A stretch of DNA of 58,348 nt from Gemmatimonadota bacterium (GTDB lineage: Bacteria > Gemmatimonadota > Gemmatimonadetes > Gemmatimonadales > GWC2-71-9), in NCBI GenBank assembly GCA_003222155.1, contig QHUU01000064.1, positions 1-58,348 on the forward strand, in the 5' to 3' direction. This document shows positions 1-58,348 of the stretch, one piece after another. Under the pieces are notes generated by a model that was not told where the DNA came from, did not search any database, and saw only the letters and a program-made list of their open reading frames with translations. Each line of letters opens with the position of its first letter. The first letter of the stretch is position 1. A program made the translations under genes and the position numbers.

Positions 1-1208
1 AGGCACAGGCTGCCGGATATCCAAAACGCCGCTCGATAGTCGCCCCACGACGTCCGGATCACGCCTGCCGTCAGCGCCGCGAGCGATGCACCCAGCTGGT
101 GCGACGCGCCGATCCACCCGTACACCACGCCGACGTTCTCCTTACCGAACGTGTCCGCGGTGAGGCGCACGGTGGGCGGTACCGTGGCGATCCAATCGAG
201 GCCGTAGAACACCGCGAAGCCGGAGAGCCAGATGTGCCGGCTCGCCAGCGCAAAGGGGAGGAACAGCAACGACAAGCCCCGCAGCCCATAGTAGCAGAAC
301 AGCAGCCACCGGCTGTTGAACCGGTCCGTGAGCCAGCCGGACGCCGTCGTGCCGACGAGGTCGAACACGCCCATCGCGGCGAGCAGGCCGGCGGCGGTGA
401 CCTCGGGGATGCCGTGATCCATGCAGGCGGGAATCAGATGAGTGCCGATCAAGCCGTTGGTGCTCGCGCCGCACACGAAAAAACTCCCCGCCAGGATCCA
501 GAACTCGCGCGACCGCGCCGCCCAGAACAGTCCGCCGAGCGGCGAGCGGTCCACGCTCAGCCCGGCCGGTGTGGGTGGTTGCCCGTCGAGGGCGCCGTAC
601 GGGAGCAGGCCGACGTCGGAGGGCCGATCCTTCAACCAGACGAGCACGACGAGGAACACCGCCGCGGCCGCGCCCGCGACGATGTACGTCGCGCTGCGCC
701 AGCCGTGCCGGGTGACGGTCTGCGCGAGCAGCGGCAGAAACACGAGCTGACCGGTGGCGTTCGCCGCCGACAGGATCCCGAGCACCAGTCCGCGTCGCTG
801 GTCGAACCAGCGATTGACCACAATCGCCGCCAGCACCAGCGCGGTCACCCCCGTCCCCGAGCCCACCAGCACGCCCCAGAACAGGGTGAGCTGCCACGGC
901 GTGCGCATGGTCGACGAGAGCGCCACGGCAGCGGCCAGCAACGCCAGCGCCGACAGCACGATGCGACGCAGCCCGTAACGACTCATGAGCGACGCCGCGA
1001 ACGGACCGATGAGCCCGAACAACGCGATGTTGATGGCGATGGCGCCGGAGATCGCGGCGCGCGTCCAGCCGAATTCGTGCTCGAGCGGCACCATGAGGAT
1101 GGCGGGAGTGGCGCGCACGCCGGCCGTCGCCAGCAGGATCAGAAACGTGACCGCGGCGACGATCCAGGCGTAGTGCACTGAGCCCTTGCGTCCGGAACCG
1201 GATGCCAC
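1..1208 (-). CDS. MFS transporter, partial (C-terminus beyond left edge)
   Basis: Major facilitator superfamily permease of the inner membrane; about 402 residues are visible before the window ends, with hydrophobic segments that fit about 11 transmembrane helices. The first helix begins near YAWIVAAVTF. The loop after helix 2 has SRYGLRR, a form of the MFS motif between helices 2 and 3, and a related DRFNSRW loop follows in the second half. The first half resembles the monocarboxylate/oxalate-type branch of MFS, but I cannot name a substrate. I chose the GTG at 1208 because GGAG lies five bases upstream; a second GTG, eight codons in, is also possible. It is divergent from the DUF2277 gene across about 120 bases. 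Confidence 0.85.
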   Translation of the reverse strand, partial: MASGSGRKGSVHYAWIVAAVTFLILLATAGVRATPAILMVPLEHEFGWTRAAISGAIAINIALFGLIGPFAASLMSRYGLRRIVLSALALLAAAVALSSTMRTPWQLTLFWGVLVGSGTGVTALVLAAIVVNRWFDQRRGLVLGILSAANATGQLVFLPLLAQTVTRHGWRSATYIVAGAAAAVFLVVLVWLKDRPSDVGLLPYGALDGQPPTPAGLSVDRSPLGGLFWAARSREFWILAGSFFVCGASTNGLIGTHLIPACMDHGIPEVTAAGLLAAMGVFDLVGTTASGWLTDRFNSRWLLFCYYGLRGLSLLFLPFALASRHIWLSGFAVFYGLDWIATVPPTVRLTADTFGKENVGVVYGWIGASHQLGASLAALTAGVIRTSWGDYRAAFWISGSLC

Positions 1209-1331
1209 TCGAACTCCGTGGTGGGCGTTGGCTATTAACACTCGCCGGGCCGGGCCGGTTTCGTGAGCGTTGCGCCGGAGGTGGACGGCGCACAGCTTAC
1301 GTACACTCAGTCATCCAGAGGCTCCACACCT

Positions 1332-1553
1332 ATGTGCCGGAACATCAAACGGCTGCGCCATCCCGATCACCCCCCCAGCGACCAGGAGCTGCACGACGCC
1401 GCGCTGCAGTTCGTGCGCAAGATCAGCGGCTTCCACGCCCCCTCCCAGGCCAACGAGGCCGCTTTCAACCGTGCGGTCAGCGACGTGGCCACCGCGGGTC
1501 GGGTGTTGTTCCGCTCGCTGCACGTTCGGGGTCACACGGAGGCGGCGGTGTAA
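1332..1553 (+). CDS. DUF2277 family protein
   Basis: Small cytoplasmic protein of 73 residues. It opens with MCRNIK and contains ALQFVRKISGF and ANEAAFNRAV, the conserved core of the DUF2277 family, whose function is unknown. Length fits the family. I chose the ATG at 1332 over an upstream start at 1263 because the family begins with MCRNI; an AGAGG lies about 12 bases upstream. Its stop overlaps the start of the next gene (TAATG), so the two are probably translationally coupled. Confidence 0.85.
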   Translation: MCRNIKRLRHPDHPPSDQELHDAALQFVRKISGFHAPSQANEAAFNRAVSDVATAGRVLFRSLHVRGHTEAAV

Positions 1554-3028
1554 TGATGCGCGGCGTTTTCCCCGCCGCGTTGTTGATCGCCGCGACGCCG
1601 GCGCTCGCTCAGGAGCCGGGTCCGCGTAGCCCGCTGATCGCGCGCGCCAAGGCCCTGGAGCTCAGCACACCCTACGTTCCCCCCCCGGGCGACCCGCTGG
1701 AGCACCACGCGGCCGGCTTTGCCAAGATCATGTGCTCCGCCGTGTTCATCACCGGTCTGTCGCCCGAGTTCGCGGCCGAGAACCTTGGTTTCTTCACGGC
1801 GCCCTACGAGGAGCGCGCCAAGCTGGGGAAGCCGGTCATCGACCGCGCGCGCAAGGCAGTCTACGTCACGCTCCCGGACGGCGTCACACGCACCGCGCTC
1901 TTCCTGGGAGACCAGGGATGCGTCACGCTCCCCAGAGGCCAGCAGGCCCCGCGCTTCAGGCCCAAGCGCGTCGCGAGCCGGCTGCCGGATCCTGCGACCC
2001 AGCCGTGGCCGATGGGCGACGTGCTGCCGCCGGGCCCGCTGGCGCCGGAACTCGACACGGTCAAGGTGCGCCAGGCGATGGACGCCGCATTCGCACCGGC
2101 GGAGGCCCTGACGGCCGCCTGCGTGGTGACGTGGAAGGGGCGGATCGTCGGGGAGCGCTACGGCGAGGGCATCACCGCGCGCACGCCGCTCGAGAGCTGG
2201 TCCATGGGCAAGAGCATCACGGCCACGCTGATGGGGATCCTGATCCGGCAGGGCGCCTACGATCTGTGGCAGCCGGCGCCGCTGCCGGAGTGGCGGCACC
2301 GGGGCGACCCGCGGGCGAAGATTCGCATCGCCGACCTGCTCAACATGTCGAGCGGGTTGCGCATCCGCGCGCCCCAGGATCCGGACTACGATCCGTCGGG
2401 CCCCTACCCCGATCACGTCTATCTCTATACCGGCGCTGTCAACGCCTTCCACTACGCCGCCACGCGCCCGCTCCAGTGGCCGCCGGGTACGGTCGGGCGC
2501 TACCGCAACACCGACCCCGTGCTGGTGAATTACCTGATACGACTCGCCGTCGAGAAGCGCGGAGCGGACTACCTCTCGTTCCCCCGGCGGGCGCTGTTCG
2601 ACAAGCTGGGGATGCGCTCGGTGGTGATCGAGACCGACCCGTACGGCGACTTCCTGACACAGGGATACGACTTCGCCGCGGCGCGCGACTGGGCGCGGCT
2701 GGGGAACCTCTACCTCCAGGACGGCGTGTGGAACGGCGAACGCATCCTGCCGGAGGGGTTCGTGCGGTTCGTGAGCACCGTGGCTCCGGCGTGGGCGGCC
2801 GATGGGCGACCCATCTATGGCGGTTTCTTCTGGATCAACGGGGACGGCGACTTGCCCATTCCCCGGGACGCCTACTTCATGGCGGGCGCGGGGGGCCAGC
2901 TCACCGTGATCATCCCATCCCACGATCTCGTGGTGGTGCGGCAGGGGCATTACCGTGGCGCGGGCGTCGGCAACGAAAGCGTGAAGAAGGCGCTGGCGTT
3001 GCTCGTGGCCGCGGTGCCGGCGCGGTAA
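1553..3028 (+). CDS. Secreted serine hydrolase, beta-lactamase / class C fold
   Basis: Serine hydrolase of the beta-lactamase/DD-peptidase (class C, esterase-like) fold, 491 residues. A signal peptide is visible at residues 1-20 ending in ALAQ, so it should act outside the cytoplasm. The nucleophile motif SxxK is SMGK in 'SWSMGKS'; the second motif YxN is YRN in 'GRYRNTD'; the third, normally KTG or HxG, appears as GAGGQ. An N-terminal domain of about 150 residues precedes the catalytic part and I do not recognise it. Start: GGAGG lies 10 bases upstream of the first of two adjacent ATG codons. Substrate is unknown; these proteins range from esterases to peptidases, and resistance to beta-lactams should not be assumed. 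Confidence 0.85.
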   Translation: MMRGVFPAALLIAATPALAQEPGPRSPLIARAKALELSTPYVPPPGDPLEHHAAGFAKIMCSAVFITGLSPEFAAENLGFFTAPYEERAKLGKPVIDRARKAVYVTLPDGVTRTALFLGDQGCVTLPRGQQAPRFRPKRVASRLPDPATQPWPMGDVLPPGPLAPELDTVKVRQAMDAAFAPAEALTAACVVTWKGRIVGERYGEGITARTPLESWSMGKSITATLMGILIRQGAYDLWQPAPLPEWRHRGDPRAKIRIADLLNMSSGLRIRAPQDPDYDPSGPYPDHVYLYTGAVNAFHYAATRPLQWPPGTVGRYRNTDPVLVNYLIRLAVEKRGADYLSFPRRALFDKLGMRSVVIETDPYGDFLTQGYDFAAARDWARLGNLYLQDGVWNGERILPEGFVRFVSTVAPAWAADGRPIYGGFFWINGDGDLPIPRDAYFMAGAGGQLTVIIPSHDLVVVRQGHYRGAGVGNESVKKALALLVAAVPAR

Positions 3029-3033
3029 AGCGG

Positions 3034-4401
3034 GTGACGCTCACCCGACGGGCCTTCGCGACCACGATGGCCACGGCGCTCGGCGGGAGCGTGGTGCGGC
3101 TTCCGAGGGCGCAGCCGTCCCGCCCGCGTCCCTCGCCCTCGCAGCTCGTCTGGCAGCGCGACGAGCTGGCGCTGTTCCTCCATTTCGGGGTCAACACGTT
3201 CACGGACCACGAGTGGGGCGACGGGCGCGAGGACCCGACGGTGTTCAACCCGACGGCGCTGGACGCACGCCAATGGGCCCGGGCCGGCCGGGCCGCCGGC
3301 GCACGCGCGCTGATCCTCACCGCCAAGCATCACGACGGGTTCTGCCTGTGGCCCAGCCGGCTCACGACGCACTCTGTGGCGCGGAGCCCGTGGCGCGGCG
3401 GTGCGGGGGACGTGGTGCGCGAGTTCACCGACGCGTGCCGGCGCGAGGGGTTGCGCGCCGGTCTGTATCTGTCGCCGTGGGATCGCAACGCGCCGGTGTA
3501 CGGGGACTCGCCCCGCTACAACGACTTCTACTGCGAGCAGCTCACCGAGCTGTTGACGCGCTACGGCCCCATTGCCGAGGTGTGGTTCGACGGCGCCAAC
3601 GGCGAAGGGCCCAACGGGCGCCGGCAAGAATACGATTGGCTGCGCGTGTTCGGCCTGGTGCGGCGGCTCCAGCCCCACGCGGTGATGTTCTCCGACGCCG
3701 GCCCCGACGTGCGCTGGTGCGGCAACGAAGCCGGTGCGGCGGGCGACCCGAACTGGTCGACGATGGACCCTGCTGCGGTTGCGTATCCGGGGGCGTCCGG
3801 TGACGGCGTCATCACCGCGCTCCAGCACGGCGATCCCCACGGCTCGGTGTGGCGACCGGCGGAGACGGACACGTCGATTCGCCCCGGCTGGTTCCATCAT
3901 CCGGGCGAGGACCAGCGGGTGAAGCCCGTGGACCAGCTGACGGACATCTGGTTCACGTCCGTGGGCCGGAACTCGAAGCTGCTCCTGAACGTCCCGCCGA
4001 CGCGCGAGGGTGTGCTGCACGCGACCGACGTAGCGCGGCTCGCCGACCTGCGGGCGCGGCTGACGGCGTTGTTCGCCGAGGATTTCGCGGACGGCCGACC
4101 CGTCCAATGGCGTGTCACCGGCACGCACAGTGCGGCGGCCGAGCTGGACCTGGGTCGGACGGTGACGGTCGGCGTGAGCCGGTTGGAGGAGGAAGTCGGC
4201 CGCGGGCAATGCGTCGCGCGGTACGCCATCCGAGGAGCCCAGGACGCGGGTGAGTGGCGTGACCTGGCGCGCGGTACTACGGTCGGCTACCGGAAGCTCG
4301 ACCGGTTCGAGCCCGCGACGGTGCGCAGAGTGCGGGTCGAGGTGCAAGACGCGGTCGCCCCGCCGCGACGGCTGCGTATCGGGTTGTATCGCGGTTCCTG
4401 A
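3034..4401 (+). CDS. Alpha-L-fucosidase, GH29, Tat-exported
   Basis: Glycoside hydrolase family 29 protein, 455 residues, predicted to remove alpha-L-fucose from glycans in the periplasm or outside the cell. The N-terminus has a twin-arginine signal (TRRAFA followed by a small-residue stretch). GH29 hallmarks are FLHFGVNTF near the start, TAKHHDGF, GLYLSPWD and VWFDGANG, in which the Asp is the expected nucleophile. A short beta-rich tail follows the barrel. The start GTG at 3034 lies five bases after the preceding stop, so the gene is likely cotranscribed with the serine hydrolase. No other carbohydrate-active enzyme of the glycosidase type lies nearby. Confidence 0.87.
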   Translation: MTLTRRAFATTMATALGGSVVRLPRAQPSRPRPSPSQLVWQRDELALFLHFGVNTFTDHEWGDGREDPTVFNPTALDARQWARAGRAAGARALILTAKHHDGFCLWPSRLTTHSVARSPWRGGAGDVVREFTDACRREGLRAGLYLSPWDRNAPVYGDSPRYNDFYCEQLTELLTRYGPIAEVWFDGANGEGPNGRRQEYDWLRVFGLVRRLQPHAVMFSDAGPDVRWCGNEAGAAGDPNWSTMDPAAVAYPGASGDGVITALQHGDPHGSVWRPAETDTSIRPGWFHHPGEDQRVKPVDQLTDIWFTSVGRNSKLLLNVPPTREGVLHATDVARLADLRARLTALFAEDFADGRPVQWRVTGTHSAAAELDLGRTVTVGVSRLEEEVGRGQCVARYAIRGAQDAGEWRDLARGTTVGYRKLDRFEPATVRRVRVEVQDAVAPPRRLRIGLYRGS

Positions 4402-4414
4402 CCGGGACTCCTTC

Positions 4415-4822
4415 ATGCCGAGCGACGCCCGTGTGCTCCCCAGTCTGGTCTTGGTGCTCATCCTGGGCATCGCGATCGGGCTGCTCGTGGCCCTGTTGTA
4501 CATCCAGCAATGGAAGGCGCGCTACACGCAGGGCATCCGCCAGGACGCGGTGCAGCGCAGCCAGGCCGTCACGAGCGGCAAGGTCCACGAGCAGCTCGTC
4601 CCCTATCTGCCGGAGTTCGGGTTCAATCCCAAGGACGCCCGCTTTCTCGGCAGTCCCGTCGACCTGCTGGTATTCGACGGGCTCGATGACGGCGAGCTGC
4701 GCCGCGTGGTGTTCATCGAAATCAAGACGGGAGGCTCGGCATTGAGCGGCCGCGAGCGGCAGGTCCGGGACGTGGTGCGGGCGCGTCAGGTCGCATGGGA
4801 GGAGCTCCGCATCGAGCGCTGA
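4415..4822 (+). CDS. Membrane-anchored Holliday junction resolvase-related nuclease
   Basis: Protein of 135 residues. One transmembrane helix at about residues 9-30 is followed by a domain like the archaeal Holliday-junction-resolvase-related family (PF10107). The nuclease-fold core is visible: PVDLLVFDG supplies the Asp, and FIEIKTG supplies the E-x-K pair of PD-(D/E)xK nucleases. Whether it cuts DNA is not known for this group. It starts 13 bases after the fucosidase stop. The membrane anchor and the position within a series of secreted proteins are odd for a recombination enzyme. Confidence 0.75.
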   Translation: MPSDARVLPSLVLVLILGIAIGLLVALLYIQQWKARYTQGIRQDAVQRSQAVTSGKVHEQLVPYLPEFGFNPKDARFLGSPVDLLVFDGLDDGELRRVVFIEIKTGGSALSGRERQVRDVVRARQVAWEELRIER

Positions 4823-4914
4823 ACCCTCGCCACAGCGGCGGCATGCGCGCTACAAGACGGGCCGCACCAGGCGTCATAACCCCGGATCTGTGGCTGTGGC
4901 GCGACGTATGCACG

Positions 4915-4930
4915 GGAGCGGCTCCGCTCC
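4915..4930. terminator. Short perfect hairpin between nuclease and oxidase genes
   Basis: A 7-bp perfect stem (GGAGCGG / CCGCTCC) with a 2-base loop lies in the 142-base gap upstream of the oxidase gene. No T-run follows, so it is at best a weak or Rho-assisted terminator, or part of the oxidase 5' leader. Confidence 0.3.
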
Positions 4931-4964
4931 TACCTTGGGAGCCTCACCTTCTCGGGAACCGCTC

Positions 4965-7061
4965 ATGCGTCGTTGCAACCTGCCACGAGCCGCCGTCGAG
5001 CATCCGGTCCGGTTGGCGCTACTCGCCCTCGGGCTCTCGCTGGGGCTGGGCTTCGTGTCGTGCCAGTACGAACGCTCCATCACGGATGCCCGGCACGCGC
5101 CCCGCCTGGCCGCGTCGGCGCAAACCTCCACCGCCGTCATCGGTCCCAGCGGCGACACGTTTCTCAACCTCGACGGCGTGAGCTATGCCACGAACACGCT
5201 TCTCGCCGTATATACCTGGCCGAACGATACGATTGCCAACGCGATTGTGATGAAGTTCGACTTGGCGAGCGTTCCGACCGGATCCACCGTCTCGAGCGCG
5301 AAGTTGAGCCTCTATCTCACCGAGAGCGACGCCACGGCGGATCCGACCTACACGGTCACGGCGCACCGGATCATCAACCGGAACCCGAATCCGGCGAGGG
5401 CGACGGGCTACACGTACGACGGCGTGAACGCGTGGACCGCCAACGCGTGCTGTCGCAGGCACATTCCCCTGGCGCAGGGAGACATCAGCGCCCCGGTGGA
5501 CACGCGCAGCATCGACAAGACAGCGGGATTCAAACAGTGGGACGTGACGTCCATGGTGCAAGGGTGGCTCAACGCCCCCTCCACGAATTTCGGTCTCTTG
5601 TTGAATTCCGATCCGTCCAAGCTTCGGGATCGGTACCGGTATTTCAGCAGCAGCGAGGATCCGGTCGCCAGCCACCGTCCGTACCTCACGATCGCGTATA
5701 CGACGCCGGACACCGCGCCCGGTCCGCCGCCGGGACCGGAAGCCCAAGTCGGCCAGTGGTCGGCGGTGTTTCCGGCGCCGATCGTACAGCTCCACGTCCA
5801 CCTGCTGACCGACGGGACCGTGCTGAGCTGGGGACGCATCGGCGACCCGCAGGTGTGGGACCCGGCCACGGGCGCCTTCACGGCGGTGCCGAGTCCGTCG
5901 TGGCTGTTCTGCGCGGGCCACGACTTCCTCCCCGACGGACGACTGCTCGTCGCCGGGGGACACATCGCCGACGGCCACGGTCTGCCGAACACCAACCTGT
6001 TCGATCCCGCGACCCACGCGTGGCAGGTCGCACCGGCCATGGCCCAGGGCCGCTGGTATCCCACCAACACCACGCTGCCGGACGGCGAGATGCTCACCGT
6101 CGGCGGCACCGACGAGAACATGACGATCGACACGATCCCGGAGGTGTGGGACGGGACGCACTGGCGCCAGCTCACGACGGCGAAGCTGGCGCTGGAGTGG
6201 TACCCGCGCCTGTTCGTGGCGCCCGACGGGCGCATCTTCAATGCGGGCGAAGAGCAGCCGTCGCGCTGGCTCGACGTGTCGGGCACGGGCCGATGGACCG
6301 ACGGGCCGCGCCGCAACTTCGGGCCGTGGCGCGGCTATGGCTCGGCCGTCATGTACCTGCCGGGGAAAATCCTCTACGTGGGCGGCGGCGACCCTGCGAC
6401 CAACACGGCGGAGATCATCGATCTCAATCAGTCGAACCCGTCGTGGGTGTACACCGGATCGATGGCGTACGCCCGTCGCCAGATCAACGCCACCCTCCTC
6501 CCGACGGGCGACGTGCTCGTGACCGGCGGCACCGGCGCCCCCGGGTTCAATAACGCCGCGGGCGCGGTCCACGCCGCGGAGCTGTGGAGCCCCACGACGG
6601 GGACCTGGACCACGCTGGCGAGCAACGCCGTGATCCGCATGTATCACTCGACGTCGCTGCTGTTGCCGGACGGACGCGTGCTCCACACGGGCTCGGGCGA
6701 CGGCGCCAATGCGCCACGCGAGCTGAGCTACGAGCTGTATTCGCCCCCATACCTGTTCCGCGGCGCGCGCCCGAGTCTCACCGGCTTCACCCCCACCGTG
6801 GTGGGGTACGGCCAGACCGTGCGCGTGGACACGCCCGACGGCGCCAGCATTACAAAGGTCACCTTCATCCGCACGGGCTCGGTGACGCACGCCATGGATC
6901 AGGCCGCACGACTCGTCCCGCTGGCCTTCGTCGCGGTGAGCGGCGGCATCTCGGTCACCCTCCCCGCGAGCCGCACGACCGCGCCGCCGGGTCCCTACAT
7001 GCTGTTCCTGGTGAATGGGAACGGCGTGCCGTCGGTCGGGCGGATCACGCGGCTCGAGTGA
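4965..7061 (+). CDS. Lipoprotein copper-radical oxidase (galactose/glyoxal oxidase-like) with DNRLRE-type domain
   Basis: Secreted lipoprotein of 698 residues. A signal peptide ends in a lipobox-like FVSC. Residues about 45-260 form a beta-sandwich of the DNRLRE/CBM-like type (GDTFLNLDG, then MKFDLASVP). The rest is a kelch-type propeller plus a C-terminal DUF1929 immunoglobulin-like domain, as in galactose and glyoxal oxidases. Expected copper-radical residues are present: Cys in LFCAGHD and Tyr in GRWYPT (the cross-linked pair), Tyr-His in MYHST, and the distal His in THAMDQ. It probably oxidises an alcohol or aldehyde with O2 to give H2O2. Several PDGRLLVAGG-like propeller repeats are visible. 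The end lies 2 bases from the convergent HAD gene. Confidence 0.85.
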   Translation: MRRCNLPRAAVEHPVRLALLALGLSLGLGFVSCQYERSITDARHAPRLAASAQTSTAVIGPSGDTFLNLDGVSYATNTLLAVYTWPNDTIANAIVMKFDLASVPTGSTVSSAKLSLYLTESDATADPTYTVTAHRIINRNPNPARATGYTYDGVNAWTANACCRRHIPLAQGDISAPVDTRSIDKTAGFKQWDVTSMVQGWLNAPSTNFGLLLNSDPSKLRDRYRYFSSSEDPVASHRPYLTIAYTTPDTAPGPPPGPEAQVGQWSAVFPAPIVQLHVHLLTDGTVLSWGRIGDPQVWDPATGAFTAVPSPSWLFCAGHDFLPDGRLLVAGGHIADGHGLPNTNLFDPATHAWQVAPAMAQGRWYPTNTTLPDGEMLTVGGTDENMTIDTIPEVWDGTHWRQLTTAKLALEWYPRLFVAPDGRIFNAGEEQPSRWLDVSGTGRWTDGPRRNFGPWRGYGSAVMYLPGKILYVGGGDPATNTAEIIDLNQSNPSWVYTGSMAYARRQINATLLPTGDVLVTGGTGAPGFNNAAGAVHAAELWSPTTGTWTTLASNAVIRMYHSTSLLLPDGRVLHTGSGDGANAPRELSYELYSPPYLFRGARPSLTGFTPTVVGYGQTVRVDTPDGASITKVTFIRTGSVTHAMDQAARLVPLAFVAVSGGISVTLPASRTTAPPGPYMLFLVNGNGVPSVGRITRLE

Positions 7062-7063
7062 CG

Positions 7064-7735
7064 CTACTGCTCCACCGCGATCAGCCTGGCTGCCACCGCC
7101 TCGAGATCGGGTTCCACTACGTCGGGGCGTGGCGCCAGCGGATCGAGCACTTTTCCCGGCCGGCTCACGAACGCCGCCGCGCATCCGGCCCGGAGCGCGC
7201 CCGTCACGTCCCACGCGTGCGCCGCGACGAGCCGCATCTCGCCAACCGGCACGCCCAAGGTCGAGGCGGCCATCCGGTACACCTCCGGGGCGGGCTTGAG
7301 GCGCCGCACCCGCTCCACCGACAGCACCTGCTCGAAATAGCCGCGTAAACCGGCGTGACCGAGCTGCGCCTCCGCCGCCTCGGCGTTGGAGTTCGTCAGT
7401 GTGGCGAGCCGGAAGCCCGCGTCCCGGAGGAGATCGAGCGCGGGCCGCACATCGGGATGCGGCGGCAGCGCACGCATGCCGCTCAGGATCTCGGCGCGGT
7501 CGTCGGCCGCGAGATCGACGCCGCGGCGCGCGGCCACCATCGTGAGCGCGGCGTCGCCCACGACGGCGAAGTCGAAGTAGACGTTCGTCGCCGTCGCGAC
7601 GATCGCCAGCTCGATCACCTGCGTGAACCACTCTGCACGCACGCCGCCGGCGCCGAACACGCGCCGAAAATGCAGGTCGAGCGCGCCGAGATCGAGCAGC
7701 GTCTCGTTCACGTCGAACACGATGACCCGGGCCAT
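7064..7735 (-). CDS. Haloacid dehalogenase type II (HAD superfamily)
   Basis: HAD hydrolase of 223 residues, of the (S)-2-haloacid dehalogenase group. Motif I is FDVNETLLD, whose first Asp is the nucleophile; motif II is TNSN; the Lys is in RLKPAPEVY; and the C-terminal AAHAWDVTGA with FVSRPG is typical of type II dehalogenases. It would replace a halogen on a short 2-haloacid with hydroxyl, although many family members have no proven halogenated substrate. It is cytoplasmic. It lies downstream of the acyl-CoA ligase on the same strand with a 16-base gap, so the two are probably cotranscribed. Confidence 0.87.
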   Translation of the reverse strand: MARVIVFDVNETLLDLGALDLHFRRVFGAGGVRAEWFTQVIELAIVATATNVYFDFAVVGDAALTMVAARRGVDLAADDRAEILSGMRALPPHPDVRPALDLLRDAGFRLATLTNSNAEAAEAQLGHAGLRGYFEQVLSVERVRRLKPAPEVYRMAASTLGVPVGEMRLVAAHAWDVTGALRAGCAAAFVSRPGKVLDPLAPRPDVVEPDLEAVAARLIAVEQ

Positions 7736-7751
7736 GGCGGTGCCGGTGCCG

Positions 7752-9677
7752 TCAGCGCCGCGGGTACCCTACGGTCGCGAGCACGCCGGTGATCTCGTCG
7801 AGACTCGCGGGGTCGTCGATGGTGGGCGGGACGCGGTATTCCCTGCCATCGGCGATCTTCTTGATGGTGCCGCGCAGGATCTTGCCGGAGCGGGTCTTGG
7901 GAAGCCGCTGTACGACGACCACCGTCCGGAACGCGGCGACCGGGCCGATCCGCTCGCGCACCATGCCGACGAGATCGTCGCCGATGGCCGCGGGGGAGCG
8001 CCGCACGCCCGCCTTGAGGACGACGAGGCCCAGCGGGATCTCGCCCTTGATCTCGTCGCCCACGCCGACGACGGCGCACTCGGCGACGTCGGGGTGGGAG
8101 GCGAGCACCTCCTCCATGGCCCCGGTGGAGAGCCGGTGGCCGGCCACGTTGATGATGTCGTCGGTGCGACCCATCACCCACAGGTAGCCGTCGGCATCCT
8201 TGTAGCCGGCGTCGGCCGTGAGATAATAGCCCGGGTACCGGCTCAGGTACGAGCTCACGTAGCCCTCGTCGTTGCTCCACAGCGTGGGCAGGCAGCCGGG
8301 AGGCAGGGGCAGGCGGATCACGATGTTCCCGGTGTGGCCGACGGGCAGCTCCTGACCGTCCTCCCCAAGCACCCGCACGTCGTAGCCCGCGACGGCCTTG
8401 GCGCAGGAGCCCGGCTTCACCGGCAGCATCCCCAGCCCCACGCAGTTCACCCCGATGGGCCAGCCGGTCTCCGTCTGCCACCAGTGGTCGACGACCGGAA
8501 CTCCGAGCTGCTGCTCCGCCCAGTGCAGCGTGTCCGGGTCGCAGCGCTCGCCGGCCAGGAAAAACGTGCGGAACGCGCTCAGGTCGTAGCGCCGGACGTG
8601 CTCTCCGGTGGGATCGTCCCGCTTGATGGCGCGGATCGCCGTGGGAGCGGTGAAGAACACGCTCACCCGGTGCTGCGAGATCACGCGCCAGAAGGCGCCG
8701 GGATCGGGCGTGCCAACGGGCTTGCCCTCGTACAGGACCGTGGTGTTCCCGTTGAACAGCGGGCCGTAGACGATGTACGAATGTCCCACGGCCCAGCCGA
8801 GGTCCGAGGCAGCCCAGTAGACCTCGCCGGGCTCGACTCCATAGATGTGCGTCATGCTCCACTTGAGCGCCACCAGGTGGCCGCCGTTGTCTCGCACCAC
8901 CCCTTTGGGCATGCCCGTCGTGCCGGACGTATAGAGGATGTACAGCGGGTCGGTCGCGGCCACCGGCACACATGCCGCGGGCTGTGCCGCGGCCGTGAGC
9001 TCGGCCCAGTCGAGGTCGCGCCCCGGGATCAGCGGCGCCTGCTCCTGCGGCCGCTGCAGGACGATGCAGCGGCGCGGCTTGACCTCGGCGAGCTCGATCG
9101 CCTTGTCGAGCAGCGGCTTGTACGGCACGACGCGGTTCACCTCGATGCCGCACGAAGCTGAGACGATGACTTCGGGCCGGGCGTGACTGATCCGGGCCGC
9201 CAGCTCGTGCGACGCGAAGCCCCCGAATACGACCGAATGGATCGCTCCGATCCGCGCGCACGCCAGCATCGCGACGGCCGCCTCGGGGACCATCGGCATG
9301 TAGATGATCACGCGGTCGCCCTTGCCGACGCCCTGACCGACGAGTGCGCCGGCGAAGCGGGCGACCTCGTCGCGCAGCTCCCGATACGTGAAGCTCTTGA
9401 CCGTGCCGGTGACTGGACTGTCGTAAATGAGCGCCGCCTGGTCGGCGCGGCCGTGCTCCACGTGCCAGTCGAGCGCGTTGTAGCAGGTGTTGACCTCCGC
9501 GCCCGGGAACCAGCGGTAGAACGGGGGGCGCGACCCGTCGAGCACGCGGTTCCAACGCTTGTACCAGTGGATCGCCTCGCCGGCTTCGGCCCAAAACCCT
9601 TCCGGGTCCTTGACCCACTGGGCGTAAACGTCGTCCTGGATGCTCTGCGTGGCGTGGATGCCGGGCGTGGTGTGCAT
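7752..9677 (-). CDS. prpE: Propionyl-CoA synthetase-like acyl-CoA ligase
   Basis: AMP-forming acyl-CoA synthetase of 641 residues, closest in look to propionate-CoA ligase (PrpE): short-chain acid + ATP + CoA gives acyl-CoA + AMP + PPi. Seen: N-terminal ACAS-type region (WVKDPEGFW, NTCYNALDWH), P-loop YTSGTTGMPKG, WWQTETGWP, DDIINVAGHR and the catalytic Lys in KTRSGKILRG. I chose the start at 9677 because an unusually strong GGGAGGGAGGA lies just upstream; an ATG 20 codons earlier lacks such support. It is divergent from the SDR gene over a 168-base gap. Acetyl-CoA synthetase activity cannot be excluded. Confidence 0.87.
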   Translation of the reverse strand: MHTTPGIHATQSIQDDVYAQWVKDPEGFWAEAGEAIHWYKRWNRVLDGSRPPFYRWFPGAEVNTCYNALDWHVEHGRADQAALIYDSPVTGTVKSFTYRELRDEVARFAGALVGQGVGKGDRVIIYMPMVPEAAVAMLACARIGAIHSVVFGGFASHELAARISHARPEVIVSASCGIEVNRVVPYKPLLDKAIELAEVKPRRCIVLQRPQEQAPLIPGRDLDWAELTAAAQPAACVPVAATDPLYILYTSGTTGMPKGVVRDNGGHLVALKWSMTHIYGVEPGEVYWAASDLGWAVGHSYIVYGPLFNGNTTVLYEGKPVGTPDPGAFWRVISQHRVSVFFTAPTAIRAIKRDDPTGEHVRRYDLSAFRTFFLAGERCDPDTLHWAEQQLGVPVVDHWWQTETGWPIGVNCVGLGMLPVKPGSCAKAVAGYDVRVLGEDGQELPVGHTGNIVIRLPLPPGCLPTLWSNDEGYVSSYLSRYPGYYLTADAGYKDADGYLWVMGRTDDIINVAGHRLSTGAMEEVLASHPDVAECAVVGVGDEIKGEIPLGLVVLKAGVRRSPAAIGDDLVGMVRERIGPVAAFRTVVVVQRLPKTRSGKILRGTIKKIADGREYRVPPTIDDPASLDEITGVLATVGYPRR

Positions 9678-9845
9678 GAGTCCTCCCTCCCCCGGGGGGC
9701 GGGATGCGTGGCGAGTGGCGTGGCGTCGAAGTTGCACGCCGTGCGTCAGCGCGGCAACACGCGTGCCGCGGCCCCGCAGGGCCGGTTGCCGCGCGGCGTC
9801 CGGCGGGCATCTTTCCCCGCCAGGGCGTCAACCGGGGAGGCACTC

Positions 9846-10655
9846 ATGGCGCACAACGGGAAGCACGCGCTCGTTACGGGAAGCTCGCGTGGTATCGGGC
9901 GGGGCATCGCCCTCAAGCTGGCGGAGCAGGGTGTGAAGGTCGCGATTCACTACCGCAGCAACGAGACGGCCGCGAAAGACACGCTCGCCAAGGTGCGGCA
10001 GCGCGGCTCCGACGGCTTCACGGTTCAGGCCGACGTCTGCCGCCCCGACGACATCATCCGGATGTTCAACCGCCTGAAGAGCGAGTTCGGGGCGCTCGAC
10101 ATCTTCGTCAGCAACGCGCGGCCCGAGGTGCCGGAGTTCTACCGCGGGCCCATGGACATCACGCTGGACCAATGGGACACGGCCCTGGACTCCCAGGCCA
10201 AGGCCTTCCTGGTGGCGGTGCGCGCGGCGTGCCCGCTCATGGGCGAGGGCGGGCGAATCGTCGCGATCACTTACGCGCCGGGCGGGCGCACCGGCAGCTG
10301 GCAGGCGTGGGTGGGCATGGGCGCGGCCAAGAGCGCCATGGAATCGCTGTGTCGCTATTTCGCCGTCGCGCTCGCGAAACGCGCCATTACCGTGAACGCC
10401 ATCAGCCCGGGGTGGATCGACGACAGCGTGCTCAATTCGCTGCCGGACGTTGTGCAGGACATGGTGCGGGACTGGCATGTGGGAGACAAGGGATGGACGC
10501 CGATGGGGCGGCTCGGCACGCCGGCTGACATCGGCAACGCGGTGGCCCTGCTGTGCTCGGCTGACGCCGGGTGGATCACGGGGCAGACCATCGCGGTGGA
10601 CGGCGGCCTGTCGCTGATGGACGCGGGGCTGCCGCTCGAGATCCAGCGGGGCTAG
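9846..10655 (+). CDS. SDR oxidoreductase, enoyl-ACP-reductase-like, with altered active site
   Basis: Short-chain dehydrogenase/reductase of 269 residues. The NAD(P)-binding TGSSRGIG (residues 11-18) and SNAR (89-92) are present. Instead of the classical Ser...YxxxK, the active-site region reads ITYAPGG (141-147) then WVGMGAAK (155-162), followed by a helix and NAISPG. This matches the FabI/FabL layout, in which a first Tyr, a second Tyr seven residues before Lys, and the Lys are used. Here the first Tyr (143) and Lys162 are kept but the second position is Trp155. It could be a diverged enoyl reductase or act on another substrate. The start has GGGGAGG eight bases upstream. Confidence 0.8.
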   Translation: MAHNGKHALVTGSSRGIGRGIALKLAEQGVKVAIHYRSNETAAKDTLAKVRQRGSDGFTVQADVCRPDDIIRMFNRLKSEFGALDIFVSNARPEVPEFYRGPMDITLDQWDTALDSQAKAFLVAVRAACPLMGEGGRIVAITYAPGGRTGSWQAWVGMGAAKSAMESLCRYFAVALAKRAITVNAISPGWIDDSVLNSLPDVVQDMVRDWHVGDKGWTPMGRLGTPADIGNAVALLCSADAGWITGQTIAVDGGLSLMDAGLPLEIQRG

Positions 10656-10663
10656 CGGGACGA

Positions 10664-11761
10664 CTACCGGGCCGCCGGCACGACGTCGTTGACGATCACC
10701 CCGAGCGCCATGGCCGCGAGTGCCTCCGGCGTCACCTCCGAGAGATCGTTCCAGTCGGTGGTCGCGACGACGACCAGGTCGCGGCTCGGCACGACGTACA
10801 CGAACTGGCCGCCGTACCCCCAGGCGTAGAACGCGGCGGGCGTGGCGTCGGACACCCACCAGAGCATGCCGTAGGTGACGCGCGACAGTGGACCGAAGGC
10901 CCTGCGCCACGCGAACTGCGGCCGCGTGGCTTGGTCGACCCAGGCCTCGGGGACGACGCTCCGGTCCCCCGACCAACCGCGCTGCAGGAACAGTTGGCCG
11001 AACTTGAGCAGGTCGCGCCCCCGCAGGGCGATCCCGGCGCCGCCGTTGACGGTGCCGCGGTCGAGCGGTTCCCACAACACGGTATCGACGCCGAGCGCCG
11101 CGAACAGCGGGGCGGCGTATCGGGGCAGGGGCATGGCGGCGGCGTCCTGGAGCACGACGCCGAGCGTGTGCGCCGCCGCCGAGTTGTAGGTGAACGAAAC
11201 GCCGGGAGGCGTCGCGTGGGCGCGGTCGAGCAGGTATTGCACGTGATCGTCCGCCGCGATCCAGACACTGTAGTCGGGGCCCGTTTCCTCGTTCCACTGG
11301 TACCCGGACGTCATTGTGAGGAGGTGGCGCACCGTGACGGCGCTGTCGACGGAATCCAGGGTGTCCAGTGGGGCGAGGTATGGGGCGATGGACGCTGTCT
11401 CGCCGGGGAGCACTCCGTCGCGCAGGGCCACGCCCGTGAGCGCGCACACGACGCTCTTCGTCACCGAGCGCACGTCGAACCGCGTAGTCGAATCCGCCCC
11501 GCCGAAGTAGTACTCCGCCACGAGGCGTCCATGTCGCGCCGCGAGCAGGCTCCTGAAGCGGGCGATGGCGGCCGCGTCGCCTGCCGCGGCGAGCAGGCCC
11601 GCCGCGCTCATCCCCATCTCGGCGGGGCCGGCGCGCATCCAGGGCTGGGAGAGATCGGCTCGGACAGGAGCGGGGGGCGCCGTGGGCGTCTCGCCGCAGC
11701 CCACCGCGAGGATCAGCGCCGCGAGTCCTGCGCTAGTGGAGCGTCTGCCCACCGGATCCAC
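10664..11761 (-). CDS. Lipoprotein serine hydrolase, beta-lactamase / class C fold
   Basis: Second serine hydrolase of the beta-lactamase fold in this window, 365 residues. A lipoprotein signal ends at LAVGC (Cys22). SxxK is SVTK in 'VRSVTKSVV', YxN is YNS in 'FTYNSAAA', and the third motif appears as WGYGGQF, a common variant in esterase-like members. It likely sits in the periplasm anchored to a membrane; substrate is unknown. The start overlaps the end of the DUF6941-like gene by 29 bases, which suggests coupling. It ends 9 bases from the convergent SDR stop. Confidence 0.85.
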   Translation of the reverse strand: MDPVGRRSTSAGLAALILAVGCGETPTAPPAPVRADLSQPWMRAGPAEMGMSAAGLLAAAGDAAAIARFRSLLAARHGRLVAEYYFGGADSTTRFDVRSVTKSVVCALTGVALRDGVLPGETASIAPYLAPLDTLDSVDSAVTVRHLLTMTSGYQWNEETGPDYSVWIAADDHVQYLLDRAHATPPGVSFTYNSAAAHTLGVVLQDAAAMPLPRYAAPLFAALGVDTVLWEPLDRGTVNGGAGIALRGRDLLKFGQLFLQRGWSGDRSVVPEAWVDQATRPQFAWRRAFGPLSRVTYGMLWWVSDATPAAFYAWGYGGQFVYVVPSRDLVVVATTDWNDLSEVTPEALAAMALGVIVNDVVPAAR

Positions 11762-12164
11762 GCGTGGCTTGCGCCGGGAGCTGACTCACCGTCAGCGGGA
11801 CGGCGGCTTTGCCCTGGCCGTCGATCGTGATTTCGAAGCGATACGCGCCGGCGTGCGGGAACGGCACGTCGAACACGAGGATCGCGCCCGCCTCGATGTC
11901 GGTCACGCCCGCGGGCGGCTCCGCAAAGCTCACGCTGCCCGTCCCGCCGAGGATCTCGGTGCCCTGCTCGTCCACCAGCCGGATCTGGACGTGGTGCTCG
12001 CCGACCTCGGTGCGCTTGCCCTTGAGGCGCAGCACCAGGTGCAGCCGCGGGTGCATCGCCGGGAACTGCTGTACCCAGATGTGCTGGAAGATGCCCAATA
12101 CCGACAGCTTACCGGCTTGGTCGACGATCGCGTAGTCGGCGACGACGGCGAAGTCGAGATGCAT
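11733..12164 (-). CDS. DUF6941-like protein
   Basis: Cytoplasmic beta-rich protein of 143 residues. The opening HLDFAVVADYAIVDQAGKLSVLG and the central HPRLHLVLRL recall a widespread family annotated as DUF6941, with no known function. No signal peptide, membrane helix or catalytic motif is visible. It sits 4 bases downstream of the DUF2911 gene and overlaps the serine hydrolase gene, so the three are almost certainly on one transcript. Confidence 0.75.
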   Translation of the reverse strand: MHLDFAVVADYAIVDQAGKLSVLGIFQHIWVQQFPAMHPRLHLVLRLKGKRTEVGEHHVQIRLVDEQGTEILGGTGSVSFAEPPAGVTDIEAGAILVFDVPFPHAGAYRFEITIDGQGKAAVPLTVSQLPAQATRGSGGQTLH

Positions 12165-12168
12165 GAGC

Positions 12169-13302
12169 TCACTTTCTGGACAGCGGCACGGTTGCTCGCG
12201 TCCGCTCCCATTCCAGCTTCAGCACGCCGCCCTTCCCGCGCGGCTCGATCGCGATGGTGAACTGCTCCACCGGCTGCGGGAGCTGCTCCACGCCCATGTC
12301 GAGGCGGGCGAGGTCGTACTGGGCGTTGTAGTCGGTGCCCCACTGACCGGTGTTCTTGTTGACGATGAGCTTCCAGCCGCCGGGGGCGGGGAGCGTCCAC
12401 AGGGAGTACTTGCCCGCGGGCACGGGCGTGCCGGCGATCACGAGATCGGCGCTGGTCTCGAAGATGGTGGCCTGGTTCGCGCCGGTGCGCCACACCTGGT
12501 TCCAGGGAACCACGTTCCCGAAGATCGCCCGGCCGCGCGTCGAGGGCCGGCTGTAGCGCACTGCCAGCGTGGCGCCGGCGACGCTCGTCTTGACCGAGTC
12601 GGGCGGCGAGAGCACTCCGAGCGAGCGTGGCGCGAACGCTTTCCCGAGCGCCGCGAAGTCGAGCCCCAGGGTGCGCTCGACCGTAACCTGCATCGTGCCG
12701 CCTACGCCGCTGAGGCCGAGCAGCGTGCCCTGGGCGTCCACGCGCGCCCGCAGCGGCCCGATGGCGCCGAGCACGATCGTGAGCGAATCGGGTCCCCGGG
12801 CCGTTACCGTCACTTCCAGGGGCTCGGTGTCGCCCAACGGCAACATGGTCGTGGTGTAGCGGGGGGCCCCGGAGACCCGCGCCCGGCGGGCCACTTCCTC
12901 GATGAGGCCGAATCCCTGGCCGATGAACGGCACGGCGCCCGGACCGGCTTTCACGCGCAGCGTGACGGTCGAATCGCGGCGCGGCACGGTCACCACGGCG
13001 GAGTCGCCCGTGAACTCGGCCACCGCCCTGGTCTCCGCCGGACCGGGCGCGCCCGACACGTTGTGGGTGACGAGCTCGAACCGGGCGATGGCGCCGCCCG
13101 ATCCGAACGCCGCGTCGTAGAGGCGGTGCACGGTGCGCGGGCTGCGCACCACCTGCTCGCCCTGCAGCCGGTCGGCGGTGCGGGTGTACTGCTCGATCGC
13201 GAGCGTGTCGTTGCCGAGCCGCACGACGAACTGGCCGGTCTGGGCGGCGAGCGCGGCGGGGATCGCGAGGGAGAGCGTGGCGAGTGCGACGCTGGTGCGC
13301 AT
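12169..13302 (-). CDS. Secreted DUF2911 domain protein
   Basis: Exported protein of 377 residues with a signal peptide ending AALAAQ. The C-terminal half carries the DUF2911 domain: VRYSRPSTRGR, IFGNVVPWNQVWRTGAN, PAGKYSLWTLP and KLIVNKNTGQWG. The N-terminal 200 residues are beta-rich and unassigned. DUF2911 has no established function; its members are common in Bacteroidota and Gemmatimonadota-like genomes. I chose the ATG at 13302 because the signal peptide begins there and GGAG lies about 10 bases upstream. It lies 17 bases downstream of the cyclophilin gene. Confidence 0.85.
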   Translation of the reverse strand: MRTSVALATLSLAIPAALAAQTGQFVVRLGNDTLAIEQYTRTADRLQGEQVVRSPRTVHRLYDAAFGSGGAIARFELVTHNVSGAPGPAETRAVAEFTGDSAVVTVPRRDSTVTLRVKAGPGAVPFIGQGFGLIEEVARRARVSGAPRYTTTMLPLGDTEPLEVTVTARGPDSLTIVLGAIGPLRARVDAQGTLLGLSGVGGTMQVTVERTLGLDFAALGKAFAPRSLGVLSPPDSVKTSVAGATLAVRYSRPSTRGRAIFGNVVPWNQVWRTGANQATIFETSADLVIAGTPVPAGKYSLWTLPAPGGWKLIVNKNTGQWGTDYNAQYDLARLDMGVEQLPQPVEQFTIAIEPRGKGGVLKLEWERTRATVPLSRK

Positions 13303-13319
13303 TGGCTGGCTCCGTTCGA

Positions 13320-13769
13320 TTACATCACGCGAATCGACTTGACTTCGTCGTTCTGGACGATCTTGCGCACCACGTCCTGTCCCTTGCTGACCTGCCCGAA
13401 CACGGTATGGACTCCGTCGAGGTGCGGCTGCGGCGAGTGACAGATGAAAAACTGGCTGCCCCCCGTGTCCTTTCCGGCGTGCGCCATGGAGAGCGTTCCC
13501 GCCACGTGCTTGTGGACGTTCTTGTCCGTCTCGCACTTGATGGCATATCCCGGGCCGCCAGTGCCGACGCGCCCTTTGCCGGTCTTGGAGTAGGGATCGC
13601 CCCCCTGGATCATGAAGTCGGGGATCACGCGATGAAATGTGGTTCCGTCGTAGAAGCCCGCGTTGGCGAGCTTCTCGAAGTTGGCGACGGTGCCCGGCAC
13701 CTCGTCGGCGAACAGGTCCAGCTCGATGCGGCCCTTGGCGGTCTCGAATACGGCCTTCTTGTTCGGCAT
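13320..13769 (-). CDS. Peptidyl-prolyl cis-trans isomerase, cyclophilin type
   Basis: Cyclophilin of 149 residues with no signal peptide, so probably cytoplasmic; it speeds proline cis-trans isomerisation during folding. Family residues are present: [14 protein letters not shown] (catalytic Arg, with the Phe/Met/Gln pocket), GSQFFI and LDGVHTVFG. Start: GGGGAG a few bases upstream, and the ATG overlaps the stop of the aldo/keto reductase (TGATG), indicating coupling. Confidence 0.93.
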
Positions 13770-14740
13770 CAGATCTCCCCCGAAAGGTTCTCGTCCACCT
13801 GCGCCACGGTTTTCATGCCTACAATCACCACCGACACGGCGTCGTTGTCCAGCACGAACCGCAGGGCGAGCTGCGCCGCGGTGACGCCCGCTTCGCCGGC
13901 GAGCTCGGCGACGCGCGCTCCCAGCGCGGTGAGCTGCGCCACGTAGGGGCGAGGCATTCGTCCCCGGATGTCGCCTGTTTCCCACATGCTGTCCTGCCGG
14001 TACTTCCCGGCGAGGAACCCATTGGCCAGCGGCTCGCGCGCGATCACGCCCACATTGGCGGCGCGCGCGGCGGGAAAGAAGCGGTCTTCCGCGGCGCGGC
14101 GCACGATGTTGTACACGATCTGCACCGTGTCCGGCCGCGTCACCTCCACGGCGGCGAGGCCTTCTTCCGGCGGGTGCACCGAGACGCCGTAGAAGCGGAT
14201 TTTTCCCTCCGTCTTGAGATCGTCGAGCACGCGATAGGTCTCCGGTTCGGCGATGAGGCCGAGCGTGGGGTTGTGGAGCTGCAGCAGGTCGATGTAATCG
14301 GTGCGCAGCCGGCGCAGCGACTGCTCCACCGCGAACCGGACGTAGGAGGGCGAGAAGCACGCGTCGTGCGTGACCGGGAGGGCGGCGTCGGGCCCGACCT
14401 CGGCGAGCGGCCGGCCCAGCGCCTCGGTGATCCGGGGGATGAGCAGCGGGTTCACGTCGCGGTTGTAGAAGTTGCCCCCGACCTTGGTCGCGACGACGAC
14501 GTCGGGCCGGATGCCGTCGAGCGCGGCACCCAGCACCTCCTCCGAGTGCCCGTGCCCGTACACGTCCGCCGTGTCGAAGAAGTTGCATCCCAGCTCGTGC
14601 GCCCGTCGCACCGCGCGGCGCGACTCGGCGTCGTCGGTGGAGCCGTACGAGTTGCCGAACCGGTTGCCTCCGATGGCCCACGCGCCGAAGCCAATCGGGC
14701 TCACCGCCAGGCCGGTGCGGCCGAGCACCCGCCGCCTCAC
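13769..14740 (-). CDS. Aldo/keto reductase
   Basis: NADPH-dependent aldo/keto reductase of 323 residues. It opens with the usual [17 protein letters not shown]. The catalytic tetrad is visible: Asp in FFDTADVYG, Tyr in the same motif, Lys in VATKVGG and His in LLQLHNP. Cofactor-binding elements follow ([16 protein letters not shown]). It reduces carbonyls; substrate is not predictable. The GTG start overlaps the upstream stop as GTGA, so I take it over longer upstream extensions that run inside the DUF255 gene. Confidence 0.88.
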
Positions 14741-16719
14741 CCGAGCACGGCCCGGAGCGCGTCGGGGGTCGTCACCGGGAGCGAGCACGTCGTGCCCACG
14801 CACACGGTCGCGGCGGGCCGCTCGGCGGTCTTCCGGACCACGAGCTTGCGCGGGCGGTAGGTCTGGAGCGCGAGCAGATGCATGTCGCACGCCGCCCCGT
14901 CGCCCCGTGGCCCGTGCACTTCGATCCGCGTCGCGGGATTGAGCGCCCAATCGACCGCGCGGAGCAGGGTCGCGCCGTACAGCGCCAGCTGCGGCGCGGC
15001 GCCCCCGAACGTGGCGAGCTGGCGGTCGAGCAAGCTGCGCCATTCCGTGTCGTCGGTGAGCGCCCAGAGGCGTGCCAGCACGAGCGCGGCCACACCGTTC
15101 GCCGACGGCGTCGGCGCGTCTTGCACCGGTTTGGCGGGGGTTGCGAGATAGGCCGAGCCGGTTCGGTCACGCGCCACGTCGAAGAATCCGCCCTTGGCGT
15201 CGTCCCAGTGCGCCCGGCGGCAATGATGCATCACCGTGAGCGCGCGCGTGAGCCACGCGTCGTCGCCGGTGGCTTCAAACGCATCGAGGAACGCGGCCGC
15301 CGCGTGGACGTTGTCTTCGAGCAGCCCGCGTGGCTCCGGCCGGGCGATCACGTGGCCCATCCCCCGCCCCTCGTCCCACGCCTCGCTCCAGATGCGCTCG
15401 AGCACCTTGAGGGCGAGTGCGTTGCACTCCGTTCGGTCGAGCACGGCGCCGGCGTGCAGGAACGCGGAGGCCATCATCGCGTTCCAGTTCACGTAGGGGG
15501 TCGTGTCGACGAAGGGTGCCGTGCGGCGGTCGCGCGCGGCCTTGAGCTGCACGAGCGCGTCCTTGAGCACCGGCCATTCGTCGTCGCCCGCGGGATCGCT
15601 CTTCCACCACAGCACATTCTTGCGCGGGTTGTGGTGCATCTCCCCGTGCTCCTCCACGTCAAAGACACGTCGGGCAACCGGGAACGCCCTGTCCGGCAAC
15701 GCTGCTTTCAACTCATCGACCGTCCAGGTCCAATAATCTCCGTCATCGCCGAATGTCACATCTGCGTCCTGCGACGTATAGAACGCACCCCGCTCCCCGT
15801 CCGACAGGACCTCGAGCACCCAGCGCACGATCCCCTGCGCCACCTGCTTGAAGAGCGGGGCGCCGAGTGCGGCGTAGCCGTCGAGGTAGGCGTGCAGCAG
15901 CTCCGAGTTGTCGTACGCCATCTTCTCGAAGTGCGGCACGACCCAGCGCTCGTCCACCGCATACCGGTGAAAGCCTCCCCCCACGTGATCGCGGATCCCG
16001 CCCTGCGCCATCCCCGAGAGCGTCTTCTCCACCACTTCGCGCACCCAGGCCTCGCTCGTGTCGTGCCAGCGCGCCAGCAGAAACTGCGCGGCCGCGGGGT
16101 GTGGGAACTTGGGTGCGGTGCCGAATCCGCCGTAGCGGATGTCGAACAGCCGCGCCATCTCGGCGGCCGCCCGCTCCAGCGTCGCGGGACTCACCTCGCC
16201 AGCGTTGGCTTCATCGAGCGATTGGGCGACGTGGCGGCGGATCGCCTGGGCGTTCTCGGCGACCTTGTCGCGCTGCCGACGATAGATGTCCGCCACCTGC
16301 CGCAGCACCGACGGGAATCCCGGCCGCCCGTAGTGGTTCTCTTCCGGCGGGAAGTACGTGCCGCCGAAAAACACCTCGCCCTCGGGCGTCAGGAACGCGG
16401 TGAGCGGCCAGCCGCCCTGTCCCGTGAGCGCCTGGACCGCGCGCTGGTAGCGGGCGTCCACGTCGGGTCGCTCGTCACGGTCTACCTTGATGCACACGAA
16501 GTCGGCATTGAGCAGCTCCGCCACCCGGGCGTCCTCGTACGACTCGCCGTCCATGACGTGACACCAGTGGCACCACACGGCTCCGATGTCGAGCAGGATG
16601 GGCTTGTCTTCGGTGCGGGCGCGCGCGAACGCCGCGTCGCTCCAGGGGTGCCAGTGCACCGGCTGGTGGGCGGCGGACTTCAGGTAGGCGGAGGGCTCGG
16701 AGGCGAGAAGATTTGACAT
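14737..16719 (-). CDS. Thioredoxin-domain / DUF255 protein (YyaL, SSP411 family)
   Basis: Protein of 660 residues. The N-terminal thioredoxin-like DUF255 domain (residues about 1-165) has C50-HW-C53 in VWCHWCHVM, plus KVDRDERPD and [11 protein letters not shown]. The remainder is an alpha/alpha toroid like those of N-acyl-glucosamine epimerases, with [27 protein letters not shown] and NVLWW. The length matches the YyaL/spermatogenesis-associated 20 family. Function is not established; a redox or sugar-related role is usually suggested. The start ATG lacks a clear Shine-Dalgarno; upstream in-frame codons run through a GC-hairpin region, so I did not extend. It appears to head the six-gene series that runs down to 10664. 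Confidence 0.9.
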
Positions 16720-16733
16720 CGAGGGAAAATTAA

Positions 16734-16793
16734 CCCCGGGCGCGAGCCCGGTGTTCACTCGGACCCTTGGTTTCCCCGGGCTTGCGCCCGGGG
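16734..16793. repeat. Tandem pair of GC-rich palindromes downstream of the M20 gene
   Basis: Two related hairpins lie in the 74-base gap between the M20 gene and the DUF255 gene. The first is CCGGGC / GCCCGG with loop GCGA (16736-16751); the second is CCCCGGGC / GCCCGGGG with loop TTGC (16774-16793). The second begins immediately after the M20 stop on the minus strand and could act as a terminator, though no T-run follows. The shared CCCCGGGC-N4-GCCCGG form looks like a REP-type element pair. Confidence 0.5.
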
Positions 16794-17954
16794 TCAGTGA
16801 CCTTGTTCCAGGTACCGCACCACCGTGCGCGTCACCAGCTCGGCCCCGATCACCAGGCTGTCTTCGTCGATGTCGAACGTGGGACTGTGGTGCGGCGCGC
16901 CCTTCTTGCCGGGCGGGGCGGAGCCGACGAACGCGAACGCGCCGGGGACGCTCGCGAGAAAGTACGACATGTCTTCTCCGCCCATGGTCCGGATGCCATC
17001 GATCACACGCTCGCGGGTGACGATCTCCTGTGCGACGTCGCGCATCAGCGTCGCCATCTGCGCGTCGTTGACGAGCGGCTTGGACAGGCGCCGGTAGCGC
17101 ACCTGCGCCCCCGCTTCGAACGCGCCCGCGATGCCATGGGCCGTCGCTTCGATCAGGCGCGGGGCCTCGTCGTAGAACTTGCCGCCGAACGTGCGCACCG
17201 TGCCGCGCAACTCGGCCCGCTCGGGAATCACGTTGAAGGCGTGGCCGGCATTGACCTGGGTGACGGACACCACTCCTTCCTCGAACGGGTTGCGGCGCCG
17301 CGACACGAGGCTCTGCAGGGCGGTCACCAGGTGCGCCGCGATCAGCACCGGGTCGATGGCCTGCTGCGGGGCGGCGGCGTGGCCGCCGCGTCCCACGATC
17401 GTGATCTCGAACTGGTCCACCGACGCCATCACCGGGCCCGGCATCACTGAGATGGTGCCCGCGGGAAGATCGTTCCACAGGTGGATGCCGAATGCCGCGT
17501 CTACTTTGGGCGCGTCGAGCACACCGTCTCGGATCATCGCCTCCGCCCCGTCCGAGACCTCCTCGGCGGGCTGGAAGGCGAATTTCACCCTCCCCGGCAG
17601 GTACGCCGCGTGCAGGCGGCGCGCGACCTCGAGCCCGATCGCGACGTGCCCGTCGTGGCCGCAGGCGTGCATCTTGCCCGGATGCTTCGAGCGGTACGGC
17701 ACGTCGTTCGTTTCTTCGAGCGGGAGCGCGTCCATGTCGGCCCGGACCAGCACGCACGATCCCGTCGCGCCGTCGCGCATCCCGACCACGCCCGTCTTGC
17801 CTACGCCGGTCCTGACGCTGTAGCCCAGGGCCTTGAGTCGCTCCGCCACGAGCGTGCCGGTGCGCCGCTCCTCGAAGCCGAGCTCGGGGTGCTGGTGGAG
17901 GTCGCGGCGGGTGGCGACGAGCTGGGCGCGGTCGATGGGGGGGAGCGTCGTCAT
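16794..17954 (-). CDS. M20 family amidohydrolase
   Basis: Zinc peptidase/amidohydrolase of 386 residues, M20D-like (hippurate/N-acyl amino acid hydrolase group), probably cytoplasmic. Metal and catalytic residues are visible: LVRADMDALP, MHACGHDGH (residues 95-103), FQPAEE, and a C-terminal GGEDMSYFL with HHSPTFD. The dimerisation domain lies in the middle (GRGGHAAAPQ). It would cut an N-acyl or peptide bond to release an amino acid; substrate is not clear. The ATG at 17954 overlaps the endonuclease III stop (ATGA), which supports this start over one 37 codons upstream and indicates a two-gene operon. Confidence 0.9.
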   Translation of the reverse strand: MTTLPPIDRAQLVATRRDLHQHPELGFEERRTGTLVAERLKALGYSVRTGVGKTGVVGMRDGATGSCVLVRADMDALPLEETNDVPYRSKHPGKMHACGHDGHVAIGLEVARRLHAAYLPGRVKFAFQPAEEVSDGAEAMIRDGVLDAPKVDAAFGIHLWNDLPAGTISVMPGPVMASVDQFEITIVGRGGHAAAPQQAIDPVLIAAHLVTALQSLVSRRRNPFEEGVVSVTQVNAGHAFNVIPERAELRGTVRTFGGKFYDEAPRLIEATAHGIAGAFEAGAQVRYRRLSKPLVNDAQMATLMRDVAQEIVTRERVIDGIRTMGGEDMSYFLASVPGAFAFVGSAPPGKKGAPHHSPTFDIDEDSLVIGAELVTRTVVRYLEQGH

Positions 17955-18637
17955 ACTGTCGAACTCGGGCACCACCGGTTCACCACGCAGATCTCGCACC
18001 TCGGCCGGCGGGCGATGCACACGCGCCGCCCGTGCAGGATCAACGTGTGGGAGAACCAGGTCCACTTGTCGCGGGGCACGAGCGCCATCAGATCCCGCTC
18101 GATTTTCACGGGATCCCGCTCTCGCGTGAGGCCGAGCAGCGTGGACAGGCGCTGCACGTGCGTGTCCACCACGATCCCTTCATTCTTCCGGAACCAGGTG
18201 CCGAGCACCACGTTGGCGGTCTTGCGGCCGACGCCCGGGAGCTGGACCAGGGCTTCCATGGTGTCGGGCACGTCGCCCCCGTGCCGCTCGAGCAGTGCCT
18301 GCGCCATGCCGATGATGGACCTGGTCTTGTTGCGGAAGAACCCGGTGCTGTGGATCTCTTGCTCGAGCACCGCCGGGTCGGCGCTCGCGAAGTCCCGCGC
18401 CGAGCGGTACTTCGCGAACAGGGCCGGGGTGACCATGTTGACGCGGGCGTCGGTCGATTGGGCCGACAGGATCGTCGCGACGAGCAGCTCGAGCGCGCTC
18501 TCGTGGCGCAGCGCGCAGGTGGCGCCGGGGTACGCCTGCTCCAGGCGGGCGACGATCCTGCGGACGCGCAGGCGCCGGGCGGCGAGCGTCTCGCGTCCCA
18601 CGCGGCGGCGCGGCCGGGCTCTCGTCCTGGCGGGCAT
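17951..18637 (-). CDS. nth: Endonuclease III
   Basis: Base-excision-repair DNA glycosylase/AP lyase of 228 residues acting on oxidised pyrimidines. The helix-hairpin-helix is LPGVGRKTA (133-141) with the catalytic Lys139; the GPD Asp158 is in VVDTHV. A 4Fe-4S loop with spacing C-x6-C-x2-C-x5-C ends the protein (near CIARRPRCEICVVNRWC). The N-terminal 20 residues are Arg-rich, somewhat longer than usual. Coupling to an unrelated M20 amidohydrolase is by overlap, with no obvious functional link. Confidence 0.95.
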   Translation of the reverse strand: MPARTRARPRRRVGRETLAARRLRVRRIVARLEQAYPGATCALRHESALELLVATILSAQSTDARVNMVTPALFAKYRSARDFASADPAVLEQEIHSTGFFRNKTRSIIGMAQALLERHGGDVPDTMEALVQLPGVGRKTANVVLGTWFRKNEGIVVDTHVQRLSTLLGLTRERDPVKIERDLMALVPRDKWTWFSHTLILHGRRVCIARRPRCEICVVNRWCPSSTV

Positions 18638-18712
18638 GATGGTGCCCGGAACGTACAGGCTGCGATCGCATGACGGAAGCGTGGCATCCGGCTTGCGTCG
18701 TCTGGTCGACGT

Positions 18713-19555
18713 TCACGCGCGGGGCAGGAACGGGTCGAGCGCCCGCACGAAGTCCTGCGTCGCCTCGACGTGCGGGGCGTGCCCCGTGGCGAGCTGGATG
18801 ACCCCGGTGGAGAGGAGCGCCGCGGTCTCGCGAGCCGAGTCCAGGGGCATGGGGTCGTAAATGCCGTGCAGCAGCAGGGAGCGGGGAGCGGTACCGTCGG
18901 GGAAGGTCTGCTTGAGCCGCGCGCGGAAATCGTAGGCTCCCAGGCTCTGCCACACCGCCTCCTGCGTACGGGCGGTGACGCGAAACGGGGTCATCTCGCG
19001 TGCGTGTCGCGGGTCGTGGAAGTAGCCCGCGACCGATAGCGCGAACGCGAGGCGGCGGTACTTTTCGGGATCGGTGCGCGACAGGCCGGCGGCGGTGAGT
19101 TCGGCCCGGGCGCGGGCGACCCACGGCTGGGCCATGCGGACCGCCAGGCGGCGCTCGAACTCGTCGCGCCACGCCGCCGTGAGGGGTGCGGCCGAAACGA
19201 GGGCGAGCCGGCCGATCCGGGCGGGATGCTCGAGGGCGTAGAGCATCGCCAGCAGACCGCCCCAGGAGTAGCCGAGCAGTGTGACGCGGTCGAGGCGCCA
19301 GCGATCGCGCAGGGCCTCGAGGTCGGCCACGTGCTCGCGCCACCCGACGGGCGTGTCGCGCGGGACCGGTGACCGGCCACCGCCGCGCTGGTCGTAATAG
19401 AGGAGAGTACGGCCGAGCGCGAGGCGGTCGTACTGGGGAAGCAGGTAGTCGTGGTGGGCGCCGGGACCGCCGTGCAGCACCACGACCGGCGGGCCGTCTC
19501 CGACGCGTCGCGTGTAGATGCGGACGCCGTTCAGGTCGACCGTCGTTTGGTCCAT
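18713..19555 (-). CDS. Proline iminopeptidase-like alpha/beta hydrolase
   Basis: Alpha/beta-hydrolase of 280 residues. HGGPG (oxyanion-hole region), YYDQRGGGRS and the nucleophile elbow GYSWGG follow the prolyl aminopeptidase (S33) pattern; the acid is probably the Asp in IYDPMPLDSA and the base the His in GHAPHVE. No signal peptide. It could release N-terminal proline or act on other amides or esters. Its start is 30 bases from the divergent ABC permease start, so the two promoters must overlap each other or the coding ends. Confidence 0.85.
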   Translation of the reverse strand: MDQTTVDLNGVRIYTRRVGDGPPVVVLHGGPGAHHDYLLPQYDRLALGRTLLYYDQRGGGRSPVPRDTPVGWREHVADLEALRDRWRLDRVTLLGYSWGGLLAMLYALEHPARIGRLALVSAAPLTAAWRDEFERRLAVRMAQPWVARARAELTAAGLSRTDPEKYRRLAFALSVAGYFHDPRHAREMTPFRVTARTQEAVWQSLGAYDFRARLKQTFPDGTAPRSLLLHGIYDPMPLDSARETAALLSTGVIQLATGHAPHVEATQDFVRALDPFLPRA

Positions 19556-19585
19556 CGCGTCTCAAATTACACCGTTCGGGTGGCC

Positions 19586-21352
19586 ATGAAGCTGCTGCGT
19601 TTTCCACCCGCCCTGACGCCGCCCGGCCTGCGGCGGCTCGGGCTTGCCGACGTCGCGGTCCTCTGCCTGTTGGGCGGCGCGATCGCGACGGTGGTCGCGT
19701 TCGCCCGCGAATTCGAGGCGCCGTTCTCGCAGGCCGTCGCGATCGACCTGCGCTTCACCGCGCTGCCACGCTACACGCTGTACTCGCTGTCGCGGGGGGT
19801 GCTCGCCCTGCTGATCTCGTATCTCTTCGCCCTGAGCTTCGGCTGGGCCGCCGCCAAGTCGCGCGCCGCGGAGCGGCTGCTCCTGCCGCTGCTCGACATT
19901 CTCCAGAGCATCCCGGTGCTCGGCTTCCTGCCCGGGCTGGTCCTCGGGTTGATGTCGCTCTTCCCCACGCGCAACGTCGGTCTCGAGCTGGCCGCGATTC
20001 TGATGATCTTCACGGCCCAGGCGTGGAACCTGGCGCTGTCGTTCTACAATTCGCTCAAGAGCCTGCCCGCGCCGCTGCGCGACGCGTGCAAGGTCGCGGG
20101 CTGGAAGGCGTCGCGCACCTTCTGGCAGCTCGAGGTGCCCGCAGCGGCGCAGGGGCTGGTCTGGAACGGGATGCTGTCCATGGCGGGGGGCTGGTTCTTC
20201 CTGATGGTGAACGAGGCGTTCCGCCTGGGGGACCACGACTACCGCCTGCCGGGCATCGGCTCGTACATGAGCGTGGCGCTCGATCAGGGGAATGCCACAG
20301 CCGTCTTGCTGGCGATCTTCGCTATGGTCTTGATGATCGTGTGCCTGGACCAGCTGCTGTGGCGGCCGCTGGTGGTGTGGGTGGAGAAGTTCCGCTTGGA
20401 CGATACGACGGGCGGCGGCCCCGCGCCGGGCTCGTGGGTGCTCGAGTTCCTGCGGCGCGCGCGACTGCCGCGGCGCGCGGCGCTGCTGCAGCGCCGCGCG
20501 TATCGCAGCGCGCGCCGGGCGGCGCGGCCGCTGGAGCGGCCGTTCCGCGCCGTGGGTCCGGTGATCTGGCGCGCGCCGCGCTTCGCCCTCGACCATCCCG
20601 TGGCACGCCGGCTCGGCGCCGGCCTGGTGATCGCCGCGGTCGGCGCGGTCGCGCTGGTCGGCGCCCGGAGTCTGTGGCTCCTCCTGGCGCAGTTGGGGAC
20701 GCGGGAGTGGGGCGCGCTCGTTTCGTCCGCCGCGCTCACGTTCGTCCGCGTCATGGGCGCCGTGGTGGTGTCGACGGCGTGGGCCGTTCCGGCCGGCGTG
20801 TGGATCGGCCGCTCGCCGCGGCTCGCCCGCGCGCTGCAGCCCGTCATCCAGGTGGTCGCGTCCTTCCCCGCTCCCATGCTGTTTCCGCTCGTGATCCTGC
20901 TGTTCGAGCGGATCGGGGTCGGGCTCGGATTCGGCGCCGTGGCGCTGATGGTGCTGGCCGGACAGTGGTACATCTTGTTCAACGTGATCTCCGCGGTGGC
21001 CGCCATCCCCGAACAGTTGAAGGACGCGGCCACCGTGTTCCGGCTGCCGCCCCTCGCGCGGTGGCGCGCGCTCTATCTGCCGGCCGCCTTCCCGGCGCTC
21101 GTGACGGGGTGGGTGACGGCGGCGGGAGGCGCGTGGAACGGGTCGATCGTCGCCGAGTACATCGAGGCCGGGGGTACGCTGCGCACGACCAAGGGCCTGG
21201 GGAGCCTGATCAGCGAGGCCACGGCGCACGCCAACTTCCCGCTCTTGGCCGGGGGGATTGCGCTCATGAGCCTGATCGTGGTGGGGTGGAATCGCCTCGT
21301 GTGGCGGTCGTTGATGCAATGGGCGCAAGCTCGCTTCTCGCTCGCCGCATGA
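19586..21352 (+). CDS. ABC transporter permease, two fused NitT/TauT-type domains
   Basis: Inner-membrane permease of 588 residues in which two BPD_transp_1-type domains are fused. The first spans about residues 60-290, with the EAA-like loop around CKVAGWKASRTFW; the second spans about 350-585, with AATVFRLPPLARWRALYLP. An Arg-rich linker of about 90 residues joins them. This makes both membrane halves of an importer of the nitrate/sulfonate/taurine class in one chain. It overlaps the ATPase gene as ATGA. No periplasmic binding protein is encoded in the neighbouring genes. The start at 19586 has GGTGG close upstream; earlier in-frame starts lie inside the divergent hydrolase. Confidence 0.88.
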   Translation: MKLLRFPPALTPPGLRRLGLADVAVLCLLGGAIATVVAFAREFEAPFSQAVAIDLRFTALPRYTLYSLSRGVLALLISYLFALSFGWAAAKSRAAERLLLPLLDILQSIPVLGFLPGLVLGLMSLFPTRNVGLELAAILMIFTAQAWNLALSFYNSLKSLPAPLRDACKVAGWKASRTFWQLEVPAAAQGLVWNGMLSMAGGWFFLMVNEAFRLGDHDYRLPGIGSYMSVALDQGNATAVLLAIFAMVLMIVCLDQLLWRPLVVWVEKFRLDDTTGGGPAPGSWVLEFLRRARLPRRAALLQRRAYRSARRAARPLERPFRAVGPVIWRAPRFALDHPVARRLGAGLVIAAVGAVALVGARSLWLLLAQLGTREWGALVSSAALTFVRVMGAVVVSTAWAVPAGVWIGRSPRLARALQPVIQVVASFPAPMLFPLVILLFERIGVGLGFGAVALMVLAGQWYILFNVISAVAAIPEQLKDAATVFRLPPLARWRALYLPAAFPALVTGWVTAAGGAWNGSIVAEYIEAGGTLRTTKGLGSLISEATAHANFPLLAGGIALMSLIVVGWNRLVWRSLMQWAQARFSLAA

Positions 21353-22659
21353 CCTCGGGAACGCTGCTGCTCGAGGCGCGGCAGGTGACCCAGCGGTTCC
21401 GGCTGCCCAATGGCCAGGTGCTCGAGGCGCTGCGCGATGTCTCCCTCAGCGTGTGCGAGCACGAAGTCGTGGCGCTGGTCGGCCCATCGGGGTGCGGCAA
21501 GAGCACGCTGCTCCGGCTGTTCGCCGGCCTGGCGCGCCCGGTGGACGGTGCGGTGCTGTACCGCGGGCAACCGCTCGAGGGGGTGCTCGCGGCGGCGGCG
21601 ATGGTGTTCCAGTCGTTCGCGCTTCTCCCCTGGCTCACCGTGGCCGAGAACGTGGCGATGGGGCTCGAAGCGCGCGGGGTCGATGGGCCCGCTCGGCGCG
21701 ACGCCGTGGCCCGCGCCATCAACCTGGTGGGCCTCGACGGCTTCGAGCAGGCGTACCCCAAGGAGCTGTCGGGGGGGATGAAGCAGCGCGTCGGATTCGC
21801 GCGCGCCCTGGCCGTGGCCCCCGAGATCCTGCTGATGGACGAGCCATTCGGCGCGCTCGATCCGCTCACCGCCGAGAACCTGCGCAGCCAGGTCGTGGAC
21901 CTGTGGCGCGACCCCGCCACCGGCGTGAACACGCTCGTCGTCGTCACGCACAGCGTGGAGGAAGCCGTGTTCCTGGCGGGCCGGATCGTCGTGTTCGGCT
22001 CCAACCCCGGGCACGTGCGGGAGGAGCTCGAGAACGCGCTGCCGTACCCCAGGCAGGAGCGGAGTCCCGAGTTCGAAGACATGGTGGACCGGCTGCACGC
22101 GATCCTCACGGCGACCCTGCTCCCCGAGCCCGTGCCGACCGCGCCGCAGCGCCTCGTGCCGTTCCCGCGCGTCCACGTCTCGGAGGTCACGGGTCTCCTG
22201 GACCACCTGTTGACGCGACCCGGCGGCAAGGGCCCGGTGTTCGAGCTCGCGGAGGACCTGGGGGTGGACTACGACCGTATGTCCGCCGTGGTGCGCGCGG
22301 CCGAGCAGCTCGGCTGGGTCACTACGCCGGGCGAGGTGGTGCAGCTCATGCCGGCGGGGCGCGAGGTGATGGCGATGGACGACGCCGCCCGCAAGGACGC
22401 GACCCGAGCGCGGCTGGCCAAGCAGCCGCTGTTCGCGCGGGTCGTGGCGATGCTCAAGGAAAGCGAAGGGGCGGTGGAAGACGAGGAGGTCCTCGCCGAT
22501 CTCACCATCTACTTCCCGTTCATTCCGGCGGATTCGCTGTTCGGTACGATCGTCGAGTGGGGCCGGTACGCGGAGCTGCTCGATCACGACGCCGACGCGG
22601 GACGGTTGAGCCTGCTCGGGCTCCCCGAGGGCAGCGCGGAAACCCGCGGTGAGGCGTAA
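21349..22659 (+). CDS. ABC transporter ATP-binding protein with AAA-associated C-terminal domain
   Basis: ATPase of 436 residues powering the adjoining double permease. Walker A GPSGCGKST (45-53), Q-loop VFQSF, signature LSGGM, Walker B LLMDEPFGALD and the switch His in VVTHS are all present. Residues about 285-425 form an extra domain like PF09821 (AAA-associated C-terminal), seen on some nitrate/sulfonate-class ATPases and probably regulatory. An ATG ten codons upstream is possible; I take 21349 for its ATGA overlap. The last 76 bases overlap the convergent epimerase gene. Confidence 0.88.
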   Translation: MTSGTLLLEARQVTQRFRLPNGQVLEALRDVSLSVCEHEVVALVGPSGCGKSTLLRLFAGLARPVDGAVLYRGQPLEGVLAAAAMVFQSFALLPWLTVAENVAMGLEARGVDGPARRDAVARAINLVGLDGFEQAYPKELSGGMKQRVGFARALAVAPEILLMDEPFGALDPLTAENLRSQVVDLWRDPATGVNTLVVVTHSVEEAVFLAGRIVVFGSNPGHVREELENALPYPRQERSPEFEDMVDRLHAILTATLLPEPVPTAPQRLVPFPRVHVSEVTGLLDHLLTRPGGKGPVFELAEDLGVDYDRMSAVVRAAEQLGWVTTPGEVVQLMPAGREVMAMDDAARKDATRARLAKQPLFARVVAMLKESEGAVEDEEVLADLTIYFPFIPADSLFGTIVEWGRYAELLDHDADAGRLSLLGLPEGSAETRGEA

Positions 22660-23714
22660 AACGGCGCCCACCCCGAGCGCTCGTAGGCGTCCAGTGTCGC
22701 GAGAATGCCGGCCTCGGTGTCGGGCCACGCCAGCTCGAACCCGGTCTCGAGCAGCTTCCGGCCATCGACCACGTGGTTGTGGATGAGCAAGTGTACGCCC
22801 GCCGGGTTCGCGAGCGGCGCCGGCCCGAACTTCCCGGCCAGCCAGCCGTGCCGGGCGCGCAGCATTTCCCACCGCGCGTACAGCCGCAGGATCGTCGGCG
22901 GGACGTGGAACAGCGGGCGACCTCGCAGCCGCGGCCGGTGCGGGAGGGTGACGCGCGCGTCGCGCAGGGAGAGCCAGCCGAGCCGCCGGCGCGCCAGCGC
23001 GTACACGTCCGCAGCCGCGATCGGCGTGGGGCTGGCGAGGTTGTAGACGGCGTTCGACGCGCCGTGCTCGGCGAGGTGCACGGCCGCCCGGGCCACATCG
23101 TCGACGTGCACATAGGAGTGGCGCACTTTTCCGGGACCGGGGACGGCGCTCATCGCGCCGGTTTTGAAGGCGAACAGCGCCTGCCCCAGCCCCTTGGCCG
23201 AGCCCGGGCCGTACACCTCCGCCGGACGAACGACGATCACATCGAGGCCGTCCGTGATGGCCGCCTCCCGCGCCAGCAGCTCGCCCAGCCATTTGCTGCG
23301 CGCGTAGGGATTGAGCCGCTCGAACGGAACGGGCGCGGTTTCGGCGAGGGGCTCGGGCCGCTCGGTGCCGCCGTACACGCTGCTCGAGCTCCAGGTGATG
23401 ATGCGCTCGACGCCGCGCGCGCGGGCGGCGGCGCACACCTGCCCGACCCCTTCGACGTTGACGGCGTACAGCTCGTCCCACGCGGCCGTGAGGTCGAACA
23501 GGGCGGCGGTGTGGAACAGGACCTGTACGCCCCGCAGCGCCTCCCGCAGCGCCGACTGGTTGCGGATGTCGACCCCGATCCGCCGCGCGCCAGGGGGCAC
23601 GCGCCCGAGCGCCCGGGGCAGATCGAGCGCCGCCACGTCCCAGCCCAGCTCGAGCAGCCGGGCCGTGAGCGCGGAGCCGATGAACCCTCCCGCTCCCGTG
23701 ACCGCCGCCCTCAT
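22584..23714 (-). CDS. NAD-dependent epimerase/dehydratase (extended SDR)
   Basis: Extended SDR of 376 residues. The Rossmann motif GAGGFIG starts at residue 7; the active site shows SSSSVYGG (Ser) and YARSKW (YxxxK); RPAEVYGPG and HVDDVARA follow, as in sugar-nucleotide epimerases and 3-beta-hydroxysteroid dehydrogenase-like proteins. Substrate is unknown. Its start overlaps the upstream unknown gene (ATGA). The C-terminal 20 or so residues are low-complexity Ser/Pro/Arg and are read from the antisense of the ABC gene end, which suggests that an older stop was lost. Confidence 0.87.
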   Translation of the reverse strand: MRAAVTGAGGFIGSALTARLLELGWDVAALDLPRALGRVPPGARRIGVDIRNQSALREALRGVQVLFHTAALFDLTAAWDELYAVNVEGVGQVCAAARARGVERIITWSSSSVYGGTERPEPLAETAPVPFERLNPYARSKWLGELLAREAAITDGLDVIVVRPAEVYGPGSAKGLGQALFAFKTGAMSAVPGPGKVRHSYVHVDDVARAAVHLAEHGASNAVYNLASPTPIAAADVYALARRRLGWLSLRDARVTLPHRPRLRGRPLFHVPPTILRLYARWEMLRARHGWLAGKFGPAPLANPAGVHLLIHNHVVDGRKLLETGFELAWPDTEAGILATLDAYERSGWAPFYASPRVSALPSGSPSRLNRPASAS

Positions 23715-24304
23715 GCGGTCTGCTCCTCTCGGGGCCGCGGCCCCGGGCCCGCGAGCGCGGCGGGCATCGGGCTCCAGCGCTCCAAGGCGAAGCACGAGAC
23801 CGGCAGCTTGAGCGTCGAAGTCACGAAGGCGCGGCCCACGTACAGGCCGTCGGCGGCGTGCGGCGGGCGTACCACCAGGTCCCGCAGCGGCCGCGCCAGC
23901 CGGCCCACGACGCGCAGCCGCAGCCCGGGGCGCACGCCCCACGCCGCCAGCAGCTCGCGGCTCCGGCCGCGCCCGTAGTCGAGCAGCAGCGCCGCCCGTG
24001 GGTGGGTCCAATCGGCGGTGGGCGTCACGGCGAAGAACCCAAACGGGTGGCGGGTGTCGATCAGCCAGCCGCCTGCCTGTACGCGGACGACGAAGTTGCA
24101 CCCCGCCACGTCCGCGCCGTCGTGGAAGAACCCCTTGGCGAAGGCCCGGCCGCCCACCGGCGAGCGCGCCGCAACGAGCGACGTGTTCCACCCGCGGAAC
24201 ACCCAGCCGGCCAGCTCTTGGGGGGTCGGCGCGGTACCGCGCCGCCATAACTCCCGCAGGCCCGCCTCGCCCAGGCCGATCAGATCGTCGAGGATCCGGA
24301 ACAT
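23711..24304 (-). CDS. Unrecognised protein, middle gene of a three-gene operon
   Basis: Protein of 197 residues that I do not recognise. No signal peptide or membrane helix. It contains two Trp/Phe-rich stretches (GWVFRGWNTS and GWLIDTRHPFGFFAV) and a Cys-Asn pair (VAGCNFVV), which would suit a beta-barrel ligand-binding fold such as a lipocalin or fatty-acid-binding type; that is inference only. The tail is Pro/Gly-rich. It is coupled on both sides: TGATG with the metallophosphoesterase and ATGA with the epimerase, so the three products probably share a task. Confidence 0.7.
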   Translation of the reverse strand: MFRILDDLIGLGEAGLRELWRRGTAPTPQELAGWVFRGWNTSLVAARSPVGGRAFAKGFFHDGADVAGCNFVVRVQAGGWLIDTRHPFGFFAVTPTADWTHPRAALLLDYGRGRSRELLAAWGVRPGLRLRVVGRLARPLRDLVVRPPHAADGLYVGRAFVTSTLKLPVSCFALERWSPMPAALAGPGPRPREEQTA

Positions 24305-25689
24305 CACCGTGCGACGGCGGCGAGGGAGAGCAATCGGTGGCGCACGTACGCGCCGCCCCGGCGGGCGAGCCACACGAAACGCGGCACCGCGCCGCCGTCG
24401 GGGGCGTCGATCCGTGGCAGCCACGCTCCCGGGTTGAGGTACACCACGGCGCGGTCCGCACGGGCCCATTCGCACGTCTCGGGGCGGTGAGTGTGGCCGA
24501 ACACGACGTAGCGGCGCGGCGAGCCCGGGCAGCGCCACCTCGTCGCCACGCGACGCGCGTGGCGACGCACCTCGACGGCGAGGCCTTCGCGGTCGATCTC
24601 GGAGGCGATCTGGCGCGTCATGAATCCCGCAATCGGGAGACCGAGGCCCAGGAGCGAGGCGGCCATCACGCCCGCACGGGAGTGTCCGGCGACTTCGCCG
24701 CTGATGAGCGGCGCCACGGGCAGGGCCGCCAGCAGCGCGGCGCTCAGCGTCATGCTCACCCGGGCCGGCCACCACTCGAGCAGTCGCTCGAACCACGGCT
24801 TCCAGCCGGACAGCCCGATGAAGGGAATCGCGCGCAGCGCGTTCGTGACGATCGCCGGCAGCAACCGCCACGGCTGCTGGTGCAGCGCCTCGACCAGCCG
24901 GCCGGACGGCGGGAGCGGCGCGCGGGGGGGCACCCGGCGCTCCAGCACGTTGAGCACATACCGGCTGATGAGCGAGCCGAAGGGGAGACGCAGGCGGGCG
25001 GGCTCGGCGTCGCTGAAGTCCCGCTCGGCGCGGGTCAGCCAGTCCACCTCATGCCCGTGTTCGATGTGCACGTTGGCCCGTCGATGGACGCGCGAGCGGA
25101 ATCGCACCTGGCCGGCCTCGAGGCCACCCGCTCCGGCGCGCACGAGCAAGGCGAGCAGCGCGCGGCGCACGCCGGGCCACGCCCATTCGGGATCGTGGTT
25201 GCCTCGGACGATCACGAGGGAGTGACCGGCACGGCACCACGCGGCGAGGGCGCCGAACACGCCGGGGTGAGCGGCGGCGATCACGCCCAGCTTCCAGACC
25301 GAGCTGGGTTCGTCGCTGCCGAACCCGAAGGTGCGTTCCCTGAGCGAAAACCGGCCCCGGGCGGCGGCGCGCAGCCGCTCAGGGGCGCAGCGCACCCCGG
25401 CGGCGCGGAGCAGCAGCCGCCATCCGGCGACCCTGCGGGGCGTGTCGGGCAGGCGAATCACGCGGAGGAAGTCGAACGCGTCGCCGTTGAGCACGAGCTC
25501 GAGCCGTCGACCGCGGCGTACGCCCCGCGCCTTCAAGCGGCGCAGCCAGCTCGCGAACTCGCGATCGTGGAAGAAATGCTCGCCCGAGACGCGACCGCGA
25601 ACCGGCGACGCGCCCTCGCCCAGATGCAGGTCGCTGACGACGATGAGACGGTCGGGCAAAATTGTCCCGCACAGCCGGTTTTGCGACAT
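24304..25689 (-). CDS. Metallophosphoesterase with membrane segments
   Basis: Calcineurin-like metallophosphoesterase of 461 residues. The metal motifs are in order: SDLHLG (DxH), NGDAFDF (GDxxD), RGNHD, HGHEVD and GHTH. Between about residues 300 and 370 there are two or three hydrophobic helices (VSMTLSAALLAAL, VMAASLLGLGLPI), so the protein is probably membrane-bound with the catalytic part split by an insertion. It may act on a phospholipid or nucleotide-type substrate, as UDP-2,3-diacylglucosamine hydrolase does, but the family is broad. First gene of the operon with the unknown protein and the epimerase. Confidence 0.85.
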   Translation of the reverse strand: MSQNRLCGTILPDRLIVVSDLHLGEGASPVRGRVSGEHFFHDREFASWLRRLKARGVRRGRRLELVLNGDAFDFLRVIRLPDTPRRVAGWRLLLRAAGVRCAPERLRAAARGRFSLRERTFGFGSDEPSSVWKLGVIAAAHPGVFGALAAWCRAGHSLVIVRGNHDPEWAWPGVRRALLALLVRAGAGGLEAGQVRFRSRVHRRANVHIEHGHEVDWLTRAERDFSDAEPARLRLPFGSLISRYVLNVLERRVPPRAPLPPSGRLVEALHQQPWRLLPAIVTNALRAIPFIGLSGWKPWFERLLEWWPARVSMTLSAALLAALPVAPLISGEVAGHSRAGVMAASLLGLGLPIAGFMTRQIASEIDREGLAVEVRRHARRVATRWRCPGSPRRYVVFGHTHRPETCEWARADRAVVYLNPGAWLPRIDAPDGGAVPRFVWLARRGGAYVRHRLLSLAAVAR

Positions 25690-25744
25690 CTATCGCTCCG
25701 TGGTCCACTGCGCACGCGACGTTGCATCGGCCGCGCGGCGGTAC

Positions 25745-25767
25745 GCCGGGCAATACACGTGCCCGGC
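25745..25767. terminator. Hairpin between GAF gene and metallophosphoesterase gene
   Basis: A perfect 8-bp stem (GCCGGGCA / TGCCCGGC) with a 7-base loop sits in the 132-base gap downstream of the GAF gene. There is no T-run on either side, so it could be a weak terminator or part of the metallophosphoesterase leader. Nothing else is visible in this gap. Confidence 0.4.
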
Positions 25768-25821
25768 CTGACAGGGGGAGCGATGTGGCAGAGGCGCGAC
25801 CGGCGGCGTCGCGCGCCGGCG

Positions 25822-26271
25822 TCAGAGCAGGACCGCCAGCGCGTCCGCCACCGCCTTCACGGCCTGGTGGTGTTTCACCGTGAAGCCTGCGGGCAGGTCC
25901 GAGTCGACGTCCAGTTGCCCGAGAATGGTGCGACCCCGGCGGATCAGGACGACCAATTCTGATTTGGTTTCGAGGTTGCAGGCGAGGTAATTGCCCACCG
26001 CCGCGACATCGGCGACGTTCTGGTCCCGGCCGGTCGCGACCGCGGTCCCGCACACGCCACGGCCCATGGGAATGCGCGTGTGCTCGGTCTCGCGGCCCGA
26101 GAACGCTTCGAGCACCAGCTCGTCGCCATGGACCATATAGGCGTACACCGAGGTGTAGGGCGCGCCCAGGGCGCGGATTTTCTCACACGCGAGGCGCAGC
26201 AGCTCAACGCGGGGCGCGTCGTGCAGGTGCGCGGCACGCAGCGCGCGCACGATCGGGGCGGTGGCGAGCAT
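25822..26271 (-). CDS. GAF domain protein, free-methionine-sulfoxide-reductase-like
   Basis: A single GAF domain of 149 residues that aligns well with free methionine-(R)-sulfoxide reductase (E. coli MsrC/YebR): IPMGRGVCGTAVATG, NVADV, NYLACN, SELVV and QLDVDSDL. In the E. coli enzyme three Cys matter (84, 94, 118). Here C74 and C98 keep the 24-residue spacing of 94 and 118, but the position of Cys84 is His64. It may therefore be a ligand-sensing relative or use another resolving thiol (C29 exists elsewhere). Divergent from the HEAT-repeat gene across 85 bases. Confidence 0.8.
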   Translation of the reverse strand: MLATAPIVRALRAAHLHDAPRVELLRLACEKIRALGAPYTSVYAYMVHGDELVLEAFSGRETEHTRIPMGRGVCGTAVATGRDQNVADVAAVGNYLACNLETKSELVVLIRRGRTILGQLDVDSDLPAGFTVKHHQAVKAVADALAVLL

Positions 26272-26356
26272 AAGGCTATATCTATCTTTAGCTCGGACCT
26301 CACGGAAGCCGGCCGCGTTGCCGGGGCTGGGCGTTCCCCCTAGATTGACCGGCCCG

Positions 26357-28132
26357 ATGTCGACGCACGAAACGCTCGCTGCGCGGTTCGCACGCTGCGT
26401 AACCCTGTTTCGCGACCCGGGCGCGCGGGACGACCAGAAGACGGAGTTCCGCGCGCTCCTCGGCTTGCTGAAGGACGCCGCCGTCAGCCTCCGGGCCGCC
26501 GGGGGACGCCTCGAAATCAACGGCATCCCGTGTGAGGGCGAGAGCCTGACCGCGCTGGTGCAGCGGCTCGACCTCCATGGCATCGGCGAGATCGCGCTGC
26601 CGGCGGAGCCACCCCCCCCGCAGCTGTTCGAGCTCTTCAGGGCGCTCGCCGACCAGCCCGGCGCGGACGACGTGCCGAGCCGCCTCGCGGCGGCGGGGGT
26701 CGACCGTATCCGCGTCACCCTCGCGTCCCCCGAGCGGCCGGAGCAGCCCCCTCCGGTCGCCTCACCGGACGACGTCGAGTCGCGCGAGGCGATCATTCCC
26801 AGGGCGTCCCGCCCCACCGGCACCGAGGGGATCCTGCGCGGCGAGCCGTGGCGCGACACCAAGTCCGTCCCCATCGATGGTGTGCCACTGGTGTCACACG
26901 ACCCGCCACCGCCTCCGGCGGCGGATGCGTTACCCGGCACCGCGCGCCCCGCGGCTCCGACGCCATCGGGGTCCCCGGGTCCCCCCGAACCCGCGGGGCC
27001 TCCCGTGCCCCGCGCCCGGGCGGGGGCGCAGCGCCCTTCCGCGCCCCCGCCGACACCGCCGGCTGCACCCGCGCCGCCCGCGCCGCCGTCCCCGAGCGCA
27101 CCGCGCCCGGCGGCTGCCGGGTCGCCGCCGTTGCCGGCCGGTGCCGCCGACGTAATGGCGCAGCTCGAGCGGAATCCGGCCGCCCCCATTGTCGGGGACC
27201 TGCTCGCGGCCCTGGTGCATCACGCCGAGCTGGCGCTGAAGCAGCGGCGGCCCGATCAGCTGCTTGGCGTCATCAGCGGCATTACGCGGGTGGAGGAGGC
27301 CGTCGCCGAGGAGAGCGGCATGCGGCGCCAGTACGCCATCGCCCTGCGCCGGGTCTACACCAAGTCGGCGCTGGATGCGCTGGTGCGTCTCCTGTCGGAG
27401 CCCAAATACCGGGCCGATGCAGTGGCTGCGTTACGGCGGGGCGGCGCGGGGGCCGTGGAGGTGCTGATGGATCTCCTGGTGGCGGCGCCCACGATGGACG
27501 AACGGCGCTCGGCTTTCGACGCCCTGCGACACATGACCGAAGGCACCGAGCAGCTCGTCCACGCGCTCGAGCACCGGGAGTGGTTCGTGGTGCGCAACGT
27601 GGCAGAGCTGATCGGCGAGCTCGGGATCGAGAAAGCCGTCCCCGCGCTGGCGCGGCGTCTCGAGCACGACGACGAGCGGGTGCGCAAGGCGGTGGCGCTC
27701 GCGCTCGCCAAGATCGGGACGCGGGCTGCGGTGGAGCCGCTGCGCCGGGCGCTGCACGACCCGTCGCCCGAGGTGCGGATGCAGGTCGCGTTGGGAATCG
27801 GCGGCCAGAAGTCGGCGGCGCTCGCCATGCCGCTGGTCGTCGCGATGGACGAGGAGAAAGACGAGGCCGTGCTGCGCGAGCTGATCCTCGCGCTGGGACG
27901 CATCGCCAGCCCCGACGCCGTGCAGGCGCTGATCAAGTGTTCGCAACCCGCGGGACGGATCTTCGGGCGCAAGGCCGCGTCGCTGCGTCTCGCAGCGGTG
28001 GAGGGGTTGCGACTCGCCGCGACGCCGGCGGCGCGCGGTACGCTCGACGGCCTGGCCGACGACGGCGACAAGCAGGTGCGGGCGGCCGCGCGGGCCGCCG
28101 TGAGCGAGCTGGGGCGCAAGCGGCGCGGCTAG
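26357..28132 (+). CDS. HEAT-repeat protein with long proline-rich linker
   Basis: Protein of 591 residues in three parts. An N-terminal helical region (about 1-135) includes LLGLLKDAA and LVQRLDLHGIGE. An acidic then Pro/Ala/Pro-rich low-complexity linker spans about 140-265. A C-terminal array of HEAT-like repeats (about 275-590) has units such as VPALARRLEHDDERVRKAVALALAKIG and AVEPLRRALHDPSPEVRMQVA. No signal peptide. Probably a protein-protein scaffold in the cytoplasm; partner unknown. Start: the ATG at 26357 opens the conserved part; an upstream ATG would run through the promoter region. Its TAG stop and the M42 TAG stop share one CTAG palindrome. Confidence 0.85.
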   Translation: MSTHETLAARFARCVTLFRDPGARDDQKTEFRALLGLLKDAAVSLRAAGGRLEINGIPCEGESLTALVQRLDLHGIGEIALPAEPPPPQLFELFRALADQPGADDVPSRLAAAGVDRIRVTLASPERPEQPPPVASPDDVESREAIIPRASRPTGTEGILRGEPWRDTKSVPIDGVPLVSHDPPPPPAADALPGTARPAAPTPSGSPGPPEPAGPPVPRARAGAQRPSAPPPTPPAAPAPPAPPSPSAPRPAAAGSPPLPAGAADVMAQLERNPAAPIVGDLLAALVHHAELALKQRRPDQLLGVISGITRVEEAVAEESGMRRQYAIALRRVYTKSALDALVRLLSEPKYRADAVAALRRGGAGAVEVLMDLLVAAPTMDERRSAFDALRHMTEGTEQLVHALEHREWFVVRNVAELIGELGIEKAVPALARRLEHDDERVRKAVALALAKIGTRAAVEPLRRALHDPSPEVRMQVALGIGGQKSAALAMPLVVAMDEEKDEAVLRELILALGRIASPDAVQALIKCSQPAGRIFGRKAASLRLAAVEGLRLAATPAARGTLDGLADDGDKQVRAAARAAVSELGRKRRG

Positions 28133-29199
28133 GTGGGAACGAAGCTGACCTTCGGGTCGAGCCGCCGCGCGAAGGCCGCGAGCAGCCGGGCGGCACGCTC
28201 GAGATCTTCCCGCGCCACCATCTCGTTCGGGCTGTGCATGTAGCGGTTGGGGACGCTCACCAGTCCGGTCGGAATGCCCCGCAGGGCGTTGTAGATCGCG
28301 TCGGCGTCCGTGCCGGTATCGTGCGGCGCCGCCTGGATGCTGTACGGGATCTTCTCGTCGTCGGCGCACGCCACCAGCATCTCGAACACCACCGGGCTCA
28401 CCGCCGAGCCGCGCGCCAGCACGGGACCGCCCCCGAGCTTGTGCTCACCGGCACGCTTCTTTTCCGCCCCCGGCCAATCGGTCGCGTGGGTGACATCCAC
28501 CACCAACGCGACGTTCGGATCGATCCCCACGGCGCTGGTGCGGGCGCCACCGCCGGTCCAGGCGATCTCCTCGCGCGTCGTGGCGACCGCGAATACGCCG
28601 GCGTGTTTGGGTCGCTGCTCGGCGAGCAGGCGCAGCGCCTCCGCCACGACGTAAGCGCCGATGCGGTTGTCGATGCTGCGCGACACGATGCGCGCGTTGG
28701 GGAATTCCTGCACCCCTGCGTCGAGCACCGCGGCGTCGCCCACGCGCACGCGCTCGAGCGCCTCCGCCTTGCTCGTCGCGCCGATGTCGATCCAGAGATC
28801 CGTGATCTTCGAGACCTTGTCCATGTCCTCGCGCTTCATCAGGTGCACCGCCTGCTTGCCGATGACGCCGCGCACCGCTCCGTTCAACGCCGTGATCACC
28901 ACCCGTTGACCCACCAGCACCTGCGAGTCCCATCCCCCGATCCCGGCGAAGTAGAGGTATCCCTCGTCGTCCACGTGCGTGATCTGGAGGCCGATCTCGT
29001 CGATGTGGCCGGCCAGCATGAGCCGGGGCGTGCCCTTGGCGTTCAGCACCGCGACCGAGTTGCCGTGCACGTCGGCCGTCACCTGGTCGGCGAACGCCTT
29101 GACCTCCTCCCGCCAGATGCGGGCGGGCGCCGTTTCGAACCCGGACGGCCCGGGCGTGTCGAGCAGTCGCTTCAGGAAGGCGAGCGTATCGCGCGTCAT
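28129..29199 (-). CDS. M42 family metallopeptidase (glutamyl/deblocking aminopeptidase type)
   Basis: Dinuclear zinc aminopeptidase of 356 residues, probably a cytoplasmic multimer that trims peptides. Expected ligands and catalysts: His65 in AGHIDEIG, Asp in RSIDNRIG, the Glu pair in TTREEIAW, Asp in VVDVTHA and His in YMHSPNEM. The PDZ-like insertion of the M42 family lies around residues 70-165. It is the last gene of the OPT-transporter operon and overlaps CapA as ATGA; peptide import followed by peptide trimming would be a coherent pair. Confidence 0.92.
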   Translation of the reverse strand: MTRDTLAFLKRLLDTPGPSGFETAPARIWREEVKAFADQVTADVHGNSVAVLNAKGTPRLMLAGHIDEIGLQITHVDDEGYLYFAGIGGWDSQVLVGQRVVITALNGAVRGVIGKQAVHLMKREDMDKVSKITDLWIDIGATSKAEALERVRVGDAAVLDAGVQEFPNARIVSRSIDNRIGAYVVAEALRLLAEQRPKHAGVFAVATTREEIAWTGGGARTSAVGIDPNVALVVDVTHATDWPGAEKKRAGEHKLGGGPVLARGSAVSPVVFEMLVACADDEKIPYSIQAAPHDTGTDADAIYNALRGIPTGLVSVPNRYMHSPNEMVAREDLERAARLLAAFARRLDPKVSFVPT

Positions 29200-30203
29200 G
29201 GTTTGGACGGGATGGGTGTCGAGAGACGTACGTGCAGACGGCGCCGCACGCTGTCGGCCGCCGCGCCCGTCGCGAGGGTCGGCTGCGGGCCGACGCGCAC
29301 GGGGACGGCGGAGACGCGCATCCGGCGGTCGGGGGCCACCGCGACGCGGAGAATGGCGGAGAGTTGCGCCCGCGGGTCGCTTTGCACGAACACGAAGTTA
29401 CCGAGCGATTGCACGATTGGCTTCCCCCGGGACCACACCACCGGCTGCAGCACGTGGGGGTGGTGCGCCAGCACGAGATCCGCGCCGGCATCGACCAGGC
29501 CGTACAACAGGTCGCGATGATAGTCGGGCGGCTCGTCCACGTACTCCCGGCCGCCGTGCACGCTCACCACGATCAGGTCCGCCCGGCCGCTGGCCTTGAG
29601 CTCGCGGATGGCGGGATAGATCCAGGCGGTGTCGCCCCACGCCACCCAGTTGGCGCCAGGGTGCTTGTAGAAGGTGTACGGCGCCGGATTCCAGGCGCGC
29701 GTGACCGCGAAAAACGCCACCCGCCAGCCCCGGCGCTCGAGGATCACCGGCTGCTCCGCCATGTCGCGCCCGAAACCCGAGCCGACGAAACGCACGCCCG
29801 CGTGCGTAAGCTGCCGCATCGTCTCTTCGGCGGCGGGTTGCCCACCGTCCCAGGCGTGGTTGTTCGCCGTGCTCACGATGTCGAAACCGGCCCGCGCCAG
29901 GGCCACGGCGGCGACCGGAGGCGCCGCGAAGACGCCCCCGGAGTCGGGCACGAGCGACGCGTCGGGGGCGATCGGGCTCTCGAGGTTGCCGAAGGTGATG
30001 TCCGCTCCGCGCAGCGACTCGAGCAGCGCGCGAAAGGGATAGAGCGTATCGCCCTGCAGCAGCCCCGCTCCGGCGACACGCCGGTCCAGGTTCAGGTCCC
30101 CCACCGCGCACAGCCGCAGCGTGTCCGTGGGCTGCTGAAGCAGCCCGCGTGGCACGTTCCACGACGCCACGTTCCACGCAACCAGCAGCACGCCGATCAT
30201 CAT
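29196..30203 (-). CDS. CapA family protein (calcineurin-like fold)
   Basis: Protein of 335 residues of the CapA/PgsA group, named for capsule and poly-gamma-glutamate production but broader in nature. The fold signatures are AVGDLNLDR, FGNLESPI, STANNHAWDGG, VSVHGG and LAHHPHVLQPV, ending in QSLGNFVF. A short hydrophobic N-terminus (about residues 2-12) could be an anchor or signal. It sits 15 bases after the cobalamin-binding-like gene, inside the OPT operon. No capsule genes are near, so a capsule role is not supported here. Confidence 0.88.
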   Translation of the reverse strand: MMIGVLLVAWNVASWNVPRGLLQQPTDTLRLCAVGDLNLDRRVAGAGLLQGDTLYPFRALLESLRGADITFGNLESPIAPDASLVPDSGGVFAAPPVAAVALARAGFDIVSTANNHAWDGGQPAAEETMRQLTHAGVRFVGSGFGRDMAEQPVILERRGWRVAFFAVTRAWNPAPYTFYKHPGANWVAWGDTAWIYPAIRELKASGRADLIVVSVHGGREYVDEPPDYHRDLLYGLVDAGADLVLAHHPHVLQPVVWSRGKPIVQSLGNFVFVQSDPRAQLSAILRVAVAPDRRMRVSAVPVRVGPQPTLATGAAADSVRRRLHVRLSTPIPSKP

Positions 30204-30218
30204 GCTGTCAGCCGGCCG

Positions 30219-31076
30219 TCAACGGGTGATCAACGCAGCGAGACGCTCGGCCGCGTCCACCAAGCGCGGCCCCGGACGTGACGTATAGGCGTTGCCGTCG
30301 ACGAACTCGACGCGGCGGCGGAGCAGCGCCCGCGCCTTGCCGGCGTGCACGGCGTCCAGCTCGACCCTGGCGCGCGCGACATCGAACCCGCACAGCGCCA
30401 CGAGGACCAGGTCGGGTTGGAGGGCCGTCAGGTCCGCCCAGGACCGTTGCCGCGAGGGCTGCCCGGGCGTGCCGGCCACGTCCTTGCCGCCGGCGAGCTC
30501 CACCAGCTCCGGGACCCAGTGCCCCGCCACGTAGGGGGGATCGACCCATTCCAGCACCAGCACCCGCGGTTTCGGTAGGGACGCAGCACGCTGGGCCCGG
30601 GCTGCGACGCGCCGCAGGCGGTAGCGCAACCCCGCCAGCAGCTCCTCCGCCTCGTCTCGCAACTCCAGGGCCTCGCCCACTCTGGCGATGTCCTCGAGCA
30701 CGCCGTGCAGCGTGTGGGCGTGCAGGGTCACGACCCAGGGGATCGGGATCAGCGTCGTCACCACCCGCGCGAGGTCGGCCTGGCCGATGGCGCAGACCTC
30801 GCACACCGACTGCCCGATCAGCACGTCGGGGCGCAGGTGCGCCACGAGGTCGACGTCCACCTCCACGGTCCCCACGCCGGTGCGCGTCGCCTCCGCCACC
30901 GCCCGATCGATCGCGCCCGACGGGAGCGCCGGATCGATGCGGCTGCGTGTGACCCGGGGGAGGGCACGCACCTGGGGCGGGAAGTCGCACACGTGCGACA
31001 CGCCGACCAGCCGACCCACCGCGCCGAGCGCGGCCACGATCTCGGTGGCGGCGGGGAGCAACGACACGATGCGCAT
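30219..31076 (-). CDS. Cobalamin-binding-like ABC substrate-binding-fold protein, no signal peptide
   Basis: BtuF-like protein of 285 residues (helical-backbone periplasmic-binding fold, COG0614 type). It begins directly with the first beta strand, RIVSLLPAATEI, and has VCDFPP and the CEVC motif (SVCEVCAIG) seen in the cytoplasmic-looking 'cobalamin-binding protein' subgroup. No signal peptide or lipobox is visible, which is unlike true BtuF. A corrinoid or another metal complex is possible. The start at 31076 lacks a clear Shine-Dalgarno; an upstream start would add 26 residues with no signal character. It lies 28 bases after the OPT gene. Confidence 0.82.
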   Translation of the reverse strand: MRIVSLLPAATEIVAALGAVGRLVGVSHVCDFPPQVRALPRVTRSRIDPALPSGAIDRAVAEATRTGVGTVEVDVDLVAHLRPDVLIGQSVCEVCAIGQADLARVVTTLIPIPWVVTLHAHTLHGVLEDIARVGEALELRDEAEELLAGLRYRLRRVAARAQRAASLPKPRVLVLEWVDPPYVAGHWVPELVELAGGKDVAGTPGQPSRQRSWADLTALQPDLVLVALCGFDVARARVELDAVHAGKARALLRRRVEFVDGNAYTSRPGPRLVDAAERLAALITR

Positions 31077-31104
31077 GCTGATAATGTAGGGTCGCCGCGC
31101 CTCA

Positions 31105-33276
31105 CTATTCTTTACGCAGGCCGACCCAGTACAGCAGCGCCCCCAGCGCCGCAAACAGCCCGAACGCGAGGGCGTTCGAGGCGGGCAGGCCGCCGAGGCT
31201 GTGGGACACCGGCACCCGCTCGGCGAGCGCGTCCGCCGACCCGAGGACGCCGGCGATCGCCGCCAGCACGATCCCGCAGATGGCGCCCCCTGCGATCAGG
31301 CCGCTCGAGAACAGGACCCCCGGTCCCGACTCGACCTCCGCGATCGACTGCTGCCGGGCGTGGGAGCGGCGCTCGATCAGCCAGCGCACCACGCCGCCGG
31401 CGAACAGAGCCGAAGACGTGGAGATCGGGAGGTACACGCCCACGGCGACGGGCAGAGCCTGCACCCCCATCAGCTCGATGGCGATGGTGATGAACACGCC
31501 CAGCAACACGAGGGCCCACGGCAGCTTGTGGGTGAGGATGCCGTCGGTGATGAGCGCCATGATCGTGGCCTTGGGCGAATCGAGGCGGGGGATGACCCGG
31601 CCGCGATAGTCGCGGATGCGACCGCCGATGCCGGGGTCGAGCACGTAGCGCAGCTGGCGTGTCGCAGGATCCATCAGGTACTTGCCCGCCGCGACGCCCT
31701 GGGTGACGACGTACACGCGCACGACCTGGTAGGTGGCCTGGTCGACGGAATCGCCGCCCGCGATGCGGAACCCCGACAGCGTGGCCGGAAGCACCTCGAC
31801 CGGCGCCCGGCCGCCGGGGGGCGGTGTCAGCGACTGTGTGGTGAAGGCGGCGTGGGTCTCGGGCACCGGGTACGTGTAGGCGCGGTTGAGGAGCGTGAGG
31901 GTCCAGCCGACGGCCAGCGCGGACGCGAGCGCTCCGACGAGGATGGCGATCTGCTGGCGCCGCGGAGTCGAGCCTACGAGAAAGCCGGTCTTCAGGTCCT
32001 GCGACGTATTGCCGGCGTTCGCGGTCGCCACCGCGACGACGGCGGCGATGGAAAGCGCCTGCACGCGGTGGTCCACGCCGGTCCAGCCGATCGCGACGAA
32101 GATGAGGCACGTACCGAGCAACGCCGCGATCGTCATGCCGGAAATCGGGTTCGCGGAGGAGCCGATCTGCCCGCAGATGCGCGAGGACACGGTGGCGAAG
32201 AAGAACCCGAAGATCACGATCAGCACTGCGCCCAGCAGATTCACGCCGAGCTGCGGCAGCAGGGTGAGGACGATGGCGAGTGCAATCGAGCCACCGACGG
32301 TGAGGGAGATGGGGAGATCGTCCTCGGTGCGCGGCCGCGTCATGGTCTGGCTCAGCCCGGCACCGCGCAGGTCTTTGAGGCTCGACGCGAACGAGCTCAT
32401 GATGGTCGGAAGCGAGCGGGCCAGGGCGATGATCCCGGCCGAGGCGACGGCGCCGGCCCCGATGTAGAAGACGAAGCTGGAGCGCAGATCGCCCGGACTC
32501 ATGTCGCGGATCAGTTTGACCGCCGGAAATCCGAATGGCTCGGTGAGGCCCGATCCCACCAGTTTGATCGCGGGGGCGAGCACCAGGTAGGCGAAACAGC
32601 CGCCGGCAAAAAGGTAGCCCGCGATGCGCGGGCCGATGATGTACCCCACCCCCATGAGCTCGGGGGATGTCTCGGTGAACACCGCCGCCCCCGGATAGAA
32701 GCCCAGGGCCTTGCCGGGCACGTCGGGCCAGAGCTTGAGCCCGGCCATCAGCCACTTGTAGACGAAGCCGACGCCGAACGCCTGGAAGACGCGCTTGGCC
32801 TGGAGGCCGCGCTCCTCGCCGGCGATCAGCACCTCGGCGCAGGCGGTGCCCTCCGGATAGATCAGCGTGTCGTGCTCCTTGACGATCAACGCGCGGCGCA
32901 GCGGGATCATCATCAGCACGCCCATCAGCCCGCCGGCCGTCGCGAGCATCGCCACGCGACCGATTTCGAGGTCGTAGCCCATCAAGAGGATGGCCGGGAT
33001 GGTGAACACCACCCCGGCGGCCACCGAGTCGCTGGCCGAGCCGGTCGTCTGCACGATGTTGTTTTCGAGAATCGAGGTCCGGCCGAGCGCGCGGAAGATC
33101 GTGATCGAGAGCACCGCGATCGGGATGGAGGAGCTCACGGTGAGCCCGATCTTGAGTGCCAGGTAGACGCTCGACGCGCTGAAGGTGAGGCCGAGCACCA
33201 CCCCCAGCAGCAGGGCACGCGGCGTGAGCTCGGCGGGGAAGTGGGTCGCGGGGATGTAGGGTTCGCGGGCGGGCAT
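31105..33276 (-). CDS. OPT family oligopeptide transporter
   Basis: Inner-membrane transporter of 723 residues with about 14-16 hydrophobic helices. It belongs to the bacterial OPT family: AELTPRALLLGVVLGL at the start, LGRTSILENNIVQTTGSASDS, IYPEGTACAEVL and GNTSQDLKTGFLVG. OPT proteins import small peptides or metal chelates driven by protons. A roughly 100-residue soluble insertion lies in the last third (about 505-615). I chose the ATG at 33276 because the family N-terminus begins there. First gene of an operon with the cobalamin-binding-like, CapA and M42 genes. Confidence 0.92.
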   Translation of the reverse strand: MPAREPYIPATHFPAELTPRALLLGVVLGLTFSASSVYLALKIGLTVSSSIPIAVLSITIFRALGRTSILENNIVQTTGSASDSVAAGVVFTIPAILLMGYDLEIGRVAMLATAGGLMGVLMMIPLRRALIVKEHDTLIYPEGTACAEVLIAGEERGLQAKRVFQAFGVGFVYKWLMAGLKLWPDVPGKALGFYPGAAVFTETSPELMGVGYIIGPRIAGYLFAGGCFAYLVLAPAIKLVGSGLTEPFGFPAVKLIRDMSPGDLRSSFVFYIGAGAVASAGIIALARSLPTIMSSFASSLKDLRGAGLSQTMTRPRTEDDLPISLTVGGSIALAIVLTLLPQLGVNLLGAVLIVIFGFFFATVSSRICGQIGSSANPISGMTIAALLGTCLIFVAIGWTGVDHRVQALSIAAVVAVATANAGNTSQDLKTGFLVGSTPRRQQIAILVGALASALAVGWTLTLLNRAYTYPVPETHAAFTTQSLTPPPGGRAPVEVLPATLSGFRIAGGDSVDQATYQVVRVYVVTQGVAAGKYLMDPATRQLRYVLDPGIGGRIRDYRGRVIPRLDSPKATIMALITDGILTHKLPWALVLLGVFITIAIELMGVQALPVAVGVYLPISTSSALFAGGVVRWLIERRSHARQQSIAEVESGPGVLFSSGLIAGGAICGIVLAAIAGVLGSADALAERVPVSHSLGGLPASNALAFGLFAALGALLYWVGLRKE

Positions 33277-33362
33277 AGGGCGGAGAATCTGAGGGCCGGC
33301 GGCAACAGTCGGTAGAGGGGCCGCGAGGCCAGGGTTTGTGTGCGCCCCGTCACGCGGCCCGT

Positions 33363-33382
33363 GTTCGCGATGATGCGCGAAC
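33363..33382. promoter_or_regulatory. 20-base inverted repeat between OPT and kinase genes
   Basis: GTTCGCG and CGCGAAC form perfect 7-base arms around ATGATG in the short divergent intergenic region. The dyad size and place fit a dimeric repressor or activator site. No regulator gene is near, so the binding protein is unknown. The remaining bases of this gap hold two copies of CCCGGGGT (33411 and 33425) and no recognisable promoter. Confidence 0.45.
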
Positions 33383-33443
33383 GTGACCAAACTGCGCAAT
33401 CCGCACGGAACCCGGGGTGTATCGCCCGGGGTACACAGGCCCG

Positions 33444-34895
<1,452 letters not shown>

Positions 34896-36058
34896 CGCGG
34901 GCCAGTCGCCGCGCGGCTTCCTGCAGCAGGTCTTCCGTCTTACAGAAGGCGAATCGCACCAGCCGCCGCCCCAGCTCCGGGCGGCTGAAGAAGCTCGCCC
35001 CCGGTACGGGAGCGACGCCGATCTCCTTGGTCAGCCAGACGGAGAACTCATCGTCGGGCAGGGGCGAGACACTCGAGAAATCCGCCAGTACATAGTACGC
35101 GCCCTGCGGCGGCGTGCAGCGGAAGCCCGCGTCCACGAGGGCCCGGCACAACAGGTCGCGGCGGGCACGGTACTCGCGGGCGAGCGTCGCATAGTAGTCG
35201 TCGTCCAGCGTCTCCAGCCCCACGGCGATCGCCTCCTGCAGCGGCGCGGGCGCGCCCACGGTCAGGAAATCGTGCACTTTGCGGATCGCATCGCTGGTCG
35301 CCGGCGGGGCGACGATCGTCCCGACGCGCCAGCCCGTCACGCTGAACGTCTTCGACGCGCCGCTGATGGTGATGGTGCGGTCACGCATCTCGTCGAGAGT
35401 CGCAATCGGGATGTGCTCGCCCTCGTAATAGATGTGCTCGTAGATCTCGTCGGTCACGGCGTAGGCATCGTGCCGCCGGCAGAGCTGGGCAATGGCCTCG
35501 AGCTCGCGCCGCGTGAGCACCCGGCCGGTGGGGTTGTTCGGCGTGCACACGACAATGGCCCGGGTCCGCTTGGAAAAGGCGGCCGCAACCCGGTCGAGGT
35601 CCAGCTCGGCGTCCACCGGCATAGGCACGTACACCGGCTTCGCGCCGCACAGGATCGCGTCCGGGCCGTAGTTCTCGTAGAACGGCTCGAACACGATCAC
35701 TTCGTCGCCCGGATCGACGATGGCGAGCAGGGCCGATGCCATCGCCTCGGTGGCGCCGCACGTCACCGTGATCTCGGTTTCGGGATTCACCGTCATGCCG
35801 TACCAGTCGGCGTACTTGCGGGCCAGGGCGTCGCGCAGCCGCTTGGCGCCCCAGGTGATCGCGTACTGGTTCACGTCGTCCGCGATCGCGCGCGCGGCGG
35901 CCTGTTTCAGCACCTGGGGCGCGGAGAAGTTCGGGAACCCCTGCGCCAGGTTGATGGCATCGTGCTCGCTCGCGAGCCGCGTCATGCCGCGGATCACCGA
36001 TTCGGTGAAGCCGTGGGTGCGTCGGGCGGTATGCATGCAGAGGAACTTACAACGAGAA

Positions 36059-36084
36059 AGGCCCCGGCGAGACTGCCGGGGCCT
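36059..36084 (-). terminator. Intrinsic terminator after the small secreted-protein gene
   Basis: A perfect 10-bp stem (AGGCCCCGGC / GCCGGGGCCT) with a 6-base loop lies 24 bases after the stop of the gene at 36109-36651. On the minus strand it is followed by TTCTCGTT. It separates that gene from the aminotransferase on the same strand. Confidence 0.75.
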
Positions 36085-36108
36085 CCGATCATACAGGGCC
36101 TCTAGGGC

Positions 36109-36651
36109 CTATAGGAGATTCCCGAACGAAATGAAGTCGGCGCCGCTCCCATCCGCGAGGGGGAAGGTGAATCCGAACACGCCGCCTCCGCAATCCGCCC
36201 CGCTGGTCGGGTCGGTCTCGTGCCACGTCGTAGTCGACGGCAGCACCTCGCAGACGGTATAGGTGCCGGCGGCGACACCGGTGAAGATATAGTTGTTCCC
36301 CTCCGAGTCGAGGCCCACGCCGCTCGTGACCGCGGTGGCGATGACCGCGCCGCTCGCGTCCCTGAGCTCCACGCACCAGCCCGCGAGCAAGGGAGAATTC
36401 TGGGTGGGATCATCCAGGAACACCTGCCCCGAGACCGTCCCGGTGCCAGTGCCCGGCCCTGAATTCACGCAGCCGGGGGGCGGTGGCGGGGGTTGCAGCG
36501 CGCACAGCCCGTGATGGGCGTGCACTTCTCCCGAGTCCGAGCGATGCTCGTCTCCTAGACCGTTGTCGCAAATGGAGCCTTGGGGACTTTGGGACACGCC
36601 GACGAGGAACGGTGTAGTCGCCAAGGCAAGCACTACTATGAGGGCTCGCAT
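36109..36651 (-). CDS. Secreted protein with SdrD-B-like beta domain
   Basis: Exported protein of 180 residues. A signal peptide covers about residues 1-20. A His/Asp-rich stretch (DEHRSDSGEVHAHHG) and six consecutive prolines precede a beta-sandwich domain of the SdrD-B/prealbumin-like type: SGQVFLDD, GWCVELRDASG, GVAAGTYTVCEV. Cys residues are spaced to allow disulfides. Probably a surface or matrix protein; it has its own terminator and a good GAGAGGA ribosome site, so it is a monocistronic gene. The 152 bases upstream are AT-richer than the surroundings, with GTTAC-G-GTTAC on the plus strand. Confidence 0.75.
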   Translation of the reverse strand: MRALIVVLALATTPFLVGVSQSPQGSICDNGLGDEHRSDSGEVHAHHGLCALQPPPPPPGCVNSGPGTGTGTVSGQVFLDDPTQNSPLLAGWCVELRDASGAVIATAVTSGVGLDSEGNNYIFTGVAAGTYTVCEVLPSTTTWHETDPTSGADCGGGVFGFTFPLADGSGADFISFGNLL

Positions 36652-36803
36652 TTTACTTATTCCTCTCCCGTTGGGGCTGAGGAGGGGCGCGGCGGCCTCA
36701 GCGGGTCTTACGACTGGGCGCACCGAAGCTCGCGGCCAGCGGCAGGACAAGCTGTGCCGCTCGTCACGTTATCCGTGCAACATCAGTTGTTACGGTTACT
36801 TTT

Positions 36804-37133
36804 TTACAGCTTGAGCTTCACGTCGATGTCCACCAGCACCTCGCTCGGCGCGCTGAGGAACACCACGCGGTCTTCGCTGCGGTGAATCACCATGCGCACC
36901 GGCGGACCCTTTCCCTTGCCGCGCCCCCGGTTGCCCCGCCGATACCAGACCACGACGTCGCGGCCGCTGTTTTCCACGCGCACGACCTCATAGCCCCGCC
37001 CGACCAGTACATCGCGCGTCACGGACAACGCGCGGTCGTTCGTGACCGCGTATTTCTTGGGGCCCTTGCCCTGCGCCGCGAGGGGCGCCGAGCAGACGCC
37101 CAGCATTACCAAGACCCAGCCGATCCGTCTCAT
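36804..37133 (-). CDS. Small secreted protein of unknown function
   Basis: Exported protein of 109 residues, not recognised. A signal peptide ends in PLAAQ; the mature part has RALSVTRDVLVGRGYEVVRV and a basic Gly/Arg/Lys loop (RRGNRGRGKGKG), followed by a beta-like tail. The start is decided by AAAGGAG eight bases before ATG 37133, and this site overlaps the stop of the acyl-CoA dehydrogenase, so the two are cotranscribed and coupled. Confidence 0.75.
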   Translation of the reverse strand: MRRIGWVLVMLGVCSAPLAAQGKGPKKYAVTNDRALSVTRDVLVGRGYEVVRVENSGRDVVVWYRRGNRGRGKGKGPPVRMVIHRSEDRVVFLSAPSEVLVDIDVKLKL

Positions 37134-37147
37134 GCCGCACGCTCCTT

Positions 37148-38308
37148 TCATTTCAGCAACTGCTTCGCGATGGTGTTCAGCTGCATGTTGCTCGTCCCCT
37201 CGTAGATTGCGCCGATCTTCGCGTCCCGGTAGAACTTCTCGACCGGGTACTCTTTGGTGTACCCGTATCCACCGAACAGCTCCACGGCGAGCGACGTCAC
37301 CCGCTCGGCCACCTGCGCGGCGAACAGTTTGGCCATCGCCGCCTGGGTGGTGTAGGGCTCGCCCGCGTCCTCGAGTCTGGCCGCGTTGTACACCATCAGC
37401 CGGGCCGCCTCGAGCTCCGTGGCCGCCTGGGCCAGCTGGAACTGCACTCCCTGGAACTCCGCGACCGGCTTGCCGAACTGCTTGCGCTCCTTCACGTACT
37501 TGAGGGCGGCGGCGAGCGCCCCACGCGCGACGCCGATCATCTGGGCGCCGATGCCGATCCGGCCGGTGTTGAGCGTCTCGATGGCGACCTTGTAGCCCAT
37601 GCCCACCTTGCCCACCAGGTTCGCCGCCGGCACCTCGCAGCCGTCGAGGATGAGCTCGCACGTGCTCGACGCGCGGATGCCGAGCTTGTCTTCTTTCTTG
37701 CCGACCGAGAACCCCTTGAACCCGCGCTCCACCGCGAACGCGGTGATGCCCTTGTAGCCCTTGGTGAAGTCGCTGTTCGCGAAGATCACGAACAAGCCTG
37801 CCTCCGCCCCGTTGGTGATCCACAGCTTGCGCCCCTCGAGGATCCACTGGTCGCCGGTGCGCGACGCGCGGGTCTGGAGTCCGAACGCGTCGGATCCCGA
37901 TTCCGGCTCGGACAGCGCATAGGCGCCGAGCAGATCGGTGGCGAGCCGCGGCAGATAGCGGGTGCGGAGCTCGTCGCTCGCCCACTTGATGAGCAGCGCG
38001 TTGACGAGCGTGTTCTGCACGTCCACGAAGATCGCGAGCGACGCGTCGACCGCCGACAGCTCTTCCACGGCCAGCACCGTCATCAGCATGCTGCCGCCCG
38101 CGCCGCCGTGCGCCTCCGGGATCTCGATCCCCATGAGGCCCAGCTGGAAGCACTGGGCCAGCAGGGCTCGGTCGAGCGAGGCGGACTGCTCCATGGCGGC
38201 GACGCGGGGGCGGACGGCGCGCTCGGCGAAGTCGCGCACGGTGCGGCGGAACAGCTCTTCTTCTTCGGAGAGCGTGGTGAGGGGGGGCGTGGTGGCGAGG
38301 TTGGGCAT
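37148..38308 (-). CDS. Acyl-CoA dehydrogenase
   Basis: FAD-dependent acyl-CoA dehydrogenase of 386 residues of the short/branched-chain kind, catalysing alpha-beta dehydrogenation of an acyl-CoA with electron transfer to ETF. Signatures: YALSEPESGSDA, WITNGAEA, TGRIGIGAQMIGVA, FGGYGYTKEYPVEKFYRDAK, and the catalytic Glu in IYEGTSNMQ. Start at ATG 38308; a TTG three codons earlier is less likely. It is first in a two-gene unit with the small secreted protein. Confidence 0.92.
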   Translation of the reverse strand: MPNLATTPPLTTLSEEEELFRRTVRDFAERAVRPRVAAMEQSASLDRALLAQCFQLGLMGIEIPEAHGGAGGSMLMTVLAVEELSAVDASLAIFVDVQNTLVNALLIKWASDELRTRYLPRLATDLLGAYALSEPESGSDAFGLQTRASRTGDQWILEGRKLWITNGAEAGLFVIFANSDFTKGYKGITAFAVERGFKGFSVGKKEDKLGIRASSTCELILDGCEVPAANLVGKVGMGYKVAIETLNTGRIGIGAQMIGVARGALAAALKYVKERKQFGKPVAEFQGVQFQLAQAATELEAARLMVYNAARLEDAGEPYTTQAAMAKLFAAQVAERVTSLAVELFGGYGYTKEYPVEKFYRDAKIGAIYEGTSNMQLNTIAKQLLK

Positions 38309-38389
38309 CGGGGCCAATCTACCTGCGCACCCGGAGCACGCTTTTGTCTCACGCGATGCATGCTGGCGCAGGGAGTCTTAACTCGCACC

Positions 38390-38400
38390 GTTGTAACAAC
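38390..38400. promoter_or_regulatory. Palindrome upstream of acyl-CoA dehydrogenase
   Basis: GTTGTAACAAC, an 11-base perfect dyad with a single central base, lies about 80 bases upstream of the acyl-CoA dehydrogenase start. It is AT-rich for this genome. It could be the core of a TetR- or GntR-type operator; no regulator is encoded here. Confidence 0.3.
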
Positions 38401-38448
38401 TTGCCACCTCATCTGGAGCCTGACGCTCCCACCCCCGTTCAAATGGCA

Positions 38449-38481
38449 CAAGCGGCGGGGGCTAATTCACCCCGCCGCTTG
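38449..38481 (-). terminator. Strong hairpin downstream of susD
   Basis: A 12-bp perfect stem (CAAGCGGCGGGG / CCCCGCCGCTTG) with a 9-base loop sits 55 bases after the susD stop. It probably ends the susCD transcript. The T-run on the minus strand is weak (TGCCATTTG); on the plus strand GCTTTGTT follows. Confidence 0.65.
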
Positions 38482-38536
38482 GCTTTGTTGAACTGGGGCG
38501 CGGCGACGGCGCCGGCTCGTGGTACCCGTCCAGCCG

Positions 38537-39967
38537 CTAGGGTACGGGGATCGGCCAAGAGGCTGGGCACGCGAGCGCACTACCCACCCGCTGCAGGCAC
38601 TCCGCCTGGGGGACCGGTTGCTCGACCTGCCGGAAGTGAGTCGGTGCATCGAGCGGCAACGTGCTGATGCGGCCGAATCGCCGCACGTCCACCCAGCGGT
38701 GTCCCTCCCACAGCAGCGAATAGCGCCGCTGCAACAACAGCTCCGTGACGAAGTCGTTCGCGTCGACGAACGCACCCCGGGCAGCCAACCCGCCCGAATG
38801 CCGCCGGATGAAGTTGATGTCTGCAAGCGCGCCGGCGGCATTCCCGGTGAAATACAGGGCCTCCGCCTGCAGCAGAATCAGCTCCTCGTTGCGGAAAATC
38901 GGCGCCGGGGAGGTGTTCGTCGGATACATCTGGAACCCGAACGTCGTGCAGAGACCGCCTCCACTTACCGGCGGCCGACAGGGCGTAAAGGTGCGGATCT
39001 TCGCTTGATACCGCAGGTCTGGCTGCCCCAGCGTGTCGAGTGGCGCATCGGCCTGGATCGACGGGTGCGCGAGCAGGTTCTGATCTGTGGTCTGATTCAA
39101 CCTGTTGAGGATGTCGCCCGGGTCGGTGGAGAAGATGTGGTACACGCCTCGGGACAAGGAGGCCGTGGTGTCCACGCCGGCCTCGGTGAGCGCCGTGAGT
39201 GCCGCGTTATAGCACGTCACCCCTGGAGCGGCGCCGCACGCGGCATTGCCCAGAGCGGCGCGCCATGCTTGCACGCGCGCGTAGATCGCCCGATTGAACT
39301 GCAGGAACGTGGCCGGCGTGCTGTACGTCCCGTTCGTCGTGAACCCCGCGTGCAGTTTGAACGGGAACGCCGGATCCGCCGCGAGCAGGTGTGCGCGCGC
39401 CTCGTCGAGTCGGCCGATGATGTAGTTGTGCACCGAGTCGCGTGAAACGAAGGGCGCGAGGACAGTCGGGTCGGCTTTCATCTCCACCAGGGCGCCGTAG
39501 TCGTGGCGTTGCGCCGTGATGTAGGAGAGCTCCAGTGCCTCCATCGTCTTCCCGAAGCCTCGCGCCGCCTCCCGGCTCCCCGGGGAGATTGACGTGGCCC
39601 CATCGACGGCGGCGAGGAAGTTGACGACGTTGCGCAGATTCTGGTAGCGAGACTGCGGACCCCAGCCGCCGCTGGCAAAGCCGGCCGGGTCCAGCGGATT
39701 CTGGGCCACATAGTGCGAATGCGTGCGGCCGTCGGTCGTGAAGTAGTTGTAGCTCTCCCGTCCGAAGATGCCGACGTCGCTGATATAGCCGGCATAGGTC
39801 GCACGATTCTGGAAGAGGATGCCCTTCGCAGTGAGCTGCAAGCCCGCCAGCGGGTTCTTGCCCACGTCCCCGGGCGTCGGGTCGTTGAGGGGTGGCACGG
39901 TCAGCCAGTCGTGACACGCCACGCACAGAAGGGCGGCGACAAACGCCCCGAAATAGGTCCTGGCCAT
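38537..39967 (-). CDS. SusD/RagB family outer-membrane lipoprotein
   Basis: SusD-like nutrient-binding lipoprotein of about 476 residues, acting on the outer membrane as the lid of the SusC channel. The signal peptide ends in a lipobox-like CVAC. The C-terminal part has the conserved ILLQAEALYFTGNAAGALADINFIRRHSGG and LLLQRRYSLLWEGHRWVDVRRF of the RagB/SusD family. I prefer the ATG at 39967, since it starts the signal peptide and has GGAG eight bases upstream; an ATG at 40018 is possible. It follows SusC closely on the same strand. Ligand unknown. Confidence 0.9.
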   Translation of the reverse strand: MARTYFGAFVAALLCVACHDWLTVPPLNDPTPGDVGKNPLAGLQLTAKGILFQNRATYAGYISDVGIFGRESYNYFTTDGRTHSHYVAQNPLDPAGFASGGWGPQSRYQNLRNVVNFLAAVDGATSISPGSREAARGFGKTMEALELSYITAQRHDYGALVEMKADPTVLAPFVSRDSVHNYIIGRLDEARAHLLAADPAFPFKLHAGFTTNGTYSTPATFLQFNRAIYARVQAWRAALGNAACGAAPGVTCYNAALTALTEAGVDTTASLSRGVYHIFSTDPGDILNRLNQTTDQNLLAHPSIQADAPLDTLGQPDLRYQAKIRTFTPCRPPVSGGGLCTTFGFQMYPTNTSPAPIFRNEELILLQAEALYFTGNAAGALADINFIRRHSGGLAARGAFVDANDFVTELLLQRRYSLLWEGHRWVDVRRFGRISTLPLDAPTHFRQVEQPVPQAECLQRVGSALACPASWPIPVP

Positions 39968-40021
39968 CGCGAGTCTCCACGAAGTGGAGCGATCGGAGTC
40001 AAGGGGTGCGCGGTTCATGGC

Positions 40022-43000
40022 TCAGAACTCCACGTCGATGTTGAAGAAGAAGCTGCGGTTCGCTGGATAGGGCGCGAGGTCGACGATCCGGCTGACATTC
40101 TGGTTGCCGAAATTGTTGACCTCGGGGTCCGATCCCCAGTAGTGCGACACGGTGACCAGGTTGCGGCCGCTGACGCTTACACGCGCGCCGCGCACCCGGT
40201 TGCCGAACACGTTGCTGACCCATTGTTGCGGCAAGGCATAGCTCAAGGTCACCTCACGCAACTTCACGAACGAGGCGTCCTGTACGTATACCCGGGCGTC
40301 GGCACCGCCAGCCCACTTCTTGTAGCGGTAGGCCCCTAGCGTCTTGCCGACCGTCGTGTCGGGCGAGGGCTGATCGTAGTCCCGCGACACCCGCCCTTCG
40401 TCGAACAGGTTGTTCGTCATGTCGGAGACCTGCCCGCCGTGGCGCCAATCCACCAGCGCGCTGAGCGTGAGCGCCTTCCAGGTCAGGTCATTGGTGAACT
40501 GCATCTGGAATTTGGGAGTGGCGTCGCCGATGATCGTGTCGACCCGCGCGCCCCCCGGTCCAATCGGCGCGTTCCCCCAGATCGCGGTCGTAGAGGCGCC
40601 CTTGGCGATCCGGCTGCGACCGTACGCCACCCCGAAGCCGGAGCTTCCGACCACAAAACTCGGCACCGGCAGGTCGACGACGGTCTGGGTCACTTTGTAA
40701 AAGGTGGCGCGGAAGACATCGTTGAGCTGCGGGCTGCGCAGGAGGTTCGCCCGAAGGCCGAGCTCCCAGCCCTTGCTCTCGAGCTCGCCCCCGTTGATGA
40801 TCTGGTTCGTGAAGCCTGAGCCGGGGTTCAGGGGAGCGGTCAGCAAGAGCTTGGTGATGCGGCGCTTGAAGTACGTGCCCTCCCAAGCGAGCCGCTCGCC
40901 GAGGAACTGCGCGTCCATCCCGTATTCCTGCTCCGTCATGCGCTCGGGCTCGACCTTGGGATTGCCAATCGGGATCGTGCTCGGAACGCCGATGCCGTTC
41001 TCCCCGCCGATGCGTCCGGCCGTCTGCAGCACGAGGTCGCGATTTCCGTAGTTCGGTCGGTTTCCGGATTGCCCCACGGCGGCTCGCACCTTGATCTCGT
41101 CGACGTGGGAGATAGGCGCGAGGAAGCGGTAGGACGCGGCGGCCTTGGGATAGAAGAAGAAATGGTTCTGGTCTCCGTCGGCGCTGCTCCGGTCGGCGTG
41201 GAAGCCGACTGCCACAAGGAGCCGCTCGTCGAGCCCCACTACCTCTTCCTGCCCGTAGATAGCCTGGTCGCGGACGAGTTCCTTCCGCTGGAAGGTCTGG
41301 ATCGTCCCTTGGTTGACCGTTCCGACACCCGGGACGAGGCCACGGGCCTGCACCCGATACGTGTTGGTATTCTGCTCGGCACCTTGCAAGCCGAAGGAGG
41401 TCGTCGCCCGGAGCGGCAGGGCGCTCGGGGAGTACGTCCACACGGCGTTCGCGGATCCGTTCATGAGCCGGCTGTTTGCGGTGCCCTGCACCGCGTGGCC
41501 GGAGAAGCCGTCCGTCGCCAAAGGTGTTTCGTACTGCAGAAAGTTCGGCGAGTAGATCTGGTTGTCCTGGTTGAACTGGTCGATGCCGCCGGTCAGGCTG
41601 AGCTCCAGTCGGTGACGCTCCGTCGTGAACGCGGTCCACCGGAGGTTGGCGGAACCGAGCTGTCGCCAGATGTCCTCGCGGTTGGTGAGAAAGGCCATCG
41701 TCTGGAACGGGTTGGACGCCTGGTTACCTCCGCCGCCGGGGAACGGGTTCATCGGGTAATTGCCGTTGGCGTCAGGGTGCGCCAGGTCGAGAATCGACGG
41801 GCTGTACGCAAACGCGTAGAGCGGGCTCGTGAACGTGTTGTCGTTGTTCGAGAGGCCGCGATCGTTGATGGATCGCATGACGGCCGCACCGACGCTGAGG
41901 CTCACGCGGCTTCCCATCGTGAAGTCGGTATTGAGGCGGAGCGACTGGCGCTGCGCGCTCGTGCCGATCATGGTGCCGTAGTCCTTCTTGACCCCGCCCG
42001 ACAGGAAGTACCGCGCGGTCTCCGAGCCGCCGCTCACCGTCAAGCCGGTTTCGTAGGAGAGGCTGTGCTGTCCGTAGAGCTCCCCCTGATAGTCATAGAA
42101 GGGATTGGGACTGATCGTATACGCGGAGTCCACGAGCTTCTGGGCGCGCGCCGAGTCACCTACGTTGTATCTCACCGCGTCAAACGCGGCGGCTTTGTTG
42201 GGGAAGACGCGGGAGCCCGGGAGCCGGATCGCGTCGTAACGGCCGACGCGCTGCGTCACATGGAACTGCGTCTCCCCGTGGCGGCCGCGCTTGGTGGTAA
42301 TAATGACCACGCCATTCGTCGCCCGGGAGCCATAAATCGAGGCAGAGGCTGCCGCGCCCTCCAACACTTGCACCGACTCCATGTCGCCGGTGACGAAGTC
42401 GGCGAGCCGATTGGTGCCGTTGTCCTGGTTGCTCGCGATGCCGGTGCTGACGTTGCGGTTCGCCGCCCCGGTGACCGAGTTGGCGCCCGACTGAATTTGC
42501 TCGTTACTGACGACCACTCCGTCCACCACGTAGAGCGGCTGGCCGTTGCCAAGGATCGTCGTCACGCCGCGGATCTGCATCTGTCCGCCTCCGCCCGGGG
42601 CGCCGCTGTTCATGTTGATCAAGGCGCCGGGCACCTTGCCCTGCAGCGCCTGCTCGGGCGATTGCGCCGGAACGGCGTTCAACTGGTCGCTCGAGATATT
42701 GCGCACGGCGGTCGGCGAGTTGCGGCTCTCCACGCTCGTGGCTTGCCCGGTTACGACTACGGCCTCGAGGTTGAGCACGTCTCGATCCAACGCGAGCTCG
42801 ATGCTCGACTGTGCTTCGGGCACTTTGACAGCGCCTCGCTTGTACCCGATCGCGCGGGCCGATAGCGTCACGGGCGCCACGGGGACGACGATACGAAACT
42901 CGCCGCGTGCGTCACCCTGCGCGGCCTGAATGCCCCCGACGACGGAGATCGTCGGGTAGGGGATCGCTTCGCGCGTGACGGCGTTGAGAACCTTCCCGCT

Positions 43001-43081
43001 GATTTCTCGGTTCTGCGCCTGCGCGAGCGAGACCGCGGAAAGGAAGAGCAGGGTGAGGGCACAGCACAAACGCCTGGACAT
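40022..43081 (-). CDS. SusC/RagA family TonB-linked outer-membrane protein
   Basis: TonB-dependent outer-membrane channel of 1019 residues. A signal peptide (1-22) is followed by a carboxypeptidase-regulatory-like beta domain (about 25-105), a plug with the SusC signatures QALQGKVPGALI, MQIRGVTTIL and PLYVVDGVVVSN, then MESVQVLEGAAASASIYGSRATNGVVIITTKRG at the plug/barrel junction, and a 22-strand-type barrel ending in Phe. It imports a ligand delivered by SusD. GGAGGG stands just before the ATG. No sigma/anti-sigma pair, sensor or polysaccharide-degrading enzyme is next to the pair, so the substrate (glycan, peptide or other) cannot be inferred. Confidence 0.93.
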   Translation of the reverse strand: MSRRLCCALTLLFLSAVSLAQAQNREISGKVLNAVTREAIPYPTISVVGGIQAAQGDARGEFRIVVPVAPVTLSARAIGYKRGAVKVPEAQSSIELALDRDVLNLEAVVVTGQATSVESRNSPTAVRNISSDQLNAVPAQSPEQALQGKVPGALINMNSGAPGGGGQMQIRGVTTILGNGQPLYVVDGVVVSNEQIQSGANSVTGAANRNVSTGIASNQDNGTNRLADFVTGDMESVQVLEGAAASASIYGSRATNGVVIITTKRGRHGETQFHVTQRVGRYDAIRLPGSRVFPNKAAAFDAVRYNVGDSARAQKLVDSAYTISPNPFYDYQGELYGQHSLSYETGLTVSGGSETARYFLSGGVKKDYGTMIGTSAQRQSLRLNTDFTMGSRVSLSVGAAVMRSINDRGLSNNDNTFTSPLYAFAYSPSILDLAHPDANGNYPMNPFPGGGGNQASNPFQTMAFLTNREDIWRQLGSANLRWTAFTTERHRLELSLTGGIDQFNQDNQIYSPNFLQYETPLATDGFSGHAVQGTANSRLMNGSANAVWTYSPSALPLRATTSFGLQGAEQNTNTYRVQARGLVPGVGTVNQGTIQTFQRKELVRDQAIYGQEEVVGLDERLLVAVGFHADRSSADGDQNHFFFYPKAAASYRFLAPISHVDEIKVRAAVGQSGNRPNYGNRDLVLQTAGRIGGENGIGVPSTIPIGNPKVEPERMTEQEYGMDAQFLGERLAWEGTYFKRRITKLLLTAPLNPGSGFTNQIINGGELESKGWELGLRANLLRSPQLNDVFRATFYKVTQTVVDLPVPSFVVGSSGFGVAYGRSRIAKGASTTAIWGNAPIGPGGARVDTIIGDATPKFQMQFTNDLTWKALTLSALVDWRHGGQVSDMTNNLFDEGRVSRDYDQPSPDTTVGKTLGAYRYKKWAGGADARVYVQDASFVKLREVTLSYALPQQWVSNVFGNRVRGARVSVSGRNLVTVSHYWGSDPEVNNFGNQNVSRIVDLAPYPANRSFFFNIDVEF

Positions 43082-43475
43082 AAACCCTCCAAGACGCCGG
43101 GACAGCTGGGACGCGGCTCATGCGTCTGCGTGAGCCGCGCCGCGCTCCCAGGTCGGTCGGGCGCGCACCTGTACGGCACGCACGCGGGGCCGGGTTGCGG
43201 ACGTCGCCTCCGAGTGAACCAACCCCAAACGGTGGGCCCGGTCTGAAACACCCGGGTCCACACGACACACCTCGGCTGTGCAACGGAACGACGGCGCTGC
43301 TTGAATCGGCCGACGGCTGCGGGTGTCCCCACAAACGGGGACGGGCCGATTCGTCGAACGCAGACGAACATGACTACGGGAACGGAGGCCCGCAAGATCC
43401 CCTGGAGACCGCCCCGGAGCATGGAAACGCGAACGGCCCGGCGAATCGCCGGGCCGTTTTTCGCTCATGGGTCCG
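43082..43475. other. Gene-free stretch upstream of susC with several hairpins
   Basis: 394 bases with no convincing gene. Seen: a 9-bp perfect stem at 43112-43139 (CGCGGCTCA / TGAGCCGCG, 10-base loop) just ahead of the susC ribosome site; a 10-bp stem with one G-U at 43232-43261; a 6-bp stem at 43325-43342 (GTCCCC / GGGGAC); and a terminator-like hairpin at 43432-43458. This is either a long structured susC leader with its promoter, or it includes a small RNA. A reading frame across the plus strand here has no family look or ribosome site. Confidence 0.55.
43432..43461 (+). terminator. Intrinsic-terminator-like hairpin with T-run on the plus strand
   Basis: Perfect 11-bp stem (AACGGCCCGGC / GCCGGGCCGTT) with a 5-base loop, running into TTTTTC on the plus strand. 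It lies 14 bases beyond the stop of the minus-strand DUF3052 gene, for which it may also serve, but the T-run faces plus, where no gene lies upstream. Confidence 0.7.
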
Positions 43476-43880
43476 CTACCGATCCTTCACCCGTCGCACG
43501 AACTTGAGCCCCGACCACACCTCGTCCACCGCCGCCACCTTCACGTCCACCAGACCATGCCCGAGCCCGATCGCGCGGATCACGTCCTCGGTCAGATCGG
43601 TCGCCACCCCGGACGATTTCTTGGGCCACGAGATCCACAACATGCCGGCGGGCGCAAGCGCGCGCGCCAGCCCTGCGAACCGCCGCTCCAGCTCCCGCTT
43701 CTTCTTCGTGAAGAACTGGATGAAGTCGACCGGGCCCACCGGGCTCGACTTGCGCGTTACACCCGACGGCAGCTTGCCCAGCGTACGGGCGTACTCCTTG
43801 GGCGCATTGAGGATGGCGATCGCCCAGCCATCCTTGATCCCGAGTTTGTCGACGAGCGACCGTTTGGAGTACCCCGCCAC
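43476..43880 (-). CDS. DUF3052 family protein
   Basis: Cytoplasmic protein of 134 residues. It opens with VAGYSKRSLVDKLGIKDG and has ILNAP, DFIQFFTKKKRELERR, GMLWISWPKKSSG and DLTEDVIRAIGL, the normal pattern of DUF3052, which has no known role. The GTG at 43880 starts where the family starts; a purine-rich GGGGAAGGGGG precedes it. It lies 17 bases after the sugar dehydrogenase stop and is probably the last gene of the operon. Confidence 0.85.
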   Translation of the reverse strand: MAGYSKRSLVDKLGIKDGWAIAILNAPKEYARTLGKLPSGVTRKSSPVGPVDFIQFFTKKKRELERRFAGLARALAPAGMLWISWPKKSSGVATDLTEDVIRAIGLGHGLVDVKVAAVDEVWSGLKFVRRVKDR

Positions 43881-43897
43881 CCCCCTTCCCCGGCCTC

Positions 43898-45154
43898 TCA
43901 CCGGCCTTTGTAGATCACCCGCCAGATCGTGCCGGCCGCGTCGTCCGTGATATACAGCGACCCGTCCGGCCCCACCGCCACGCCCACCGGGCGGTGCTTG
44001 GGTCCCGCGCGGTCCTCTTTCCAAAAGCCGTCCGCGAACGTCTCGTAGCCGCCGACCGGCTTGCCGTTCTTGAAGGGCACGAAGGCCACGCGGTAGCCCG
44101 CCTGGGGGAGCGGCGCACGGTTCCAGGAGCCGTGGAACGCGACGAACGCGCCGCCCCGATAGCGCTCGGGGAACTGGGTCCCCGCATAGAACGTCAAGCC
44201 GTCCGGCGCCCAGTGTCCCGGGAAGGCCACCAGCGGCTCCTGCTTGTCTTTGCAGCGTCCCACCTGCTTGCCGTCGCCGCCGTACTCGGGCGCGAGCACG
44301 AGGTGGCCGAGCTCCGCGTCGTGGTAGCAATAGGGCCAGCCGAAATCGGCGCCCTCCGAGAGCTTGAAGAACTCCTCGGACGGCTTCTCGGCGCTCTGCT
44401 CGATGGTGAACAGCTTGGACCAGTTCTGACCCAGCTGATCGCGCCCGTGTTGCGTGGCGTACAGCTCACCCGAGGGCGCGAAGGCGAGCCCGACGGCGTT
44501 GCGGATGCCCGTGGCGAAGCGGGTGCCGCTCAACCGGGTCTGGTCGAGCTTCGTGGCGTCGAACCGCCACACGCCGGCCCGATAGGCGAGCTCGGGGCAG
44601 GGGTCCTCGCCGGGCGACTCGTTCGAGCGGTCTGCGGCCTGACAGGAGTTGGTGGCCGAGCCGAAGTTCACGAACAGGGTCCGGCCGTCGGGGGAGAGGG
44701 CGAGATTCTTGGCGCTGTGGCCGCCCGTGGGCAGGTCTTTCACGATCACGTCCGGCGTGCCGAGCGGCATGAGGCTTCCGGCAGGCATCGCGTAGCGATA
44801 TACCGTGGATGACGTGCTGGCGTACAGCACTCCCTTTCCGAGTGCGATGCCGGTGCCGCCCTCGCTGCCGAATGTCTGCCGCACGTCGGCCTTGCCGTCG
44901 CCCGTGGTGTCCCGCAGGGCGAGCACGCCCCCCGAGCCCGAGCGCCCGCCGGCGATCGCGACGAACAGGTCGCCGTTCGGGGCCACGGCGAGGTGCCGGG
45001 CAGTCCCCACCTGATCGGCGACCATGACGGCGCAGAAGCCTTCGGGCAGCGTGAGCCCCGCGTTGCCGGGATCGCAGGCGGGTAGCCGAACAGTCGGACG
45101 GGCGGACAGTGACAGCGCGGCAAGACCGGCTGCGGCGATCGCTTTACGCATCAT
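43898..45154 (-). CDS. PQQ-dependent sugar dehydrogenase-like protein (sorbosone/glucose type)
   Basis: Exported six-bladed-propeller protein of 418 residues, like soluble glucose or sorbosone dehydrogenases that use PQQ in the periplasm. An N-terminal signal covers about the first 18 residues. Family stretches: GTARHLAVAPNGDLFVA, GGHSAKNLALSPDGRTLFV, ATGIRNAVGLAFAPSG, ADFGWPYCYHD and HRPVGVAVGPDGSLYITDD. Several Cys could form disulfides. No PQQ synthesis genes are in the window. Its start overlaps the SPFH gene (ATGA). Confidence 0.85.
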   Translation of the reverse strand: MMRKAIAAAGLAALSLSARPTVRLPACDPGNAGLTLPEGFCAVMVADQVGTARHLAVAPNGDLFVAIAGGRSGSGGVLALRDTTGDGKADVRQTFGSEGGTGIALGKGVLYASTSSTVYRYAMPAGSLMPLGTPDVIVKDLPTGGHSAKNLALSPDGRTLFVNFGSATNSCQAADRSNESPGEDPCPELAYRAGVWRFDATKLDQTRLSGTRFATGIRNAVGLAFAPSGELYATQHGRDQLGQNWSKLFTIEQSAEKPSEEFFKLSEGADFGWPYCYHDAELGHLVLAPEYGGDGKQVGRCKDKQEPLVAFPGHWAPDGLTFYAGTQFPERYRGGAFVAFHGSWNRAPLPQAGYRVAFVPFKNGKPVGGYETFADGFWKEDRAGPKHRPVGVAVGPDGSLYITDDAAGTIWRVIYKGR

Positions 45155-46161
45155 GCCTTTTTTCCCTCCGACGGGCCCGCCAGCATCTCCCGGATGCCGC
45201 CGAGCGACGCCAGCACGCCCGTCGCTTCGTAAGGTAGGTAAATGACCTTGTTGCTCTGCGGGCTCGTGACCATCTCCTTGAGCGCTTCGATATAGCGGAT
45301 GGCGATCAGGTACCGTGCCGGATCGCCGCCGGTTCCCTTGATGGCGGTCGTGATCCGCTCGATCGCCTGGGCCTCCGCTTCGGCGACCTTGAGGCGGGCG
45401 TTGGCCTCGGCCTCGGCCGCGAGGATCTTCGCCTGCTTCTGGCCTTCGGCCTGATTGATCTCAGACTGCCGGATGCCTTCCGACTGCAGGGTGCGCGACT
45501 GCTTCTCGGCCTCGGCGGTGAGGATCGCGGCGCGCCGGTCGCGCTCGGCGCGCATCTGCTTCTCCATCGCGTCGCGGATGTCGCGCGGCGGGTTGATGTC
45601 CTTGAGCTCGACCCGGCTCACCTTGGCTCCCCACTTGTGCGTCGCCTCGTCCAGGATCTCGCGCAGCTTGGCGTTGATCGTGTCCCGCGACGAGAGCACG
45701 TGGTCCAGCTCCATCTCGCCGATCACATTCCGCAGGGTGGTCTGCGTCAGCTTCTCGATCGCATCGGGCAGGTTCGCGATCTCGTAGGTGGCGCGCACCG
45801 GGTCGGTGATCTGGGAATAGATCAACGCGTCGATCTCCACGACGACGTTGTCTTTCGTGATCACGTTCTGGCGCGGGAACACGTACACCGTCTCCCGCAG
45901 GTCGATCTTGTCGGTGCGGAAGTGGCGCGCGAACGAGTCCCCCGCCGGCGTCACGATCACCTGGTGCCAGTCGATCGGGCGCGGCTTATCGAGCACCGGG
46001 TTGATGAAGTTGAGCCCGGAGCTCAGCGTGCGGTGGTATTTGCCCAGCCGCTCGATGACCATCGTCTGGGCCTGCTGCACGATGCGGATGGCTTTGGACA
46101 CGTACACCAGGACCACGACACCGCCGGCCAGGAGCACGAGCTGGTAGAGTGAGAAGGGCAT
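45151..46161 (-). CDS. SPFH/stomatin-like membrane protein (QmcA type)
   Basis: Band-7 protein of 336 residues. An N-terminal transmembrane helix (about 5-25) is followed by the SPFH domain (VIERLGKYHRTLSSGLNFINP, then FPRQNVITKDNVVVEIDALIY) and a long charged coiled coil (about 205-275). The order NfeD then SPFH is the usual partnership: such pairs form large membrane assemblies and organise membrane microdomains or protease activity. It starts 3 bases after the NfeD stop. Confidence 0.92.
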   Translation of the reverse strand: MPFSLYQLVLLAGGVVVLVYVSKAIRIVQQAQTMVIERLGKYHRTLSSGLNFINPVLDKPRPIDWHQVIVTPAGDSFARHFRTDKIDLRETVYVFPRQNVITKDNVVVEIDALIYSQITDPVRATYEIANLPDAIEKLTQTTLRNVIGEMELDHVLSSRDTINAKLREILDEATHKWGAKVSRVELKDINPPRDIRDAMEKQMRAERDRRAAILTAEAEKQSRTLQSEGIRQSEINQAEGQKQAKILAAEAEANARLKVAEAEAQAIERITTAIKGTGGDPARYLIAIRYIEALKEMVTSPQSNKVIYLPYEATGVLASLGGIREMLAGPSEGKKA

Positions 46162-46164
46162 GAC

Positions 46165-46602
46165 TCACGTCTCCTTGTCCACGTACAGGGTTGTCCCTTC
46201 CACCCGCACGACCATCACCCGCGTCCCGGGCTCGAGGGGCGCATCCATGAGCGACGCCGCGCGCCAGTCTTCCCCCTCCACCAGGACCCGCCCCTTTCCG
46301 GTGGTGGGGTCGATGCGCGTGGACACGATCCCGACCTTCCCCGCGAGCGCGTCCACGTTGGTCCTGATGTCCCGGCCGGGGCGATGCAGCAGCCGCAGCA
46401 GGACGGGACGCACGCCCACCAGCGACAGCAGCGTGCCGGCGCCGAAGGCCAGAGCCGGCGCCACCACGCCCGGGAGCACCAGCGAGACCAGGCCCGCCGC
46501 GAGGGAGCCCACGGCCACCGAGAGCAGCCAGAACCCGGGCGCGATCATCTCGGCCACGAAGAGCAGCAGGGCGGCGATGAACCACACTTGCCATTCGTGC
46601 AT
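46165..46602 (-). CDS. NfeD family membrane protein
   Basis: Short NfeD protein of 145 residues. Two or three transmembrane helices in the first 70 residues (WFIAALLLFVAEMIAPGFWLL) are followed by the OB-fold NfeD domain at about 85-145 (GKVGIV, GRVLVEGEDWRAAS, GTRVMVVRVEGTTLYV). It partners with SPFH proteins such as the next gene. Short form, without the serine-protease domain of long NfeD proteins. It starts 76 bases after the RND pump gene, on the same strand. Confidence 0.9.
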   Translation of the reverse strand: MHEWQVWFIAALLLFVAEMIAPGFWLLSVAVGSLAAGLVSLVLPGVVAPALAFGAGTLLSLVGVRPVLLRLLHRPGRDIRTNVDALAGKVGIVSTRIDPTTGKGRVLVEGEDWRAASLMDAPLEPGTRVMVVRVEGTTLYVDKET

Positions 46603-46678
46603 GAGGGGGGAAGTTAGCGCACCCCTTGCGTCTTCGCCTCGGGACCGCCAGTCCGCGCCGCTCCCGCCACTCCGCGCG

Positions 46679-49600
46679 TCAGTCCGCGGGTGCCGGAGCC
46701 ACCACCGCCGCGCGCTGCGGCGCCCGGCGCCCCAGCCACTGCTGCAGCTCGTCCAGGTAGGTGTAGATCACCGGCGTCACGTACAGCGTGATGAACTGCG
46801 AGAACGCCAGCCCGCCCACGACGGCGATCCCGAGGGGACGCCGGGACTCCGAGCCCTGGCCCACGCCCAACGCGATCGGCAGCGTCCCCATGAGCGCGGC
46901 CATCGTGGTCATCATGATGGGCCGGAACCGGATGCTGCACGCCTGCAGGATCGCCTCGCGCGCCGACTTGCCCTCCGTGCGCTGCGCCTCGAGGGCGAAG
47001 TCGATCATCATGATGCCGTTCTTCTTGACGAGCCCCACGAGCATGATCACGCCCACGAAGGCGTACACGCTCAGCTCCATCCGGAACAGCATCAGCGTGA
47101 TCAGCGCGCCGAACCCGGCAAACGGCAGGGCCGAGAGGATGGTGATCGGGTGGATGAAGCTCTCGTACAGGATCCCGAGCACCATGTAGATCACGAACAC
47201 CGCGAGGATCAGCAGGACGAGGAGGCCCGACTGGCTCGACTGGAACGCCTGGGCGGTGCCCGCGAAGCCGTAGGTGATGCTCGACGGCAGGATCTGTCTC
47301 GCGAGGCGCTCCACCTGCGCCGACGCCGGCCCGATCGAGACGCCCTGCCGCAGGTCGAACGAGATCGTCACCGCGGGCAGCTGCCCCGCGTGGTTCACGG
47401 TGAGCGGGCCGACGCTCGAGGTCAGGGTCGCGAGCGACGCGAGCGGCACCAGGGTGCCCTTGTTGGAGCGGACGTACAGCAGGCTCAGCGCCGACAGATC
47501 CTGCTGGTATTGGGGCAGGAGCTCCATCACCACCCAATACTGGTTCGTCGCGGTGTAGATCGTCGACACCTGGGCGGAGCCGTAAGCGTCGTACAGGGCT
47601 TCCTCGACCTGCCGGGCAGTCACGCCGAGCGCCGCGGCCCGGTCGCGGTTGATCTCGACGCTGGCCTGCGGGTTCGAGATCACCAGGTCGCTCGTGACGT
47701 TGATCAGGTCCGGCAGCTTGCGGAGCTCGGCCGAGAGCCGGTTGGCGTTGTCGTACAGCGCCACCCGGTCCGGGCCCTGGAGCGTGAACTGGTACAGGCT
47801 CTTGGTGCGGCGGCCGCCGATCTGGATCGGGGGCGGGTTCTGCAGGAACACCTGGATGCCGGGGATGCCGGACAGCTTGCGATTGAAATAGCGGATCAGC
47901 TCGTCCACGCTCATGTCGCGCTGGGAGCGGGGCTTGAGCTGCATGAACACCCGGCCCTGGTTGATCTGGCCGCCGCCCAGGAAAGACATCGTGGCGTCCA
48001 CGTTGGGGTCGGCCTGCAGGATCGCCATGACCTGCTGCTGATGGCGCACCAGCTCGTCGAACGACGTCCCTTCGACGGTCTCCGTCGTCCCGAAGATCTG
48101 GGAGTTGTCCTCGCTCGGCAGGAAGCCTTTGGGGATCGCCCAGAACAGGACCCCCGTCGCGACGAGGATCGCCGCGGAGAAGACGAGCGCGGGGGCGCGC
48201 CGCTCCATCACCCAGCCGAGGCTGCCCTCGTACGCGCGCAGGACGCGCTCGTAGACGCGCTCGGACGCCTCGTAGAACCGGCCGTGGTGCCCTTCACGTG
48301 ACGGCTTGAGGAAGCGGCTGCACAGCATCGGCGTGAGGGTGAGCGACACCACGCCCGACACGAGAATCGCGGCGCCGATGGTGACGGCGAACTCGTGGAA
48401 CAGCCGGCCGATGATCCCCCCCATGAACAGGACCGGAATGAAAACGGCCGCGAGCGACAGCGTCATGGAGAGGATGGTGAACCCGACCTCGCGTGATCCG
48501 GCGAACGCGGCTGCGAGCGCGGGCGTTCCCTTCTCCATGTTGCGCACGATGTTCTCGAGCATCACGATGGCGTCGTCCACCACGAATCCGACCGACAGCG
48601 TGAGCGCCATCATCGACAGGTTGTCCAGGCTGTAGTCGAGCGCGTACATCACCGCGAACGTGCCCACGAGCGAGAACGGCAGCGCCAGGCTGGGGATGAC
48701 GGTGGCCGAAAGGTTTCGCAGGAACAGGAAAATCACCAGCACGACGAGCGCGAGCGTCAGGAACAGGGTGAATTGCACGTCGTGAAGCGAGGCGAGGATC
48801 GACACCGAGCGGTCGGAGCGGAGCTGCAGGTCGACCGATCCGGGGAGCTGCTGCTTCAGGGTCTGCATGACGCCACGCACCCGAGCCGCCACCGCCACGG
48901 TGTTCGTTCCCGGTTGCCGCTGGATGGCCAGCACGATGGCCCGGTTGCCGTTGAACCAGGCGGCGCTCTTGTTGTCCTGGATGTCGTCGAGCACGAGCCC
49001 GAGGTCCTGCAGGCGCACCGGGGCCCCGTTGCGGTAGGTCACGACCAGCGGTCGGAACTGCTCGGCGTTTTGGAGCCGCCCGTTCGCCAGTACGGTGTAC
49101 GCCCGGTGCGGGCCCCACAGAATGCCCGTCGGCAGGTTCACGTTGCCCGCGTCGACCCCGTTTGCGACCTCGTCGATGCCGATGCCGCGCGTGGCGAGCG
49201 CCTTGGGATCGAGCTGGATGCGCACCGCGTACTTCGCCGCGCCGTACACGTTCACCTGCGCCACGCCGTCGACCATGGACAGGCGCTGCGCGATGAACGT
49301 CTCGGCGTACTCGTCCAGCTCCGACAGCGACAGCGTGCCCGAGCTCAAGGCGTAGTAGATGATCGGCTGGTCGGCCGGGTTCACCTTCTGGTAGGAGGGC
49401 GGGACGATGCCGGTGGGGAGCTGGCGCAGCGTCTTGGAGATCGCGGCCTGCACGTCCTGCGCGGCGGCGTCGATGTTGCGGTCCAGGGTGAACTGCAGCG
49501 TGATGTTGGTGCTGCCGAGGCTCGACGAGGAGGTCATCTGATCGATCCCGGCGATGGTGGAGAACTGCTTCTCGAGCGGCGTCGCCACGCCGGACGCCAT

Positions 49601-49774
49601 GGTCTCGGGGCTCGCGCCCGGGAGGCTCGCGTTCACCTGGATCGTGGGGAAATCGACGTTCGGCAGGTTGCTCACCGACAGCAGCCGGTAGGCCATCAGG
49701 CCGAACACGAGGATCCCGAGCATGACGAGCGTCGTCATGACGGGCCGCTTGATGAACAGCTCCGAGATGTTCAT
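46679..49774 (-). CDS. RND efflux pump, inner-membrane transporter (HAE1 family, MdtC-like)
   Basis: Proton-driven inner-membrane exporter of 1031 residues with 12 transmembrane helices and two large periplasmic loops. It starts as usual (NISELFIKRPVMTTLVM). The proton-relay Asp pair in helix 4 is visible in LSVGFVVDDAIVMLENI. The AcrB-type GFLPSEDNSQ region is present, and QRTEGKSAREAIL leads into a conserved cytoplasmic loop. Sequence look is closest to MdtB/MdtC-type pumps. It overlaps the adaptor gene as ATGA and forms a full tripartite pump with the adaptor and TolC-like genes. Confidence 0.95.
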   Translation of the reverse strand: MNISELFIKRPVMTTLVMLGILVFGLMAYRLLSVSNLPNVDFPTIQVNASLPGASPETMASGVATPLEKQFSTIAGIDQMTSSSSLGSTNITLQFTLDRNIDAAAQDVQAAISKTLRQLPTGIVPPSYQKVNPADQPIIYYALSSGTLSLSELDEYAETFIAQRLSMVDGVAQVNVYGAAKYAVRIQLDPKALATRGIGIDEVANGVDAGNVNLPTGILWGPHRAYTVLANGRLQNAEQFRPLVVTYRNGAPVRLQDLGLVLDDIQDNKSAAWFNGNRAIVLAIQRQPGTNTVAVAARVRGVMQTLKQQLPGSVDLQLRSDRSVSILASLHDVQFTLFLTLALVVLVIFLFLRNLSATVIPSLALPFSLVGTFAVMYALDYSLDNLSMMALTLSVGFVVDDAIVMLENIVRNMEKGTPALAAAFAGSREVGFTILSMTLSLAAVFIPVLFMGGIIGRLFHEFAVTIGAAILVSGVVSLTLTPMLCSRFLKPSREGHHGRFYEASERVYERVLRAYEGSLGWVMERRAPALVFSAAILVATGVLFWAIPKGFLPSEDNSQIFGTTETVEGTSFDELVRHQQQVMAILQADPNVDATMSFLGGGQINQGRVFMQLKPRSQRDMSVDELIRYFNRKLSGIPGIQVFLQNPPPIQIGGRRTKSLYQFTLQGPDRVALYDNANRLSAELRKLPDLINVTSDLVISNPQASVEINRDRAAALGVTARQVEEALYDAYGSAQVSTIYTATNQYWVVMELLPQYQQDLSALSLLYVRSNKGTLVPLASLATLTSSVGPLTVNHAGQLPAVTISFDLRQGVSIGPASAQVERLARQILPSSITYGFAGTAQAFQSSQSGLLVLLILAVFVIYMVLGILYESFIHPITILSALPFAGFGALITLMLFRMELSVYAFVGVIMLVGLVKKNGIMMIDFALEAQRTEGKSAREAILQACSIRFRPIMMTTMAALMGTLPIALGVGQGSESRRPLGIAVVGGLAFSQFITLYVTPVIYTYLDELQQWLGRRAPQRAAVVAPAPAD

Positions 49775-50886
49775 TTGTCGCCCCCCAGCTCGCGCGCTGC
49801 GTCGGCAACCCCCTTCACCTCGACGGCCGCGCCGGATACGAGCCGCAGCTGGCCGTCGGTGACGACGTCGTCGCCCGCGCGCACGCCTTGTGCGATCACC
49901 GTGTACACGCCCGCGGTGCGCTCCACCGTCACCGACTGCGAGCGCGCGGTGCCGTCCTGGTTCACCACGAACAGATAGGTCCCCTGTTGCCCGTTCATCA
50001 CGGCCTGTGACGGCACGACCACCGCGCTGTCTTCCACGTAGAGTTGCAGCCGCACGTTCAGGAACTCACCCGGCCACAGGGCGTTGTCCCGGTTGGGGAA
50101 CTCGGCCTTGAGGAGCACGGTCCCCGTCGTCGTATCCACACTGTTGTCCACGAACGACAGCGCGCCCTCCGTGAAGACCGTGTCGCTCTTGGACGGACTC
50201 ACGAGCACCGGCAGCCGGTTGCGGCGGTAGCGCTGGATGCCGGCGAGGTTCCCCTCCGGCACCGCGAAGCGCACGAGGATCGGATGGATCTGATTGATGA
50301 TCACGAGCGGGTCGGGGTTGTTGGCCCGCACCAGGTTGCCCTCGCGCACCAGGAGCCGCCCGGTGCGCCCCGCGATGGGGGCCCGGATCGTGGCCCATTC
50401 GAGGTTGAGCGCGGCGTTGGCGACGGCCGCGGAGTCCGCCCGCACCGTCGCGTGCAGCGCGTCGGCGGCGGCGCGCTTGGCGTCGTAGTCCGACTCGGTG
50501 ACGTAGTCCTGCTTCACGAGCTTCGCGTAGCGCTGGGCGTCGAGCTCGGCCGCTTGCTGCTGCGCCTGGTCGCGAGCCAGCACGGCCTTGGCCTGGTCGA
50601 GCGCCGCCTGGAAGGGTCGCGGGTCGATCTCGAACAGCACCTGACCGGCGGTGACGTCGTCGCCCTCGTGAAAGGTCACGTGGGTGAGCACGCCGGTCAC
50701 CTGCGCTTGCACCGACACCGTCTGCACCGGCTCCGCGGTCCCGGTCGCGGGGATCTCGAACGGCACGGCCCGCCGTTCGGCGTGGGCGACGGTCACGGGG
50801 ACGCGGGGCGATCCGCCGCCTCCCTTGTGCGAGCAGCCGAGCAGCGTGGACGGCACGAGCGCCGCGACCAGGATGGCGAGCTTCAT
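49771..50886 (-). CDS. RND efflux periplasmic adaptor, lipoprotein
   Basis: Membrane-fusion protein of 371 residues, anchored by a lipid at Cys18 in LLGC. Parts in order: beta-barrel/lipoyl halves (SVQAQVTGVLTHVTFHEGDDV and ATIRAPIAGRTGRLLVREGNLV), a short helical hairpin (about 90-150), a beta-barrel and a membrane-proximal domain (VPSQAVMNGQQGTYLFVV). It bridges the RND pump and the TolC-like channel. Its start is immediately adjacent to the TolC stop. Confidence 0.94.
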   Translation of the reverse strand: MKLAILVAALVPSTLLGCSHKGGGGSPRVPVTVAHAERRAVPFEIPATGTAEPVQTVSVQAQVTGVLTHVTFHEGDDVTAGQVLFEIDPRPFQAALDQAKAVLARDQAQQQAAELDAQRYAKLVKQDYVTESDYDAKRAAADALHATVRADSAAVANAALNLEWATIRAPIAGRTGRLLVREGNLVRANNPDPLVIINQIHPILVRFAVPEGNLAGIQRYRRNRLPVLVSPSKSDTVFTEGALSFVDNSVDTTTGTVLLKAEFPNRDNALWPGEFLNVRLQLYVEDSAVVVPSQAVMNGQQGTYLFVVNQDGTARSQSVTVERTAGVYTVIAQGVRAGDDVVTDGQLRLVSGAAVEVKGVADAARELGGDK

Positions 50887-52398
50887 CTATTTGGGCGTTC
50901 CTGTCGAATCGGTGCGAACGTGGAGTGGAGTCCCGCCGTCGAGGCCGAGCACGCCCGTGTCGTGTGTCAGCTGGGCCAGCGCGAGGTACCATGAGAACCG
51001 CGCGGCGATCGCGTCCGCGCGCGCGCTCGCCAGCGCCGCCTGCGCGGTGAGCAGGTCGAGCAGGCTGCCGGCGCCTGCCCGGTATCGACCCAGCGCCACC
51101 TGCTCCGACTGGGTGGCGCTCGCGAGCAGATCGGCGCCGGTGCGCACCTGCTGGTTGGCGGTGCGCAGCGCATAGTAGGCGTTGAATACCTGATAGATCA
51201 CCAACTGCTCGAAGCCGTGGGCGCGGAGCGCCGCGGCGTCGGCGGCCGCCCCCGCGGCTTTGACGTCGTAGATCTGCGCTCCGCCGGAAAACAGCGGGAT
51301 CGAGAGCGTGACCGTCGCCGTATAGCTGTTCCGGAACACCGGCCTGCCGTTGAGGAAATCGGTCTCGGCGGTCGTGCCGCCGACGCTGAGCGAGGGTAAC
51401 GCCTGCGAGCGGGCGACGCTCAGCCGCGCCCGCGCCGCCGCGACCCGGGCGCGCTCCGCCGCGAGGTCCGGGCGCTCGCGCACCGCGCGCTCGATGAGCG
51501 CGTCGACGCTGTCGCTGATGCCGGGGGGGACCGTGGTGTCGGACGGGACCGCGAGGTCGTAGGGGACGTTGGCCGGCAGCCCCATCGACAGCGCCAGGGC
51601 GCCGCGCGTCGTCTGGAGGCGCCCCTCGGTCGTCTCGAGCGACAACCGCGCCTGCGACAGCGCGGTCCGCGCCTGCAGGACGTCGGCAATGGTCGCGAGC
51701 CCGACGTTGTGGCGCTGCTCCGCCGCCTCGACGTTGGTCTGGGCCTCCTTGAGCGTCGTCTGCTGGGCGCCGAGCAACGCCTTGGTGCCGAGGTAGTCGA
51801 AGTACGCCTGCTCCACGTCGAGCACCACGTTTTGCAGCGTCGCGTTGTGGGTCCAGTCCGCGGCGAGCAGGGCCTCGCGCGCCGCGCCGATCGAGCCCGA
51901 GCGACCGCCGAAGTCGAACAGCAGCCACGAAAGGTTGAGCGTCGGATTGAGAAACTGCTGCTTCGTCGCCAGCCGGCCCGCGGAGGGCACGGTCTTGATC
52001 GCGGTCACGGTTCCGTCGAGCGAGAGGGTGGGGTAGTATTGCCCCTGCGCTGCGCCGTAGCTCGCCGCCGCCGCGCGTGCGTCCGCCCACGCCGCGCCGG
52101 TCGCCGCGTTGTTCCGCAGCGCAATGTCGATCACGTCGGCGAGCTTGAGCTGGGCGACGCGCTCGGCCACGTCGGGCGGGAGCTGCGCGGGGGCCGGCGC
52201 GTCGGCCCGCCGCGCGGGCGGGGGCGTCCAGAACACGTTCGGCGCCGGCGCGGTGCCCGCGACCCCGCGTACGCCGGGCGTGCCGCATGCCGCGATCAGG
52301 CCGGCGCTCAAGGCCGTGAGCGTTTCCAGGCGGAACGCGCGCGACGGGCGGCGGTCGGGCAGGACGTCTGGCTGGTGAGTCGGCATCCGAGCGAGCAT
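50887..52398 (-). CDS. TolC-like outer-membrane efflux lipoprotein
   Basis: Outer-membrane factor of about 503 residues. A lipoprotein signal ends in LIAAC. Two repeats of the outer-membrane efflux domain follow: LADVIDIALRNNAATG at the start, SWLLFDFGGRSGSIGAAREALLAAD, then SIPLFSGGAQIYDVKAAGAAADAA, with long helices between. It forms the exit duct for the RND pump. Start is either ATG 52398 or 52386; AGAG precedes the former. First gene of the efflux operon, so the outer-membrane component is made first, an order less common than adaptor-pump-TolC. Confidence 0.92.
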   Translation of the reverse strand: MLARMPTHQPDVLPDRRPSRAFRLETLTALSAGLIAACGTPGVRGVAGTAPAPNVFWTPPPARRADAPAPAQLPPDVAERVAQLKLADVIDIALRNNAATGAAWADARAAAASYGAAQGQYYPTLSLDGTVTAIKTVPSAGRLATKQQFLNPTLNLSWLLFDFGGRSGSIGAAREALLAADWTHNATLQNVVLDVEQAYFDYLGTKALLGAQQTTLKEAQTNVEAAEQRHNVGLATIADVLQARTALSQARLSLETTEGRLQTTRGALALSMGLPANVPYDLAVPSDTTVPPGISDSVDALIERAVRERPDLAAERARVAAARARLSVARSQALPSLSVGGTTAETDFLNGRPVFRNSYTATVTLSIPLFSGGAQIYDVKAAGAAADAAALRAHGFEQLVIYQVFNAYYALRTANQQVRTGADLLASATQSEQVALGRYRAGAGSLLDLLTAQAALASARADAIAARFSWYLALAQLTHDTGVLGLDGGTPLHVRTDSTGTPK

Positions 52399-52488
52399 TC
52401 GGCTCTGGGGAACGGGTGTCGGGGGGACCGTGGGTACGGAGTATACGCACGAGCGGCCCCCCGTGTGGAGCTTGCAGGAGGATCGCGC

Positions 52489-52875
52489 GTGACGCGACCA
52501 ACTCGGGTACGGCTCGATCGCTGGCTGTGGGCCGCGCGCTTCTTCAAGACGCGGGCGCTCGCCGCGGCGGCCGTCGGCGCCGGACAGGTCGAGCTCAACG
52601 GCGAGCGCGCCAAACGGGCGAAACCGCTCGGCGTCGGCGACCGCCTGCGGGTCCGACGCGGCCCGTTCGAGTACCTGGTCGTGGTGCGCGGCCTCGCGGA
52701 GCACCGCGCCTCGCCCGCCGCCGCCGCGGCGCTGTACGACGAAGACCCCGAGGGGAAGCGGCGGCGGGAGCGACTGGCCGAGCAGCTCCGGGTGGCGCCG
52801 TCGCTGCGCTACGAAGGAAAGGGGCGGCCGACGAAGCGCGAGCGGAGGGAGATCGAGAAGCTGAAAGGAGAATAG
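52489..52875 (+). CDS. S4-domain RNA-binding protein (HslR-like)
   Basis: RNA-binding protein of 128 residues of the Hsp15/HslR kind. The S4 motif begins VRLDRWLWAARFFKTRALAAAAV and continues VELNGERAKRAKPLGVGDRLRV; the C-terminal tail is very basic (GKGRPTKRERREIEKLK). In E. coli the relative binds stalled 50S subunits with tRNA-linked chains. GTG start decided by a strong AGGAGGA at proper spacing. Divergent from the TolC-like gene over 90 bases that contain a GTATAC palindrome and no clear promoter. Confidence 0.92.
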   Translation: MTRPTRVRLDRWLWAARFFKTRALAAAAVGAGQVELNGERAKRAKPLGVGDRLRVRRGPFEYLVVVRGLAEHRASPAAAAALYDEDPEGKRRRERLAEQLRVAPSLRYEGKGRPTKRERREIEKLKGE

Positions 52876-54207
52876 CTACTGGACGCCGAGCGCCACGCCC
52901 AGCCCGATGGCGACGGCGCCCAAGGCCAGCAAGGCGAGCAAGAGCGGGAGCGCGAACCGCAGCCAGTCTTCGTAGCGCACCTGGGCCGCGGCGAGGATCG
53001 CCATGAGCGCCCCGTTGGTGGGTGTGAACAGCTCGCACAATCCGCCGCCGTACTGGTAGGCGAGCACCGTCACCTGGCGCGACAGGCCCAGCAGGTCCGA
53101 CAGGGGCACGAGGATCGGCAGCGTGAGGACGGCGTGTCCGGTCGGGCTCGGCACCGGGACGTGCACCAGCGTGTGCACGACCATCATGCCGACGGCGGCG
53201 AGCCCGAGCGGCAGGTGCGCCACCGGCGCGAACAGGCCGTGCACCAGGGTATCCACGATCCGGCCTTGCTCGAGCGTCACGAAAATCGCCCGGGCGAAGC
53301 CGATGAGCAGCCCGGCGTACGCCATGGACCGGAAGCCAGCGACGAGCGCGTCGGCCGTGCCGGCCACGCCCAGCCCGCCGACCAGCCCAGCGGCTACGCC
53401 CATCGTGAAGAACAGGGCCGCCATTTCGTTGAAGCCCCAGCCCCGCCGCACGCCGGCCACGAGCACGACGAACGCGCCGACCACCAGCGCGAGCACCGCG
53501 GCGCGGCGGCGGTCGAGCGAGCCGGTGTCCGGGGCGGTCCGGTCCAGGGGCGTCGTGTGGCCGCGCGCGGCGCAGCGCAACGTTCCCCAGATCCACACTG
53601 TCAGGGCCGCCGCCAGGAAGGCGAGGCGAAACAACGCGCCCGAGAGCAGCGGCACTTGTGCGAGCTGCTGCCCGATGCCCACTTGAAACGGATTGATGGG
53701 GCTGAACGCCGCGCCCACCGCCGCGGCACCCAGGCTCGTGGCCACGGCGACGACCGGTTGCACGCCCAGCCGGCGGGCGAGCAGCAGCATCACCGGCACG
53801 AGCGCGATGATTTCCTCTTTCATGTTGTCGAGCACGCCGCCCAAGGCGAACGCGAGCGCAGCCACGGGAATGACGAGCCGCTCCGAATGCCCGAAGCGTC
53901 GTACCAGCCAGTCGACCCCCTGCCGCAGAGCGCCCGTCTCGTCCACCACGGTGAACGCGCCCCCGATCAGGAACACGAAGAAGATCACCGCCGCCGCGTC
54001 GCCCATGCCGCGTGGAATCGCGACCAGCGCCTGAAAGGCGGTCACCGGCCGTGGCGCGACCGCGTGGTAGGTGCCGGGGACCACGACGCGGCGACCGGTG
54101 GCGGCATCGTCGCGCCGGTCGTATTCGCCGGGCGGCAGCACGTGACTCGCCAGGGCGGCGACGAGCACGCAGCCCACGAGCAGCGTCAGCGGGTGGGGGA
54201 ATCTCAC
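52876..54207 (-). CDS. YfcC/DcuC family transporter
   Basis: Inner-membrane carrier of 443 residues with about 11-12 transmembrane helices. The first helix is followed by a short loop with PGEYDRR, and the family stretches GGAFTVVDETGALRQGVDWLVRRF, FSPINPFQVGIGQQLA and YQYGGGLCELFTPTNGALMAIL are present. The group carries dicarboxylates or amino acids such as arginine/ornithine; the substrate here is not predictable. Its stop directly abuts the S4-gene stop. Last gene of the minus-strand series from 58255. Confidence 0.85.
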   Translation of the reverse strand: MRFPHPLTLLVGCVLVAALASHVLPPGEYDRRDDAATGRRVVVPGTYHAVAPRPVTAFQALVAIPRGMGDAAAVIFFVFLIGGAFTVVDETGALRQGVDWLVRRFGHSERLVIPVAALAFALGGVLDNMKEEIIALVPVMLLLARRLGVQPVVAVATSLGAAAVGAAFSPINPFQVGIGQQLAQVPLLSGALFRLAFLAAALTVWIWGTLRCAARGHTTPLDRTAPDTGSLDRRRAAVLALVVGAFVVLVAGVRRGWGFNEMAALFFTMGVAAGLVGGLGVAGTADALVAGFRSMAYAGLLIGFARAIFVTLEQGRIVDTLVHGLFAPVAHLPLGLAAVGMMVVHTLVHVPVPSPTGHAVLTLPILVPLSDLLGLSRQVTVLAYQYGGGLCELFTPTNGALMAILAAAQVRYEDWLRFALPLLLALLALGAVAIGLGVALGVQ

Positions 54208-54255
54208 GGGCGAGACCCGCCGAGCCGCCGGATCGCGCCCGCGTGGCTCACCGGC

Positions 54256-54675
54256 TCAGCGCCACAGCGAGAGCAGCACGCTCATGAGAACGAGGTACGC
54301 GAGCTGATAGCCGGCGTCGATCACCCACGCGGCGATGGGCTTCTCGGAAAACATGTTGGCGGCGAGCCCGATCGTCGCCGCGAAGCCGAGCCAGGAGAGG
54401 AACCCGAGCCACAGGCCCTGCGCCAGCGTCGTCGAGTTCGTGTAGCCGGCGAGCAGCGCCACGACATACGCCGTCACCACGTAGCAGAGCATGGACACGG
54501 CGTACCCGCGGGTCATGCCCTTCTTCTTCATCTGCTCGACCTTCTCGGGCGTGTACCCTTGCGCCTGCATCCATTGGCGGGCGAACAGGACCGGGGAGTA
54601 CCAGAAAGCGCCGAGCACGAACGTGACGAGCGCGGCGACCAGGATGGCGACAATGTTGACGGTGGCGGTCGGCAT
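54256..54675 (-). CDS. DUF1761 family membrane protein
   Basis: Small inner-membrane protein of 139 residues with four helices. Family signs are VNIVAILVAALVTFVLGAFWYSPVLFARQWM at the start and GFAATIGLAANMFSEKP. DUF1761 has no established function. It lies 27 bases after the HEFGH membrane-protein gene and 48 bases before the YfcC gene, with GGAG ahead of the start. Confidence 0.87.
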   Translation of the reverse strand: MPTATVNIVAILVAALVTFVLGAFWYSPVLFARQWMQAQGYTPEKVEQMKKKGMTRGYAVSMLCYVVTAYVVALLAGYTNSTTLAQGLWLGFLSWLGFAATIGLAANMFSEKPIAAWVIDAGYQLAYLVLMSVLLSLWR

Positions 54676-54702
54676 CGGCTCTCCTTTGAGGTCGGAGCTA
54701 AC

Positions 54703-55254
54703 CTACAACGGCTCGGCGCTCCCGCTAGCGTAGGTCCAGCCCATGAGGCAGGACCAGGCATACAGCAGGATTCCCACCATGCGAACGCCGCCGCCGATCA
54801 GCCGGTCCTGTTGCAGCAGACCGAGCCGGCCGAGGAGATAGTTCCAGTCGTGGTCGCCGCCGCCCACCAGGGGCAGCTCTTCGGCACGGGCGTCCTGCAC
54901 GTATACGGCGACGTTCCAGAGGCTCTGGGCGACCCACCACAGAGCCACCATGGCGGCGTGCCGATCGCCGCGACGCCAGAAGTACGCTACAAAGATGGCG
55001 GGGATGAGGACCTGCGTGAGGGTGCCGCCGAGGAAGCCGACGAACTCGCCAAAGATGCCGAACACCGGATGCCCGAACTCGTGTATGGCAAGGTCGAGGC
55101 TGTCGAGCCAGCCGTAGTGGCCCGGATGGACGATGAGGAACCCGCCGTACACCGCCAGCAGGGCGGTCAGGCCGAGGCGAGCGCGGTCGGTTATCGCGCG
55201 AGCTGGGATTGGATCGCGGCGTCGACCGCCGCGAGATTGGTCGCGCCATCCCAC
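54703..55254 (-). CDS. Membrane protein with HEFGH (HExxH) motif
   Basis: Integral membrane protein of about 183 residues with four or five helices. Near the end of the first helix pair lies LDLAIHEFGHPVFGIFGEF; HEFGH fits the HExxH zinc-protease signature, and a later GGGDHDWNYLLGRLG gives a possible third ligand. It is a distinctive uncharacterised family, possibly an intramembrane or membrane-linked metalloprotease; this is inference. The start is unsure: GTG 55254 overlaps the redoxin gene by 64 bases, while a GTG at 55152 would lie inside the first helix and no ATG exists between. It follows the redoxin gene on the same transcript. Confidence 0.7.
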   Translation of the reverse strand: MGWRDQSRGGRRRDPIPARAITDRARLGLTALLAVYGGFLIVHPGHYGWLDSLDLAIHEFGHPVFGIFGEFVGFLGGTLTQVLIPAIFVAYFWRRGDRHAAMVALWWVAQSLWNVAVYVQDARAEELPLVGGGDHDWNYLLGRLGLLQQDRLIGGGVRMVGILLYAWSCLMGWTYASGSAEPL

Positions 55255-55913
55255 TCCGCGACGACGCTGCCCTGTGAATCGAGCACCGCCACGTACGGCA
55301 GGTTCCACGGGGTCGGGATGTGGAACCCGAGCGGGATGAGCGCATCGAACAACGCTCCGGGCTGCCACGGCTTGACATAGAGAGGGTCGAACGGCGCGTG
55401 GTATCGCGCCAAGAACCCCGGGACGGCGTCCTTGTCCTCGGGCTCGTCCATGGAGAATGCGGCGACATCGAAGGCCTGCCCCTCGTAGTGGTGGGCAAGC
55501 GCGACGAAGCCCGGAAACATCGCCTGAGATCGCGGGCACCGCGTGCCGTAGAGGATGGCGAGCGTGACCCGTCCTTTGTTGCCCCGCATGTGATGGGCGG
55601 CTTCATAGGTGTTCACGGCGCGAACGCCCGCGGCCGCGATGGCGGGAGTCGCGGCGGGCGCCGGGTCGGTCCTGGAGAACGTCGGGGGTGCGGTGGGACC
55701 GCCGCCGGTGTAGGGCGCGAAACCGCCGCTCGTCTGTGTGCCCGCGCCGCGGCGCCGCTCCGCGGCGTCGCGCTCCACGATGGCGGCCAGGATCGCCGAG
55801 TCGGCATGGAACGCGGAGTCGGCCGCGCTATTGCGTGGTCGATCGGAGGCATCGTCCGACCCGGCGCACGACGCGCCGAAAACGGCAAGAGCGACGATAG
55901 CGGCAAAACGCAT
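55191..55913 (-). CDS. Lipoprotein redoxin (thioredoxin-fold, CPRS active-site variant)
   Basis: Periplasmic thioredoxin-fold lipoprotein of 240 residues. The lipobox is FGASC, followed by a Ser/Ala/Asp-rich and Pro-rich linker of about 75 residues. The thioredoxin-like part (about 100-240) has TLAILYGTRCPRSQ, where CxxC is replaced by C-P-R-S, then AFSMDEPEDKD and a cis-Pro-like NLPYVAVLD. A monothiol site suggests isomerase-, sensor- or peroxide-type chemistry rather than classic disulfide reduction. GGAGGA is ideally placed for ATG 55913. It sits 30 bases after the gene at 55944-56378. Confidence 0.8.
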   Translation of the reverse strand: MRFAAIVALAVFGASCAGSDDASDRPRNSAADSAFHADSAILAAIVERDAAERRRGAGTQTSGGFAPYTGGGPTAPPTFSRTDPAPAATPAIAAAGVRAVNTYEAAHHMRGNKGRVTLAILYGTRCPRSQAMFPGFVALAHHYEGQAFDVAAFSMDEPEDKDAVPGFLARYHAPFDPLYVKPWQPGALFDALIPLGFHIPTPWNLPYVAVLDSQGSVVAEWDGATNLAAVDAAIQSQLAR

Positions 55914-55943
55914 TGAGTCCTCCGTGGGGCAAAGAGCCCTCAA

Positions 55944-56378
55944 CTAAGGCGTGATGCGCCTGGAGCGGAAGTTGCCCCTCATGATCACGTTCCCGTCGTC
56001 CGCGCTCCGCATCTCGAACGTGCCGTTGAGCGAGTCGCCGTGGAGCCTGCCCGTGGTGGTCGTCAGGACGCGGCGGTGCGTGGACGGGCTCTGGTACGGC
56101 CCGATCTCGTCCACGAGGGCGGTGTCGCTGACCTGACGCGCCCGCACGGGGATCGGCGGGGCTTCGACCTGCGCGAACATGAGCGTGCCGCGGAGCGATC
56201 CGTCCTCCGCCACGCTCGAGACGATGCGGAATGGCGTACCGGTGTCGCTTTCGCTGTGGTACGCCCGTCCGTCCCAGGTGCCGGCGTACTTCTGAGCGGG
56301 CCCGGCGGCGGCCGCGCGCGACTTGTCCGCCGGGGCGCACGCGGCCGCAACGAGGGCCGCGCACAGTGCTGATCGCAT
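55944..56378 (-). CDS. Small lipoprotein of unknown function
   Basis: Lipoprotein of 144 residues with a signal ending in AAAC. The mature part is beta-rich: KYAGTWDGRAYHSESDTGTPFRIV, then LRGTLMFAQ and GTFEMRSADDGNVIMRGNFRSRR. The pattern of W-D-G then G-T-F strands looks like a small lipocalin-like or META-like barrel, which is a guess. No known family named. Second gene after the methyltransferase/reductase, with 41 bases between. Confidence 0.72.
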   Translation of the reverse strand: MRSALCAALVAAACAPADKSRAAAAGPAQKYAGTWDGRAYHSESDTGTPFRIVSSVAEDGSLRGTLMFAQVEAPPIPVRARQVSDTALVDEIGPYQSPSTHRRVLTTTTGRLHGDSLNGTFEMRSADDGNVIMRGNFRSRRITP

Positions 56379-56419
56379 TTCTCGAAGCCTCCGGTGATCG
56401 GGGGAACGGTGGAGTATGG

Positions 56420-58255
<1,836 letters not shown>

Positions 58256-58261
58256 CCTGGC

Positions 58262-58312
58262 GTTTTAGCGACTTGTTTAACGTGGCTGCAATAGGCCGCA
58301 AATCACCACGGA
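58262..58312 (-). promoter_or_regulatory. SAM-II riboswitch in the leader of the methyltransferase/reductase gene
   Basis: Read on the minus strand, the leader holds the SAM-II landmarks in order: P1 arm CGTGG (58310-58306), TGATTT (58305-58300), TATTGCA (58293-58287), closing arm CCACG (58285-58281), TTAAACAAG and GCTAAAA (58269-58263), then the start codon eight bases on. A pseudoknot helix is available between GCGGC (58299-58295) and GTCGC (58272-58268) with one G-U. SAM-II binds S-adenosylmethionine and hides the ribosome site, shutting off methionine genes when SAM is plentiful; the gene that follows makes methionine. The region 58313-58348 should hold the promoter, but I see no clear one. 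Confidence 0.85.
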
Positions 58313-58348
58313 ATCCGTTGTCGCTCGAAATCTAGCGCGTCCCACGTA

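Follow-up and report, generated by a model that had tools for sequence, protein, structure and literature searches.

The window analyzed here is a contig of 58,348 bases from a Gemmatimonadales MAG whose closest named proteins come from Gemmatimonadetes soil MAGs (97% identity), in agreement with the Gemmatimonadota-like origin suggested in a preliminary description of this DNA. Near its right end, on the minus strand, a SAM-II aptamer stands directly before a gene for a fused methionine enzyme. In a cmscan of the whole window against all of Rfam, RF00521 (SAM_alpha, SAM-II) matched 58319-58245 on the minus strand with 57.9 bits (E = 2e-10; gathering cutoff, 36 bits), in an alignment covering the full length of the model (positions 1 to 79 of 79). 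No other riboswitch class reached its gathering score in the window, leaving RF00521 as the sole match. A search of the whole genome returned three copies in total, namely, the window copy (E = 2.8e-12) and two further copies above the cutoff (38.3 bits), and no RF00521 match was found in 14 control genomes (0/14). The preliminary description had proposed SAM-II from the motifs TGATTT, ATTGCA, CGTTAAA, and GCTAAA, all of which were found on the minus strand (58305-58300, 58292-58287, 58282-58276, and 58269-58264, respectively). The range given there, 58262-58312, covered the aptamer core and missed the last pseudoknot bases, GCC at 58261-58259. From 58319, the minus strand reads AACGGATTCCGTGGTGATTTGCGGCCTATTGCAGCCACGTTAAACAAGTCGCTAAAACGCCAGGATGACC. 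Upstream of the aptamer, the contig extends for only 29 bases. Many relatives have a TAnnnT hexamer about 23 to 28 bases 5′ of helix P1, and the corresponding TAGATT here (58334-58329, minus strand) is a candidate −10 element that would place the transcript start near 58322. A consensus scan found no full promoter, the −35 region being truncated by the contig end.

The secondary structure was evaluated on 85 aligned SAM-II cores from this genome and its Gemmatimonadota relatives, with pairs counted on a named structure. In this structure, helix P1 joins CGTGGT (58310-58305) to GCCACG (58286-58281) and was paired in 100% of cells. Helix P2, the pseudoknot, joins two 5′ strands within 58297-58288 to 3′ strands within 58269-58259: GGC (58297-58295) pairs with GCC (58261-58259), and TTGC (58291-58288) pairs with GC (58269-58268) and AA (58266-58265) around a bulged U at 58267. 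The outer P2 helix (P2b) of the window copy has only 3 bp. Loop 1 contains TGATTT (58305-58300), a strand that forms a triplex around SAM in the solved SAM-II/SAM-V structures (PMC6061858). Across the 13 pairs of P1 and P2, 99.4% of 1,088 cells were paired, versus 96.3% after shuffling. Changes on both sides occurred in three pairs, with P1 and P2 both represented (30 cells versus 11 expected), and the covariation score was reached by 0 of 500 shuffles; many core pairs are invariant and hence uninformative on covariation either way. The P2 pair 58297/58259 was G-C in 39 sequences, C-G in 26, and A-U in 1. Because this pair switches between G-C and C-G, the H-type pseudoknot drawn in the preliminary description is supported in Gemmatimonadota independently of the alphaproteobacterial seed. 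A chance match was ruled out by the RF00521 score, the empty control genomes, and this covariation. The ligand-site sequences TTT, TTGC, and GCTAAA formed invariant columns of the alignment. Small pseudoknot aptamers can change specificity, and ligand identity is here predicted from sequence, so a variant aptamer for a related ligand such as S-adenosylhomocysteine (SAH) has to be weighed. We regard this as highly improbable, given that the window copy retains the family's SAM-site sequence with a score well above the cutoff, and that the original SAM-II aptamer strongly discriminates against SAH (PMC1273637).

The gene behind the aptamer (58255-56420, minus strand; ATG at 58255-58253) encodes a bifunctional homocysteine S-methyltransferase/methylenetetrahydrofolate reductase (MTHFR) of 611 amino acids. 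It matched the NCBIfam equivalog NF006396 with 726.1 bits (cutoff, 453) and carries PF02574 (residues 16 to 287) and then PF02219 (MTHFR; residues 326 to 588) in one chain, confirming the two-domain YitJ-type enzyme named earlier. By sequence, the best solved chains were 1q7m (5-methyltetrahydrofolate homocysteine methyltransferase) for the first domain and 1v93 (MTHFR) for the second. The window gene was the single PF02219 match in the whole genome and is thus its sole detected MTHFR. MTHFR is the expected source of 5-methyl-THF; SAM control at this locus is predicted to bear on the only detected MTHFR of the genome, plus any direct homocysteine methylation. Cobalamin-dependent MetH was rejected as an alternative methionine synthase of this genome, in which its B12-synthase domain, PF02965, had no match. 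MetE is present (PF01717, 513 bits), and we therefore do not claim the window gene as the sole methionine synthase.

The remaining two SAM-II copies of this genome lie on other contigs. On contig C11, a copy with a terminator (L103:3629-3704, minus strand) precedes a thrC-like gene (L103:2329-3597, minus strand), followed by a small MoaD/ThiS-like gene (about 2344-2070, minus strand). On contig C12, the third copy (L104:8529-8578, minus strand) precedes an operon of thrB and a fused aspartokinase/homoserine dehydrogenase gene. The thrB and MoaD-like genes were assigned by eye from their translations, and aspartokinase/homoserine dehydrogenase and threonine synthase were assigned by NCBIfam. 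Both of these aptamers have TGCTTT in place of the TGATTT seen in nearly all others, a difference at an almost invariant position. The thrC-like gene on C11 is the second such gene, another PALP gene being located in the thrB-thrA region, and the C11 pair could be a sulfur-carrier-dependent enzyme instead of threonine synthase. SAM-II at thrB and thrC prompted the tentative idea that homocysteine may be made from O-phosphohomoserine via the thrC-like/MoaD-like pair. A PF01053 enzyme of this genome scored above the NF005871 (cystathionine gamma-synthase) cutoff, and TIGR01392 (MetX) gave weak matches only.

Across relatives, the region 3′ of the aptamer commonly contains an expression platform of the terminator type. 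A terminator-like hairpin with a U-run was detected within 110 nucleotides 3′ of the aptamer in 63 of 89 relatives, compared with 23% of tails after shuffling and 1 of 85 stretches of coding sequence from these loci. Examples include GCCAGCCCGTTTGGCGACTGCCCGGCCGAACGGGCCTTGCTTTT in L036 and CGCCCGCGGCGTTTGTTGCCCGGGTTTTTT at the thrC copy found in this genome. In the window copy, no terminator-like hairpin with a U-run was found in the 110 nucleotides after the aptamer or anywhere in 58348-57900, an absence that went unremarked in the preliminary description. The junction in the window is GCTAAAACGCC-AGG-ATG, versus GCTAAAACGCCAGCCCG...terminator...ATG in relatives with the same gene. The AGG (58258-58256) provides the only three bases from the pseudoknot to the start codon, too few for a terminator or for a Shine-Dalgarno sequence at normal spacing. 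SAM-II riboswitches are mostly described as transcriptional (PMC6061858), and the window copy might likewise act on transcription, as most relatives appear to do given the prevalence of their hairpins, by Rho-dependent termination or at a termination site within the coding sequence. However, no intrinsic terminator-like site was present in either interval searched, and the segment lost from the window copy is the one that carries the terminator in other copies; we therefore consider a transcriptional mode of action unlikely here.

The short arrangement is common to the window copy and six other MAG copies (L007, L008, L009, L010, L012, and L020), with the ATG located 8 nucleotides after GCTAAA. 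Most of these short forms share one identical junction, GCCAGGATG, which argues against an assembly error. In a tree of the fused protein, short and terminator forms were intermixed, and the well-supported (starred) branches require that the short state changed at least twice; the identical junction favors one deletion combined with transfer, or an error in the tree. The short form at the fused gene may have arisen by repeated deletion or by transfer. At a thrC copy in genome G008 (L115), the aptamer likewise abuts the ATG and, because the gene is different, this short form represents a separate event. On balance, we lean toward the view that, within one genus, SAM-II changed from transcription termination to start-codon occlusion by losing the terminator and ribosome-binding region in a deletion of about 60 to 70 bases, and that this happened more than once: at the fused gene in at least one lineage and separately at thrC in G008. 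Having lost both the Shine-Dalgarno region and the terminator, the aptamer could also be a relic that still folds and regulates no more; indeed, a close relative (L034, 89% protein identity) keeps the fused gene with no SAM-II at gathering score and no aptamer visible upstream. Such decay is difficult to reconcile with the short-form aptamers themselves, which keep all invariant positions, score among the highest (50.7 to 57.9 bits), and recur in seven separate MAGs as well as at thrC in G008, and we judge it quite improbable.

With the terminator lost and the aptamer ending only three bases from the ATG, the most likely effect of the closed pseudoknot is to bar the ribosome from the start codon. 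Under this model of start-codon occlusion, plentiful SAM would bind the aptamer and the H-type pseudoknot would close; the closed pseudoknot, three bases from the ATG, would keep the ribosome off the start codon; and with ribosome loading blocked, less of the fused homocysteine methyltransferase/MTHFR would be made (an OFF response). We infer that the locus probably harbors a true SAM-II riboswitch that, at high SAM, turns down the sole-MTHFR fused gene through occlusion of the start codon. For the window copy, a SAM-dependent block of translation initiation as the regulated step is itself probable. A counterpoint to occlusion is the lack of a good Shine-Dalgarno sequence for the pseudoknot to mask; all that is present is the AGG adjoining the ATG. 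The short P2b (3 bp) likewise counts against it. In addition, pseudoknot-free folding of the leader, which cannot determine its SAM-free state, paired the 5′ strand of P1 with codons 2 to 4 (−20.8 kcal/mol, versus −18.8 kcal/mol with P1 forced), and given this competing fold, an open leader in the absence of SAM cannot be assumed.

Translational SAM-II riboswitches are rare but known: in the metX example the outer P2 helix has 2 bp, a 5-bp form being commonest in the class (PMC6061858). The window copy resembles the crystallized metX element in its short P2 (3 bp versus 2 bp) near a translation start and in the translational control proposed. Unlike metX, it hides no clear Shine-Dalgarno sequence, its pseudoknot abuts the ATG itself, and it appears to be derived from a terminator-bearing form by loss of the terminator. 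With the Agrobacterium metA element (RF00521) it shares sequence, P1, the H-type pseudoknot P2, the predicted control of a methionine gene, and a full-length covariance match; it differs in its phylum, its fused target, and its lack of a terminator. The preliminary description had presented the combination of SAM-II with this enzyme as unusual. The pairing is real, and its novelty is qualified by a precedent in “Candidatus Pelagibacter,” in which a SAM-II/SAM-V tandem precedes the homocysteine methyltransferase gene bhmT (PMC5069961), although that locus has two aptamers rather than one, has no fused MTHFR domain, and belongs to a different phylum. The further statement that Bacillus yitJ, an enzyme of the same two-domain type, is under SAM-I (S-box) control is borne out by the literature (PMC1273637); that RNA is unrelated to SAM-II, and no covariance match to SAM-I (RF00162) was found in the window's genome. 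The pairing of SAM-II with the fused gene is new in the literature searched and not alien to the class.

Among 61 genomes belonging to the family or close to it, 58 carried SAM-II. Phylum-wide, it was detected in 262 of 395 Gemmatimonadota genomes at E ≤ 0.001 (221 of 395 above the cutoff), most commonly before metH, which further tempers the claim of an unusual setting. Judged by these matches, SAM-II is the common SAM switch of Gemmatimonadota. The 2005 discovery paper reported SAM-II mainly from Alphaproteobacteria, with few examples in other proteobacteria and Bacteroides (PMC1273637), and our literature search found no papers linking the SAM-II riboswitch with Gemmatimonadetes or a SAM riboswitch with Gemmatimonas. 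By clustering and NCBIfam, downstream genes in relatives comprised, besides metH, the fused gene, thrC, thrB-thrA, metF, metY, cysH, panB, aspartokinase/homoserine dehydrogenase, homoserine dehydrogenase, and an ATP-grasp-like protein that matched no NCBIfam model. The panB gene (ketopantoate hydroxymethyltransferase; L107, L137, L140, and L155, the first by NF001452/TIGR00222) is not obviously part of a SAM pathway; its enzyme consumes 5,10-methylene-THF. The ATP-grasp-like family, so named by eye, begins IAIYHEHPDWFRPLFAELDRRG (L133, L139, L154, L160, and L199), and the one member scanned (L133) had no NCBIfam match at E ≤ 1e-30; the family would be an unassigned component of the SAM regulon. 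At two fused-gene loci (L051 and L059), the aptamer lies near the open reading frame and no ATG, GTG, or TTG occurs at the homologous start position; CTG (CTGCCC and CTGCCG) stands where relatives show ATG or GTG, and a CTG start is possible.

SAM-I (RF00162) was present in 42 of 200 Gemmatimonadota genomes scanned. Both classes exceeded their cutoffs in eight genomes of genus g80 (G077, G080, G086, G088, G092, G104, G174, and G186), which contradicts the statement of a 2007 survey that SAM-I and SAM-II occur together in no species. In G104 (L180, L181, and L182), SAM-II precedes metH, and SAM-I precedes genes for a MetX-like acyltransferase, aspartokinase, and cystathionine gamma-synthase (metB-like), all on long contigs; in G080, the riboswitch loci are L191 and L192. 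Because the coexistence recurs across the whole genus, it looks native.

Taken together, these results widen the range of SAM-II, a sensor known mainly from Alphaproteobacteria, which appears to be a main SAM sensor of an entire environmental phylum, a role absent from the papers found. Several methionine genes of Gemmatimonadota share this sensor, the fused gene among them, and the YitJ-type enzyme would be governed by SAM-II in one phylum and by SAM-I in another. Most worth following are the change of expression platform and the regulon that spans the phylum. Loci with the same aptamer and the same gene, with and without a terminator, constitute natural matched pairs that would allow a direct test of a change from transcriptional to translational control.
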